DNA from: Candidatus Geothermarchaeota archaeon
GTDB taxonomy: Archaea > Thermoproteota > Nitrososphaeria > Geothermarchaeales > JDFR-13
NCBI GenBank assembly: GCA_015523725.1
Contig: WAJV01000001.1
Span: forward strand, 1 to 47,374
DNA: 47,374 bases
Direction of reading: 5' to 3'
In this document: positions 1 through 47,374 of the stretch, in pieces
Layout: the number at the start of each line of letters is the position of its first letter
Numbering within the stretch: position 1 is the stretch's first letter
Translations under genes and position numbers: made by a program
Notes under the pieces: model-generated
Database searches by the model: none
What the model was told of the DNA's origin: nothing
The model's input: the letters and a program-made list of their open reading frames with translations, nothing else

Positions 1-1230
1 CTATATAAAGGATCATTCAACATACCAGAAATTCCTGAGAAGTATTTACTAAGCTACGTAAAGAAAAAATTAAGCAAGGATGTCAACTTTAGCCCAGAAA
101 GGATCTATTTGGGAGGGGGAGTTTGGCCTATTTACCTTCCTCCAATAATTAATTATATAACAAGCAGAAGTGAATTCTTAACTAGTTATACTCCATATCA
201 AGCAGAGATATCCCAAGGAACAATGCAGGCATTATATGAGTATCAGAGTCTTATGGCTGAGCTACTGGACTTATATGTAGTTAATAGCTCCATGTATGAC
301 TGGGCATCAGCGGCCGCTGAAGCATTAAGAATGAGTTTCAGAGTAAAAAAGAGAGGACTGGTATTAATTCCTGATCATCTACCAACAAACAGAGAAAAAG
401 TAATAAAGACTTATTTATGGGGGTCTGATATTCAATACGACTATATAAGAGTAGATAATGATGGAAATATAGACCTAGAAAATTTAGAAACTAAACTAAA
501 GAAAGGAGTCTCGGGAGTCTACCTGGAATATCCAAACCTTTATGGATATTTATACGATAATCTTGATGATGCAATCGACTTAATACATAAATATGACTCA
601 TTGGTAATTCTTGGCATTGACCCATTAACATTACCAGTTATAAAACCTCCCGGTGAATTAGGGGCAGATATAGCTGTCGGAGAAGGTCAGCCCTTAGGGC
701 TACCCATGTCATTTGGTGGACCATTACTAGGAATCTTCGCCGTAAGAGATGATATGACCCTAATAAGAAATATGCCAGGCCGGATAATGGGGTTAACTAT
801 AGATTCAGACGGCGAAAAAGCCTTCGCCATGATATTACAAACTAGGGAGCAACATATTCGAAGAGAGAAGGCAACATCAAACATATGTACAAATGAAGCG
901 TTATCCGCAATAGCCTCAGCGATCTATATATCACTACTCGGTAGTGACGGATTATTGAGGCTCTCAATAAAATTAATGAAAAATGCACACAAACTGAATA
1001 AAGAATTAATTAAACTTGGTTTTCTCAATAAATATAATTTACCATTCATCAGAGAATTCTCACTAAAACTCAATACACCAATCGAGACAGAAAAATTAGT
1101 TAAGGGACTATTCGAAAAAGGCTATTTATTTGGCGCCATAGAAAAAGGAGCCCATATAGTATCAATAAATGAATACCACACTGAAGAAAATCTAATGGAA
1201 TTAATTAATTTGATAGGTGATATGATATGA
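1..1230 (+). CDS. gcvPA: Glycine dehydrogenase (decarboxylating) subunit 1, 5' partial
   Basis: This is the N-terminal-type half of the PLP-dependent P-protein of the glycine cleavage system, which decarboxylates glycine and passes the aminomethyl group to lipoyl-GcvH. The frame is open from base 1 with no credible start codon, so the gene begins upstream of the window; the TTG at 109 lies inside the conserved region and is not the start. Family landmarks are SRSEFLTSYTPYQ followed by AEISQGTMQALYEYQS, then SMYDWASA. The family is usually about 440-450 residues, so roughly 40 residues are missing. The stop overlaps the ATG of gcvPB as ATGA, indicating translational coupling of the two subunits. 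Other glycine cleavage genes (T, H, L) are not in the window. Confidence 0.93.
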   Translation, partial: LYKGSFNIPEIPEKYLLSYVKKKLSKDVNFSPERIYLGGGVWPIYLPPIINYITSRSEFLTSYTPYQAEISQGTMQALYEYQSLMAELLDLYVVNSSMYDWASAAAEALRMSFRVKKRGLVLIPDHLPTNREKVIKTYLWGSDIQYDYIRVDNDGNIDLENLETKLKKGVSGVYLEYPNLYGYLYDNLDDAIDLIHKYDSLVILGIDPLTLPVIKPPGELGADIAVGEGQPLGLPMSFGGPLLGIFAVRDDMTLIRNMPGRIMGLTIDSDGEKAFAMILQTREQHIRREKATSNICTNEALSAIASAIYISLLGSDGLLRLSIKLMKNAHKLNKELIKLGFLNKYNLPFIREFSLKLNTPIETEKLVKGLFEKGYLFGAIEKGAHIVSINEYHTEENLMELINLIGDMI

Positions 1231-2717
1231 GAACGTTCAAACAAGCCAGATGGAATGAACCACTAATAATGGAGTTAGGGAGACATGAAGAGGAAATAAA
1301 GGATGATTTTATAAAAGAAATAAGCAAATATATTCCAGAAAAATATATCCGCAGAAAGTTAAATATTCCAAATATTCCAAAAACTAGAGTAATAAGACAC
1401 TTCACACGCCTCACCCAGATGAATTATGCAATAGACTTAGGATTATACCCACTCGGAAGCTGCACAATGAAATATAACCCAAAGTATACAGAGTTCATTT
1501 TAAACCAACTATCTATAGATTCTATCCACCCACTCCAACCACCTAAAACCATCCAAGGCTTATTATTAATACTATATGAATTCAAAAATTATCTATCAGA
1601 AATTACTGGTATGGATGCTTTCACCCTCCAACCGGCTGCTGGAGCCCAGGGAGAGCTGACTGGTGCACTAATAATAAAAAAATACCATGAAGTAAATGGC
1701 AATAAGTATAAAGATGAAATCATAATTCCCGACTCTGCACATGGAACAAATCCTGCGAGCGCCAAAATGGCGGGATTCAAGGTTGTAGAAATACCAAGTA
1801 ATAAAAATGGACTGGTTGATCTAGACGCCCTAAAATCAGCAGTTAGTAAATATACTGCGGGAATAATGTTAACAAACCCGAATACATTAGGACTATTCGA
1901 AAAAAACGTGTTAACCATATCAAATATAATTCATGAAGTCAATGGACTATTATATTATGATGGAGCGAATCTAAACGCGATAATGGGATGGGCCAGGCCA
2001 GGGGATATGGGGTTCGATATAGTTCATGTAAATCTCCACAAAACTTTTGCCACTCCACATGGAGGAGGCGGTCCTGGTAGTGGACCTGTAGGGGTAAAGG
2101 AATATTTGAAGGAATATTTACCAATACCATATATCGATTACCAAGATGGGGAATATATCCTTAGAAACGATCTTAAATACACCATAGGGAAAGTACATGG
2201 ATATTATGGAAACATATCCGTGATTCTTAGAGCATATTTATACTTAATTAATGTAGGTGGTAGAAAACTGAGATATATAAGCGGTAGAGCCGTTGTCAAC
2301 TCTAATTACATGCTTAGGAAAATGATCAAAATAAAGGGTATAGAACTCCCGTATAATCCAGAGGAACCCAGAATGCATGAATTCGTAGTCAGCCTTAAAA
2401 AACTTAAGGAAGACACTGGTGTATCAGCTAGGGATGTCTCAAAAAGACTATTAGATTATGGATTACATCCGCCAACCATCTATTTCCCCTTAATAGTTGA
2501 AGAGGCTATGATGTTTGAGCCAACCGAGTCCGCCTCAAAAGATGAGATTGATGAATATATTGAGGCATTAAGATTAATAATAAATGAAGCCTATGAAAAT
2601 CCATCTAAATTAATTAATGCCCCTCAAAATACCAGTGTCAAGAGGGTTGATGAGGCTTATGGATCAAGGCCTAAGACAATGGCACCTACATACAAATGGT
2701 TGAAAAAGAGAGATTAA
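1227..2717 (+). CDS. gcvPB: Glycine dehydrogenase (decarboxylating) subunit 2
   Basis: This 496-residue protein is the PLP-binding half of the glycine cleavage P-protein. The conserved stretch NLHKTFATPHGGGGPGSGP carries the likely Schiff-base lysine at residue 272. Other family motifs are YPLGSCTMKYNP near residue 75 and DSAHGTNPASA near 170. It acts with GcvPA as a heteromeric decarboxylase in the cytosol. The start overlaps the gcvPA stop by four bases (ATGA), so both subunits come from one mRNA. The length is normal for the family and no key residue appears missing. The tRNA methylthiotransferase gene follows 45 bases downstream on the same strand and may be co-transcribed, although its function is unrelated. 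Confidence 0.95.
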   Translation: MRTFKQARWNEPLIMELGRHEEEIKDDFIKEISKYIPEKYIRRKLNIPNIPKTRVIRHFTRLTQMNYAIDLGLYPLGSCTMKYNPKYTEFILNQLSIDSIHPLQPPKTIQGLLLILYEFKNYLSEITGMDAFTLQPAAGAQGELTGALIIKKYHEVNGNKYKDEIIIPDSAHGTNPASAKMAGFKVVEIPSNKNGLVDLDALKSAVSKYTAGIMLTNPNTLGLFEKNVLTISNIIHEVNGLLYYDGANLNAIMGWARPGDMGFDIVHVNLHKTFATPHGGGGPGSGPVGVKEYLKEYLPIPYIDYQDGEYILRNDLKYTIGKVHGYYGNISVILRAYLYLINVGGRKLRYISGRAVVNSNYMLRKMIKIKGIELPYNPEEPRMHEFVVSLKKLKEDTGVSARDVSKRLLDYGLHPPTIYFPLIVEEAMMFEPTESASKDEIDEYIEALRLIINEAYENPSKLINAPQNTSVKRVDEAYGSRPKTMAPTYKWLKKRD

Positions 2718-2762
2718 AGATTTATCTAAAACCATGATAAGGATTAATCATGGTGCTAATCA

Positions 2763-4094
2763 ATGAATGTATACATAAAAACCTTCGGCTGCCCACTAAA
2801 CAAATTTGATTCATTAAAAATCGAGGGTGCATTGAGATATTTGGGTATCCCAATTACAGATACTGAAATTGACTCAGATATCTTTATAATAAACTCATGT
2901 GGAGTTAAGAAACAAACTGAGGATAAAGTAATAGATTATCTAAGAAATTTGAAAAGGAAATATCCAAATAAAAAGATTATACTTACTGGATGTCTGCCAA
3001 AGATAAATCCATACAGAATAAAAAAAGAAAAAATTTGTGACGTCGATTTCGGACCAACCCAATTGGGAGACCTAATAAAATATATAACAGATCAATACGG
3101 GATTCTAAGAGATATAGATTTAGACACCACAAGTATATTTGACTATATACCTACCTCAAATACAATTACCTATCCATTAGGAGTCTCATCAGGCTGCTTA
3201 GATAAATGCAGTTTCTGTGGTACAAAAAATGCACGAGGATATGTAAAAAGCATTCCATTAGATAAGGTGGAGGAACTAATCAAAAAAATAGTAAAAAGAG
3301 GTTATAAAGAGATATTATTGACATCAACGGATTTAGGTGCATACGGCTATGACCTAAGACCTAGGAAAAACTTTATTCACCTACTGAGGAAGATCAATGA
3401 AATAGAGGGGAAATTTATAGTCAGAATAGGAATGGCTAACCCAAGATGGATATATAAATGGTTAGATGAACTAATAGAAATATTTAGTACATCCAATAAA
3501 TTCTATCATTTCCTACATATCCCTGTTCAAAGTGGTAGCGATGAACTACTTAAAAAAATGAATAGAGGCCATGGCACAGAAGAATATATCGAATCTGTAA
3601 AAAGACTAAGAGAGGAAATAGGGATACACTTCAGCATATCCACAGATATAATTGTAGGATATCCCGGTGAAACAGATTCAGATTTCCAGAAAACACTAGA
3701 TATTATTGAGGAATCAATGCCTGACTATGTAAACATTTCAAAATTCTTCCCACGACCAAATACCCCTGCGAAAAACATGAAACAAATTCCAACCAATGTT
3801 ATTAAAGAAAGGAGTAGGGAATTATCGAAACTAACTGATAATATAATGCTGAGACGGAACTTATTATGGAAAAATTGGATCGGCCCCATCCTAATTAATG
3901 AATATGGAAAAAATGGGTCGTTTATGGGGAGGAATTACGCATATAAGATATTTGTTGTAAGAGGTAATGTTGATATAGGGGATATAGTCCAAGTCAAATA
4001 TGTTGAAGCACACTCTACTTGGATAAAGGGAGATATTGTTGAAACAGTTTACGGAGACGGTGGATTATTGGAGTCCTACCTAAATGTATATTAA
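2763..4094 (+). CDS. tRNA methylthiotransferase, MiaB/CDKAL1-type radical SAM enzyme
   Basis: A 443-residue methylthiotransferase of the radical-SAM MiaB/RimO superfamily, most like the archaeal and eukaryotic e-MtaB (CDKAL1) group that converts t6A37 to ms2t6A37 in tRNA. The N-terminal domain has the three auxiliary-cluster cysteines C10 (KTFGCPLN), C46 (INSCGV) and C77 (LTGCLPK). The radical-SAM CxxxCxxC is C145/C149/C152 in SSGCLDKCSFCG. A short C-terminal region (about 380-443) fits a TRAM RNA-binding domain. The ATG is preceded by GGTG seven bases upstream. Its last 80 bases overlap, tail to tail, the 3' end of the PHP-domain gene on the other strand. The exact tRNA substrate is inferred from the family only. 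Confidence 0.88.
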   Translation: MNVYIKTFGCPLNKFDSLKIEGALRYLGIPITDTEIDSDIFIINSCGVKKQTEDKVIDYLRNLKRKYPNKKIILTGCLPKINPYRIKKEKICDVDFGPTQLGDLIKYITDQYGILRDIDLDTTSIFDYIPTSNTITYPLGVSSGCLDKCSFCGTKNARGYVKSIPLDKVEELIKKIVKRGYKEILLTSTDLGAYGYDLRPRKNFIHLLRKINEIEGKFIVRIGMANPRWIYKWLDELIEIFSTSNKFYHFLHIPVQSGSDELLKKMNRGHGTEEYIESVKRLREEIGIHFSISTDIIVGYPGETDSDFQKTLDIIEESMPDYVNISKFFPRPNTPAKNMKQIPTNVIKERSRELSKLTDNIMLRRNLLWKNWIGPILINEYGKNGSFMGRNYAYKIFVVRGNVDIGDIVQVKYVEAHSTWIKGDIVETVYGDGGLLESYLNVY

Positions 4095-4686
4095 CTCTCT
4101 TCATCCTAATCAATTTAATCAATTCATCGACACATTCAACCTCTTCATTCACAATTATATGTGAGGTCCCTATAGCTTCATATATATGTGCATCACTACC
4201 AGCTGTATAGGCTAGGCCATGTCTAGCCGCCAAATTAATTAACTTCCTGAAATTCTTTTTTAGAAAAATATCTGATGAATTAGCTACTTCAATAGCTTCG
4301 ACATACTTAATACCTTCATTTAAATTCTTAAATCTCCTGAAGATATCCAGAGGATGAGGGATAATTACAATAGCATCAATATCCCGCGCATAGTCAATAA
4401 TTTCATAAAAGTTATGTGAAGGAATATTGAATGAGGTATAGTCAATGTTAAGGAGCAATAAATGACCTCTATCACTACTAATTTCAATCCCAGGAATCAC
4501 TATAAAATCATTATCCACTCCAGTCTCCATTAGACGCCTAACTCCTTCGACGGTGTCGTGGTCAGTTATAGCCAATCCCGAAAGGCCAGTTCTAATAGCA
4601 AACTTAACCACTAGATCTGGTTCCATAAGAGAATCATATGAATATATAGTATGAACATGTAGATCAAATCGTGCCTGACCATTCAT
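4015..4686 (-). CDS. PHP-domain metal-dependent phosphoesterase
   Basis: A 223-residue protein made almost entirely of a PHP domain (polymerase and histidinol phosphatase fold). The metal-ligand motifs are in order: DLHVHTIYSYDS near residue 8, AITDHDTVEG near 37, PGIEISSDRGH near 65, IIPHPLD near 108 and AGSDAHI near 162. Small single-domain PHP proteins of this type hydrolyse phosphoesters such as 3',5'-bisphosphonucleotides or RNA ends; the substrate here cannot be told from sequence. Its ATG overlaps the stop of metG (ATGA), so it is translated from the methionyl-tRNA synthetase mRNA. The C-terminal about 27 codons lie opposite the end of the methylthiotransferase gene. Confidence 0.85.
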   Translation of the reverse strand: MNGQARFDLHVHTIYSYDSLMEPDLVVKFAIRTGLSGLAITDHDTVEGVRRLMETGVDNDFIVIPGIEISSDRGHLLLLNIDYTSFNIPSHNFYEIIDYARDIDAIVIIPHPLDIFRRFKNLNEGIKYVEAIEVANSSDIFLKKNFRKLINLAARHGLAYTAGSDAHIYEAIGTSHIIVNEEVECVDELIKLIRMKRVNIHLGRTPIIHRLRKLFQQYLPLSK

Positions 4687-6719
4687 CTAATTATTGCACC
4701 ATCTTTTATATTCCCGTCCACGGTTAGTATCTTAACATTACCTTCACCATCATCCGCAGCTAATAGCATCGCGGTGGAATATTCATCAAGTATTTTTTTC
4801 GGCTTCATATTAGTTATTACCACAACTTTCTTACCGAGGAGCTCCTCCTCTTTATAATATGGGACAAGACCCGCCAATAACTTAATAACTCTATCACCAA
4901 CATCTACATAAATCCTATAAATATTTTTGGTTCCCTTCTTCCTCTCAACTCTTTTAACCGTCCCAATCTTCATAGATATTTTACGTAGATAATTAATGTC
5001 CACCCTGTTACTCTCCTCTTTAGACGACATCCTAATCTCCTCCAACCTACTCTTTAAATCATCTACATCGATCTTATTAAATAAAGGCTTAAAATCTTTT
5101 TTAATGACAACTTCCTCCTCCAATTGGAATATATCACTCCATGATAATTGTTTTATATCAATATTAAAATACTCCAATGCCTTGGCCATAGAAGATGGTA
5201 TAATTGGATACAACATTATGGCCGAAGCCTTGACAGCTCTATAACAAGTATATACAGTAGATGAATATCCCTTTACATCTCCCGACCTAATTTTATCCCA
5301 AGGCCTCTCATCATTAATTAATTGATTGGCCGCCTTTACTAGCCTCATGACTTCATGAATTACCCTCTGAAACCTAGTCTGTTTATATAATTCATCACAT
5401 GCATCAGCAACCTCGTTAATCAAACTAATCAACTTCTTTTGAGATTCCGTTATAGGATCAGATCTCCTAATCCTTCCCCCCGCCATCTTAATTAGGTTAA
5501 GAACCCTATGTATCAAATTACCAACATGATTATTAAGCTCTTCATTTATAATAACTCCAAAATTATCCCAAGAGAAATTTGTATCCTTTGTCTCCGGCCT
5601 CATATATGTAAGTGCAAATCTCCAATAATCCGCAGGTAATAATTGGACGGCTTCATCACACCAAATTCCAATTCCCTGACTCTTGGAGAACTTTCTACCC
5701 TCAAAATTCAAGTACTCAGTAGCACCAATATAAAAATTCAATGTATACGGGTCATGAGTAGCCATTAAGAGCGCAGGAAAAATTATCGTGTGGAAGGGAA
5801 TATTATCCTTACCTATAAAGAAAGCTACATTAGTATCACTATTTAGCCACCATTCTTTCCAAAGATCGGCATCCCCAACTTTCTTAATAAAATATTCCTT
5901 TACAGCCGATACATATCCCAAAACAGCTTCAAACCAGACATATATAGTTAAGCCCTCTGCCCCCGGGAAAGGCGCTGGAATCCCCCACTTATTATTCCTA
6001 GTGATAGACCTAGGCTTCAAACCTTCCCTCAACATATTCAAACTAAAGTTTTTAGCATTCTCAGTGAGAGTCTTAGACCCTCTTATAAACTCTAAAAGCT
6101 TATCCGATAGCTTCGGTAAATCAAAGTAATAATGCTTGGTCCTCCTCAGAACCGGAGTAGCTCCACAAATAGCGCATCTGGGATCAATCAAATCAATTGG
6201 ACTCAATAGTTTACCACAATTCTCACACTGATCTCCCCTAGCATTCTCATAACCACAATAAGGACACTTACCAGTGATAAATCTATCCGGTAAAAACAAT
6301 TTATCATTTTCACAATAGGGTATATCATCAACCTTCGTGAAGATATATCCATTCTCATAAATCTTCTTATAAAACTCTTGTGTAAATGATATATGTGTCT
6401 TAGAGTGAGTCCTAGTATAATTATCAAACCTAATATTAAATTTATCCAGTATATCAACTATCTTTAGATGAACCTCAGTAGTCAACTCCTCAGGCGACTT
6501 ACCCTCCTTCAGAGCTTTAACCTCAATAGGAGTGCCATGCTCATCAGAACCAGATACTAAAATAACTTCATGTCCCTTAAGCCTTAGATACCTAGTGAAA
6601 ATATCCGCCGACAACAATGATCCAATTAAATTCCCCAGATGCGGAACACCATGTGCATATGGCCAAGCCGAGGTAACTATCCACCTTACAGAGGCGCCTA
6701 GCTCACCATCACCTCTCAT
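4683..6719 (-). CDS. metG: Methionyl-tRNA synthetase with C-terminal tRNA-binding domain
   Basis: A 678-residue class I synthetase that charges tRNA-Met. The HIGH-type motif is in AWPYAHGVPHLGN (residues 18-30) and the KMSKS-type motif is RKFSKS around residue 341. The connective peptide has paired zinc knuckles (CPYCGYENARGDQCENCG followed by CAIC). Residues from about 565 form an EMAP/Trbp111-like OB-fold (MKIGTVKRVERKK onward) that helps bind tRNA and that some archaea encode separately. The start is the ATG giving MRGDGELGAS; the first universally conserved residues begin only about ten codons later, but no start codon lies closer. It heads an operon with the PHP-domain gene, overlapping it by four bases. 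Confidence 0.95.
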   Translation of the reverse strand: MRGDGELGASVRWIVTSAWPYAHGVPHLGNLIGSLLSADIFTRYLRLKGHEVILVSGSDEHGTPIEVKALKEGKSPEELTTEVHLKIVDILDKFNIRFDNYTRTHSKTHISFTQEFYKKIYENGYIFTKVDDIPYCENDKLFLPDRFITGKCPYCGYENARGDQCENCGKLLSPIDLIDPRCAICGATPVLRRTKHYYFDLPKLSDKLLEFIRGSKTLTENAKNFSLNMLREGLKPRSITRNNKWGIPAPFPGAEGLTIYVWFEAVLGYVSAVKEYFIKKVGDADLWKEWWLNSDTNVAFFIGKDNIPFHTIIFPALLMATHDPYTLNFYIGATEYLNFEGRKFSKSQGIGIWCDEAVQLLPADYWRFALTYMRPETKDTNFSWDNFGVIINEELNNHVGNLIHRVLNLIKMAGGRIRRSDPITESQKKLISLINEVADACDELYKQTRFQRVIHEVMRLVKAANQLINDERPWDKIRSGDVKGYSSTVYTCYRAVKASAIMLYPIIPSSMAKALEYFNIDIKQLSWSDIFQLEEEVVIKKDFKPLFNKIDVDDLKSRLEEIRMSSKEESNRVDINYLRKISMKIGTVKRVERKKGTKNIYRIYVDVGDRVIKLLAGLVPYYKEEELLGKKVVVITNMKPKKILDEYSTAMLLAADDGEGNVKILTVDGNIKDGAIIR

Positions 6720-6864
6720 AGACTTATTAATATATTCAATACCTAACTTAAGGATTTAAATCTATATAATAATATAATGAGATAGAATACTATGTATACA
6801 AGACTTTTTAAGCAGCGATAAACATCTCTTGAGATAGGATCTTTAATGTATGGAATAGGATTAA

Positions 6865-8181
6865 TCAACTAAAATATTTTAGATAAATATTATACAATAT
6901 TTCTCTATAATTCCTCCCTAATTCTTTAATTAACAACTTTTGTATCCTAGATGAATATTGTAAAGCTTTCTTCTTACGGAGAACGATATCTCTAGGTAAA
7001 TTAATCTTATTAGCAGCCTCCCGAACAACCCATTTCCTCATATCATCAGAGGCGTCCCTAATTTTATATTGCAATGGTGCATTAAGAGCCAATAACATCG
7101 TCGAAGGAGAGATTAAAGGATAAAATAGATAACTACCATAATAGTCGGCCAATTTTTGCTCCCTACTAAAGTTGTTCCTATATGATAAATAAACATCCAT
7201 AGCCATTTCAAAATTAGCCGCTCCCTCCCCCACCTTTTGGTACGAGTCAAGATACTTTTTATATCCGCCAAACATCTCATCACTACCTTGACCCATCAAC
7301 ACCACCCCTCCACCGGCAAAATGCTTTAATAATATATTAAGGGGGATACCGAGACTAACCTGCATCAACCTCCAATCCTCAATTATAAAGACAACGTCAT
7401 CCAACTCCCCTCTCAAATCACTGCTTCCAACGTAGTATAAGATATGTCTATCTTCAAGCCCCAATAGTTTGGCCGACGCCTTAGAATTATGGTCATCAAA
7501 GGATCCTTTAACACAGACGGTAACTAGATATATGCTCCCAATCAATTCACTACTAAGCTTAGCCACTAAAGAACTATCCACACCGCCTGAAAAAGATATG
7601 TAAACTTTATTTACACCACCATTTACATACCTAGAAATTGCACTTATTTTCCTCTTTACTAGTCTCAAATAAATATCCGACAACTCAGAGAGAGACGTAT
7701 AATATCCATCAAAATTAAAATCATTGACATTTAAAAGTGGCTTTACATACTGAAGAACCATACTTCTCCCATAGTCAACTAACTTATAAACTTTATTAGG
7801 AGATAGTAAGATACTAGAGAAATCTCTTTTAACTAGTCTAATCAATTTTAGCTCACTGGAAATAACTCCATCAGAAACATAGACATGCTGTATACCCACA
7901 GGATCAGTAAATAGTAGTCCATTATCTAGATCCAAAACCAAATACTTCCCATCCAGCGTTTCATCCAAATCAAAAACATTCCTAGGTAAAGTAGAGTGGC
8001 TAGGGGGGCCGCCTCCAAATGTTTTATATCCAAGTAATAATGCTCCAGAATTAGAATGTATCTGCATATTAGAGAATATTAAAATATCCTCATCCTCATA
8101 CACCACCCTTAAATTCTCCTTCGAAAACTTCTCCACATTGACATTATCAACAAATCTCTTGAACACGATTGTAAACCTCAT
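6865..8181 (-). CDS. Asparagine-synthase-like ATP-pyrophosphatase
   Basis: A protein of about 438 residues with an asparagine synthetase B-type C-terminal domain: the PP-loop SFSGGVDSSLVAKL, then MGQGSDEMFGGYKKYL and a basic RKKKALQYSS segment near the end. The N-terminal about 170 residues resemble a decayed glutamine-amidotransferase fold (for example FTDPVGIQHVYVS). An ATG at 8202 would give an N-terminus MCGG that mimics the catalytic cysteine of glutaminase domains. However, those bases contain a strong Shine-Dalgarno GGAGGT (8191-8196) nine bases before the ATG at 8181, so I place the start at 8181 and conclude the protein has no Cys2 nucleophile. It may use ammonia or another amine; the substrate is unknown. 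It ends 145 bases upstream of metG. Confidence 0.8.
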   Translation of the reverse strand: MRFTIVFKRFVDNVNVEKFSKENLRVVYEDEDILIFSNMQIHSNSGALLLGYKTFGGGPPSHSTLPRNVFDLDETLDGKYLVLDLDNGLLFTDPVGIQHVYVSDGVISSELKLIRLVKRDFSSILLSPNKVYKLVDYGRSMVLQYVKPLLNVNDFNFDGYYTSLSELSDIYLRLVKRKISAISRYVNGGVNKVYISFSGGVDSSLVAKLSSELIGSIYLVTVCVKGSFDDHNSKASAKLLGLEDRHILYYVGSSDLRGELDDVVFIIEDWRLMQVSLGIPLNILLKHFAGGGVVLMGQGSDEMFGGYKKYLDSYQKVGEGAANFEMAMDVYLSYRNNFSREQKLADYYGSYLFYPLISPSTMLLALNAPLQYKIRDASDDMRKWVVREAANKINLPRDIVLRKKKALQYSSRIQKLLIKELGRNYREILYNIYLKYFS

Positions 8182-8282
8182 AGAATAAATACCTCCACAC
8201 ATGCACTAAATACCCAATTATTATTACACCTAAGCCATATATTTTCTATTATAGTTAGGAGTATAATTTATGGTGACGATTA

Positions 8283-9644
8283 TTGAACCCAATACATCCA
8301 ATTGATTATAGATATGGGTCAGACCAAATGCGTAAAATATTTACGAGAGAAAATTGGCTTAAATATTTTAAACTCGTTGAACAAAACCTCCTGGAAGCGC
8401 TCATAGAGACAGGAGTAATAAAGGAAAAAATCGATTTAGATGATCTTAAAGAATGCATGAGCAGAGTCACTATTAATGATGTAACTAGGTGGGAAAAAAT
8501 AACTAGACACGAGACAATGGCTGTTATCAAGGCAATATCAGAAAAATGCGGTGAGTATTCTAAATACTTACATTTAGGGGCTACATCCAACGATATACTA
8601 GATACTATATTGGCATTACAAATAAAAGATGCCAATAAAATAATTTTAAATAAAATAGAGAAACTAATCGATAGCCTGATCAAATTAATATCTAAACACA
8701 AAAAAACGCCATTATTAGGGAGAACTCATGGAAGGGCAGCAATACCAATAACATATGGATTCAGATTCTCGCTATATCTAGATGAAATTTTTAGAGCTTA
8801 CCAACAGATAAAAAAAGCAAGTGAAGTAGTATTAGTGGGGAAATTGGGAGGCGCCGTGGGGACACAAGTAGAGTTATATCCACTAATGAAAAAAATTGAA
8901 GACATATTTTTAACGAAACTAGGTTTAGGTAAGGCCACATTCTATACACAGGTGATTCCCAGAGATAGACTAGCTACATACCTCAACTCACTTATTTTAT
9001 TATCAAGCATATTAGAACACCTAGCTAATGAGATAAGAATAATGCAGAGAAGTGGTTTAGAGGAAGTTATGGAGGAATTTGGAGAGACACAAGTAGGTTC
9101 CTCCGTAATGCCACACAAAAAAAATCCAATAATGAGTGAGAGGGTATGTGGATTGGGAAGAAAAATTAGAGCACTATCTAGTGCAATCTACGAAAATATA
9201 ATACTAGAGGATGAACGAGACTTACGGAACAGCAGTTTTGAGAGAACAACAATACCCGAGCTATTCCTATTATTAGACGAGCAAATAAATTTATCAATTA
9301 GAATAGTAACCAATCTGAAAATATATGAAAAGACGGCCTATAAAAACCTAGAGAATGAAAAACCCTTCATATTTAGCGACCTAATATTACAAATGACAGT
9401 AAAGAGGGGAGGGGATAGACAGGAAGCACACGAACATCTAAGAAAAATATTTACAGAGAAACAACCTAAAAACATAAATGAACTAATCAAAGAATTAATG
9501 AAAGACAAATACTTATCCAAATATCTATCCCAAGAAGATATTAAAGACGCAGTCTCACTAGACAAATATATCGATGCTGCAGCCAACAGAGTCGAGAAAC
9601 TATTGTCATATATAACCTTTAAAGATTCCTCAAATACTCAATAA
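8283..9644 (+). CDS. purB: Adenylosuccinate lyase
   Basis: A 453-residue enzyme of the fumarase/aspartase superfamily. It cleaves SAICAR and adenylosuccinate in purine synthesis, releasing fumarate. The superfamily signature GSSVMPHKKNPIMSE is present around residues 271-285, the catalytic histidine region is LGRTHGRAAIP, and HLGATSNDILDT is near residue 95. Translation starts at a TTG: GGTGA at 8272-8276 sits six bases upstream, and the nearby ATG at 8270 is in another frame. The downstream end overlaps the 3' end of hel308 on the opposite strand by 26 bases. It is divergent from the asparagine-synthase-like gene, with which it shares a promoter region of about 100 bases. Confidence 0.95.
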   Translation: MNPIHPIDYRYGSDQMRKIFTRENWLKYFKLVEQNLLEALIETGVIKEKIDLDDLKECMSRVTINDVTRWEKITRHETMAVIKAISEKCGEYSKYLHLGATSNDILDTILALQIKDANKIILNKIEKLIDSLIKLISKHKKTPLLGRTHGRAAIPITYGFRFSLYLDEIFRAYQQIKKASEVVLVGKLGGAVGTQVELYPLMKKIEDIFLTKLGLGKATFYTQVIPRDRLATYLNSLILLSSILEHLANEIRIMQRSGLEEVMEEFGETQVGSSVMPHKKNPIMSERVCGLGRKIRALSSAIYENIILEDERDLRNSSFERTTIPELFLLLDEQINLSIRIVTNLKIYEKTAYKNLENEKPFIFSDLILQMTVKRGGDRQEAHEHLRKIFTEKQPKNINELIKELMKDKYLSKYLSQEDIKDAVSLDKYIDAAANRVEKLLSYITFKDSSNTQ

Positions 9645-11802
9645 TTCTTTGAGCGGTTTTGACGCCAATTCCAGGAATAGACATTAGATCTTCTACACCA
9701 GCCCTCTTCAAATCAGATAAAGTTTTATAACCATTTGCATATAATATTCTAGCCTTACGTCTACCAACCCCTGGCAAAAATACAAGAGGTAACAATTCAC
9801 GCTTGACACCATATTTAATCCTGACACTCAACTCACGATACCTCTTAAATATATTACCCTTACCAATCACCTTAGCCATCTCTCCCGCTGCATAAGCAAG
9901 CCATTCACCATTACTCCTCAATACGTATAAATCACCGGGCTCAACACCCCACTTCTTCAAAATATCGTTCTCACTAGACTCATTTATCCAATCAAATAAA
10001 GTAAAAGCAGTCTTCCAAGCAGACAACTCCTCCACATCACCACTAAACAAATACTTATCTATTATAGTGTCTAGAACCCACCCCACCTCCTCCAAATAAT
10101 TTTCCTCAATCTCCTTAACCATAAGATCAACATCTTTTTTCCTAACTGGTAAAACACCCATATCTCTAGTCCTTGCAATATGATACAATAAAACCAAATC
10201 TCGATCAAGATCAATAGAGCCACTAAATACCTTAACAAAATAGATAGCTGTTGATGGAAGGATATATAACTGAGCAGCTCGCTCACCAATCCTTGTAATA
10301 TAGAATCTATCTCGATCCTCATCATATTTTATTAATCCACCATCAACAAGATTCCTAATACTTCTACCCAACTTCTTATTAATCCTTGGTTCATCGTTCT
10401 GAAGATAACATAGTGTATTATTTATGAATGCGGAGATATACTCAGATGTTAACATTCTATAGCTAGCAACTAAGCCCAGCAAAGCCATATCAAGATTCTC
10501 TCCCTTCAACAACTGACTCTCAATAGGCTCAATATCTGACTTGATGTAATCCTCAATTAAAATATCTATCAAATTCTCATATTTACAATACAAAAGCGCC
10601 TCTCCATACCGATCGAATTGAGGTCTTCCCGCCCTACCCGCCATCTGTTTATACTCAAAAACAGTAATATTCTCTTGATAACCTCCTAGCCTCCTCCTAG
10701 TTGTATAAGTAATAATCACTTGTCTACTCGGTAGATTTACTCCAGCAGCAAGCGTCGGAGTAGCCGTCAAAATCTTAATATTACCAGCCAAGAATTCCCT
10801 CTCAATTATCTCACGATGAGCAGGATATAACCCAGCGTGATGGAAAGCGACGCCATATCTAACCACCTTACTAAGCAATTCACTTAAATCAGTTACCTCG
10901 CCAAGCGACAATATCTCCTCTGAAACATGCTTTAGACGAGTTCTAACCTCATTATCGAGAATGCCTCCCCAACTCCCAATAAATTCACTATATTTCTTAG
11001 CCTTACCAACAGCCTCCCTACGAGTCTGGGTAAAAACAAGTACTTGCCCACCATCCTTAATACATGATAAAGCAACATCCAGAATAGGGTCTCCAGTAAT
11101 CCTAGAAACAGTTCTCTCGGTATAGTCTGAATAAACTATAACATGATCATGCAATACACCCTCTTTAAGTGGAACCGGTCTCCATTTAGAACTGATTATT
11201 TCAGCATTCAACCATCTCGAAAAATCATCAGTATTTTTTATTGTAGCACTCAATAACAATATACGTATATTAGGAAATTCAACCAACAACCTAGTGAGCA
11301 AGCCCTCTAAAACAGGTCCCCTATCCTCAGAATTAATAATGTGAGCCTCATCAGCCACCACCAAAGATATAGAATTCAACCAATCAGGCCTATGCCTCAA
11401 CAACGAATCCATCCGCTCATTAGTAGCTATAATAACATCAGCCTTAGCTAATTCACGACCCGGCGTATCATAATCCCCAGTAGACACCGATACAATGGGC
11501 CTCCTCCCATTTATCAAAACACCCAACAATTCTTTTAGCTCCATAAACTTCTGCCTAGCTAAGGCCCGTAGAGGAACCAGATAAATAACCTTCCCCCTAT
11601 TCTCAATAAAATTCTTCATAATGGCTAATACAGCTATGAAAGTCTTACCACTAGCCGTAGGGGTAGCTACAACCATATTCTTATTAGAGTCCAGCAACCC
11701 CTTCTCAACAGCCAACTCCTGAGGAGGATATAATTTAGTATAACCTTTTTCTGCAAAATGATGAAGAACCTCCTTAGGTAAATTGATCTCCATTATCTTC
11801 AT
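9619..11802 (-). CDS. hel308: Hel308-type Ski2-family DNA helicase
   Basis: A 3'-5' superfamily 2 DNA helicase thought to act on stalled replication forks. The Q-motif-like YTKLYPPQ leads into Walker A VVATPTASGKTF, then VVADEAHII (motif II), LLLSATI (III), ATPTLAAGVNLPSR (V) and QMAGRAGRPQFDRYGEA (VI). A winged helix and ratchet region follow, and the C-terminus has two helix-hairpin-helix segments (LPGVGRRKARIL and IPGIGVKTAQRI). I chose the ATG at 11802 (MKIMEINLPKE); a TTG three codons upstream and an ATG three codons downstream are alternatives. A TATA-like TTTAAATAAATATA lies about 25-30 bases upstream, consistent with a nearly leaderless mRNA. It lies directly downstream of mcm on the same strand. 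Confidence 0.93.
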   Translation of the reverse strand: MKIMEINLPKEVLHHFAEKGYTKLYPPQELAVEKGLLDSNKNMVVATPTASGKTFIAVLAIMKNFIENRGKVIYLVPLRALARQKFMELKELLGVLINGRRPIVSVSTGDYDTPGRELAKADVIIATNERMDSLLRHRPDWLNSISLVVADEAHIINSEDRGPVLEGLLTRLLVEFPNIRILLLSATIKNTDDFSRWLNAEIISSKWRPVPLKEGVLHDHVIVYSDYTERTVSRITGDPILDVALSCIKDGGQVLVFTQTRREAVGKAKKYSEFIGSWGGILDNEVRTRLKHVSEEILSLGEVTDLSELLSKVVRYGVAFHHAGLYPAHREIIEREFLAGNIKILTATPTLAAGVNLPSRQVIITYTTRRRLGGYQENITVFEYKQMAGRAGRPQFDRYGEALLYCKYENLIDILIEDYIKSDIEPIESQLLKGENLDMALLGLVASYRMLTSEYISAFINNTLCYLQNDEPRINKKLGRSIRNLVDGGLIKYDEDRDRFYITRIGERAAQLYILPSTAIYFVKVFSGSIDLDRDLVLLYHIARTRDMGVLPVRKKDVDLMVKEIEENYLEEVGWVLDTIIDKYLFSGDVEELSAWKTAFTLFDWINESSENDILKKWGVEPGDLYVLRSNGEWLAYAAGEMAKVIGKGNIFKRYRELSVRIKYGVKRELLPLVFLPGVGRRKARILYANGYKTLSDLKRAGVEDLMSIPGIGVKTAQRIIEYLRNL

Positions 11803-11832
11803 CTTAACCAAGATTCATTATTATATATTTAT

Positions 11833-13899
11833 TTAAATATCTCTAACCAACTTATAGAAACCTGGCTGTGGCTCCATAATAACTCCCTCAATTTTGAGTT
11901 TATCAATAATCCTCCTTATCTCTACGGTATCCTTTAATGTAGTATCCCTAACAATTCTAGCTATCAACTCCTCCTCTGGAACCGCCTTATTCCCCCTCTC
12001 AATCTGAAGCTCTTTCAATTTAGAGGCAACTACACCATATTTCGAGGCCCTACGGGCACTTACACCAGCGGTTATTAAAGTACTATCTATAGTACCTGTT
12101 TCAAGATTCAACGCCAATTGACCCAAGAATAGATTCATCTGGTTGATAGCAATATCAGCATCCTCTACAGAAACGAATCTCCTAAGATGGGCCTTAGCAC
12201 TAGCCTCAGCCAATCTGATCAACGCCTCAAACTGTCTAGGAGTAATAGGAATAGATAAAGTCTCCTCCTGCTGACTGGCACTAGCCCGTAAATTAATAAA
12301 ATATTGCTGGAGCTTCTCAAACGCCTCCCTAGTCATACTCACCCTCAACCTCCTAGCATAAGCAATAAACTTACGCATAAACTCTGGAGAAAAAGTATCT
12401 TCATAGGGCTCCTCACTCTCCCTGGCTTTCAACATATGCTCAGTAAGCTTAATATCCAAGTCAGATCTCAATTCATCCCGCATCAACCTTATTAAATCAA
12501 ATCTAGATAACAACGTAATAGGTAGATTAATATTATCCTTTAGAGTTTTATACGGATTATATACACCATCAACAGGGTTAGCCGCGGCTATAATAGTCGT
12601 CCTAGCATTAAGCGTCGCCACGATGCCTCCCTTAGAGATAGATACAGTCATCTGCTCCATAGCTTCATGTAAAGCAACCCTATCCTCATTCCGCATCTTA
12701 TCGATCTCATCAATAGCACAGATACCCATATCAGCAAGAACAACAGCACCAGCCTCCAAACTCATACCCCCACCAGCCTCCTTAATAACCGCTGCGGTTA
12801 ATCCAGCTGCCGTAGACCCACGTCCACTCGTATAAATACCTTTAGGAGCAATGTATGCAGCATACTTAAGCAACTGACTCTTAGCAACACCTGGGTCTCC
12901 AACCAACAACAAGTGTATCTTACCCCTTATTCTAGTCCCATCCCTCAGTTCCCTATCCTCACCACCAATTAGACTTAGTAAAATAGCTTCTTTAACATCA
13001 CGGTAACCATAGATGCTTGGAGCAATACTTCTAATCAATTTATCATAGAAACCAGGTTCACCAGCTAAACGCCTAAACTCCTCCTCCTCTTTCCTAGTGA
13101 TAACAACTTCCATAGCCTCCTTCTCCCTACTCTCTATACTGATAACCCTGAGTACAAAATCATACTCATATATATCCCTGGGACCCCTCTTCCTAAGATC
13201 AAGGACACCAGTAACCTTAACAACATCACCAGGATAAGCCTTATCAATCATCGGATAAACAATAACTATATCTATAAAACGTGGAATCTGGCCTGGAGGA
13301 AGCTCATCAGGCTTTTCCTGTATTCTAGCCGTCTGAACATCCGAGAAAACAGTCCCTTCCTTCAACAAATCCATCCTAACATTCCTATGTTCACTACAAC
13401 GTGGCCGAGAAATCTTATACAAAACATTCGGTCTAACAATGGTCTGAGTCAAACCACATTTAGGACATTGAAAAACAGCCTTAACCGGAATACTATATAC
13501 TTGAGACACCTTTATCAACAATCCATAGATAGTTACAAGCTTATTCAAATATTTGGATGAAATATCCCTAATCTTAATTGAATAACCTGGAGACTCACCA
13601 ACTATAGAAATATAAATAGAATCTTCATCCACCGAGGCAGCCTCCACAGGCCTCTCAATCTTAAGAATCTCCACAACAATCTTCTTAGCGACATCAATAA
13701 AATTATCAGGTTCATCCGAAAGAATTTTAGCTAACTCAGAATCAAAATAAAAAACATCCTCAAAATATATAGGCACTACATGATCATCAATTTCAGGTAA
13801 AGCCCTAATAAAATTAATGTATTTAGGTTTATTTTCTTCATCCCTAAATTCCTTAAAGAAACGCATTATCCTTTCCTCAAGAGTATATTCATGCGTCAT
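11833..13899 (-). CDS. mcm: Replicative helicase MCM
   Basis: A 688-residue minichromosome maintenance helicase, the homohexameric motor that unwinds DNA at archaeal forks. The N-terminal domain includes a zinc motif starting FQCPKCGL, with further Cys and His ligands in PRCSEHR. The AAA+ core has Walker A GDPGVAKSQLL around residue 335, Walker B CAIDEIDKM around 395 and the arginine-finger region LLSRFDLI. A C-terminal winged helix follows. An in-frame start 13 codons upstream (13938) would overlap the gins gene. I prefer the ATG at 13899 (MTHEYTLEER), one base after the gins stop, matching the usual MCM N-terminus. The gins-mcm pairing is conserved in crenarchaea. Confidence 0.95.
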   Translation of the reverse strand: MTHEYTLEERIMRFFKEFRDEENKPKYINFIRALPEIDDHVVPIYFEDVFYFDSELAKILSDEPDNFIDVAKKIVVEILKIERPVEAASVDEDSIYISIVGESPGYSIKIRDISSKYLNKLVTIYGLLIKVSQVYSIPVKAVFQCPKCGLTQTIVRPNVLYKISRPRCSEHRNVRMDLLKEGTVFSDVQTARIQEKPDELPPGQIPRFIDIVIVYPMIDKAYPGDVVKVTGVLDLRKRGPRDIYEYDFVLRVISIESREKEAMEVVITRKEEEEFRRLAGEPGFYDKLIRSIAPSIYGYRDVKEAILLSLIGGEDRELRDGTRIRGKIHLLLVGDPGVAKSQLLKYAAYIAPKGIYTSGRGSTAAGLTAAVIKEAGGGMSLEAGAVVLADMGICAIDEIDKMRNEDRVALHEAMEQMTVSISKGGIVATLNARTTIIAAANPVDGVYNPYKTLKDNINLPITLLSRFDLIRLMRDELRSDLDIKLTEHMLKARESEEPYEDTFSPEFMRKFIAYARRLRVSMTREAFEKLQQYFINLRASASQQEETLSIPITPRQFEALIRLAEASAKAHLRRFVSVEDADIAINQMNLFLGQLALNLETGTIDSTLITAGVSARRASKYGVVASKLKELQIERGNKAVPEEELIARIVRDTTLKDTVEIRRIIDKLKIEGVIMEPQPGFYKLVRDI

Positions 13900-13900
13900 A

Positions 13901-14464
13901 TTAAATCCCCATAATATTCTTCCATTCCCTATAAACACTCCTTAGATAATTTAATAAAACTTTCTCCTCAAATGTCAACCTATCAACAACGTGTGTATCA
14001 AAATCTAGAGTAGCTAACTTCATTATAATAGCAACTCTTTTATTCAATACTTTAATAATATCCTCCTCCTTGGCCAATGGCCTCAAACCCATCCCACCAC
14101 TCTTCCTCAGAAAATACAAATATAGCTTGGCCACAGGATAAAAGTCCTTATCAACCTGTGCAAGCGACTCTCCCCTAGGCTGTGCATACTCACGCCAAAC
14201 ATTCCTAGAAATCTTTTTAATCATATCATCTGTAATGACGGCCAACCCCTTATCGATAAGAAACTCACCTAGCCATAATGGAACTGTAATCACTTCACCC
14301 GCCTTCCTAGACCGCACACCAATTAAACCCAGCTCTAAATCAGGAATATTTCTAACCAATTTAACCTTAACACTCGAAAATAAGATGTAAGTCTCTAACA
14401 ACTTAAGCCTATCATTCTCACTCAACATATACTTAGAAATACTTTCCTCCAATTTACCCTCCAA
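13901..14464 (-). CDS. gins23: GINS complex subunit, Gins23-like
   Basis: A 187-residue GINS subunit, part of the archaeal CMG helicase assembly with MCM and a Cdc45/RecJ-like protein. The small beta-rich B domain comes first (VKVKLVRNIPDLELGL, then VITVPLWLGEFLIDKGLA) and the helical A domain follows. That order, together with direct placement upstream of mcm, is typical of the crenarchaeal Gins23 subunit rather than Gins15. The assignment to family is firm; the assignment to 23 rests on domain order and context. It ends one base before the mcm start. It is divergent from rfcS, with about 84 bp between the two start codons. Confidence 0.85.
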   Translation of the reverse strand: MEGKLEESISKYMLSENDRLKLLETYILFSSVKVKLVRNIPDLELGLIGVRSRKAGEVITVPLWLGEFLIDKGLAVITDDMIKKISRNVWREYAQPRGESLAQVDKDFYPVAKLYLYFLRKSGGMGLRPLAKEEDIIKVLNKRVAIIMKLATLDFDTHVVDRLTFEEKVLLNYLRSVYREWKNIMGI

Positions 14465-14548
14465 ATTATTTAATGACTAATGCAATTAAATATTTATAAT
14501 GTATCCAAAAACACTTTAAGAAAAATACATATAAAATAAGGTGATAAT

Positions 14549-15523
14549 ATGTCAAGCGTAACCGTTGAAACACTATGGGTTGAAAAATATAGACCTAAAA
14601 CATTCGATGAAATAGTTGATCAAGAGGGTGTAGTCGAGGGATTAAAGAATATATTAAAAGGAGATCTAAAAGAAATGCCTCATCTATTATTCTCAGGCCC
14701 ACCAGGAACGGGTAAAACAACTCTTGCACTAGTATTGGCAAGAGCCATATATGGTGATGAATGGAGAAACTATGTCTTAGAGTTAAATGCATCCGACGAA
14801 AGAGGAATAAATGTAGTTAGAGAGAAAGTAAAAGTGTTCTCACAATACTTCACCCCAACAGAGGAAACCCCCTTCAAACTAGTTATATTAGATGAAGCAG
14901 ACATGATGACCTCAGAAGCCCAAACTGCATTAAGGAGAATAATGGAAATATACTCAAGAACAGCTAGATTCATACTAATATGTAACTATCTAAATAGAAT
15001 AATATCTCCCATACAAAGTAGATGCGCAATATTCAGATTTAAGAGGATACCAAAAGAACTAGCAATAAAACACTTAGAAACTATATGTAAAAAAGAGAAA
15101 CTAGATTGCTCTAAAGAAGTCCTAGAAAAAATTTACGATGCCTCAACCGGAGACTTACGAAAATCAATAAACATACTTCAATCAGTGGCCAGCGTCTCAG
15201 GTGGAAAACCATCCATAACAGATGTAGACAAAGTTATAGGAAAATATATTCCATCAGCGATAAATAATATAATAGACTCACTGAATAAAGGCGACTTCAA
15301 TAGCGCAGTATCTAATCTATATGACTATAAAACAGCTACTGGAATAGATGGTCAAGAAATAATTAAAGTTTTACTGAATGCCTTGATAACTAGAAATGAA
15401 CTAACACCAGATATAGCAGAGATACTAGCTAAATATGAATATAGATTATCCGAAGGTGCTTATGAAGAGGTTCAATTAACAGCAATGTTAGCCGAGCTCA
15501 TAAAAGCCCTAAAGAAAACATAA
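14549..15523 (+). CDS. rfcS: Replication factor C small subunit
   Basis: A 324-residue clamp-loader ATPase. Four small subunits and one large subunit open PCNA and load it onto primed DNA. RFC boxes are clear: box II VEKYRPKTFDEIV, Walker A FSGPPGTGKTTLA (residues 49-60), Walker B ILDEADMM, the trans-acting SRC arginine motif IQSRCAIF, and GDLRKSIN (sensor 2). The ATG is preceded by AAGGTGAT. It is followed after 11 bases by rfcL, so the two subunits are probably made from one mRNA. This plus-strand replication operon faces away from gins-mcm-hel308 on the minus strand. Confidence 0.96.
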   Translation: MSSVTVETLWVEKYRPKTFDEIVDQEGVVEGLKNILKGDLKEMPHLLFSGPPGTGKTTLALVLARAIYGDEWRNYVLELNASDERGINVVREKVKVFSQYFTPTEETPFKLVILDEADMMTSEAQTALRRIMEIYSRTARFILICNYLNRIISPIQSRCAIFRFKRIPKELAIKHLETICKKEKLDCSKEVLEKIYDASTGDLRKSINILQSVASVSGGKPSITDVDKVIGKYIPSAINNIIDSLNKGDFNSAVSNLYDYKTATGIDGQEIIKVLLNALITRNELTPDIAEILAKYEYRLSEGAYEEVQLTAMLAELIKALKKT

Positions 15524-15534
15524 AGTGAAAGAAA

Positions 15535-16716
15535 ATGCTCTGGACAGAAAAATATAGACCCAGAAATGTTGAGGACGTAATTGGCAATGAAGAAGCTAAG
15601 AAACAAGTAATTAAGTGGTTAGTTGAATGGCTCCGCGGAAATAAAGATTATCCAGGGGTCCTATTAGCCGGCCCTCCAGGTATAGGTAAAACATCATTTG
15701 TATACGCTTTAGCAAACCAATTTAATCTTCACGTTATAGAACTAAATGCCAGCGACGTAAGAACAGCTCAACAAATATATTCAAAAGTAGGTTCACTAGG
15801 TAGAACAACCACTCTTGACTCATTTACAGGAAATAAGCAAAGAAAAAATATATTGATATTTTTCGATGAGGTCGATGGCATAGACCCAAAAGCAGACTCT
15901 GGAGGATTAAAAGCAATACTAGAAATAGCCAATAAACGAGAAGCGCCAATCATAGCGGCAGCTAACTTCCCAGATCCAATAAAACATAAAGAATTAATAA
16001 ATACATTCAAGTATATAGTGTTCAGACCACTAACACCAAAACAAATCATAATCCTACTAAAGAGAATAGTGAGAAACGAGGGTATAACCATATCAGACGA
16101 AAACCTATCTAATATAGCAACTAAAGTTAATGGTGACGCCCGTCTAGCAGTAAATCTACTACAAGAAGCCAGTTTAGGTTTAGATATAGACATCACATTA
16201 ACACCCATGGAGAACCTTCCATTCGAAGAACTAATAAAGAGGCTTTCCACATCATACAGCATAATTGAGATAAAAAACCTATTAAACTCAAACTCCAACT
16301 ACCTAGAAGACGTTTTTTACACATATTTCGACCTAATTACTAGAAGTAATAACATACCATTTGAAGATAAAGTCCGTCTATTGGAATACTCAACAAAACT
16401 AAACGAATTATTTGGAAAAATGAATAAAAAAAGAAGCTTCTACCTATTTAGATATATAACTACAATGCTCCCATGGTTCATATACTCAGCAAACAGAGCC
16501 GGAGTAGTATACGACGGCAGAATACCAGGCTACAGATTTAAACTATTTATACAAAACAGAAAATTCAGAGAGCATTTAAACCAAATATATCAAGAGAAAT
16601 TAAAATTTTTCATGCATGAATCCTACAGAAAATTTATCTCAGAAACACTCCCCACCCTACGATACATAAATATAAATGATGAAATATTAACCGAATTATT
16701 CCAAAAAGTCCTATAA
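15535..16716 (+). CDS. rfcL: Replication factor C large subunit
   Basis: A 393-residue clamp-loader large subunit. It has box II TEKYRPRNVEDVIG, Walker A LAGPPGIGKTSF (44-55), Walker B FFDEVDGID and the sensor motif GDARLAVNLLQ. As expected for RfcL it lacks the SRC motif of the small subunit. Archaeal RfcL proteins are commonly longer and many end in a PCNA-interacting (PIP) box; here the C-terminus DEILTELFQKVL has no obvious PIP consensus. It starts 11 bases after rfcS and is followed 11 bases later by the cysteine-rich 121-residue gene, so all three look like one transcription unit. Confidence 0.95.
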   Translation: MLWTEKYRPRNVEDVIGNEEAKKQVIKWLVEWLRGNKDYPGVLLAGPPGIGKTSFVYALANQFNLHVIELNASDVRTAQQIYSKVGSLGRTTTLDSFTGNKQRKNILIFFDEVDGIDPKADSGGLKAILEIANKREAPIIAAANFPDPIKHKELINTFKYIVFRPLTPKQIIILLKRIVRNEGITISDENLSNIATKVNGDARLAVNLLQEASLGLDIDITLTPMENLPFEELIKRLSTSYSIIEIKNLLNSNSNYLEDVFYTYFDLITRSNNIPFEDKVRLLEYSTKLNELFGKMNKKRSFYLFRYITTMLPWFIYSANRAGVVYDGRIPGYRFKLFIQNRKFREHLNQIYQEKLKFFMHESYRKFISETLPTLRYININDEILTELFQKVL

Positions 16717-16727
16717 GGTAGATAATC

Positions 16728-17093
16728 ATGCAATACATGAACATAAGATACGGAGTTCCATTCCGAATACCCAGGAGATTAGGTGATAGATTTAAAGAAA
16801 TAGTAAGTATAAAAGGAGTCAACTACATAAGAGGAAGCGGCTTCATAGTAGAGAATAAGGAGGCTCTAGATAGTATGAATAAGATACTGGTCAAAATGGG
16901 ATTAATACTAAAACCAACTATAACATGCTATATATGTGGTTCAGAAATAAACTGTGATGAATGCCCATATAATAAATCCTGCCATAAAGCAGTCACACAC
17001 TGCATATGTAAAGTCTGTTTCACGAAAACAAACCTAGTAAAAGAATATATGGATAAGCAAAAAAGAGAGATCAATTTAATAATATCTAAATAA
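16728..17093 (+). CDS. Uncharacterised eight-cysteine, probable zinc-binding protein
   Basis: I do not recognise this 121-residue protein. Residues 1-64 are basic and mixed alpha/beta in character (IRYGVPFRIPRRLGDRFKEI). Residues 67-97 hold eight cysteines (67, 70, 76, 79, 85, 92, 94, 97) plus His86 and His91, in CYIC, CDEC and CKVC pairs, which suggests two zinc sites. The last 24 residues are charged. It follows rfcL by 11 bases on the same strand and is separated by three bases from the convergent winged-helix gene next to orc1/cdc6. A replication-linked role, such as a clamp-loader accessory or DNA-binding factor, is inference from position only. The ATG at 16737 is an alternative start. 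Confidence 0.7.
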   Translation: MQYMNIRYGVPFRIPRRLGDRFKEIVSIKGVNYIRGSGFIVENKEALDSMNKILVKMGLILKPTITCYICGSEINCDECPYNKSCHKAVTHCICKVCFTKTNLVKEYMDKQKREINLIISK

Positions 17094-17096
17094 TCA

Positions 17097-17387
17097 TCAA
17101 CTATCCCATATTGAGAATATCTTTCTCAACTTATCATAAAGGGGGGACTCCTTATTAATCATATATACCTTAATTTTACCCAGTCTTCTCTCCTTAACGA
17201 TTCCATACTCCATAAGAATCTTAATATGTTTCTTAAAAGTATCGTAATTAGTCCTAGAAATCCTAACTAAATTCGATCCACTATCAAAATCATTACGCAA
17301 TAGACACCTAATTATCCTAATTACAACTCTAGAATAAAATACATCCTCCAACTTAAGATTAGCAACTGCTCTACCTCCTAATCTCAT
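17097..17387 (-). CDS. Small winged-helix protein overlapping orc1/cdc6
   Basis: A 96-residue protein with the pattern of an ArsR/MarR-like winged helix: RVVIRIIRCLLRNDFDSGSN (helix 1 region), LVRISRTNYDTFKKHIKILM (recognition helix) and GIVKERRLGKIKVYMINKES (wing). It has little outside the fold. Its first 17 bases overlap the end of orc1/cdc6 on the same strand, so it is likely translated from the same mRNA. It could be an autoregulator or a DNA-binding partner of Cdc6, or the remains of a separated domain; none of these is shown by sequence. The start ATG gives MRLGGRAVANLKLED. Confidence 0.7.
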   Translation of the reverse strand: MRLGGRAVANLKLEDVFYSRVVIRIIRCLLRNDFDSGSNLVRISRTNYDTFKKHIKILMEYGIVKERRLGKIKVYMINKESPLYDKLRKIFSIWDS

Positions 17388-18537
17388 TCCTAATCAACTC
17401 ATATAGTTTCTTAGCCAATGGCTCAGCTGGAAAAGAAGGAAGGCCAATTAAGGTAGTCTTTCCTCTAAATCCCTCACCAGATAATCTTTTAGTAATCAAC
17501 CCAAAAGTAGCTAAAACATTAACCATCTTCCATAACCATGTATGACCCACTGGTTTTTCATGGAAAAATAGACAATTATCCCTATATCTCCTCTCCAACT
17601 CACCCATAGTGACAAAGGCCTTATCTTCACTAGCCAAAACATCGGCAAGTGAATATAAAAGAATCTTCTCATGTAGCTCAAGCGTCTTCAATTCATCGAA
17701 TGAAAATGCTGGAAAAGTCTCTCTCCTAGCAAGCCTGACATGCTCAGCCTTAACCAAACCCTCCCTCCGTTTATCAGCTATCAAACCCGCCTTATAAAGA
17801 AGTTCAATTGCGTATCTAGCATTATAGTTATAGGCAGTAGCTATATCGGCAGCAGTTATAATAGCTTCTCTGGTAATAGTCTCTTCATAAAAAGCCTCAC
17901 TACACCTATAGTTCAAAATATCTATAAGCTCCTTATAGGTATAATCTTCAAAACGAATTATGTTTTTATGAAGGCCAGCAGCAGTCCAAGGATCCAATTT
18001 ATTTATCACATCCTCCCCATGAACCACGAAAACCAATGATAAATTATTAATAAATTTCGGGGACGCCTCCTCAGCCCTACTTAATTTATAAATAAACTCC
18101 TTATGCTTATCAAATAAATGATCTGAATCATCTAAAATCAATACAGCCTTTAGATCATGATCAACCAAATAACTTAGAAAGCTGGTGAAAACCTCCTCCA
18201 AAGAATACCCCCTAGCCACACGCTCCATAGATAAACTACTAATAATTTTCCTAATAATATTCCCAGGACTCCTCTCAAAACGCGAATTAACATAAATAGG
18301 TATAAAACCCTCATAACCTCTAATAATATTTTCAAAATGTTTAACAACTAACGTCTTGCCAGTACCAGTATTACCCACGATAAAAACATGTTCATAATTA
18401 ACCTTATTATCTACAACACTCTTAAAATAATCAATCAATTGCTGCAACTTAAGCTCTCTATGGGGAATCCTCCCAGGTATATACGATAAAGATAATTTGC
18501 TTGCATCCCTAAATACACTACTTCTCATAGTTATCAT
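17371..18537 (-). CDS. cdc6: Orc1/Cdc6 origin-recognition AAA+ ATPase
   Basis: A 388-residue archaeal initiator. Walker A is FIVGNTGTGKTLVVKHF (about 52-68) and Walker B is AVLILDDSDHLF (about 135-146). A C-terminal winged helix follows from about residue 280 (SLADVLASEDKAFVTMGELE and after) and would contact origin DNA. Crenarchaea usually carry two or three paralogues; I cannot tell which this is. It lies within a cluster of replication genes. The 91-bp gap upstream (18538-18628) is AT-rich, but I saw no clear pair of origin recognition boxes in it, so an origin there is unproven. The gene overlaps the downstream winged-helix gene by 17 bases. Confidence 0.93.
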   Translation of the reverse strand: MITMRSSVFRDASKLSLSYIPGRIPHRELKLQQLIDYFKSVVDNKVNYEHVFIVGNTGTGKTLVVKHFENIIRGYEGFIPIYVNSRFERSPGNIIRKIISSLSMERVARGYSLEEVFTSFLSYLVDHDLKAVLILDDSDHLFDKHKEFIYKLSRAEEASPKFINNLSLVFVVHGEDVINKLDPWTAAGLHKNIIRFEDYTYKELIDILNYRCSEAFYEETITREAIITAADIATAYNYNARYAIELLYKAGLIADKRREGLVKAEHVRLARRETFPAFSFDELKTLELHEKILLYSLADVLASEDKAFVTMGELERRYRDNCLFFHEKPVGHTWLWKMVNVLATFGLITKRLSGEGFRGKTTLIGLPSFPAEPLAKKLYELIRNEIRR

Positions 18538-18628
18538 ACATTATATTTACATAAAACCATATTTTTTTAATTAAGCGAAATAGGTATGGAGTCCTATATT
18601 AGTGAAAGTATTCTAAAACATAAAGAAC

Positions 18629-19114
18629 TCAAATTAATGGTCTCCTATAAACTTCCCCACCACAAATTGTACATACACCATTACTAGGAAGGTTTTTGAA
18701 CACCTTTCCACACATTCTACATACATATATCCATTTAATAGATCTACGTATTCCCCTTCTAACAGCCCTATAATCTATACCAAGTCTGGATAGAATATTC
18801 TGTATACTGAAGTCGTCAGTTATAACTACGACATCCTCACCCTCTTGTCTAAGCTCGTAGGCAAGAGAGATCACATGCAAATCAGCAATCGATATTTTTC
18901 TGTCCTCACCTAATTCCCTAGAAAATCTGAGGATAAACTCTATAGATCTTCTTTTAGGCTCTTTGACCTTAACCAAACCACCTTCATATAAACCACGAAT
19001 TATGTCCCTACTCTTTTTATTCAAGACCTCAGCCAAGACATGCCTACAAGTAACTGAGTTTTCCGGTATATAGAGGATTAATAAAGGAGTGGCATCTAAC
19101 ACGTATGTCCTCAT
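18629..19114 (-). CDS. nob1: Nob1-like PIN-domain endonuclease with zinc ribbon
   Basis: A 161-residue protein with a PIN nuclease domain (TYVLDATPLLILY at the start, KISIADLHVISLA and VVITDDFSIQNIL with the acidic metal ligands) and a C-terminal zinc ribbon (WIYVCRMCGKVF, then GVCTICGGEVY). This order matches archaeal Nob1, which trims the 3' end of 16S rRNA during small-subunit maturation. The length is typical. The ATG overlaps the stop of the upstream NAD kinase gene by four bases (ATGA), so the two are translationally coupled. A generic PIN toxin is unlikely because of the zinc ribbon. Confidence 0.87.
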   Translation of the reverse strand: MRTYVLDATPLLILYIPENSVTCRHVLAEVLNKKSRDIIRGLYEGGLVKVKEPKRRSIEFILRFSRELGEDRKISIADLHVISLAYELRQEGEDVVVITDDFSIQNILSRLGIDYRAVRRGIRRSIKWIYVCRMCGKVFKNLPSNGVCTICGGEVYRRPLI

Positions 19115-19962
19115 TGAGACGACTTCACCAATCTACTTACACTGACACCCCTATCCAATACTATAAAATTAGCGGAATGACTGGACTTCCTTATTCTCAC
19201 TACATCCTCCCAATTCAACTCAACTCTAATCTGACCATCTAGCACAATAATAGGCTTATGCCTCCTACGGGAAGCCCAAATAATAACCTCCTTATCGGGA
19301 CTAAGCACAATTGGAGGAATCTTTTTAATAGGTTGTAGAGGTGTAATCAATATGGCCTCTAAATCTGTATCGACTACAGAGCCGCCAGCCGACCTCGAAT
19401 AGGCAGTAGATCCAACAGGTGTTGATATAATAACACCGTCACACTTGCCTTCCCAAATCTCCTTAACCCCACCTTCAACAGCTACATTTACAACAGGATA
19501 TATAGTTTTACCCAACGATGCAGTCGCAAACACCACCTCATTAAGAACAGGCGGTAAATTAATTTCATATCCCTCCAAAGAAATCTCCAACCGCATCTCC
19601 TGCCTTAAGTAAACCTTACCATTCAATAACTTATCCAATCCATTTAAATAGTCCTCCCTAGAAACACTAGACAGAAAATTCTTCTCCCCTAAACCAATTC
19701 CCATAACAGGCATATCCTTATCGGGTAGATAGAGAAAAGTCCGTAATATTGTCCCATCTCCTCCAATAGTTATAGCCACATCACCCGACATCCTAGAAAC
19801 ATCATCCACATAAGTTACCCCCTCAATATCCTCATATATAGGTGGGTAAACAACGAGTTCAATAGATTTACTACGAAGAAAGTTTATTATATCTCTACCT
19901 ATATCAATAGCCGATGAATTCTTTCTATCAATAACTACACATGCACGTTTGATATACATCAT
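19111..19962 (-). CDS. nadK: NAD kinase
   Basis: A 283-residue ATP- or polyphosphate-dependent kinase making NADP from NAD. The diagnostic GGDG motif is in VAITIGGDGTILRTF near residue 67, and the second conserved block is CDGVIISTPVGSTAYSRSAGG near residue 174. The C-terminal beta-sandwich is intact. The start is MMYIKR, with either Met possible. It lies upstream of nob1 with a four-base overlap and is divergent from the aIF5A gene, with about 150 bp of AT-rich DNA between them that must hold both promoters. Confidence 0.93.
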   Translation of the reverse strand: MMYIKRACVVIDRKNSSAIDIGRDIINFLRSKSIELVVYPPIYEDIEGVTYVDDVSRMSGDVAITIGGDGTILRTFLYLPDKDMPVMGIGLGEKNFLSSVSREDYLNGLDKLLNGKVYLRQEMRLEISLEGYEINLPPVLNEVVFATASLGKTIYPVVNVAVEGGVKEIWEGKCDGVIISTPVGSTAYSRSAGGSVVDTDLEAILITPLQPIKKIPPIVLSPDKEVIIWASRRRHKPIIVLDGQIRVELNWEDVVRIRKSSHSANFIVLDRGVSVSRLVKSSQ

Positions 19963-20114
19963 TGGAAAAACCCATTAAACATACTTGAAACAGATATTTA
20001 TTTAGAAATCAAAATTATATAAGAATATTAGATTTCGATAAAGATATACTAACCATTTATTAATGATAAAAGATTGAATATTCTATATTGTTTATTAATC
20101 CATGGTGATAACTA

Positions 20115-20507
20115 ATGTCAACACGCCCCGGTGAATTAGGTTCACTAAAACCAGGTAATCTGGTCGTAATTGATGGCGAGCCATGTAAAGTAGTATCTAT
20201 AGAAAAATCAAAACCAGGTAAACATGGTTCGGCGAAAGCTAGAGTAGTAGCCATAGGCTTATTCGATAATGTCAAAAGAAGTATAGTAGGCCCAGTTGAT
20301 TCCCATATAGAAATCCCAATTATATCTAAAAGATCTGCCCAAGTAGTATCTGTAATGGACACCGTTCAATTGATGGATCTAGAGACCTATGAAATGTTTG
20401 AGACAAATCTCCCGGAAGATGAGGAACTGAGGAAAAAACTCGAGCCAGGAGTTACAGTAGAATACTGGGAGATCATGAATCGAAAAATGATAGTTAGAAT
20501 TAAATAA
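20115..20507 (+). CDS. eif5A: Translation factor aIF5A
   Basis: A 130-residue factor that relieves ribosome stalling at sequences such as polyproline. The hypusination loop [13 protein letters not shown] is present, with the modified lysine at residue 36. The N-terminal SH3-like barrel and the C-terminal OB fold are both complete. A GGTGATAA motif lies just upstream of the ATG. The next gene, rtcA, follows after 40 bases on the same strand. Its promoter lies in the 152-bp gap shared with the divergent NAD kinase gene. Confidence 0.96.
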
Positions 20508-20547
20508 GAAAAAACTTATTACAAAATCAACAAACATAAAAATAGTA

Positions 20548-21582
20548 ATGATAAAGATAGATGGCAGCTATGGCGAAGGTGGTGGACAGATTCTTAGGTA
20601 CGCTGCATGCTTTGCAGCGGCTACCCAAGAAGAGATCTCAGTTTACAATATAAGAGTGAAAAGACCAAACCCGGGTCTCAGACCTCAGCATCTTGCAACA
20701 CTAAACATTATGAAAAAAATTTTTGGAGGAGAGGTAATAGGGGCAAGGATAGGCTCAACAGAAGTTTCGTTTAATTTTGGAGGGGAAATAGCAAACAGAT
20801 TATCTTATAATGTTGGAACCGCGGGAAGCATATCCCTAATATTACAATCCATCATTCCAGCTATTGCATATAGAAAGGGAGAAACATATATCAGACTCAT
20901 CGGAGGAACCGACGTCAAATGGAGCCCAACCATTGATTACATGAAATATGCATACATTAGTATGGCAAAGATATTCAACGTCAATTTGGAATTAAATATA
21001 GTTAGGCGTGGATACTATCCTAAGGGAGGAGGTATAGTAGACATATATATAAAGAGCAGGGGATTAAGACAAGTGAATATAGATAAACGAGGCGAAGTAG
21101 ATGAGATAATAGTGAAAAGCGTAGTATCAAACCTACCGAGACACATATCAGATAGACAAATTTCTGTAGTCAAGAAAAAATTATTGGAGAAGAATTTACT
21201 AAATAAGGTAAAAATATTAGAAGAGCTGCCCGATAACCATGGTGCAATTGGACCTGGAGTCAGTTTATTAGTAGTCGGTAAGAACCCCATTTACAACATC
21301 TATTCAGGGGGAGACTCATTGGGTGAAAAAGGTAAACCCGCTGAAAAAGTAGGTGAGGAGGCCGTCGAAAGATTCCTCGAATGGTATATATCTGAAGCTG
21401 CATTAGATAAGTTCCAGTCAGATATGGTTATTCCATATATAGCCTTAAGCGGAGGAGGAGAATACACAGCACCCACATATACAAAACACATGGAGTCAGC
21501 CTTATATGTGATGAAACAAATATTAAGAAAAGATTTTATGATTGAAAAAATGTTTAATAAATATAGAATAAAAATTAAGTAA
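20548..21582 (+). CDS. rtcA: RNA 3'-terminal phosphate cyclase
   Basis: A 344-residue RtcA that converts RNA 3'-phosphates to 2',3'-cyclic phosphates using ATP and a covalent AMP on histidine. The family N-terminus IDGSYGEGGGQILRYA is intact, RPNPGLRPQHLATL follows near residue 50, and RGYYPKGGGIV is near 150. Near the C-terminus HMESALYV (residues 313-320) holds the likely nucleotidyl histidine of the SGGGEYTAPTYTKHMES block. It ends six bases before the convergent NOG1 gene. In an archaeon with many intron-bearing tRNAs a role in RNA end processing is plausible. Confidence 0.94.
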   Translation: MIKIDGSYGEGGGQILRYAACFAAATQEEISVYNIRVKRPNPGLRPQHLATLNIMKKIFGGEVIGARIGSTEVSFNFGGEIANRLSYNVGTAGSISLILQSIIPAIAYRKGETYIRLIGGTDVKWSPTIDYMKYAYISMAKIFNVNLELNIVRRGYYPKGGGIVDIYIKSRGLRQVNIDKRGEVDEIIVKSVVSNLPRHISDRQISVVKKKLLEKNLLNKVKILEELPDNHGAIGPGVSLLVVGKNPIYNIYSGGDSLGEKGKPAEKVGEEAVERFLEWYISEAALDKFQSDMVIPYIALSGGGEYTAPTYTKHMESALYVMKQILRKDFMIEKMFNKYRIKIK

Positions 21583-21587
21583 CTATA

Positions 21588-22601
21588 TTAATGTAGCTTA
21601 CTGCGCCAAATCTCCTCTGATAAAGATACAATTCGACTCCTTAGTTCATCCACTCCGATACCGAGAGCCAAAGACAGCCTCATTACATCCAAATTATCCA
21701 GATATTTATTAATGTCTGCTTCTACAACATCAATTTTATTAATTACTGGTATTATGATTGCAGTGGGAAAGGAATCCCTAATCTCATTATAAATAGATAA
21801 TTGCTCCTCAAGTTCATAATATCTAAATGGACTGGGATCAAACATAAATATAATAATATCTGATAAATGCTTCAATGCAATAATTGCCTTCATCTCTATC
21901 TCATTCCTCTCAGATAAGGGTCTATCTAATAGTCCAGGGGTATCTATTAACTGTATCCTGTAAAAATCTGTAAACAAGTGCCCTACATGTATATCTTTTG
22001 TTGTAAAGGGATATGAAGCCACCTTTACCTCAGCGGTGCTTAAAGTATTAACCAAAGTAGATTTACCAACGTTAGGAGGGCCTGCTACTACAACAACAGG
22101 CTCATCAATAGATATCGAGGGTAGTCTGTGTGCATATTTCCATAGCTCCAAAGCAGTATTCAGTAATTTCCTGTTCCTCTTAACTATAGAAATTAGCCTA
22201 CCTAAGCACTCCCTCCTAATCCTACCCATATCATCAACAGATTTAGATTCATTTAATTCACTAACATATTTCTCCTTAAGCTTTTCAGCAGTTAATATCA
22301 TATTCCTAATCTTACTTCTCAAAGCTAAAATCTCATCTTCAGAAAAATATATCTTGACTAGATCCTTATAGAAATCATTAGCCTTCAAATATGCATTAAC
22401 TATTTTATAGGATCGTCTAAGATTCCTTACGATATTTCTATAGACAACAAGTATCCTAACCCTCTCCTTCCTTCTCACCGTCTCCAACTTTCCTCTAAAC
22501 GAAATCTTCCTACTCTCCCTTGATGCCTTGGAAAGAGACTCCTCAATTAAAATATCGGGTTTGGTGAATGGCTTAAGCTTTTCCCATGGATTCATACCCA
22601 A
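21588..22601 (-). CDS. NOG1-family GTPase
   Basis: A 337-residue protein of the OBG/NOG1 GTPase class, in eukaryotes an assembly factor of the large ribosomal subunit. An N-terminal helical bundle (about 1-160) precedes the G domain: G1 VAGPPNVGKSTLVNTL near residue 172, G2 within KVASYPFTTKDI, G3 LIDTPGLLDRPL and G4 INKID. It lacks the long C-terminal extension of eukaryotic Nog1, as is usual in archaea. The start is the ATG giving MGMNPWEKLKPF. It is divergent from the proteasome gene, with 89 bases between the starts. Confidence 0.9.
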   Translation of the reverse strand: MGMNPWEKLKPFTKPDILIEESLSKASRESRKISFRGKLETVRRKERVRILVVYRNIVRNLRRSYKIVNAYLKANDFYKDLVKIYFSEDEILALRSKIRNMILTAEKLKEKYVSELNESKSVDDMGRIRRECLGRLISIVKRNRKLLNTALELWKYAHRLPSISIDEPVVVVAGPPNVGKSTLVNTLSTAEVKVASYPFTTKDIHVGHLFTDFYRIQLIDTPGLLDRPLSERNEIEMKAIIALKHLSDIIIFMFDPSPFRYYELEEQLSIYNEIRDSFPTAIIIPVINKIDVVEADINKYLDNLDVMRLSLALGIGVDELRSRIVSLSEEIWRSKLH

Positions 22602-22652
22602 ATCATTAATAAGTAATCATTATATATGTAGCCATATTTTTATGTAACTGGA

Positions 22653-22660
22653 TTTATATA
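22653..22660 (+). promoter_or_regulatory. TATA box of the proteasome beta gene
   Basis: TTTATATA sits in an AT-rich stretch about 31-38 bases before the ATG at 22691. In archaea transcription starts about 25 bases after the TATA centre, which would leave a very short leader of about 10 bases. The match is to the general crenarchaeal TATA consensus and is seen directly; promoter activity is inferred. Confidence 0.45.
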
Positions 22661-22690
22661 TTCACTAATAAAACCAATTATAGGCGATAT

Positions 22691-23290
22691 ATGATGAGTA
22701 TACCATATAGCGGGACGGCAATAGGGGTAGTAAGTAAAGACGGGGTGTTGTTAGCAACTGATAAAAGCTATGTATATGGTAATTTAGTAATGAGTGGAAA
22801 TGTAAAGAAAGTATTTGCTATAAATGATAGGGTAGGCCTAGCCGCCGCGGGTATAGCGGCAGATATGCAGCAATTACTGAGTGACTTAACATATTTAGTA
22901 AAGATACGTGAAATAAGGCTTGGGAGAAGAATGAAAACAGCATCCATAGCAAAATTAACCTCCTTCCTAATGTATAGAAGACGGATGATACCATATCTTA
23001 CACAAGTATTGATCGGTGGATATATAGATAACCCCGAACTATACTCACTCGATTCATTGGGTTCAGTAATAGGAGATAAGTATATAGTTTTAGGCACAGG
23101 GGCCGAAGTAGCCGTTGGTGTAATAGAGGCTAACTACAGGGAAGATATATCTATATCAGAAACCATCGAACTAGTTAAAAAATCATTCCAATCTGTAGCC
23201 CAAAGAGACGTATTAACAGGATCAACTATAGACATGATGATTATTAAGAATGATGGTATAATAGAAAAAACGGTGAAACTTGTTGGCTAA
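22691..23290 (+). CDS. psmB: Proteasome beta subunit with non-standard N-terminus
   Basis: A 199-residue 20S proteasome beta subunit. The fold motifs are present (SKDGVLLATDKS, NVKKVFAINDRVGLAAAG, VLIGGYIDNPELYSLDSLGS, AQRDVLTGSTIDMMII). Most catalytic beta subunits are processed to an N-terminal TTT(V/I)G; here the sequence is YSGTAIGVV. When the glycine of AIG is aligned to the family, the residue at the position of Thr1 is Gly7 and the only nearby threonine (T8) is one place later. The Asp17 and Lys33 equivalents remain. This resembles the TAIG N-terminus I recall for crenarchaeal beta-1 subunits, which are thought to be structural or to act with an active beta-2. The stop overlaps the next gene by 11 bases. 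Confidence 0.92.
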   Translation: MMSIPYSGTAIGVVSKDGVLLATDKSYVYGNLVMSGNVKKVFAINDRVGLAAAGIAADMQQLLSDLTYLVKIREIRLGRRMKTASIAKLTSFLMYRRRMIPYLTQVLIGGYIDNPELYSLDSLGSVIGDKYIVLGTGAEVAVGVIEANYREDISISETIELVKKSFQSVAQRDVLTGSTIDMMIIKNDGIIEKTVKLVG

Positions 23291-23921
23291 TAAAACAAGG
23301 GAATTCATATTGAAGAAACTAGAAAAAATAATAGATAACTACATGAAAATAGAGGCGGTTAGAGAAAAAGCTATAAAATTAAATAGAGAATTATTAATTA
23401 ACTCCAGTAAGCTAATGGCAACAATTTATAGCGGTGATATGGAGAAAGCCGAGTTATATAGCAGAAATCTCATAAAACTGATAAGCACAATTAATAACGA
23501 ATTAATGGTAGATACACATGGACCAGAAGAATATATATTCTATACAAAAATTATTAGAGATGGTTTGAAGGAAAGTGTCGAGGCACTACTATTATACATT
23601 TATTCAAGAGAAGAAACAGCGGATTACAACACATTTTTTAAAAATATTCCAGACGATATTTTCCTCGATGGAGTAATAGAATTTATAGGCGAATTAAGAA
23701 GAATCTTCCTAGAATCCTTAAGAAATAATGAAATAGAGAAGGCAGAGAACGCATTAGACACGATTAAAACAATATATAATAATCTATTATCAACAGGCAT
23801 AAAATCCTTTTATATAAGTAACTATAAGCGTAAAATCGATGGAATAAGACAAATTTTACTCCGCTCTATCGAGGACTACATTATATATAAATCATCAAAA
23901 AGAGGCGAATACGATGAATAG
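23280..23921 (+). CDS. Translin-family RNA/DNA-binding protein
   Basis: A 213-residue, almost all-helical protein with the layout of archaeal translin homologues: REKAIKLNRELLINSSKLM near residue 28, then GPEEYIFYTKIIRDGLKESV and DGVIEFIGELRRI. Eukaryotic translin-TRAX (C3PO) is an RNase that trims tRNA ends and passenger strands; whether this protein is catalytic is unknown, since I could not place all TRAX acidic residues with confidence. Start: TTG at 23280, or TTG at 23283, both just after GGTGAA and inside the end of psmB. It overlaps ribK by eight bases, so psmB, this gene and ribK form one coupled unit. Confidence 0.72.
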   Translation: MLANKTREFILKKLEKIIDNYMKIEAVREKAIKLNRELLINSSKLMATIYSGDMEKAELYSRNLIKLISTINNELMVDTHGPEEYIFYTKIIRDGLKESVEALLLYIYSREETADYNTFFKNIPDDIFLDGVIEFIGELRRIFLESLRNNEIEKAENALDTIKTIYNNLLSTGIKSFYISNYKRKIDGIRQILLRSIEDYIIYKSSKRGEYDE

Positions 23922-24588
23922 AAGATTGATGCGAACATACCTAATAGACTTAATCAAACTTGGAGGGGGAGAGAGGCTTATAAGAGCCCCAACAACCTTT
24001 TTAGCCATAGTTTTTGGAGTTTCCCAGCAAACAGCATCTAGAATAATTAACGAATTATGCTCCAATGAATATGTATATAAAACAATGAAAAACGGGAATC
24101 TATGGGTTAGAGTCACTGAAAAAGGGTTGGCTGAGGTTGAAGAATATATAAAATACATAAACGATGCATATAAACATCCAGGAAAAGTAATACTAATGGG
24201 ATATGTAACCAAAGGCCTTGGGGAAGGAGCATACTATATAAGTAAGAGAAGATATCAAATACAATTCAAGGATATACTCGGATTCTATCCCTATCCAGGC
24301 ACATTAAATATCCGACTTAAGGACCCTTATTACATAAGCCAAAATAGATTCCTTAGATCATTACCAGGATATAGAATTAAAGGCTTTAGAACGCGAGACA
24401 GGTATTTCGGAGGGGCAAAAGTATTTAAAGCCACAATACAGGGCAAAGTTTATGGAGGGGTTGTCTACGCAGACCGATCTATATACGGATTCGATATCGT
24501 AGAGGTTGTTGCAGAGCAATATCTAAGAGAACATCTAGGTCTAAAAGATGGGGATGAAATAACCATCGAAGTCTCAATAAATCAATAA
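23914..24588 (+). CDS. ribK: CTP-dependent riboflavin kinase with N-terminal winged helix
   Basis: A 224-residue enzyme making FMN from riboflavin with CTP, the archaeal-specific RibK. The catalytic domain from about residue 90 has GKVILMGYVTKGLGEGAYYI, then LGFYPYPGTLNIRL and a C-terminal DIVEVVAEQYLREHLGLKDGD. Residues 1-85 form a winged helix (VFGVSQQTASRIINEL as recognition helix), an arrangement known for many RibK proteins and suggesting that the enzyme may also act as a flavin-sensing regulator. It starts within the end of the translin-like gene and converges with the FAD-synthetase-like gene, overlapping it by seven bases. Confidence 0.92.
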   Translation: MNRRLMRTYLIDLIKLGGGERLIRAPTTFLAIVFGVSQQTASRIINELCSNEYVYKTMKNGNLWVRVTEKGLAEVEEYIKYINDAYKHPGKVILMGYVTKGLGEGAYYISKRRYQIQFKDILGFYPYPGTLNIRLKDPYYISQNRFLRSLPGYRIKGFRTRDRYFGGAKVFKATIQGKVYGGVVYADRSIYGFDIVEVVAEQYLREHLGLKDGDEITIEVSINQ

Positions 24589-25193
24589 CCAAGTAAATCC
24601 AAAACCTTCTTTAAAAGCTTACTACTTTTTATACCTGGTACCTCAACATTAAGCTTAACAATTGATATACCACCATCATTCAACTCCTTACTCACTTGCT
24701 TAGGAAGACTCTGGTCATAACCTAAGAAAATAATGTCAGGCTTTACTCTTCTAACCGGCTCCATGAAATCCTCAATACTTCCCAATATAGCGACATCAAC
24801 AGGTTTTAACGAAGAAACCATCTTAAGCCTAAAAGCCTCATTATTCAATGGCAACCTCTTCTTATTTAGAAAAACCGTTCTATCTCTTGCAACAACAACA
24901 CTTAACACATCAACCATTTTTTTCGCAGCCTCCAAAGTAGCAATATGCCCAGGATGCAGAATATCAAATACCCCTCCAATTAACCCTACTTTAAGATATT
25001 TCCTGGCATCCCCTGTAGGCAGTAATCTATCATTGACAAGTCCTAAATCAACCAACTTATCAACTACACTCTCCAAATAAGCGTAATCTACCGGAATCTC
25101 TAGAGAAAGAACATCTATATCAACATGCTTACCACTTATTCTATAAATCTCCAACAACCGAAGAATCTCCTTCTCAAGCTTAGTCAACCCCAT
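24582..25193 (-). CDS. ribL: FAD-synthetase-like nucleotidyltransferase with N-terminal HTH
   Basis: A 203-residue protein. Residues 1-66 form a winged-helix-like domain (TKLEKEILRLLEIYRISGKH, then LESVVDKLVDLGLV). From residue 70 a cytidylyltransferase-family Rossmann domain follows: GGVFDILHPGH (73-83), VVARDRTVFLNKKRLPL and IFLGYDQSLP. This matches archaeal RibL, which makes FAD from FMN and ATP. Other nucleotidyltransferases with the same fold, such as archaeal phosphopantetheine adenylyltransferase, are possible. Its 3' end faces ribK, the preceding enzyme of the flavin pathway, which supports the RibL call. The HTH fusion mirrors that of RibK. Confidence 0.75.
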   Translation of the reverse strand: MGLTKLEKEILRLLEIYRISGKHVDIDVLSLEIPVDYAYLESVVDKLVDLGLVNDRLLPTGDARKYLKVGLIGGVFDILHPGHIATLEAAKKMVDVLSVVVARDRTVFLNKKRLPLNNEAFRLKMVSSLKPVDVAILGSIEDFMEPVRRVKPDIIFLGYDQSLPKQVSKELNDGGISIVKLNVEVPGIKSSKLLKKVLDLLGY

Positions 25194-25298
25194 ATCCCGA
25201 TCAACCCTAAGAAAAATTACAGCTGAATATAATCTAAATAAACATCACTATAATAAGCTAAATAAATGAAAAAAGTATACGGACCTTCCATTAAACTA

Positions 25299-26066
25299 TT
25301 AAACATCACTACACCTAGACAATGTATCTATATACTCCTTCTCCACAAAATGCATCTTACCAGGAACAATCATAATACATACATCATTATTGGAGAAATA
25401 TAACTTACCGCTTAAAACATCATTGACACTCATTACACATACTCTTTTATTAACAGAGCCCAAGTTACATACCACAACTATATTCTCTATACTCTTAAGA
25501 AAACCATCTACATCATACTCCAATAAAATAGATAATGCTTCGGCGGGACTCATAATATAATTCTCAACAGCATCATATTCCATCAAGAGAATGGTATGCA
25601 TGCCCCTATCAGCATTTTCCCTCAACAATTCATAAGCCCTCAAAGAAGACGCCTTCTCCCTCCTCATCACAGTCGCTACACCCCCAACTTTATATATTTG
25701 TAAACCCGCCTCAGCAACAGCGGCACATACAGAGGAAGTAGAATGAATAATATCAGTCTCTACACCCAATCTCCTAGCATCTATAATTAAATTAATATGT
25801 GTAGTAGCTATCAACGGATTCCCTGGAGTAATTATTAGAACTTTTTTATCCCTAGCCTCTCTCAAAATCTTATCAGACTCCTCCTCCAAAACCCTCCTAG
25901 AGACCCTCCTAATCTTCCACCGAAACTCATCAAGGAAAGATGGAATCGAATTAAATGGTGATGTATAGGTCTCAAAATAAATTACATCACACTCTTCAGC
26001 CAATCTCTTAATACGTCCCGAATTCTCATCCCCATAAATACCCAACCCAGCCAAAAACAGTGGCAT
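25299..26066 (-). CDS. dphB: Diphthine synthase
   Basis: A SAM-dependent methyltransferase of the tetrapyrrole-methylase fold (about 255 residues). It methylates the modified histidine of EF-2 on the way to diphthamide. Landmarks are LFLAGLGIYGDE at the start, VLIITPGNPLIATTH near residue 88 and STSSVCAAVAEAGLQIYKVG near 110. An upstream in-frame start at 26102 would add 12 residues that are not family-like, so I choose the ATG at 26066 (MPLFLAGLG), which gives the usual length. It stands alone between the FAD-synthetase-like gene and tRNA-Lys. Confidence 0.92.
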   Translation of the reverse strand: MPLFLAGLGIYGDENSGRIKRLAEECDVIYFETYTSPFNSIPSFLDEFRWKIRRVSRRVLEEESDKILREARDKKVLIITPGNPLIATTHINLIIDARRLGVETDIIHSTSSVCAAVAEAGLQIYKVGGVATVMRREKASSLRAYELLRENADRGMHTILLMEYDAVENYIMSPAEALSILLEYDVDGFLKSIENIVVVCNLGSVNKRVCVMSVNDVLSGKLYFSNNDVCIMIVPGKMHFVEKEYIDTLSRCSDV

Positions 26067-26179
26067 AACCCACACTTCCAACACTATCCCTAACGACCCC
26101 AAACAACCGGAAATAAAATTAATAAACTATTTAGAAGTACAGATAATTAATATTATAAAGATAATTTTTAATTCAACGG

Positions 26180-26304
26180 GGGCCCGTAGCTCAGCCAGGC
26201 AGAGCACCGGGCTTTTAACCACCCGGTTAAAAGCTATGACCAGCAAGGGATGATTAACTAGGGAAGAAACCCGGGGGTCGCGGGTTCAAATCCCGCCGGG
26301 CCCG
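26180..26304 (+). tRNA. tRNA-Lys(UUU) with a 51-nt intron
   Basis: All arms fold: acceptor GGGCCCG/CGGGCCC, D stem GCTC/GAGC, anticodon stem CCGGG/CCCGG, T stem GCGGG/CCCGC and discriminator G at 26304. The anticodon TTT is at 26214-26216. The intron is 26218-26268, between positions 37 and 38. It forms a canonical bulge-helix-bulge: central helix CTTT/GAAG, three-base bulges cut after their second base, and an inner helix GGTTAA/TTAACT. The spliced product is 74 bases. CCA is not encoded. Within the precursor, 26211-26220 and 26225-26234 are perfect 10-base inverted repeats that include the anticodon and could form a competing hairpin. A possible TATA element (about 26152-26161) lies upstream. 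Confidence 0.96.
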
Positions 26305-26387
26305 CTTTTAATATATCTAGGATATATAGAGATAAGGAATTGAAACTGAGTTATAATCCTTGCTGATCAAAGTCGCTTATCCTTAAT

Positions 26388-26414
26388 ACTAAAACAAACT
26401 TCACCGAGAAGTTT
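26388..26414 (-). terminator. Stem-loop with T-rich tail after the ThrRS-editing gene
   Basis: On the minus strand, 27-53 bases after the stop of the ThrRS-editing-domain gene, AAACTTC and GAAGTTT (26396-26402 and 26408-26414) form a seven-base-pair stem with a five-base loop. A T-rich run (GTTTTAG) follows. Archaeal termination needs mainly the T tract, so the hairpin may be incidental. It also separates this gene from the tRNA-Lys gene, which converges on it. Confidence 0.4.
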
Positions 26415-26440
26415 CGGGATATAATTGTCAAGAAATGGAG

Positions 26441-26863
26441 TTATTTGAAGCTTCGTGATAATTCAGAGAGGGGATGTCCTAAGCAATGAATCATAAATTC
26501 TTTATACCAGCCGAACGGAGCCCTATGATAACTTATCTCCAGAGATGCTTTAACAATTCTATCTAGGAACCTGAGGAATCTTAATGCTAATCTAGCTTCT
26601 TCCAGATTATCGGATAAATGTGCATATGGATAGATTACTAATTTAGTTATACCTATACGTTGAATATGTTGCTTCAAATCATTTAGGAAATCATCTATAA
26701 TTTGTTTTCGCCTAGAGAAATCCCCCTTCTCTACAGATATAAATACTACTAGGCAATCTTCGAAAAAATACTCTTTATTATCAGTATCCTCAACACTAGT
26801 TATATTTACTTTCATAACAGGTCGATAAGAGAATTCTTTTGCGTGGATATATAGCGCCCTCAT
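26441..26863 (-). CDS. Free-standing threonyl-tRNA synthetase editing domain
   Basis: A 140-residue protein equivalent to the N-terminal editing domain of archaeal threonyl-tRNA synthetase, a DTD-like fold that removes serine from mischarged tRNA-Thr. Family landmarks are the start MRALYIHAKEFSY, the VFISVEKGD strand, LVIYPYAHLSD near residue 78 and the terminal APFGWYKEFMIHCLGHPLS with HPLSELSR. Nothing follows: the protein stops where the catalytic or anticodon-binding part would begin. Some crenarchaea split ThrRS into catalytic and editing proteins, but as I recall their editing protein also has an anticodon-binding domain; here only the editing module exists. No ThrRS catalytic gene is in the window. 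It converges with the tRNA-Lys gene. Confidence 0.82.
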   Translation of the reverse strand: MRALYIHAKEFSYRPVMKVNITSVEDTDNKEYFFEDCLVVFISVEKGDFSRRKQIIDDFLNDLKQHIQRIGITKLVIYPYAHLSDNLEEARLALRFLRFLDRIVKASLEISYHRAPFGWYKEFMIHCLGHPLSELSRSFK

Positions 26864-26914
26864 TATATTATAATTTAATCTTAGAGAATAATATAAAGAC
26901 TAGGGGATAAGTAG

Positions 26915-28162
26915 ATGGATCAATATATAGTTATCACGGATTTTCAAGACAAGTCTTTCTATACCCTAGATCTATACAGGCCAACATCGGAATTCAGATA
27001 CGGAGGTTTATCATTAAGAGAGAGGCTCTCTAAAATATTTGGTTATGAATCATTATACTATTTCTTAAAAGACGCCGACATGGCCAAGGTTATTAAAGAA
27101 AGGGTAGGCATCCCCACCAATGAACTTCCCCAATCCAATTCCTTCATAGTACTCAGTAGTAGAGTGATAGCATCTCTGGATGAATTAAATTCGCTAATAA
27201 AAATGTTAAATTCATTAGAACCAAATAGTATATTGATTAATACAGAAAATAAATTCATTGGTGGAAAATTAACAAAGGACGGCTTCCCTCACATCACCGA
27301 TAATGTAAAAGTATACAAACAAAAAGCTTTGTCAATTCCATATATAGAATACCCATGGGACTTCCTGGATATACAACCCGGTATAATTAAGGATGATGCA
27401 TTAAACAAAGAGTTTAGGAAAGATTTTTCCGTATTGAAACCTTCGAGGGGAAATTGGCCAGTATTAGCCCACAAAGATGGAGTATATATTGAACGATATA
27501 CCTATATAGATGCTAGAGATGGACCAGTCATACTATATAAAGGTGTGGAAATCCAGTCATTTACAAGAATCAGTGGCCCCTCATGTATTAGAGAAGACAG
27601 TATACTAATGTCTGCACTCATAAGAGAAAATACAGTTATAGGACCGGTTTGTAAAATTGGTGGCGAAACCGCCGATTCACTTATTGATGGATACTCAAAC
27701 CAAGCGCATAAAAGCTATATAGGACACAGTTTCATCGGGCAATGGGTAAATATAGGAGCATTTACTGTAACTTCAGACTTAAAAAATACGTATGGAGAAA
27801 TCATGTTCGACTATTTCGGCGATAAAATATCGACCAGAAAAATAAAGATTGGCTCATTTATCGGCGATTATGCTAAGACATCTATATCGAGCCAGATTAT
27901 GGGGGGGAAATTGATTGGTCCCTTTAGTCAAGTAATTGGACCTGTTTATAAAAGCATACCCCCATTCACAATATGGAACGGACATACCAGCGAAACATAC
28001 GAAATATACTTAGAATCCGCAATAAAAACCCAGAGACGCATGTACAGCAGAAGAAACATCAGTCAACTGGAGACCGAGAAAATATTTATTAAAAAAATAT
28101 TTAACGCAACTTCTCCATTGAGAAGTAGTGCCAAAAAAGATAAGTTTAATTGGAAATTATAA
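26915..28162 (+). CDS. GlmU-like sugar nucleotidyltransferase with left-handed beta helix
   Basis: A 415-residue protein resembling the GlmU-family putative sugar nucleotidyltransferases known best from Bacteroidetes. The N-terminal domain (about 1-190) starts IVITDFQDKSFYTLDLYRPT and includes RYGGLSLRERL, the degenerate nucleotidyltransferase pattern. From about 200 to 360 hexapeptide repeats form a left-handed beta helix (for example SCIREDSILMSALIRENTVIGP and following), including the acetyltransferase-like PFSQVIGPVYKSIPPF. The canonical G-x-G-T-R-M nucleotide-binding motif of GlmU is not obvious, so activity is uncertain. GGGGATAAG precedes the ATG. It may activate sugars for glycolipid or S-layer glycans. 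Confidence 0.72.
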   Translation: MDQYIVITDFQDKSFYTLDLYRPTSEFRYGGLSLRERLSKIFGYESLYYFLKDADMAKVIKERVGIPTNELPQSNSFIVLSSRVIASLDELNSLIKMLNSLEPNSILINTENKFIGGKLTKDGFPHITDNVKVYKQKALSIPYIEYPWDFLDIQPGIIKDDALNKEFRKDFSVLKPSRGNWPVLAHKDGVYIERYTYIDARDGPVILYKGVEIQSFTRISGPSCIREDSILMSALIRENTVIGPVCKIGGETADSLIDGYSNQAHKSYIGHSFIGQWVNIGAFTVTSDLKNTYGEIMFDYFGDKISTRKIKIGSFIGDYAKTSISSQIMGGKLIGPFSQVIGPVYKSIPPFTIWNGHTSETYEIYLESAIKTQRRMYSRRNISQLETEKIFIKKIFNATSPLRSSAKKDKFNWKL

Positions 28163-28237
28163 CGATTCCATTAAGATATATATCTAGTCAAAATCACCAT
28201 GATACATACACATATTTAATTAAAAAATAATAAGGAA

Positions 28238-28348
28238 CGGGCCCGGTGGGATTCGAACCCACGACCGCCGGCTCACTCCAGCATTAGAAGGCCTACGCCT
28301 CTCCACAAACAGAGAGTCGGCGCCCTATCCAGGCTAGGCCACGGGCCC
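28238..28348 (-). tRNA. tRNA-Arg(UCU) with two introns
   Basis: Read on the minus strand: acceptor GGGCCCG/CGGGCCC, D stem GCCT/GGGC, T stem GTGGG/CCCAC, discriminator G at 28238. The anticodon stem CCGGC/GCCGG and loop CTTCTAA appear only after removing two introns. Intron 1 (28293-28317, 25 nt) lies between positions 29 and 30, inside the 5' strand of the anticodon stem. Its bulge-helix-bulge has central helix GCGC/GCGT, bulges CGA and AGG and inner helix CTCTC/GAGAG. Intron 2 (28274-28284, 11 nt) lies at 37/38, with central helix CTTC/GGAG and the 3' bulge TGA. The mature tRNA is 75 bases with anticodon TCT at 28286-28288. CCA is not encoded. Confidence 0.93.
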
Positions 28349-28685
28349 CTTTCCAATATATTAGGATGGATTATTAATATTTATCTTTAGAGGTCGATTA
28401 TAAAAAATTATTGATACATTCTATATGTATAGTAAACAAAAATCGATTATAATATTACGACTTAAGACTCAAAGATATAGGGTCGCAATTACAAATTCAA
28501 AAATAATGCTAAAAGGAAATATAGCCTAGAAATATAATAAGTAGGGGGTTTTAAGCCGATTCCTCTAAAATATCCGATTGTCTCCCCCCATTATCCCAAA
28601 ACATTTTTTACTCAGCTGGATAGGTGGCTCACTAGTAAATAGCCCGGAGCATAAAAATAAAGTTTCTTGCAAGAATATCTTTAAC
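28349..28685. other. Gene-free stretch of 337 bp with possible RNA structures
   Basis: No protein frame is credible here. Next to tRNA-Arg is its AT-rich promoter region. A ten-base direct repeat TCGATTATAA occurs at 28394-28403 and 28443-28452. From 28544 the sequence is less AT-rich: GGGGG (28544-28548) can pair with CCCCC in 28584-28589, with TTTTA/TAAAA inside. A T run follows at 28604-28609. A second patch (28613-28650) can pair GGCT with AGCC. A 12-base palindrome TTCTTGCAAGAA lies at 28664-28675, just after the leuS stop. A small structured RNA or terminators for leuS are both possible. Confidence 0.4.
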
Positions 28686-31586
28686 TTATTCAATTATGAT
28701 AGCCGGCATCAGTGGTAATGATCTAACAGCCTTATCACGATATTTCCCAGACACATCATTCTCTAAAAGCACTTCTATAGTGATACGTGGATACTTTATT
28801 TTAACATATTTGGAGAAATACTTTTCCAAAAACTCTTTTTCCATGTTCCAAGATAATCTGGCCAATAATTCCCTAAATTTATAGTACCTACCATAGAAGT
28901 GTCTCCTTATAATTTTATATATAGTTGAAGCTTGTTTTTTATCAAGCCCCAAATTATTAGATATGGATAGGAAGTCCCTGATGCTAATTAATTCTTTATC
29001 TGAAGTTATAATATCCCTCATTAGACTCCATTTTTGATTCGATGGAATAATTATCTTAATGGTTGAAGCCTCCTCACCACCCCTATCAACTATCCGCATA
29101 ATTCCATCTATATCTGAGAGCAATTCCCTACCATATTCCTCTAAATCAATATATATTTTATCCTGCTCAGAAAACTTTAACGAGGGCCACTTAGAGAGTG
29201 CCGCCATACCCTGCTTCCCAAGGACCTCCCTCCAAATAAATTCCGATGTAAATGGCGCATAAAGAGAGAGAATTTTAACCCAAGCCTCTAATAAACGCTC
29301 TAAAACACGTCGATTCACTCTATCTGATACCCTACTATACTCTGCCAAAGCCTCAGGAATCTTATAGAACACTATCCTACCAGCCACAGCAATTTTATGG
29401 GACTCAAGGCTAGACTCTACTTCACTAATATACATCGCCAATTTAGCGGCAATAAGTCTATCGAAGAAAGATTCTTCCCCATAATCCCTAGACTTATCTA
29501 AAATATCTTTAATAAAATCTGGTAGGCTCCGTAACTTCTCCCTAATACTTCTAAAATTATCGAGTCTTACATCGGGATCATCAAGCCCGTCCGTAATGGT
29601 TAATAAACCTAGCCGCACAGTATCCGAGCCAAACATTTCGATGGCTTTCCTCAAAGAGATGAAATTTCCAGTGGATTTAGACATCGGCTTACCCTCAAGC
29701 TTTATATAACCATTTACAGAGATCCCCCTCGGCCAATGTCTTTTCTCGAAAATTGCTACATGATGGAAAATAAAGAACGTTAGATGATTTCCTATTAAAT
29801 CCTTCCCAGAGCCACGGATATCCACCGGATACCAGTACAAAAATTCGTTTCTAATCTCATCAATTAAGGACCTAGGGATCCCCAAATCATTAGATAATTT
29901 ATCTGGATCTCCTTCACCAAGAAATATATAGTCAAAGAAACTGTCATCTATTTTCTCTGCATCCAATTTACCAGCATTATAATATTTAGCAATAATATAG
30001 AAGGCCATATATACAGTTGAGTCGGTTAGAGTCTCAACTATCCAGTCTTTATCAAGTGGAAAAGGCGTACCTAACCCGGTTTTCCTAGTACATGGCCAAT
30101 CCTCATACCAATCTATATAATGAAGAAACATTTTCCTAAGTTCTTCAGGGAAGAAATCCATACTATTAACTGCATCCCTAGCCAAACTTTTCCACCGCTC
30201 ATCAGAATATTTGAGGGCCCATTGATCCTCAATTATCTTAACATGGGTTTCTGTACCGCATCTACACACAACCTTCTCCGGTAAGTCATACATAGTGGTC
30301 GCCATACCTATAGATCTTAGTATATCCAGTATCCGGTTCTTAGCTTCACTAACCCTTAATCCAGATAGCTCCATGCAATTATCCTTCATAACCCCCTTAT
30401 GGAACTCAATTGAGTATATATCTTTTGTAGCATCCTCCAACTTACCTATATCAAGCTGATTAGAAACACCATATTTATCATAAGCATCTTTAGCAGGGAA
30501 TTCACCATAGCCAGGAACACTTATTATGGATATTGGTTGAATATCATCTACAATATTCTTTAAATCACTTCTTAAATTAAACATTCCCTTTTTAAGATCA
30601 ATTAAGGCGGCATAATCATATGGAGCATGAGCAGGAACACTATATACCACGCCTGTCACTAACCCGGGGTCTACAAATGAAGCAGGCAAGATTGGGACGA
30701 GTCTATTTATATATGGTGCCTTAGCATATAAACCTATTAAACTTTCCCCTTTAATAACCTCTATAACTTCAACGTTATGTAATTGGTCCCTTAATTTATC
30801 CACAGCCCTCAAACTAACAATCCATCTCTCTCCGTCTATATTAATCAATGCATAATCCGCATCTTCCCTAATCCATATATTTGTAACTCCGAATAAAGTC
30901 TCTGGCCTAAAAGTGCCTGCTACAATATATGCATCTAAATCATCTATATAGAATTTGATTAAATTATATTCCTCCGGCCTAACTCCCACACCCTCCAACC
31001 TATCATGATCACCAGTAGGACTCTTATCCCTAGGACACCAAACAACTGGATGAGGCTCCTGTACAATAAAACCCCGCTTATTAAGTCTCCTGATCTGCCA
31101 CTCCACAGACTTAGTGTATAATGGATGTAAATTAGTTGTATGAAACTCCCGCCTCCAATCTATTGATAAACCCAAGTGAATCACATCCTGTTTTCCCTTA
31201 TTAGTAAAATATTTAACTAGATAAATTGGGTCCTTAAACCTCTCTATTTCCTCTGGCTCAACTCCATCTAAATTAATTAATCTATTGATGATTCTTTGAT
31301 CCCCGGCCTCAAGCCTATGGACAACACCCATAACAGCTTCTCCAGTCCAATGCCAAGCCCAAGGATATAATACATTATAACCCTTTAATCTATAATATCT
31401 TGCTAGTACATCCAATCTACCTGCAGAATACGCGTGGCCCAAATGTAGCGATCCATTCATATAGGGGAAGGGAAAAGTGATAAATTTCTTTGGGATATTG
31501 ATGTTAGGATCCGAGTTAAAAACACCTTTCTTAACCCATTCCTCAGCAAGTTGCTTCTCAAACCTCTCCCAATCCTCTTTTGACAT
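28686..31586 (-). CDS. leuS: Leucyl-tRNA synthetase
   Basis: A 966-residue archaeal-type class I synthetase. The HIGH motif is HLGH at residues 48-51 in PYMNGSLHLGHAYS. The CP1 editing domain has GTFRPETLFGVTN and YSVPAHAPYDYAALIDL. The KMSKS motif is KPMSKS around residue 634, followed by the helical anticodon-binding domain. The length and the editing motifs fit LeuRS better than IleRS or ValRS. Its ATG lies 29 bases inside the end of alaS, so the two synthetases are co-transcribed with alaS first. A T-rich segment downstream on the minus strand may end the transcript. Confidence 0.94.
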   Translation of the reverse strand: MSKEDWERFEKQLAEEWVKKGVFNSDPNINIPKKFITFPFPYMNGSLHLGHAYSAGRLDVLARYYRLKGYNVLYPWAWHWTGEAVMGVVHRLEAGDQRIINRLINLDGVEPEEIERFKDPIYLVKYFTNKGKQDVIHLGLSIDWRREFHTTNLHPLYTKSVEWQIRRLNKRGFIVQEPHPVVWCPRDKSPTGDHDRLEGVGVRPEEYNLIKFYIDDLDAYIVAGTFRPETLFGVTNIWIREDADYALINIDGERWIVSLRAVDKLRDQLHNVEVIEVIKGESLIGLYAKAPYINRLVPILPASFVDPGLVTGVVYSVPAHAPYDYAALIDLKKGMFNLRSDLKNIVDDIQPISIISVPGYGEFPAKDAYDKYGVSNQLDIGKLEDATKDIYSIEFHKGVMKDNCMELSGLRVSEAKNRILDILRSIGMATTMYDLPEKVVCRCGTETHVKIIEDQWALKYSDERWKSLARDAVNSMDFFPEELRKMFLHYIDWYEDWPCTRKTGLGTPFPLDKDWIVETLTDSTVYMAFYIIAKYYNAGKLDAEKIDDSFFDYIFLGEGDPDKLSNDLGIPRSLIDEIRNEFLYWYPVDIRGSGKDLIGNHLTFFIFHHVAIFEKRHWPRGISVNGYIKLEGKPMSKSTGNFISLRKAIEMFGSDTVRLGLLTITDGLDDPDVRLDNFRSIREKLRSLPDFIKDILDKSRDYGEESFFDRLIAAKLAMYISEVESSLESHKIAVAGRIVFYKIPEALAEYSRVSDRVNRRVLERLLEAWVKILSLYAPFTSEFIWREVLGKQGMAALSKWPSLKFSEQDKIYIDLEEYGRELLSDIDGIMRIVDRGGEEASTIKIIIPSNQKWSLMRDIITSDKELISIRDFLSISNNLGLDKKQASTIYKIIRRHFYGRYYKFRELLARLSWNMEKEFLEKYFSKYVKIKYPRITIEVLLENDVSGKYRDKAVRSLPLMPAIIIE

Positions 31587-34299
31587 ACATCCTCACCAAT
31601 TCCTTAACCTTATCCAACGAAAACTTAGGCCTACCACCAAAACGAGCATATCTCTCGTCTCCCTTACCACCACCCTTTAAAACCTCACCCGCCAGAGATT
31701 CAAGTAATTTATAAGCATCTAATCCACGCTCCCTAGCCGACCTACCCACCATCAAAATTATATTAATTCCCCTACCAACCTCGGAAAAACCAGCTACTAT
31801 CACATCATCATACTTTTTTTCCAAGTATTCAGCTACAAAGATTATGTCATCGACACTAGAAATATACTCAATATATTTAAATCCACTTAAGTCCAGTGCC
31901 TCCCTATATAGATTCTCGGCAACATTAGATAGATACATTCTCCTCATAATATTCAATTCATTCTCCAATCTATCCCTCTCCTCAATCAACTTATTTATAG
32001 TGCTCTCAATATTATTCAAGGATACACCTAGTCTTTTACTTATCCTATCTAAAATATTGTGTTCAAATCTACTCATTGATACAGCTACATCGCCAGCGAC
32101 ATACTCGAATCTAATCACACCATCATGGATCTTCTCTACCGAGAGTATTTTTATATATTTAACTTCACCAGTATGGGATACATGGGTCCCTCCACATGCC
32201 TCTGCATCCCAGTCCCCAACCACCAATAACCTTAACTTGGAGCCCGGCACTACACCTCCCTGATAAATAATAGGACCATATTTCCTCTCAGCCTCACCTC
32301 TATCCATCCAAATGGACTTTACTTCATAATCACGGGTGATAACCATGTTGGCCAAAGCCTCAATCTTATCCACCTCCTCCTCACTAGGCATCCTATAGTG
32401 AGTGACATCCAAGTGTGCAATATCTGGTTTCTTACTAGCACCAGTCTGCCATACATGTGGCCCCAAAACCCTTCTAATAGCAGACAGTAATATATGGGTT
32501 GCAGTATGATGCCTCATTAATGCATATCTCCTCTCCCAATCAATGGATCCATAAACTATAGAACCTACGATATCCCCACCGACTTTTTTATCAAGAATAT
32601 GCCTAATCTCCCCATCCACATTGACAGTATTAATTACTTTATATTCGACGCCATCCAACCTCAATATCCCCGTATCCCCTACTTGACCCCCTCCCTCCGG
32701 ATAAAAGACCGTTTTATCCAAAACTACGTAATTATCCTCAGCCTTGATCACCTTGGCCGTCATCGAACTCCAATATGGATTCTTATAGTAGAGTGGTTCA
32801 GTATCCCTAATACCCAACTCTATATACATACCTGCCTCCTTTTCACTAACCCCATGTCTCTCGGCGACTAATTCATAGAAGTTCGGAGGTACCTCTATAT
32901 ATCCCTCGCCTCTCTCTCTCAAATATTCTGAGATGATGTCGGGAGATATGCCATGCGAATCATATATCTCTATTAAATTATCCAATGAAAGAGACCCATA
33001 CTTCTTCTTATATTTCTTAACTATTTTAGGTAATTTATCCAATACATTTCTATATTTCCTATACTCCAAATCAATTATTTCGAAAACTATGTCATTAATC
33101 TCCCGAATATTATCGTAGTGAGTTGACCAATAATTTAACTGAAGAGAAAATAATTCATCCAATTCATCAACTATATCACGCAGAGTCATTATCTTAAATA
33201 TTCTTCTAAATAACATCCTAGTTAGATAACCCTCCTTCACATTCGATGGAACCGCACCATCCCTTATAAGTAAAATAATTGCTTTTGAGTGGTCCAGTAA
33301 CCTCATCAAATCATCGAAGAAACTTAATTCATTAATTACCTCCGATTCATCCAACCCCAAATTCCTAGCAATACCCCTTCTTAATTCCTTAACCTCATTC
33401 AGCCTCTCAAACTCATAATGTGGACTATATAGTGAATTGAGATATAGAACATCATCAGGTATATCTAAACCCACCAAATCCATAAACCTATTTAAAACAT
33501 CTCCATAAATAGCGTGGAAAGCGGATGGAGACCCTTGTGAAAGCCATGTCCACCTCTCAATACCATATCCAGTATCAACTGTAAATACAGGGGTCTCCAC
33601 CAATTCACCATCCAAAATTTTATACATCATGAATACAAGTGTAGAAACCTCTAATCCATTAACAATACCCTCTACATCGGGTCCGGCGTTCCCACCCCCC
33701 ACCCAGAAATGCTCTTTATAAGTAATAGATTCTTCTGGAATCCCTAATACCTCAGTAGCAAACTCATGATGATACGCTATTGTACCATCCTTCCAATAAT
33801 AGTATTCTCCCCCCTTTCTATTGAAGGCGTGAGCCCCACCCATCTCAAATATTGTTAGATGCCTACCTGCAGTCAAGCCAACATTATTTATATCCTCGAA
33901 ACGTAGACATGGCTGACTAACTACAAGTGGATTCGCGGGAGGCTTACTTATACCAGCGGTGACATAAGGCTGGAAATCAGCTATCGACGCTATAGTCACT
34001 AAAAGATCATCTCTCCATCTGGCAACAACTGGATACGGATTAATAATAGTATGCCCATTACGCTCAAAAAATTTCAGGAACTCTCTCCTCATCTCAGCCA
34101 GTGAATATTTCCTCCTAGTTGGGGGATTCCTCAAAAAACTATAATCTACACATGGAGTCTCTCCACATACATCCTGATCCGGATTGGGAGTCCAGAAAAA
34201 TGATCCGCATACCCTACACTTCTTCCTAATATATCCATGCTCCCTCATGAAATCAATATCAAACTCATCTTCTTTAATCCTATACTCCAACTCCAACAC
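31558..34299 (-). CDS. alaS: Alanyl-tRNA synthetase
   Basis: A 913-residue archaeal class II synthetase. The N-terminus has the archaeal zinc region (KKCRVCGSFFWTPNPDQDVCG, read in two parts around residues 27-45). The aminoacylation core includes LVTIASIADFQPYV and LRFEDINNVG. The editing domain has HHTATH near residue 595 and CGGTH near 704. A C-terminal DHHA1 domain follows (GFSEVGRGINIILMVGRSA and on). All expected domains are present. A 159-bp AT-rich gap separates its start from the L12 gene and should contain its promoter. The end overlaps leuS by 29 bases. Confidence 0.95.
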   Translation of the reverse strand: MLELEYRIKEDEFDIDFMREHGYIRKKCRVCGSFFWTPNPDQDVCGETPCVDYSFLRNPPTRRKYSLAEMRREFLKFFERNGHTIINPYPVVARWRDDLLVTIASIADFQPYVTAGISKPPANPLVVSQPCLRFEDINNVGLTAGRHLTIFEMGGAHAFNRKGGEYYYWKDGTIAYHHEFATEVLGIPEESITYKEHFWVGGGNAGPDVEGIVNGLEVSTLVFMMYKILDGELVETPVFTVDTGYGIERWTWLSQGSPSAFHAIYGDVLNRFMDLVGLDIPDDVLYLNSLYSPHYEFERLNEVKELRRGIARNLGLDESEVINELSFFDDLMRLLDHSKAIILLIRDGAVPSNVKEGYLTRMLFRRIFKIMTLRDIVDELDELFSLQLNYWSTHYDNIREINDIVFEIIDLEYRKYRNVLDKLPKIVKKYKKKYGSLSLDNLIEIYDSHGISPDIISEYLRERGEGYIEVPPNFYELVAERHGVSEKEAGMYIELGIRDTEPLYYKNPYWSSMTAKVIKAEDNYVVLDKTVFYPEGGGQVGDTGILRLDGVEYKVINTVNVDGEIRHILDKKVGGDIVGSIVYGSIDWERRYALMRHHTATHILLSAIRRVLGPHVWQTGASKKPDIAHLDVTHYRMPSEEEVDKIEALANMVITRDYEVKSIWMDRGEAERKYGPIIYQGGVVPGSKLRLLVVGDWDAEACGGTHVSHTGEVKYIKILSVEKIHDGVIRFEYVAGDVAVSMSRFEHNILDRISKRLGVSLNNIESTINKLIEERDRLENELNIMRRMYLSNVAENLYREALDLSGFKYIEYISSVDDIIFVAEYLEKKYDDVIVAGFSEVGRGINIILMVGRSARERGLDAYKLLESLAGEVLKGGGKGDERYARFGGRPKFSLDKVKELVRMYVKRGLGEV

Positions 34300-34458
34300 C
34301 AGAGGGAATTGAAAAATATCTAAAGACCTAATTATTTTAAGATAGGGTTTATAATATAATAAGTATTAGATGAAGTACATCTATATAATGTAAGATAATC
34401 TGGAATATAGTTGGATTAAGGCGTCAATTTACAATAATAAATAATTGTAGTTAGGTAC

Positions 34459-34770
34459 TTAACCGAATAATGCACCCAACCCTTCAAGAGCCTCTTCCTC
34501 TTCCTCCTCCTTCTCCTCCTCAGCCTCTTCAGCCTTTTCTTCCTTCTCCTCCTCAGCAGGCGCCGCTGTAGGTGCAGCAACGGTGGTCGGCATAGCGACT
34601 GCAGATTCCAGCACTTCCTTGATGTCTATTGATTTAAGCGAAGTAACTAATGATTTTAATAGCCCAGGGTCAGGCTCTTCACCAACAGCCTCCAAAACCT
34701 TCTTAAGATTCTCCTCGTTAATTTCCTTCCCAACCTCATACAGTAACAATGCAGCATAAATATACTTCAC
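34459..34770 (-). CDS. rpl12: Ribosomal protein L12 (archaeal P1)
   Basis: A stalk protein of about 103 residues that recruits GTPase factors to the large subunit. The helical N-terminal dimer domain [19 protein letters not shown] is followed by an alanine-rich hinge, a long run of Glu and Lys, and the conserved tail [12 protein letters not shown] at 34788 would add six residues. The motif GAGGTG lies six bases before the GTG at 34770, and starting there gives the usual N-terminus M(V)KYIYAAL, so I choose that GTG. It is the last gene of the L11-L1-L10-L12 group. Confidence 0.94.
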
Positions 34771-34828
34771 TCTATACACCTCTCCCAACTTACCTAATTA
34801 ATTACCTATAACCTGGATATATAAATTT

Positions 34829-35686
34829 TTAAGACTCAACCCTCTCTTTAAGCGCCTTAGCATATATATACCCCCTCACCAGCAAATCCCTAATAGTATA
34901 TTTAGTTGGATACCCCAACTCAAGCGATAGTTCTCTACCATGTAGATACGCCTTCAGCAACAGCGGTCTTACAGTATACTTAGTCGGATATCCAATCTCC
35001 AATGCAAGTTTAAATGCATTCTCAAACTTCTTCGCTATCGACTCCTTAACCTCCTCTAAATCCGGCAGCAAATACTCCTTCCTAATTAATATTCCATCCT
35101 TCAAGTCCAGTGCAAACCTCATAGATACCTTGGACTTAATCGGTTTAATACCGAGTTTACTAAGTAAATTAGCTAAATTAGCAGATATCTTGTCACCCGC
35201 CTTAGCTACCACCGTATCCTTCATAACATTAATGGCTCCGCCGATTATCTTGGTTGGAATACCAAAATTAGAGAATAAACTAATTATTGGACCTGGGGGA
35301 ATCCCTGTGTTCCCCTCGGGAATAACGATGTCGACTGGTGCAACATCACCTGGTGAAGCCGGTAGATCAACCTCAAACTTATCTAGTTTTAAGGCGATAT
35401 CAATCGGGTTTTCATTAGTAAATATATATAATACCTGTCCCTTTAATTCACCCTTAATTTTATCAACCAAATCTGGATATAAGGATTCAAGAGCCTTAAA
35501 AAACACGTTCTTCTTGCCGCCTTTTATCCTAAAACCAAGTTCATCTTGGAGGCTCCTAACCTCCTGGAGCATCGAGGCCCTAAGCCTATAGGCATCAACA
35601 AATATCACGTATCTATATTTAGAAAGCAATCCTCTAAATTCTTCAAACATTCTTCTCTTACGTTCCCTAGGCGATAAACGCAACAT
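34829..35686 (-). CDS. rpl10: Ribosomal protein L10 (P0), short form
   Basis: A 285-residue stalk base protein that binds 23S rRNA and carries L12 dimers. The rRNA-binding N-terminal domain (SPRERKRRMFEEFRGLL onward) and the inserted second domain are present. The C-terminal spine helix contains two near-identical segments, IGYPTKYTVR and LGYPTKYTIR, 26 residues apart, which are probably successive L12-binding units. The protein ends at AKALKERVES: the acidic P-type tail with a GLGALFG end found in many archaeal P0 proteins is missing. SD-like GGTGG precedes the ATG. It lies between L1 and L12 as usual. Confidence 0.94.
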   Translation of the reverse strand: MLRLSPRERKRRMFEEFRGLLSKYRYVIFVDAYRLRASMLQEVRSLQDELGFRIKGGKKNVFFKALESLYPDLVDKIKGELKGQVLYIFTNENPIDIALKLDKFEVDLPASPGDVAPVDIVIPEGNTGIPPGPIISLFSNFGIPTKIIGGAINVMKDTVVAKAGDKISANLANLLSKLGIKPIKSKVSMRFALDLKDGILIRKEYLLPDLEEVKESIAKKFENAFKLALEIGYPTKYTVRPLLLKAYLHGRELSLELGYPTKYTIRDLLVRGYIYAKALKERVES

Positions 35687-35705
35687 ACCGAACCACCATA
35701 TAAAA

Positions 35706-36365
35706 TTATAATACCCTTATAGAGGGGCCCATAGTAGTCTTAACATATATTTTCTTGATGTATGCCTTCTCAGGCAATTTATTCTGAACATTCTCGATAA
35801 CTGTTAATGCATTCTCAGCCAGTTTCTCATCATCCATATCCTCCGTCCCTATAGCCACAGCCACCATAGGATTATTCCTTACATTAATAGATACAGAGGA
35901 TCTTAAGCCCTCAACCATACTCTTTACATCAGCATTTGGAGGAAGGATTTGAGGCATTTTATTACGTGGCCCCAACACACTACCCATTACCCTACCTATT
36001 TTAGCCATAAACCTAGGCTCAGCCAAGAAAAAATCAAATTCATTAGCTAACTTCTTTATATCCTTCTTAGACCCAGCCAAGTCATCTATCTCCCTATCCC
36101 TAATAACTCTATCGGCGCCTGCTTTCTCAGCTAAATCTGCCACAGCTCCATCTGCAAATACCGCGACTTTCTTTTCCTTAGTAGACTTATGGGGAAGCCT
36201 AATAACCATCCTAATCCTGTTTTCAGGCTTCCTCAAATCTAATCCCGATATAGCTAGAACCAACTCAACAGATTGAAGAAAATTCCTCTTCTTACTATTT
36301 TCCTTAGCCAATCTAATAGCCTTAATCAACTCCTCCTTATTAACCTGTTTAAGCAACTGACTCAT
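35706..36365 (-). CDS. rpl1: Ribosomal protein L1
   Basis: A 219-residue protein forming the L1 stalk next to the E site. Typical blocks are RIVMR-type IRMVIRLPHKSTKEKKVAVFA near residue 50, FFLAEPRFMAKIGRVMGSVLGPRNKMP around 110-137 (read in parts) and the C-terminal KIYVKTTMGPSIRV. Its ATG overlaps the stop of the L11 gene by one base (TGATG), so translation is coupled. In many archaea L1 represses its own operon by binding a mimic of its rRNA site; I did not identify such a site here. Confidence 0.96.
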   Translation of the reverse strand: MSQLLKQVNKEELIKAIRLAKENSKKRNFLQSVELVLAISGLDLRKPENRIRMVIRLPHKSTKEKKVAVFADGAVADLAEKAGADRVIRDREIDDLAGSKKDIKKLANEFDFFLAEPRFMAKIGRVMGSVLGPRNKMPQILPPNADVKSMVEGLRSSVSINVRNNPMVAVAIGTEDMDDEKLAENALTVIENVQNKLPEKAYIKKIYVKTTMGPSIRVL

Positions 36366-36859
36366 CAGCCACTACCTCCATAGATTACATCATCATATCT
36401 ACCTTCCTTAACGAGGCTAGTTACCTCCTTCGGATCCATATTCTCTACTTTAACCCCCATACTTACACAGGTGCCCAACACCTGTAAAACAACCTTCTTT
36501 ATATCACTTAAATTAATCTTCTTATTAACTATTTTTGCTATATCAACAACCTGATTCATCGTTAAATTACCGACAAACTCCTTACCGGGATTACTACTAC
36601 CCTTCTCTATCCCAGCCTCCTTAGCGATTAAAGCCGATGTAGTTGGGATGCCCACCTCAACCTCAAATTCCTTCGTATCTACATCAACAATAATCTTCAC
36701 TGGAACCCTCATACCCTTAAAGTCCGAAGTCAACTCATTTATCTTATCGACGATCTGCTTAACATTTACACCCAATGGACCTAATGCAGGTCCCAATGGG
36801 GGGCCTGCAGTAGCCGCACCTCCATTAACCAAAGCCTCAACAACCTGTTTCTTCCCCAT
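36365..36859 (-). CDS. rpl11: Ribosomal protein L11
   Basis: A 164-residue protein of the GTPase-associated centre. The proline-rich linker GAATAGPPLGPALGPLGVNV is at residues 14-33. The C-terminal rRNA-binding domain includes KEFVGNLTMNQVVDIAKIV, and the end region VLGTCVSMGVKVENMDPKEV is typical of archaeal L11. It starts five bases after the NusG/Spt5 stop and overlaps L1 by one base. Confidence 0.96.
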   Translation of the reverse strand: MGKKQVVEALVNGGAATAGPPLGPALGPLGVNVKQIVDKINELTSDFKGMRVPVKIIVDVDTKEFEVEVGIPTTSALIAKEAGIEKGSSNPGKEFVGNLTMNQVVDIAKIVNKKINLSDIKKVVLQVLGTCVSMGVKVENMDPKEVTSLVKEGRYDDVIYGGSG

Positions 36860-36864
36860 CTAAA

Positions 36865-37329
36865 TCACTCCTCCCTCTTCTTCAAACTAGACATTGATAT
36901 TATTATCGGTATAGGGGATATAGAGGCATCCTGTAGTTGGATAACCGCCTCCTTCCTATCCTTCTCCCCCCTAATATTAATGACTTTAGCAACCATACCC
37001 CTAAATGGACCCGAAACAACTTCAACAATATCACCAACCTCAATAACCTCCTCTTCCTTCCCAATTTCCAGTAAGGTCTCTAGATCCGAGTCGCTCAATA
37101 CACCTGGAAGAATCTTCTTAAAATATTTTATATTCTCAAAAGCCTTCACGACATCGATATAAGTATCCGCCTCAACCACCAATACACCCTTCATATTAGG
37201 AGGCTTAAATATCGATTTAATCTTTATATCACCAACCCTATTTCTAACCTTAATCTCCACCATTCTAGCTATATGCTCCTCCTGTCCACTTGTAACCGAT
37301 ACCATGAAAAACCTCGTTTTACCAGACAT
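36865..37329 (-). CDS. spt5: Transcription elongation factor Spt5/NusG
   Basis: A protein of about 154 residues with an NGN domain (RFFMVSVTSGQEEHIARMVE) and a KOW domain (VIEVGDIVEVVSGPFRGMVA). With Spt4 it clamps RNA polymerase onto DNA during elongation. A GTG three codons upstream (37338) is possible; the ATG at 37329 gives the usual short N-terminus and has GGTGTGGGTG just upstream. It follows secE directly, as in most archaeal and bacterial genomes, and precedes the L11 operon. Confidence 0.94.
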   Translation of the reverse strand: MSGKTRFFMVSVTSGQEEHIARMVEIKVRNRVGDIKIKSIFKPPNMKGVLVVEADTYIDVVKAFENIKYFKKILPGVLSDSDLETLLEIGKEEEVIEVGDIVEVVSGPFRGMVAKVINIRGEKDRKEAVIQLQDASISPIPIIISMSSLKKREE

Positions 37330-37344
37330 CACCCACACCCTAAA

Positions 37345-37506
37345 CTAGACAGTAATGAATAATCCAAATATAACACCTATTACATATGATATTGAACCTA
37401 GAAGTAATATACCCAGGAATATTAATTTAGTATATTGCCAATACTCCTTCCGATCGGGCTTCCTAGCCAATTTCAAGACATTAATATATTTTTTAAACAT
37501 TGACAT
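37345..37506 (-). CDS. secE: Preprotein translocase subunit SecE (Sec61 gamma)
   Basis: A 53-residue single-span membrane protein found by translating the gap between the dtdA and nusG genes. It begins MSMFKKYINVLKLARKPDRK, a cytosolic amphipathic helix with the family pattern RKPDRKEYWQYTK. One hydrophobic helix follows (LIFLGILLLGSISYVIGVIF) and the protein ends GLFITV. It completes the SecYEG channel with SecY. The motif GGTGGTC precedes the ATG by four bases. The position immediately before nusG and L11 is the classic secE location, which makes the call strong despite the small size. Confidence 0.93.
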   Translation of the reverse strand: MSMFKKYINVLKLARKPDRKEYWQYTKLIFLGILLLGSISYVIGVIFGLFITV

Positions 37507-37587
37507 AGATGACCACCGAATTATCCCTTACTAATTCACAACATCTTGATAATTAATTCACTACATATACTTAAATCTTATCGGTAA

Positions 37588-38406
37588 TTACGCCCTCTCA
37601 TAGGGAATCCCATATGTATCCAAGAAAATAAGTAATCTCCGCCTAGGCTCAGCCCTAATACCCTTCCAGTCAATCAATGCCTTCCCAGCCTCCATTGATT
37701 TTTTAAATGCATCTATTAAAACTTCATTTGATACACCCTTCTCTAAACTATATTTAGATAAAATATGTCCTACATATAGACCCTTATTAAGAACGGCGTT
37801 TGTGAAACGCGGTGCATAATGTGGGCCGCCGAACCCCACATAAATTGATTTAGATTCATAACCACCACCTTCATATAATTCAATCGCATCTAGAAGAGAT
37901 TTTATAACTATTTCAGCGGCGTATTCATCCCTCCACTCATTCTCTGTAGAACCTATCTCAACAAATAATGAGGGATTCCTAAGCTCAGTTGGCCCGTGAT
38001 GAGTGACTTCAAGAGTAACTTTATAATCACTATCTGAAGCTAAATTATTCACAAATAATTTTTGTAAGATTAGATTCATTAATGGGGGATGACAAGGAGC
38101 AAGACTCATTGGGACGCCTCCCAACGCCGCCTCATTATTAGGGTTTCCAGTTGGATGCACACTCAACGTCTTTAATCCGGATTGGGAGCTATGTCTAGAT
38201 AAAAATATGTTTACATCTGCATCAAGGTCCCTATCAATATAATCAGTATAGGTTATGCCCTTATTAACTCCCAGCAATATCCATTCCCCATCATACGCCG
38301 TATAAACCGATCTTGATACAGATCTAAAATCAATAAAATTCATTAACTTAGATGCTAGGTTCAAGCCAGCTGGATCAAGCTCACTATAAATGAAGAGAAT
38401 CTTCAT
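37588..38406 (-). CDS. dtdA: D-aminoacyl-tRNA deacylase, archaeal/plant type
   Basis: A protein of about 272 residues of the DTD2 (GEK1) family, which hydrolyses D-aminoacyl-tRNA as a chirality check. Family landmarks are SRHSSQSGLKTLSVHPTGN near residue 70, VTLEVTHHGPTELRNPSLF near 130 and YVGFGGPHYAPRFT near 190. The ATG at 38406 overlaps the argF stop as ATGA; an upstream TTG/GTG-type start at 38421 would only add five residues within argF. It is therefore translated from the argF mRNA. Confidence 0.93.
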   Translation of the reverse strand: MKILFIYSELDPAGLNLASKLMNFIDFRSVSRSVYTAYDGEWILLGVNKGITYTDYIDRDLDADVNIFLSRHSSQSGLKTLSVHPTGNPNNEAALGGVPMSLAPCHPPLMNLILQKLFVNNLASDSDYKVTLEVTHHGPTELRNPSLFVEIGSTENEWRDEYAAEIVIKSLLDAIELYEGGGYESKSIYVGFGGPHYAPRFTNAVLNKGLYVGHILSKYSLEKGVSNEVLIDAFKKSMEAGKALIDWKGIRAEPRRRLLIFLDTYGIPYERA

Positions 38407-39332
38407 AGGCCAATAACCCACCTAAGTATAGCTTTCTGCATATGGAGCCTATTCTCCGCCTGATCATAGACTATTGATATACCTGAATCTAATACCTCAT
38501 CAGTAACTTCCTCCCCCCTATGAGCTGGTAAACAATGCATAAAATAGGTCCTTTTTCCAGTAGAGGTAATTAAATCCATTGTTACTTGATACTTAGGAAT
38601 AAATACTTTAAGCCTCTTTTCACGCTCCTCCTCCATACCCATCGATACAAATGTATCCGTGTAAATTATATCAGCATCCTTCACAGCATCTAAAGGCTCC
38701 CTCAAAACCTCGATAGATGCACCTGATTGCCTAGAAAATTCCCTAGCCATATTTAATATATCTGGATTAGGCTCATAATCCTCAGGTGTAGCCAGTGAAA
38801 TATCTATACCCATCTTTGAACAACCAATCAATAATGAATTAGCAACATTATTCCCATCCCCAATATATGCAACCTTAACCCCCACCAATCTACCAATCTT
38901 CTCATAGATAGTTAATAAATCAGATAATATTTGGACAGGATGACATAGATCAGATAATCCATTAATAACTGGAACACTAGAATAATAAGCCAGTTCCTTC
39001 AAATCCAAGTGACTATATACACGGGCCATAATAATATCTACATATCTACTCAAAACCCTCGCAGTATCCTTGATCGATTCTCCCCTACCTAATTGGAGAT
39101 CCCTCCAATTCAGATATAGTGCGTGGCCACCCATCTGTAGCATAGCGACCTCGAAGGAGACCCTGGTCCGAGTCGATGGCTTCTGGAAAATCATACCCAA
39201 GGTCTTTCCATCCATATCATGCGATACATTCAACCTACCATCCTTAATCCTCCTCGCCATAACAACCAATTCCCATATATCCTCAGGCTCTAAATCAACG
39301 AGCCAAAGCAGATCCTTCTTAACCCGAGTCAT
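38403..39332 (-). CDS. argF: Ornithine carbamoyltransferase
   Basis: An enzyme of about 309 residues forming citrulline from ornithine and carbamoyl phosphate in arginine synthesis. The carbamoyl-phosphate loop is KPSTRTRVSFE, the HPVQ motif is LCHPVQILSDL, the ornithine-side motif is DTFVSMGMEEE and the catalytic block is MHCLPAHRGEEV. These separate it from aspartate carbamoyltransferase. The ATG at 39332 has GGAGGTG nine bases upstream, so I prefer it over the GTG at 39350, which would place that motif inside the coding region. It is followed by dtdA with a four-base overlap. Confidence 0.94.
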   Translation of the reverse strand: MTRVKKDLLWLVDLEPEDIWELVVMARRIKDGRLNVSHDMDGKTLGMIFQKPSTRTRVSFEVAMLQMGGHALYLNWRDLQLGRGESIKDTARVLSRYVDIIMARVYSHLDLKELAYYSSVPVINGLSDLCHPVQILSDLLTIYEKIGRLVGVKVAYIGDGNNVANSLLIGCSKMGIDISLATPEDYEPNPDILNMAREFSRQSGASIEVLREPLDAVKDADIIYTDTFVSMGMEEEREKRLKVFIPKYQVTMDLITSTGKRTYFMHCLPAHRGEEVTDEVLDSGISIVYDQAENRLHMQKAILRWVIGL

Positions 39333-39399
39333 GTCATAATACACCTCCACCTAAAAAAATACAGCATATTAATTGACAATAATATAGGTGTAGATATAC

Positions 39400-40299
39400 T
39401 TAACCAAAAATATTCTTAATAACTATATCCTTATTGAATACAAGTAGGTCATCCAACCCTTGACCTACACCGATATAGAGAATAGGCTTCCTCAAAACAT
39501 ATGCCACTGTAAGAATAGAGCCTCCCTTCGCATCACCATCTACTTTAGTAAATATAACCCCATCTACCCCAACTTTCTCACTAAACTCCAACGCCTGATA
39601 ATATGCGTCTTGACCAGTTAATGAATCCAAGACCAGGATCCTCATATCCGGGTCAACAACCTCAACTATCTTCCTCAACTCCTCCATCAAATTAACATTA
39701 GTATGTTGCCTACCAGCCGTATCTATCAAGACTGCGTCTAGCCCCCTGGATTCAGCGTGGAGTACAGCATCATATGCAACGGCGGCTGGGTCCGCACCAT
39801 ATTGCTGAGTAATAACCTTAATCCCTAATCGGCTTCCCCACTCTCTCAATTGCTCTATAGCACCAGCTCTAAAAGTGTCTGAACAGGCTAAGACCACCCT
39901 AAACCCGGTCTTCTTCAATAACCATGCAACCTTAGCTATTGTAGTTGTCTTACCTACCCCATTAACTCCCAAGAAGACTATCTTATATGGACGTCTCCCA
40001 CTCCTCCTAATTAAACTAATCAAATCAATCGACCCAGCTGAATCCAATATATCCTCAATAACCTCCTTAAGCGAATTCACCACCAAACTACTCGGATCCG
40101 AGAAACGTTTATATTCTCTACCCATAAGATTCTTCTCAAGATTAGTCTTAATCTCTTCAATAACCTCCAGGGAAACATCATTCTGTAGAAGCAGAATCTC
40201 CAAGTCCGAGAAGATCTCCTCAAACTCCTCCCTACTCAATCGCCTATACTTAATACTATTAAGTATTTGGGATATCCCCTTCCTGAGATTCTCAAACAT
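39400..40299 (-). CDS. ftsY: Signal recognition particle receptor FtsY
   Basis: A 299-residue SRP GTPase that docks SRP-ribosome complexes at the membrane. After a short helical N domain (1-95) comes the NG core: G1 FLGVNGVGKTTTIAK (109-123), DTFRAGAIEQLREWG, G3 LIDTAGRQ and G4 FTKVDGDAKGG. It lacks the acidic A domain of bacterial FtsY, as is usual in archaea. It lies 16 bases after prefoldin alpha, an arrangement seen in many archaea. Confidence 0.95.
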   Translation of the reverse strand: MFENLRKGISQILNSIKYRRLSREEFEEIFSDLEILLLQNDVSLEVIEEIKTNLEKNLMGREYKRFSDPSSLVVNSLKEVIEDILDSAGSIDLISLIRRSGRRPYKIVFLGVNGVGKTTTIAKVAWLLKKTGFRVVLACSDTFRAGAIEQLREWGSRLGIKVITQQYGADPAAVAYDAVLHAESRGLDAVLIDTAGRQHTNVNLMEELRKIVEVVDPDMRILVLDSLTGQDAYYQALEFSEKVGVDGVIFTKVDGDAKGGSILTVAYVLRKPILYIGVGQGLDDLLVFNKDIVIKNIFG

Positions 40300-40315
40300 A
40301 TAACTTTTACACCAT

Positions 40316-40741
40316 CTATCTCTGCTGCATCTTAAACTGTATCTCAGCTATCTTAGAGGCAATCTCCTCATATTTATTCCTCATCTGATTTAACAGGTTT
40401 GTACGTTCTTGAATAACTTTCTGTAATTCCTGTATCCCTTTATTAACATGTTCAATAGCCGCCTCAAGATCCTTCTCTAAATATACCCCTGCACCTACAC
40501 CGACAATTATCTTATCAGGCCTAGTAATAGATACTGGTAGATAAACACCTCCACCGATAGGTAGAAGAGTCTCATGCTTCTTAAGATTAGAGTCTGACTT
40601 ATACTTATTCAATATTTCTAGGGCATTCCTATTCTCTATTAGACTCCTCTCAAGTGTAGCCAATTCATTATATAAAGCCTCTATAATATCTAGTATACGC
40701 CTCTGCTCATAAACCAAGACAGCCAACTCCTCCCTACTCAA
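40316..40741 (-). CDS. pfdA: Prefoldin subunit alpha
   Basis: A 141-residue chaperone subunit. Two long coiled-coil helices (about 5-50 and 95-138) flank a central beta-hairpin segment (LLPIGGGVYLPVSITRPDKI, then VGVGAGVYLEKDL) that builds the hexamer platform. With prefoldin beta it hands unfolded proteins to the thermosome. It starts immediately after the aIF6 stop, without a gap, so the L18a/LX gene found between them in many crenarchaea is missing here. Confidence 0.94.
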   Translation of the reverse strand: MSREELAVLVYEQRRILDIIEALYNELATLERSLIENRNALEILNKYKSDSNLKKHETLLPIGGGVYLPVSITRPDKIIVGVGAGVYLEKDLEAAIEHVNKGIQELQKVIQERTNLLNQMRNKYEEIASKIAEIQFKMQQR

Positions 40742-41419
40742 CTAACCCACCTCAAGCGCTTGAGTAATAACCATTAACTCCCTACCAGTGGTGGATGTAC
40801 CCACCAAGGCCCCATAATCATTAGCCACCAACCCGGACGATATGAATTCAACCCCCCCATTAACCGAACCATTATAAACCGATATATTTAATACATCACT
40901 AATTAATTTAGCCTCATCCTCCTTAATAACTGATGAAAACACACCTCCCTTATTATTAGCCACACCCAATGAACCAATATATGAGAATCTACCGATTGTT
41001 GTAGAGGCCACCTCAACATCAAGAGTATCTGCAATTATCCTTCTAATACTTGGGGCGATCAATGGAGACGCCACGGCGCCATAGTCATTGGCTAAGACAA
41101 GGTTCCCAAACGTATTAAACTTAAAATTAACTATACTATAGTTAATCCCCAATTCATCGAGGGACTTAGTTAATTCATCGACCGCATAATCCTCCCATAA
41201 CCTAGGTATAATCACACCATTACTATTACATACTATAAAAGGGGAGAGTATTAGGGAAGAGACTAGTTTAACCGGGACACCCACTACACCTAAAGCCTTC
41301 TCAGCCACCTTAACCCTCTTACTATCCATACTGGAATGATATAGAAAAAATTTGTTTGAAGCCTTGATATATAGGCCTACATTATCCCCTCCAAACACCT
41401 TCATCCTAAGTAAAGTCAT
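40742..41419 (-). CDS. eif6: Ribosome anti-association factor aIF6
   Basis: A 225-residue pentein-fold protein that binds the large subunit and blocks subunit joining. Its five-fold repeat is visible: repeated ANDYGAVASPLI, VANNKGGVFSSVI and VANDYGALVGTSTT segments. The start is the ATG at 41419 or the ATG five codons later (41404), which gives the more typical MKVFGGDNVG. It lies 26 bases after the L31e stop and joins pfdA directly. Confidence 0.95.
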   Translation of the reverse strand: MTLLRMKVFGGDNVGLYIKASNKFFLYHSSMDSKRVKVAEKALGVVGVPVKLVSSLILSPFIVCNSNGVIIPRLWEDYAVDELTKSLDELGINYSIVNFKFNTFGNLVLANDYGAVASPLIAPSIRRIIADTLDVEVASTTIGRFSYIGSLGVANNKGGVFSSVIKEDEAKLISDVLNISVYNGSVNGGVEFISSGLVANDYGALVGTSTTGRELMVITQALEVG

Positions 41420-41445
41420 ATTTAATTATGCCACCAGCCATGAAA

Positions 41446-41802
41446 CTATTTCTTCGGGGGGAGAATCCAGACACCAGCATCCTCCGTCTTCACAACCCTG
41501 ACCTTAACCCTCCTAGGCGGATTCCTAATACCCCTACCCCAAATAATTTCATTTACCTCCTCAGAGATCCTTATATTAGGATCCTTCATATGACGCTCCA
41601 TAAAACTCCTGAGGAAATTAACTGCCTTTTTAGCCCTATGTAACCCACGTTTATACCTAAATGCCTTATACAATGGTACAATATACTCCCGCTCCTCCAG
41701 GATCCTAGTACCCTCTTCAACATATTTATATAAAATATCCTCTTCTTCCTCGGCCTCCGATTCCCGCTTCTCCTCAATAACCTCATCAGATTCCTTAGAC
41801 AA
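41446..41802 (-). CDS. rpl31e: Ribosomal protein L31e with acidic N-terminal extension
   Basis: The C-terminal about 80 residues are L31e, a protein at the peptide exit tunnel: YIVPLYKAFRYKRGLHRAKK, then EVNEIIWGRGIRNPPRRV and a final VKTEDAGVWILPPKK. The first about 35 residues are an unusual acidic segment (SKESDEVIEEKRESEAEEEE). Start: GGGGGGTGA ends six bases before the TTG at 41802, so I choose that TTG rather than the GTG at 41826, which overlaps the L39e stop. The gene follows rpl39e in the usual order. Confidence 0.93.
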   Translation of the reverse strand: MSKESDEVIEEKRESEAEEEEDILYKYVEEGTRILEEREYIVPLYKAFRYKRGLHRAKKAVNFLRSFMERHMKDPNIRISEEVNEIIWGRGIRNPPRRVKVRVVKTEDAGVWILPPKK

Positions 41803-41822
41803 ACCAGGTTCACCCCCCAGAA

Positions 41823-41999
41823 TCACTTAAAGAAGCGTTTAGTCCTAAATTTAAGCCTAGTCCTCCTCCAATTCCTCCTACTAGGAGTCGTCCTAACCCT
41901 ACCATTAGTCCGGGCTATAACCCAAACCGGTACACTCTTATTACTTTTATATGCAGCCGCCAAACGCCTCTTAAACGCCAACGTCTTAACCCTAGCCAT
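41823..41999 (-). CDS. rpl39e: Ribosomal protein L39e
   Basis: A 58-residue, very basic protein found by translating the gap between the PDCD5-like and L31e genes. It begins [20 protein letters not shown], continues with [15 protein letters not shown] and ends [15 protein letters not shown], a full-length match to the archaeal/eukaryotic L39e pattern, including the conserved tryptophans. It lines the nascent-chain exit tunnel. It starts three bases after the PDCD5-like stop codon and ends 20 bases before the L31e start. Its size is normal for the family. Confidence 0.95.
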
Positions 42000-42001
42000 A
42001 T

Positions 42002-42289
42002 CTATAACCCCCTAATCCTAAACTCCTTCCTAGACTGAACCTTAGCCAAAATACTCTTCAACTCACTATCAGTAACTAAATGATCTAGCCTACCCTGTAC
42101 ACCAAGCTGAATAATAATATCCTCAACACGCCTAGCCAAATCAGGCTTAACTAGGGAGACGCGTCTCAACCTCTCCCTAGCCTCTGGAGTTAGAAACTGC
42201 CTAAGCAATAGTTGACGCTTAATCTCCTCTTCACGCTTCTCAGACTCATCCTTCGAAGGCTGTCCCTGCCCCCAATAACTCAACCACAT
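42002..42289 (-). CDS. PDCD5-family DNA-binding protein
   Basis: A 95-residue helical protein of the PDCD5 / TFAR19 family, present in most archaea beside S19e and L39e. Landmarks are [40 protein letters not shown] and the terminal [10 protein letters not shown]. Its molecular role in archaea is unknown, although DNA binding has been described for the family. The first about 15 residues ([14 protein letters not shown]) are more aromatic than usual. The ATG follows the S19e stop directly. Confidence 0.9.
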
Positions 42290-42745
42290 TCACCCCACAT
42301 ATTCCTCATACCAAGGCTTAATATCAAGCTTCTTCCTAATGGAGGCAGCCAACTTATCCAATAACCCCCTACCCTTAGGGGTTAAAACCCTGCCCATAGG
42401 GGTCTTCTCAACCAAACCAGCCTCCTCCAACTGCTGCAAGATCTTCCTAATAATAGAACCGCCACCCCTATAAAAATGCTCAGGCCTAACACCCCTATCC
42501 TTACGGCCTCCATACATCAACCTAAGATCATCGACGCCTAGGGGGCCCTTCAAATACAGCTTACGCAAAATAGAGGCAGCCCTCTTATACCACCAATCAG
42601 GGTCATCCGGAGGCCTCTCTCTAGAGACACCTGTCTTAACCCATAGACTCCACTCCGGAGGCTTAATAGACTCAACCTCACTCTTAATAAGCTTACTCAA
42701 CTCCGAGATAAACACATCAGCAGGCACATCCTTAACACTAACCAC
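42290..42745 (-). CDS. rps19e: Ribosomal protein S19e
   Basis: A 151-residue small-subunit protein. Family landmarks are KPPEWSLWVKTGVSRERPPD near residue 28, DWWYKRAASILRKLYLKGP, the GGRKDRGVRPEHFYRGGGSI block and VLTPKGRGLLDKLA. It starts at a GTG (giving MVSVKDVPA) with GGGTG seven bases upstream. It is the first gene of the long minus-strand run ending at the L12 gene, and has a good TATA box upstream. Confidence 0.95.
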   Translation of the reverse strand: MVSVKDVPADVFISELSKLIKSEVESIKPPEWSLWVKTGVSRERPPDDPDWWYKRAASILRKLYLKGPLGVDDLRLMYGGRKDRGVRPEHFYRGGGSIIRKILQQLEEAGLVEKTPMGRVLTPKGRGLLDKLAASIRKKLDIKPWYEEYVG

Positions 42746-42789
42746 ATCAACACACCCTACTCAACAACTAATTCAAATAACCCCCAAAC

Positions 42790-42806
42790 CCTATATTTAT
42801 ATCTTA
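42790..42806 (-). promoter_or_regulatory. TATA box upstream of the rps19e cluster
   Basis: On the minus strand GATATAAATATAG lies about 50 bases before the rps19e GTG. A start about 25 bases further on would leave a leader of roughly 25-30 bases that includes the GGGTG Shine-Dalgarno motif. This probably drives at least S19e, the PDCD5-like gene, L39e, L31e and aIF6. Confidence 0.5.
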
Positions 42807-42882
42807 ACAAAAACAACCAATATAAAAACAAACATTATATATAACAGTAATAGCTATACACAAATAAAACATAGCGAAAACC

Positions 42883-42892
42883 ATTTAAATAA
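42883..42892 (+). promoter_or_regulatory. TATA box of the RHH/aspartic-protease module
   Basis: ATTTAAATAA is preceded by the purine-rich GCGAAAACC, a BRE-like element, and lies 22-32 bases before the ATG at 42915. Transcription would start at or next to the ATG, giving a leaderless mRNA, consistent with the lack of a Shine-Dalgarno motif there. Confidence 0.45.
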
Positions 42893-42914
42893 TAATTAAA
42901 TATATTTTATTTAC

Positions 42915-43235
42915 ATGGGTCTAATAACCGTATCATTAAACGACGAAGTTGAGAGAACTCTAAGGAAACTAGCTAGAGAAATGTATGGAAACAAAAAAGG
43001 AGCACTATCAAAGGTAATAGAGACAGCTATAGAAAAATTGGCAGCAAGAAAACAATATACAGAAAAGCAAACCATATACCGAGCCTACAAGAACAATAAA
43101 TTGATAACCGAGGCCTCCTCCCTAGAAGAACTAGCCGAGAAACTAAATCAAAGAGGAGTGGATCCAAGGGAAGTGAGAATACTGGCCACTGAAGACATCA
43201 AACCAAGAGCCAGAATAGGATACAGGATGAAATAG
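42915..43235 (+). CDS. Ribbon-helix-helix protein with C-terminal DUF5678-like region
   Basis: A 106-residue protein. Residues 1-45 fit a ribbon-helix-helix DNA-binding fold: a short strand LITVSLN, then DEVERTLRKLAREMY and KGALSKVIETAIEKLA as the two helices. The second half (IYRAYKNNKLITEASSLEEL and DPREVRILATED) resembles the small DUF5678 domain. RHH proteins of this size often are antitoxins or autorepressors. The next gene, a DTG aspartic-protease-like protein, begins two bases after the stop, so the two form one unit, and a leaderless promoter precedes them. Which target the pair acts on cannot be read from sequence. Confidence 0.72.
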   Translation: MGLITVSLNDEVERTLRKLAREMYGNKKGALSKVIETAIEKLAARKQYTEKQTIYRAYKNNKLITEASSLEELAEKLNQRGVDPREVRILATEDIKPRARIGYRMK

Positions 43236-43237
43236 AG

Positions 43238-43645
43238 ATGACGCCTCAAATAGTTGACAGAACACCGGTAATTGAGATAATGATAGAAAACCCCCTCCTA
43301 AAGAAGACATACCCGAAGGAAGGAGCTGTAATAGCGGTTATCGACACAGGATACGAAGGATTCCTACTAATACCAGAAGACATATTCAACCACCTAGGAT
43401 TCAACCAACTAAAAACAATAAAAAGACAACTAATCCTACCCAACGGAGAAACAATAACCTCAGAAGGATTCTACGGAAAAATAATCCTAACCCAAATAAA
43501 CCAAAGCCGAGAAGGATACATAGAAACAATAAAAAACCTAACAGAAATAGTAATCGGAACACAAGCCATAAAAAACCTCAAACTAACACTAGACTACTGC
43601 ACAAACACACTACACACAAAACCATGCCAAACCAAACCCCCATAA
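43238..43645 (+). CDS. Clan AA (retropepsin-like) aspartic protease, AF_0612-like
   Basis: A 135-residue protein with the clan AA aspartic-protease signature AVIDTGYEGFLLIPEDIF (Asp at about residue 37), followed by a flap-like strand region (LILPNGETITSEGFYGKIIL) and a second conserved end IVIGTQAIKNLKLTLDY. It is one retropepsin-like lobe, so an active enzyme would be a dimer. It fits the archaeal and cyanobacterial DTGF/AF_0612 family. The last 15 residues are a Thr/Pro/Lys-rich tail. It starts two bases after the RHH gene. Protease activity has not been established for this family to my knowledge; a toxin-antitoxin or regulated-proteolysis role is inference. Confidence 0.75.
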   Translation: MTPQIVDRTPVIEIMIENPLLKKTYPKEGAVIAVIDTGYEGFLLIPEDIFNHLGFNQLKTIKRQLILPNGETITSEGFYGKIILTQINQSREGYIETIKNLTEIVIGTQAIKNLKLTLDYCTNTLHTKPCQTKPP

Positions 43646-43735
43646 AAAAAGGGTCAGAGGGACCAAAAACCAATCACCAAACAATCATAACTGCTCCAGT
43701 TCATCATCCCCCCAAACCAAAAAACAAACAAAAAA

Positions 43736-43745
43736 CTATAAATAA
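43736..43745 (+). promoter_or_regulatory. TATA box of the tRNA-Met gene
   Basis: CTATAAATAA is a near-ideal archaeal TATA box whose centre lies about 33 bases before the first base of tRNA-Met, so transcription would start a few bases upstream of the mature 5' end. The surrounding 43646-43773 stretch is strikingly rich in A and C and poor in T on this strand. Confidence 0.6.
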
Positions 43746-43773
43746 AACCAAAACACAAAAATACAATATAGAC

Positions 43774-43886
43774 GCCGGGGTAGCTCAGCGGCGGAGCAGA
43801 AAAACCCTCCGAGGCCGGACTCATAATCCCCCCGAAAGGGGGAAGCAGACATCCGGAGGTCGCGGGTTCAAGTCCCGCCCCCGGCA
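43774..43886 (+). tRNA. tRNA-Met(CAU), elongator-like, with two introns
   Basis: Acceptor GCCGGGG/CCCCGGC, D stem GCTC/GAGC, T stem GCGGG/CCCGC, discriminator A at 43886, anticodon CAT at 43822-43824. The anticodon stem CCGGA/TCCGG joins the D arm properly only if 16 bases (43798-43813) are removed between positions 25 and 26. That intron has outer helix CGG/CCG, central helix CGGA/TCCG and bulges GCA and AGG. A second, 25-nt intron (43826-43850) sits at 37/38 and contains a CCCCC-GAAA-GGGGG hairpin; its bulge-helix-bulge is imperfect. The mature tRNA is 72 bases. It lacks the A1-U72 and three-GC features of an initiator; an Ile tRNA with modified C34 is a less likely alternative. Confidence 0.92.
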
Positions 43887-43967
43887 TGGAATATATAATT
43901 TTTATAAAAATTATGAAGAAACGTGGAGTCTTTTTGGTCTATAGATATTAATGAAGTCTGGATGATA

Positions 43968-44792
43968 CTATCTTCTTCTTGCTAAGCCTAGTTGTTTCTC
44001 GGTTATGCTGAACCCTATTTCGTTTAGGAATCTATTTACATGCAGTTTTCTGTAGATAGCTATAGAGTAGATATCATAGTTTGTCTTGATTTTCTCCCCA
44101 TTCTTTTTAACTGAAACTCTCCCTGCCCTAAAGTTGAGATATGGTCCGGTGGCGATGACAGTGAAGTATTTCATTAGTAAATATTGTACATAATGTAGTA
44201 GCTCTATATTGCTGTTAAATAGGACTATTTTTTTACATCTATAGTTGCTTCCATCGCTGTCATATAATCCCCTCAAGAAATGTCTAACTGTATCCTTATT
44301 ATGTTCAATGTAGGGCTTTAGTGTCTCTAGAGTCTGTTTCCTGTACCATGTATAGAATGCTTTGGAGCTATAAGTTACTTCCCATCCATAGTTTCTGCCT
44401 CTCTGTATCCCTATCCAGACCGGCTTCACCACGTTTTTGGTTAATAGCTTAGCCAACGCTCTTGAAAACTTGTCTGCAAATTCATAGTCTATAGTATTCA
44501 GTTTAATATCATAATGATGGCTATGTATTTTAATACATCCATCCCCGTGAAGCACCCCGATTATGTATGCTAGTTCCTTTGAGGGTTCTGGCCGCCACCT
44601 TGCTGTTGGAGGCTTATGTTTCCGATATTTCCAATAATGCAACAGACTCTTTTTTGTTGTCGGCCAGCCAAGAATCTTGCATACTTCTGTTGGGCCATGG
44701 TCCTTCAACAGCTCCATAGCCCTTAAATACTCATCATAAGAATAAGACCTATACTTCCTCATAATCCTATCATCCAGAAGGATACGATTCAT
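43968..44792 (-). CDS. Free-standing LAGLIDADG homing endonuclease-like protein
   Basis: A 274-residue protein. An N-terminal helix-turn-helix-like part (GPTEVCKILGWPTTKKSLLH, about 33-52) precedes two LAGLIDADG motifs: LAYIIGVLHGDGC (about 74-86) and FLRGLYDSDGS (about 167-177). The acidic residue of each motif is present, so the nuclease may be active. It is not embedded in another gene here, but lies 81 bases past the two-intron tRNA-Met gene, converging with it. Its start overlaps the 77-residue gene upstream by 23 bases; Met11 (44762) is an alternative start. Composition differs from the core genes, suggesting recent transfer. Confidence 0.85.
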   Translation of the reverse strand: MNRILLDDRIMRKYRSYSYDEYLRAMELLKDHGPTEVCKILGWPTTKKSLLHYWKYRKHKPPTARWRPEPSKELAYIIGVLHGDGCIKIHSHHYDIKLNTIDYEFADKFSRALAKLLTKNVVKPVWIGIQRGRNYGWEVTYSSKAFYTWYRKQTLETLKPYIEHNKDTVRHFLRGLYDSDGSNYRCKKIVLFNSNIELLHYVQYLLMKYFTVIATGPYLNFRAGRVSVKKNGEKIKTNYDIYSIAIYRKLHVNRFLNEIGFSITEKQLGLARRR

Positions 44793-45003
44793 CTACTAGG
44801 TCTAGTAGAGAGACTGATGGGGTCTCCAATATTAGACTGTTTTCTTTTGCACTATACTCTATGTATTTTAAACAATATCCATCTATAATTAATGTGAAAC
44901 CCATATTACGTATGTTTAGGGCAATGCCATTCATATGGAATTGGGCATCTCTAAGAGAATCCAAGAGAATATAACTCAAATCAATGAAAACTGTAAACCC
45001 CAT
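44770..45003 (-). CDS. Unrecognised 77-residue protein preceding the endonuclease gene
   Basis: I do not recognise this protein. It begins MGFTVFIDLSYILLDSLRDA, has a repeated GFT(V/L)-I motif (MGFTVFIDL and MGFTLIIDG) and ends in SVSLLDLVDESYPSG. It is probably real, because GGAGGG sits eight bases before its ATG, one of the best Shine-Dalgarno sites in the window, and because it overlaps and probably couples translation of the LAGLIDADG gene. A TATA-like TTATATTTATT lies about 30-40 bases further upstream. It could be an accessory or a regulator of the endonuclease. Confidence 0.55.
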   Translation of the reverse strand: MGFTVFIDLSYILLDSLRDAQFHMNGIALNIRNMGFTLIIDGYCLKYIEYSAKENSLILETPSVSLLDLVDESYPSG

Positions 45004-45124
45004 TATTCGATCCCTCCATTAACGTAGTGGCAGAAATAAATATAAGCGAGGGTTCTTTCTACGACTTTAGTTAATTATGAAGACTCAAAGCCCCATTAAT
45101 AGGCCTTAAAGGACATCGAAGCCC

Positions 45125-45133
45125 TTTTTAAAC
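45125..45133 (+). promoter_or_regulatory. TATA-like element before the membrane-protein gene
   Basis: TTTTTAAAC lies 31-39 bases upstream of the ATG at 45164, so transcription would start close to the ATG. The surrounding DNA is AT-rich, so the match may be fortuitous. Confidence 0.35.
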
Positions 45134-45163
45134 TTTACAGCCAAATAAAATTAATGGTAAGGT

Positions 45164-45838
45164 ATGGCGAGGAAAAAAGGATTATTTTTACATGGTTTGT
45201 TGCTTCTGCTTAGCCTATTCATTCCTCTTTTCTTTTTTATTCTTCTTAGTTTGAGTGTTGGTGGTGCTTTGTATGAAATGCTTTTTCTGCATAGTCCATT
45301 TATTTTCTGGCTGCTTATGTTGTCTCTTAGGGGTAGATACCTAGATATTGGTGAGATAGACTTGTATGCTGGTATATCGAGTAAGTTGATGTTCCTAACA
45401 GTAGCATTACTTGGATTGTGGGCTGTATTCCGCCACCCCTTCCATGAGATAGGTGACGTCTATTATTGGTATATTCTCAGTGGCTCTGGCTACGCCTATA
45501 CCCTGCCCTTTGAAGTGTATATTGTGGAGATACCTTATCTGATCTATGGTTTTATGACTGGGGATTGGAGGGGATTAGGCGACAATATTGGCATGATGCT
45601 AGTCATAGCCTTCAATTTAATTATGTTATCCCTATACCTTAGCCTACTCTATTGGAAGAGGGAATATAGGGCTGGGGCCGCAAAGATAATATTTGTATGT
45701 GGTGTATTAGCGAACATAATCATAGTATTCATATACATCTACGGCGCACTAATCTACTTATTATACCTTCTCATAAATCTATCTAGACTATACAGCATAT
45801 TCGCCAAAGAGAATACTCAAGAAGCAGTCTCAATATAG
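45164..45838 (+). CDS. Multi-pass membrane protein of unknown function
   Basis: A 224-residue hydrophobic protein, unrecognised. After a positively charged start (MARKKG) I count about six possible spans: residues 7-29, 31-53, 70-88, 110-132, 142-164 and 174-207. Conserved-looking polar patches include HPFHEIGDVYYW and GDWRGLGDN, in loops. It favours G- and T-containing leucine codons (TTG, CTG, CTT) early on, unlike the TTA/CTA-rich core genes, which hints at different ancestry. No enzyme motif is visible. It lies divergent from the endonuclease pair and converges towards the exported-looking protein gene downstream. Confidence 0.65.
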   Translation: MARKKGLFLHGLLLLLSLFIPLFFFILLSLSVGGALYEMLFLHSPFIFWLLMLSLRGRYLDIGEIDLYAGISSKLMFLTVALLGLWAVFRHPFHEIGDVYYWYILSGSGYAYTLPFEVYIVEIPYLIYGFMTGDWRGLGDNIGMMLVIAFNLIMLSLYLSLLYWKREYRAGAAKIIFVCGVLANIIIVFIYIYGALIYLLYLLINLSRLYSIFAKENTQEAVSI

Positions 45839-46086
45839 TACCCTCAGAGTTTCAGATTAATAAAAAGCATAAGATACATGAGGGGTTATAAGGAGAGTGT
45901 TTGGAGTCATTGAATCAGTCAAGATAGGAATTAGACGAGAATTAGTAATCCTTGTCCTCAGGCTAAGGAGTACGTCGCTATTTACAGAATCTTAATAAAG
46001 AACTATAATATGGTTGTAGATATACTAGTTCACATATTCCCGATATACGAATAAAATAGTTTAATTTATATTAAATTGGATGTGAT
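45839..46086. other. Gene-free stretch, possibly decayed coding DNA
   Basis: No full gene fits. A 32-codon frame (from a GTG in GAGAGTGTTTGG, near 45897) and a second short open stretch in another frame (about 45950-46050, including KEYVAIYRILIKNYN) overlap end to start, which could be the two halves of a frameshifted small gene. The last 40 bases before 46086 are AT-rich. Confidence 0.25.
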
Positions 46087-47374
46087 TTAGTGGGCGCTTG
46101 GTCCGCCAGGATATTGTGGATAGGCGATTATTTTTATTCCCATAAGTGGTATGGTTCCATCCTGCCCATTACTCATTACATAGGTTACGGAACCTACTCT
46201 AACATATACATAAATATCATAATTAGTATAGGAATCATAGTCCACAGTAACATACGAGACTTGGAGAGAAGAAGTAATTGATGCGACAAGATGTCCTAAT
46301 ATACCAGTAGCAATACCTGCAACCGGACCTCCTCCTGATACCCATAGAAGTATCGCTCCAGCTGCCACTGCAAAATCCATCCATTCAGTATCCGACGCAG
46401 CGTAGGTATCTACAAAATCATCAGAAAGTATGTGGTATGCATAGTCACCGTAAATATTCCCAGTTCCAAAGTTATGCTCATAGTATTCATAGAGGAAATT
46501 ATCATCGATATAATTGATCCGAGGGGGTAAACCATCTTGGAGGCCACCAAGTATTTCAGAACCATACGAATTAATGTCTACTATAGCCACACAATCTTGG
46601 TACATATCAAAATAATGTATTATATTGCCATATTCATCCAATTCAACTAATTGATATCTTGCTGCTTCAATCTTGCCTTTTATATAAATATATCCAGTAG
46701 TACCTTGCTCTGGAAATTCATAGGATTGCGCAAAGTGTTTGATAGTGCTCCATAATGTTGCCCCAGCTTTAAATGTTGTTCCCGAAGACTCTACTGCATA
46801 TCCTATATTAAATTCTACACTAGATGTTGTAAAGATCATGGCGCTTAGACTTCCAAATGAACTTGATGATTCAATCCATGCCACTGGTATCTTCCCATAA
46901 CCATTACTTGGCCAAATATAACTATCCACCAAGATCCATATATGATAAGGACTTATTTCAGATGGCTTCGATGGGGGTAAATAAGATAATTTGTCCAAAT
47001 CCCTATTCAATCCTCTTTTGTTTTCTTCACTTATGGTACTCGTTTTAATTATCCTTGGATGGCTAGGTGCGTCGGGCCTTCTATTTATATGCATAGTCTT
47101 GGTTAATGAATATGATTTCCCCATTTGAATTTCAATTGGATTTAATCCTATTGACGCTTGATCGATATATAATCCATTTGATGAATTATATGTCAATAGT
47201 AGTACTATATGTGGATAGGATGATGCAGCATCATCACCCAAGTAACTTATCCACTCATTCATTACGTTCCTAACACTTGTTAAATTACGCTCAATATATA
47301 CTCCATGCTCATCAGTTTTTCCAATAAATAAAGTCCTCCAAGCACCACCTCTGTCAGGCGGTTCAGGTATTATA
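46087..47374 (-). CDS. Large exported or surface-type protein, partial
   Basis: The frame is open to the window edge (upstream of the ATG at 47262 it reads through IPEPPDRGGAWRTLFIGKTD and on), so the true start lies outside. About 429 residues are visible. The sequence is rich in Ser, Tyr, Gly and Asp with few Cys, and predicted to be mostly beta, as in secreted archaeal proteins. Near the C-terminus a hydrophobic glycine-rich segment (AVAAGAILLWVSGGGPVAG, then IATGILGHLVASI) could anchor in the membrane or form a hairpin, followed by about 60 residues ending YPQYPGGPSAH. I recognise no family. It may be a surface or extracellular protein. Confidence 0.7.
   Translation of the reverse strand, partial: IIPEPPDRGGAWRTLFIGKTDEHGVYIERNLTSVRNVMNEWISYLGDDAASSYPHIVLLLTYNSSNGLYIDQASIGLNPIEIQMGKSYSLTKTMHINRRPDAPSHPRIIKTSTISEENKRGLNRDLDKLSYLPPSKPSEISPYHIWILVDSYIWPSNGYGKIPVAWIESSSSFGSLSAMIFTTSSVEFNIGYAVESSGTTFKAGATLWSTIKHFAQSYEFPEQGTTGYIYIKGKIEAARYQLVELDEYGNIIHYFDMYQDCVAIVDINSYGSEILGGLQDGLPPRINYIDDNFLYEYYEHNFGTGNIYGDYAYHILSDDFVDTYAASDTEWMDFAVAAGAILLWVSGGGPVAGIATGILGHLVASITSSLQVSYVTVDYDSYTNYDIYVYVRVGSVTYVMSNGQDGTIPLMGIKIIAYPQYPGGPSAH

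Follow-up and report, generated by a model that had tools for sequence, protein, structure and literature searches.

Introduction

Among the described prokaryotic proteases of the retropepsin type is PADLOC PEPT_D (PDLC01133), an 'Aspartyl protease, in the type III operon in Sulfolobales', and the regulation of this CRISPR-linked protease system appears to be uncharacterised. The sections consulted of the 2025 CRISPR classification (PMC12669027) name caspase- and Lon-family proteases, and not aspartic ones, among type III effectors. In bacteria, RloA is described, in the consulted sections of the relevant paper, as a secreted enzyme that cuts glutamate-rich peptides and has other operon partners; those sections mention no DUF5678 or ribbon-helix-helix (RHH) partner for either RimB or RloA (PMC12239564).

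Here we describe two small genes, 2 bp apart on the plus strand of a 47,374-nucleotide stretch of archaeal DNA (the window): ORF1 (42915-43235; 106 aa), encoding an RHH-DUF5678 protein, and ORF2 (43238-43645; 135 aa), encoding a retropepsin-like clan AA aspartic protease. An earlier note on this sequence had placed both genes correctly. Literature searches on DUF5678 and on retropepsins with CARF, with toxin-antitoxin systems and with RHH, which took in few subscription papers, turned up no account of this pairing, and, should such pairs prove toxin-antitoxin-like, we know of no other protease-based kind. Because the pair recurs across many archaea, DUF5678 is probably a dedicated regulator of archaeal retropepsins, possibly a toxin-antitoxin-like one, and this pattern beyond the window is more interesting than the window itself.

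Results and Discussion

ORF2 scores 61.1 bits against TIGR03698 (curated cut-off 57.35 bits), which bears out its recognition in the earlier note as a retropepsin-like DTG protease. Its AlphaFold2 model, of modest confidence (mean pLDDT 71), has a single lobe like the retroviral proteases, and in Foldseek the best matches were nearly all retropepsins, headed by HIV-1 protease (E=1.2e-4, probability 1.00) and including the Rickettsia conorii enzyme (5c9f); a search of solved structures by sequence gave nothing meaningful. Across 11 aligned homologues D36, T37, G38, G41, F42, E103, G107, C121 and C130 are invariant. These take in the catalytic triplet Asp36-Thr37-Gly38 (43343-43351, plus strand), whose Asp had been numbered 37 but is residue 36 when counted from the ATG at 43238; the hydrophobic-hydrophobic-Gly retropepsin motif IVIG (residues 104-107; 43547-43558, plus strand), flanked by E103 and ending in G107; and the pair Cys121 and Cys130 (43598-43627, plus strand), which may form a disulfide. 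Given the TIGR03698 score, the invariant motif residues and the retropepsin structural matches, ORF2 is likely to be catalytically competent and would then act as a protease.

The partner, ORF1, is predicted to have two helices (residues 10-24 and 30-47), then a beta-beta-alpha-beta domain (55-91) and, from residue 94, a disordered tail (pLDDT <50). Residues 1-47 (42915-43055, plus strand) form the predicted RHH region: ORF1 itself matches RHH_6 (PF16762) weakly (E=0.025; 15.6 bits against a gathering cut-off of 27), and 10 of its 11 homologues match the same family (E up to 0.5; best E=1.4e-7). The likeness to DUF5678, also proposed earlier, proved real but divergent. The window's ORF1 had no match to the DUF5678 profile (PF18929), below or above its gathering cut-off, and one of the 11 homologues gave a match at E=0.14; profile-profile comparison (hhalign) of the C-terminal domain with canonical DUF5678 gave 93.9% and E=1.6e-7. 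A bridging protein (L182) passes the Pfam cut-off for DUF5678, has an RHH-like N-terminus with RYGYSKGAISK and a tail RLGWR, and is followed by a DTGYEGF protease. On these comparisons and the model we read residues ~53-91 (43071-43187, plus strand) as a divergent DUF5678 domain. The C-terminal tail (residues 94-106; 43194-43232, plus strand), with the motif RARIGYRMK, is conserved, G102 and R104 being invariant in 11/11 homologues (position 104 is K in two homologues added later), and it is a candidate protease-contacting peptide. A structure search with the ORF1 model returned no significant match. Pfam matches of ORF1 to RPM2, RapA_C and others, and an NCBIfam match to NifM, fell below cut-off and were set aside as chance.

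Recurrent pairing, the check proposed in the earlier note, was found in archaea. The protease is present in 5 of 61 related genomes, a patchy distribution, with ORF1 directly upstream in all five, and in the wider subfamily, which spans Thermoproteota and Archaeoglobales, an ORF1 homologue lies directly upstream of the protease at 25/25 loci, with short gaps or overlaps between the genes; at two of these loci (L040, L155) the partner is present with a broken frame. Loss of the catalytic Asp in most homologues had been named as grounds for abandoning the idea, and it is lost at 0/25 loci. The divergence of ORF1 and that of ORF2 are correlated over 22 pairs (r=0.86; 0/5000 permutations), a correlation that shared genome ancestry could also give. 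Most genomes carry one copy of the subfamily pair. Virus contigs probed with both protein alignments yielded no relatives, plasmids probed with three retropepsins yielded none, and DUF5678 was absent from 151 genomes of the class to which a Bacillota genome belongs. A match in Halalkalibacterium (L019) covered only 16 residues and was rejected; searching the genome brought up no relative.

The locus lies among ribosomal genes and a tRNA gene; to the left of the pair are what we take, from reading their sequences, to be ribosomal-protein-type, prefoldin and FtsY-like genes. Alignment with two other genomes outlines a cassette of promoter and both genes (42825-43645, plus strand; ~820 bp, with an uncertainty of a few bp at either end), which the sister genome G001 carries at the same site. 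In a genome of the same genus (G002) the site is cleanly empty and its flanks are near-identical: the S19e gene, the intergenic flanks, a small-RNA-like element and the tRNA gene are all there, and the cassette is missing. The ~0.8-kb cassette is therefore gained or lost as one discrete piece. Between the window's genome (G000) and G001 both genes are under purifying selection (dN/dS ~0.12 for ORF1 and 0.27 for ORF2; 0.13 for the neighbouring S19e).

A TATA box, TTTAAATA (42884-42891, plus strand), starts 31 nt 5' of the ORF1 ATG, a leaderless geometry. Because most of 22 subfamily loci share exactly this -31 start of the TATA box, leaderless transcription of the pair is plausible. The stretch from TATA box to start codon is nearly identical between the window and G001 and the sequence just 5' of the TATA box has diverged, with no conservation of a BRE; of the BRE/TATA pair reported earlier, the TATA box thus stands and the BRE does not. 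A dyad-symmetry test for an RHH operator across the loci gave a combined p of 0.0015, to be read with the TATA box being itself palindromic and the shuffles preserving base composition only; the window's own promoter showed no palindrome excess in this test.

Immediately right of the cassette is a C/D-box-like small RNA (43649-43713, minus strand; GATGATGA ... CTGA, with a GGG/CCC terminal stem), conserved in G001 and at the empty site of G002 and, more distantly, in G005 and G006; a search of Rfam at gathering cut-offs did not report it. A tRNA gene with a CAT anticodon region and one or more apparent introns follows at 43774-43886, found by Rfam and missed by ARAGORN, and its inserted parts differ strongly among the window, G001 and G002. 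Just behind it is a LAGLIDADG-like ORF (43968-44792, minus strand; PF14528, E=1e-13), and to the right of the tRNA gene the window diverges from the sister genomes.

Beyond the subfamily, DUF5678 was matched in 75 of the 398 genomes sampled from the phylum. We scanned 60 sampled canonical DUF5678 loci with a retropepsin HMM trained solely on loci that had been found via the protease. With this separately trained HMM a retropepsin was the next gene downstream of DUF5678 in 28/60, upstream in 0 and on the opposite strand in 1; after one HMM iteration the figures were 40/60, 0 and 2, leaving about one third of the sampled canonical DUF5678 genes with no detectable adjoining retropepsin. This bears on the alternative that the two genes have only their operon in common and their products make no direct contact. 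The ordinary purifying selection on both genes would suit it, but pairing at 25/25 loci over two phyla, the strong orientation bias and the joint absence of both genes at the empty site make it quite improbable.

Approached from the other side, the retropepsins that TIGR03698 detects can be sorted into four settings: that of the window; further RHH-DUF5678 pairs, whose tails include GWSSIALE and FGMSLFE; retropepsins behind CARF or RAMP proteins of type III CRISPR loci with DUF5678-resembling C-terminal ends, the CARF proteins being Cas_APE2256 with an SSO1393 winged helix; and solitary, multi-copy retropepsins with no partner, which are common. The CARF tails match RHH-linked DUF5678 (85.5%, E=5.7e-6). 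Since they match canonical DUF5678 poorly, and the RAMP tails compare weakly, the CRISPR link is no more than suggestive at the level of the tails.

Three loci (L159, L160 and L161) have DUF5678 with no recognisable RHH, followed by a retropepsin, and a basic, RWPMRKR-type tail that is conserved. At L021, L024, L026, L031, L032, L034, L042, L072, L076, L087 and L110, in large archaeal genomes of 2.2-3.0 Mb, a retropepsin directly follows a CARF, RAMP or DUF5678-like repeat protein, at some of them with overlapping genes. The window's own genome holds two further DUF5678 genes. At L195 (G000:C80:2500-4663) another RHH-DUF5678 gene precedes what is left of a retropepsin, spread over two frames and with NTG for DTG, which we read as a decayed protease beside an intact partner; decay of this sort is often seen in toxin-antitoxin loci. 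The third DUF5678 protein (L203; G000:C67:1-1400) has the tail GEWGWSSIDP, and the downstream sequence at hand holds no retropepsin.

Across these loci the constant unit appears to be DUF5678 and its tail plus the retropepsin, with RHH, CARF/RAMP or nothing as a variable anchor. Because many pairs have no DNA-binding domain on the partner, and others have CARF or RAMP, it is DUF5678 and not RHH that is the conserved partner. The toxin-antitoxin or proteolytic-switch shape that had been suggested for the pair still fits, but its description as an unstable DNA-binding partner controlled by a protease was too narrow, for the same reason.

The main rival, modelled on ImmA with ImmR or IrrE with DdrO, is a switch in which the retropepsin, on a signal, cuts the RHH-DUF5678 repressor, for example in its linker or tail, and thereby lifts the repression of the operon or of genes farther away. 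Such a switch would be in keeping with an RHH protein that shares an operon, and a promoter of leaderless geometry, with a protease of its own, and the tail, conserved yet disordered in the model, would offer a natural cleavage site. However, since so many pairs lack a DNA-binding domain, repressor cleavage is not the general role; moreover no other target genes were identified, and ImmA and IrrE are metallopeptidases while ORF2 is aspartic. We regard this switch as unlikely, and DUF5678 more likely regulates the protease than serves it as a mere substrate.

Regulation might also be positive: DUF5678 could serve as substrate adaptor, as chaperone or as scaffold for dimerisation, a helper on which the activity of the retropepsin depends, and the N-terminal domain (RHH, CARF or RAMP) would then direct the enzyme to DNA, a cyclic-oligoadenylate signal or a Cas complex. 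A constant DUF5678 with swapped localising domains agrees with this, and the CRISPR-linked versions suggest recruitment. Against it, the classic antitoxin gene order and the translational overlap suit an inhibitor equally well or better, and solitary retropepsins apparently work with no adaptor; we think a positive role rather unlikely.

We propose instead that the pair is a self-regulating, toxin-antitoxin-like protease module, in which DUF5678 binds and restrains the protease and the RHH adds autoregulation; we give this reading a probability of about 0.48, and infer from it the complex, the inhibition, the autorepression, the trigger and the toxicity. ORF2, as a single retropepsin lobe, would work as a homodimer with two Asp36. 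ORF1 would dimerise via its RHH, bind the AT-rich region from TATA box to start codon and repress the operon, while its DUF5678 domain and conserved basic tail would bind the retropepsin and keep it inactive, with the tail probably placed inside or close to the active-site cleft. If ORF1 were lost or displaced, the protease would be freed and the operon derepressed. A basic tail near a catalytic Asp pair resembles, in principle, the pepsinogen propeptide, a likeness that we offer as a lead only. Exchange of the N-terminal module with a constant partner-facing part is typical of antitoxins, and we take DUF5678 to be the protease-facing part because it likewise stays constant while the module before it varies.

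A toxin-antitoxin-like module is favoured by the 25/25 pairing, short gaps or overlaps, correlated divergence, orientation bias and N-terminal swaps, and also by the disordered yet conserved tail, the patchy distribution and the same-genus empty site. Against it, most genomes hold a single copy, in contrast to toxin-antitoxin families that are heavily amplified, neither a virus nor a plasmid was found to carry the pair, and about a third of DUF5678 genes have no adjoining retropepsin. Since solitary retropepsins are common, a partner is not required by all such enzymes.

We further suggest, more tentatively and at somewhat less than even odds, that DUF5678 is a general retropepsin-control module across archaea whose N-terminal part is exchanged: RHH in autoregulated toxin-antitoxin-like pairs, CARF or RAMP in type III CRISPR signalling, and none in plain pairs. 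Retropepsins would in that case be effectors of archaeal stress or antiviral defence. These considerations give DUF5678 and the archaeal retropepsins a testable role, and tie stand-alone two-gene modules to a protease family associated with CRISPR; should DUF5678 prove inhibitory, enzymes resembling HIV protease would have a naturally occurring inhibitor in it.

Comparison with known systems

ORF2 is like TIGR03698 (clan_AA_DTGF) in scoring above the curated cut-off, in its DTG and hydrophobic-hydrophobic-Gly motifs and in its retropepsin fold. Within that family at large it belongs to a subfamily set apart by (Y/F)EGF after the DTG, the invariant C-terminal Cys pair and the RHH-DUF5678 partner, whereas many of the sampled TIGR03698 members in Thermoproteota are solitary. 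The bacterial RimB and RloA (PMC12239564) and the R. conorii enzyme are also prokaryotic and retropepsin-like.

PADLOC PEPT_D is likewise a retropepsin directly behind a protein with a DUF5678-resembling C-terminal end (CARF or RAMP). In contrast, the partner in the window is an RHH protein, and the locus is beside ribosomal genes and a tRNA gene and not in a type III CRISPR locus; ORF2 matches PEPT_D weakly (E=1.2e-4, against 3.4e-29 for L026), which leaves it outside that family.

With ImmR/ImmA and DdrO/IrrE the pair shares the neighbouring of a repressor with a dedicated protease. Those systems combine XRE HTH repressors with zinc metallopeptidases of COG2856, whereas the window pair combines an RHH protein with a member of an aspartic protease family.

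The layout is that of type II toxin-antitoxin systems with RHH antitoxins (FitAB, VapBC and CcdAB type): a small two-gene operon with the regulator first and an overlap or short gap, a DNA-binding RHH N-terminus and a partner-facing C-terminus, distributed patchily and as a discrete cassette (5/61 genomes, with the empty site in the same genus). The window pair differs from these systems in that its putative toxin is an aspartic protease, and in that the partner-facing part of its regulator is a folded DUF5678 domain with a tail.
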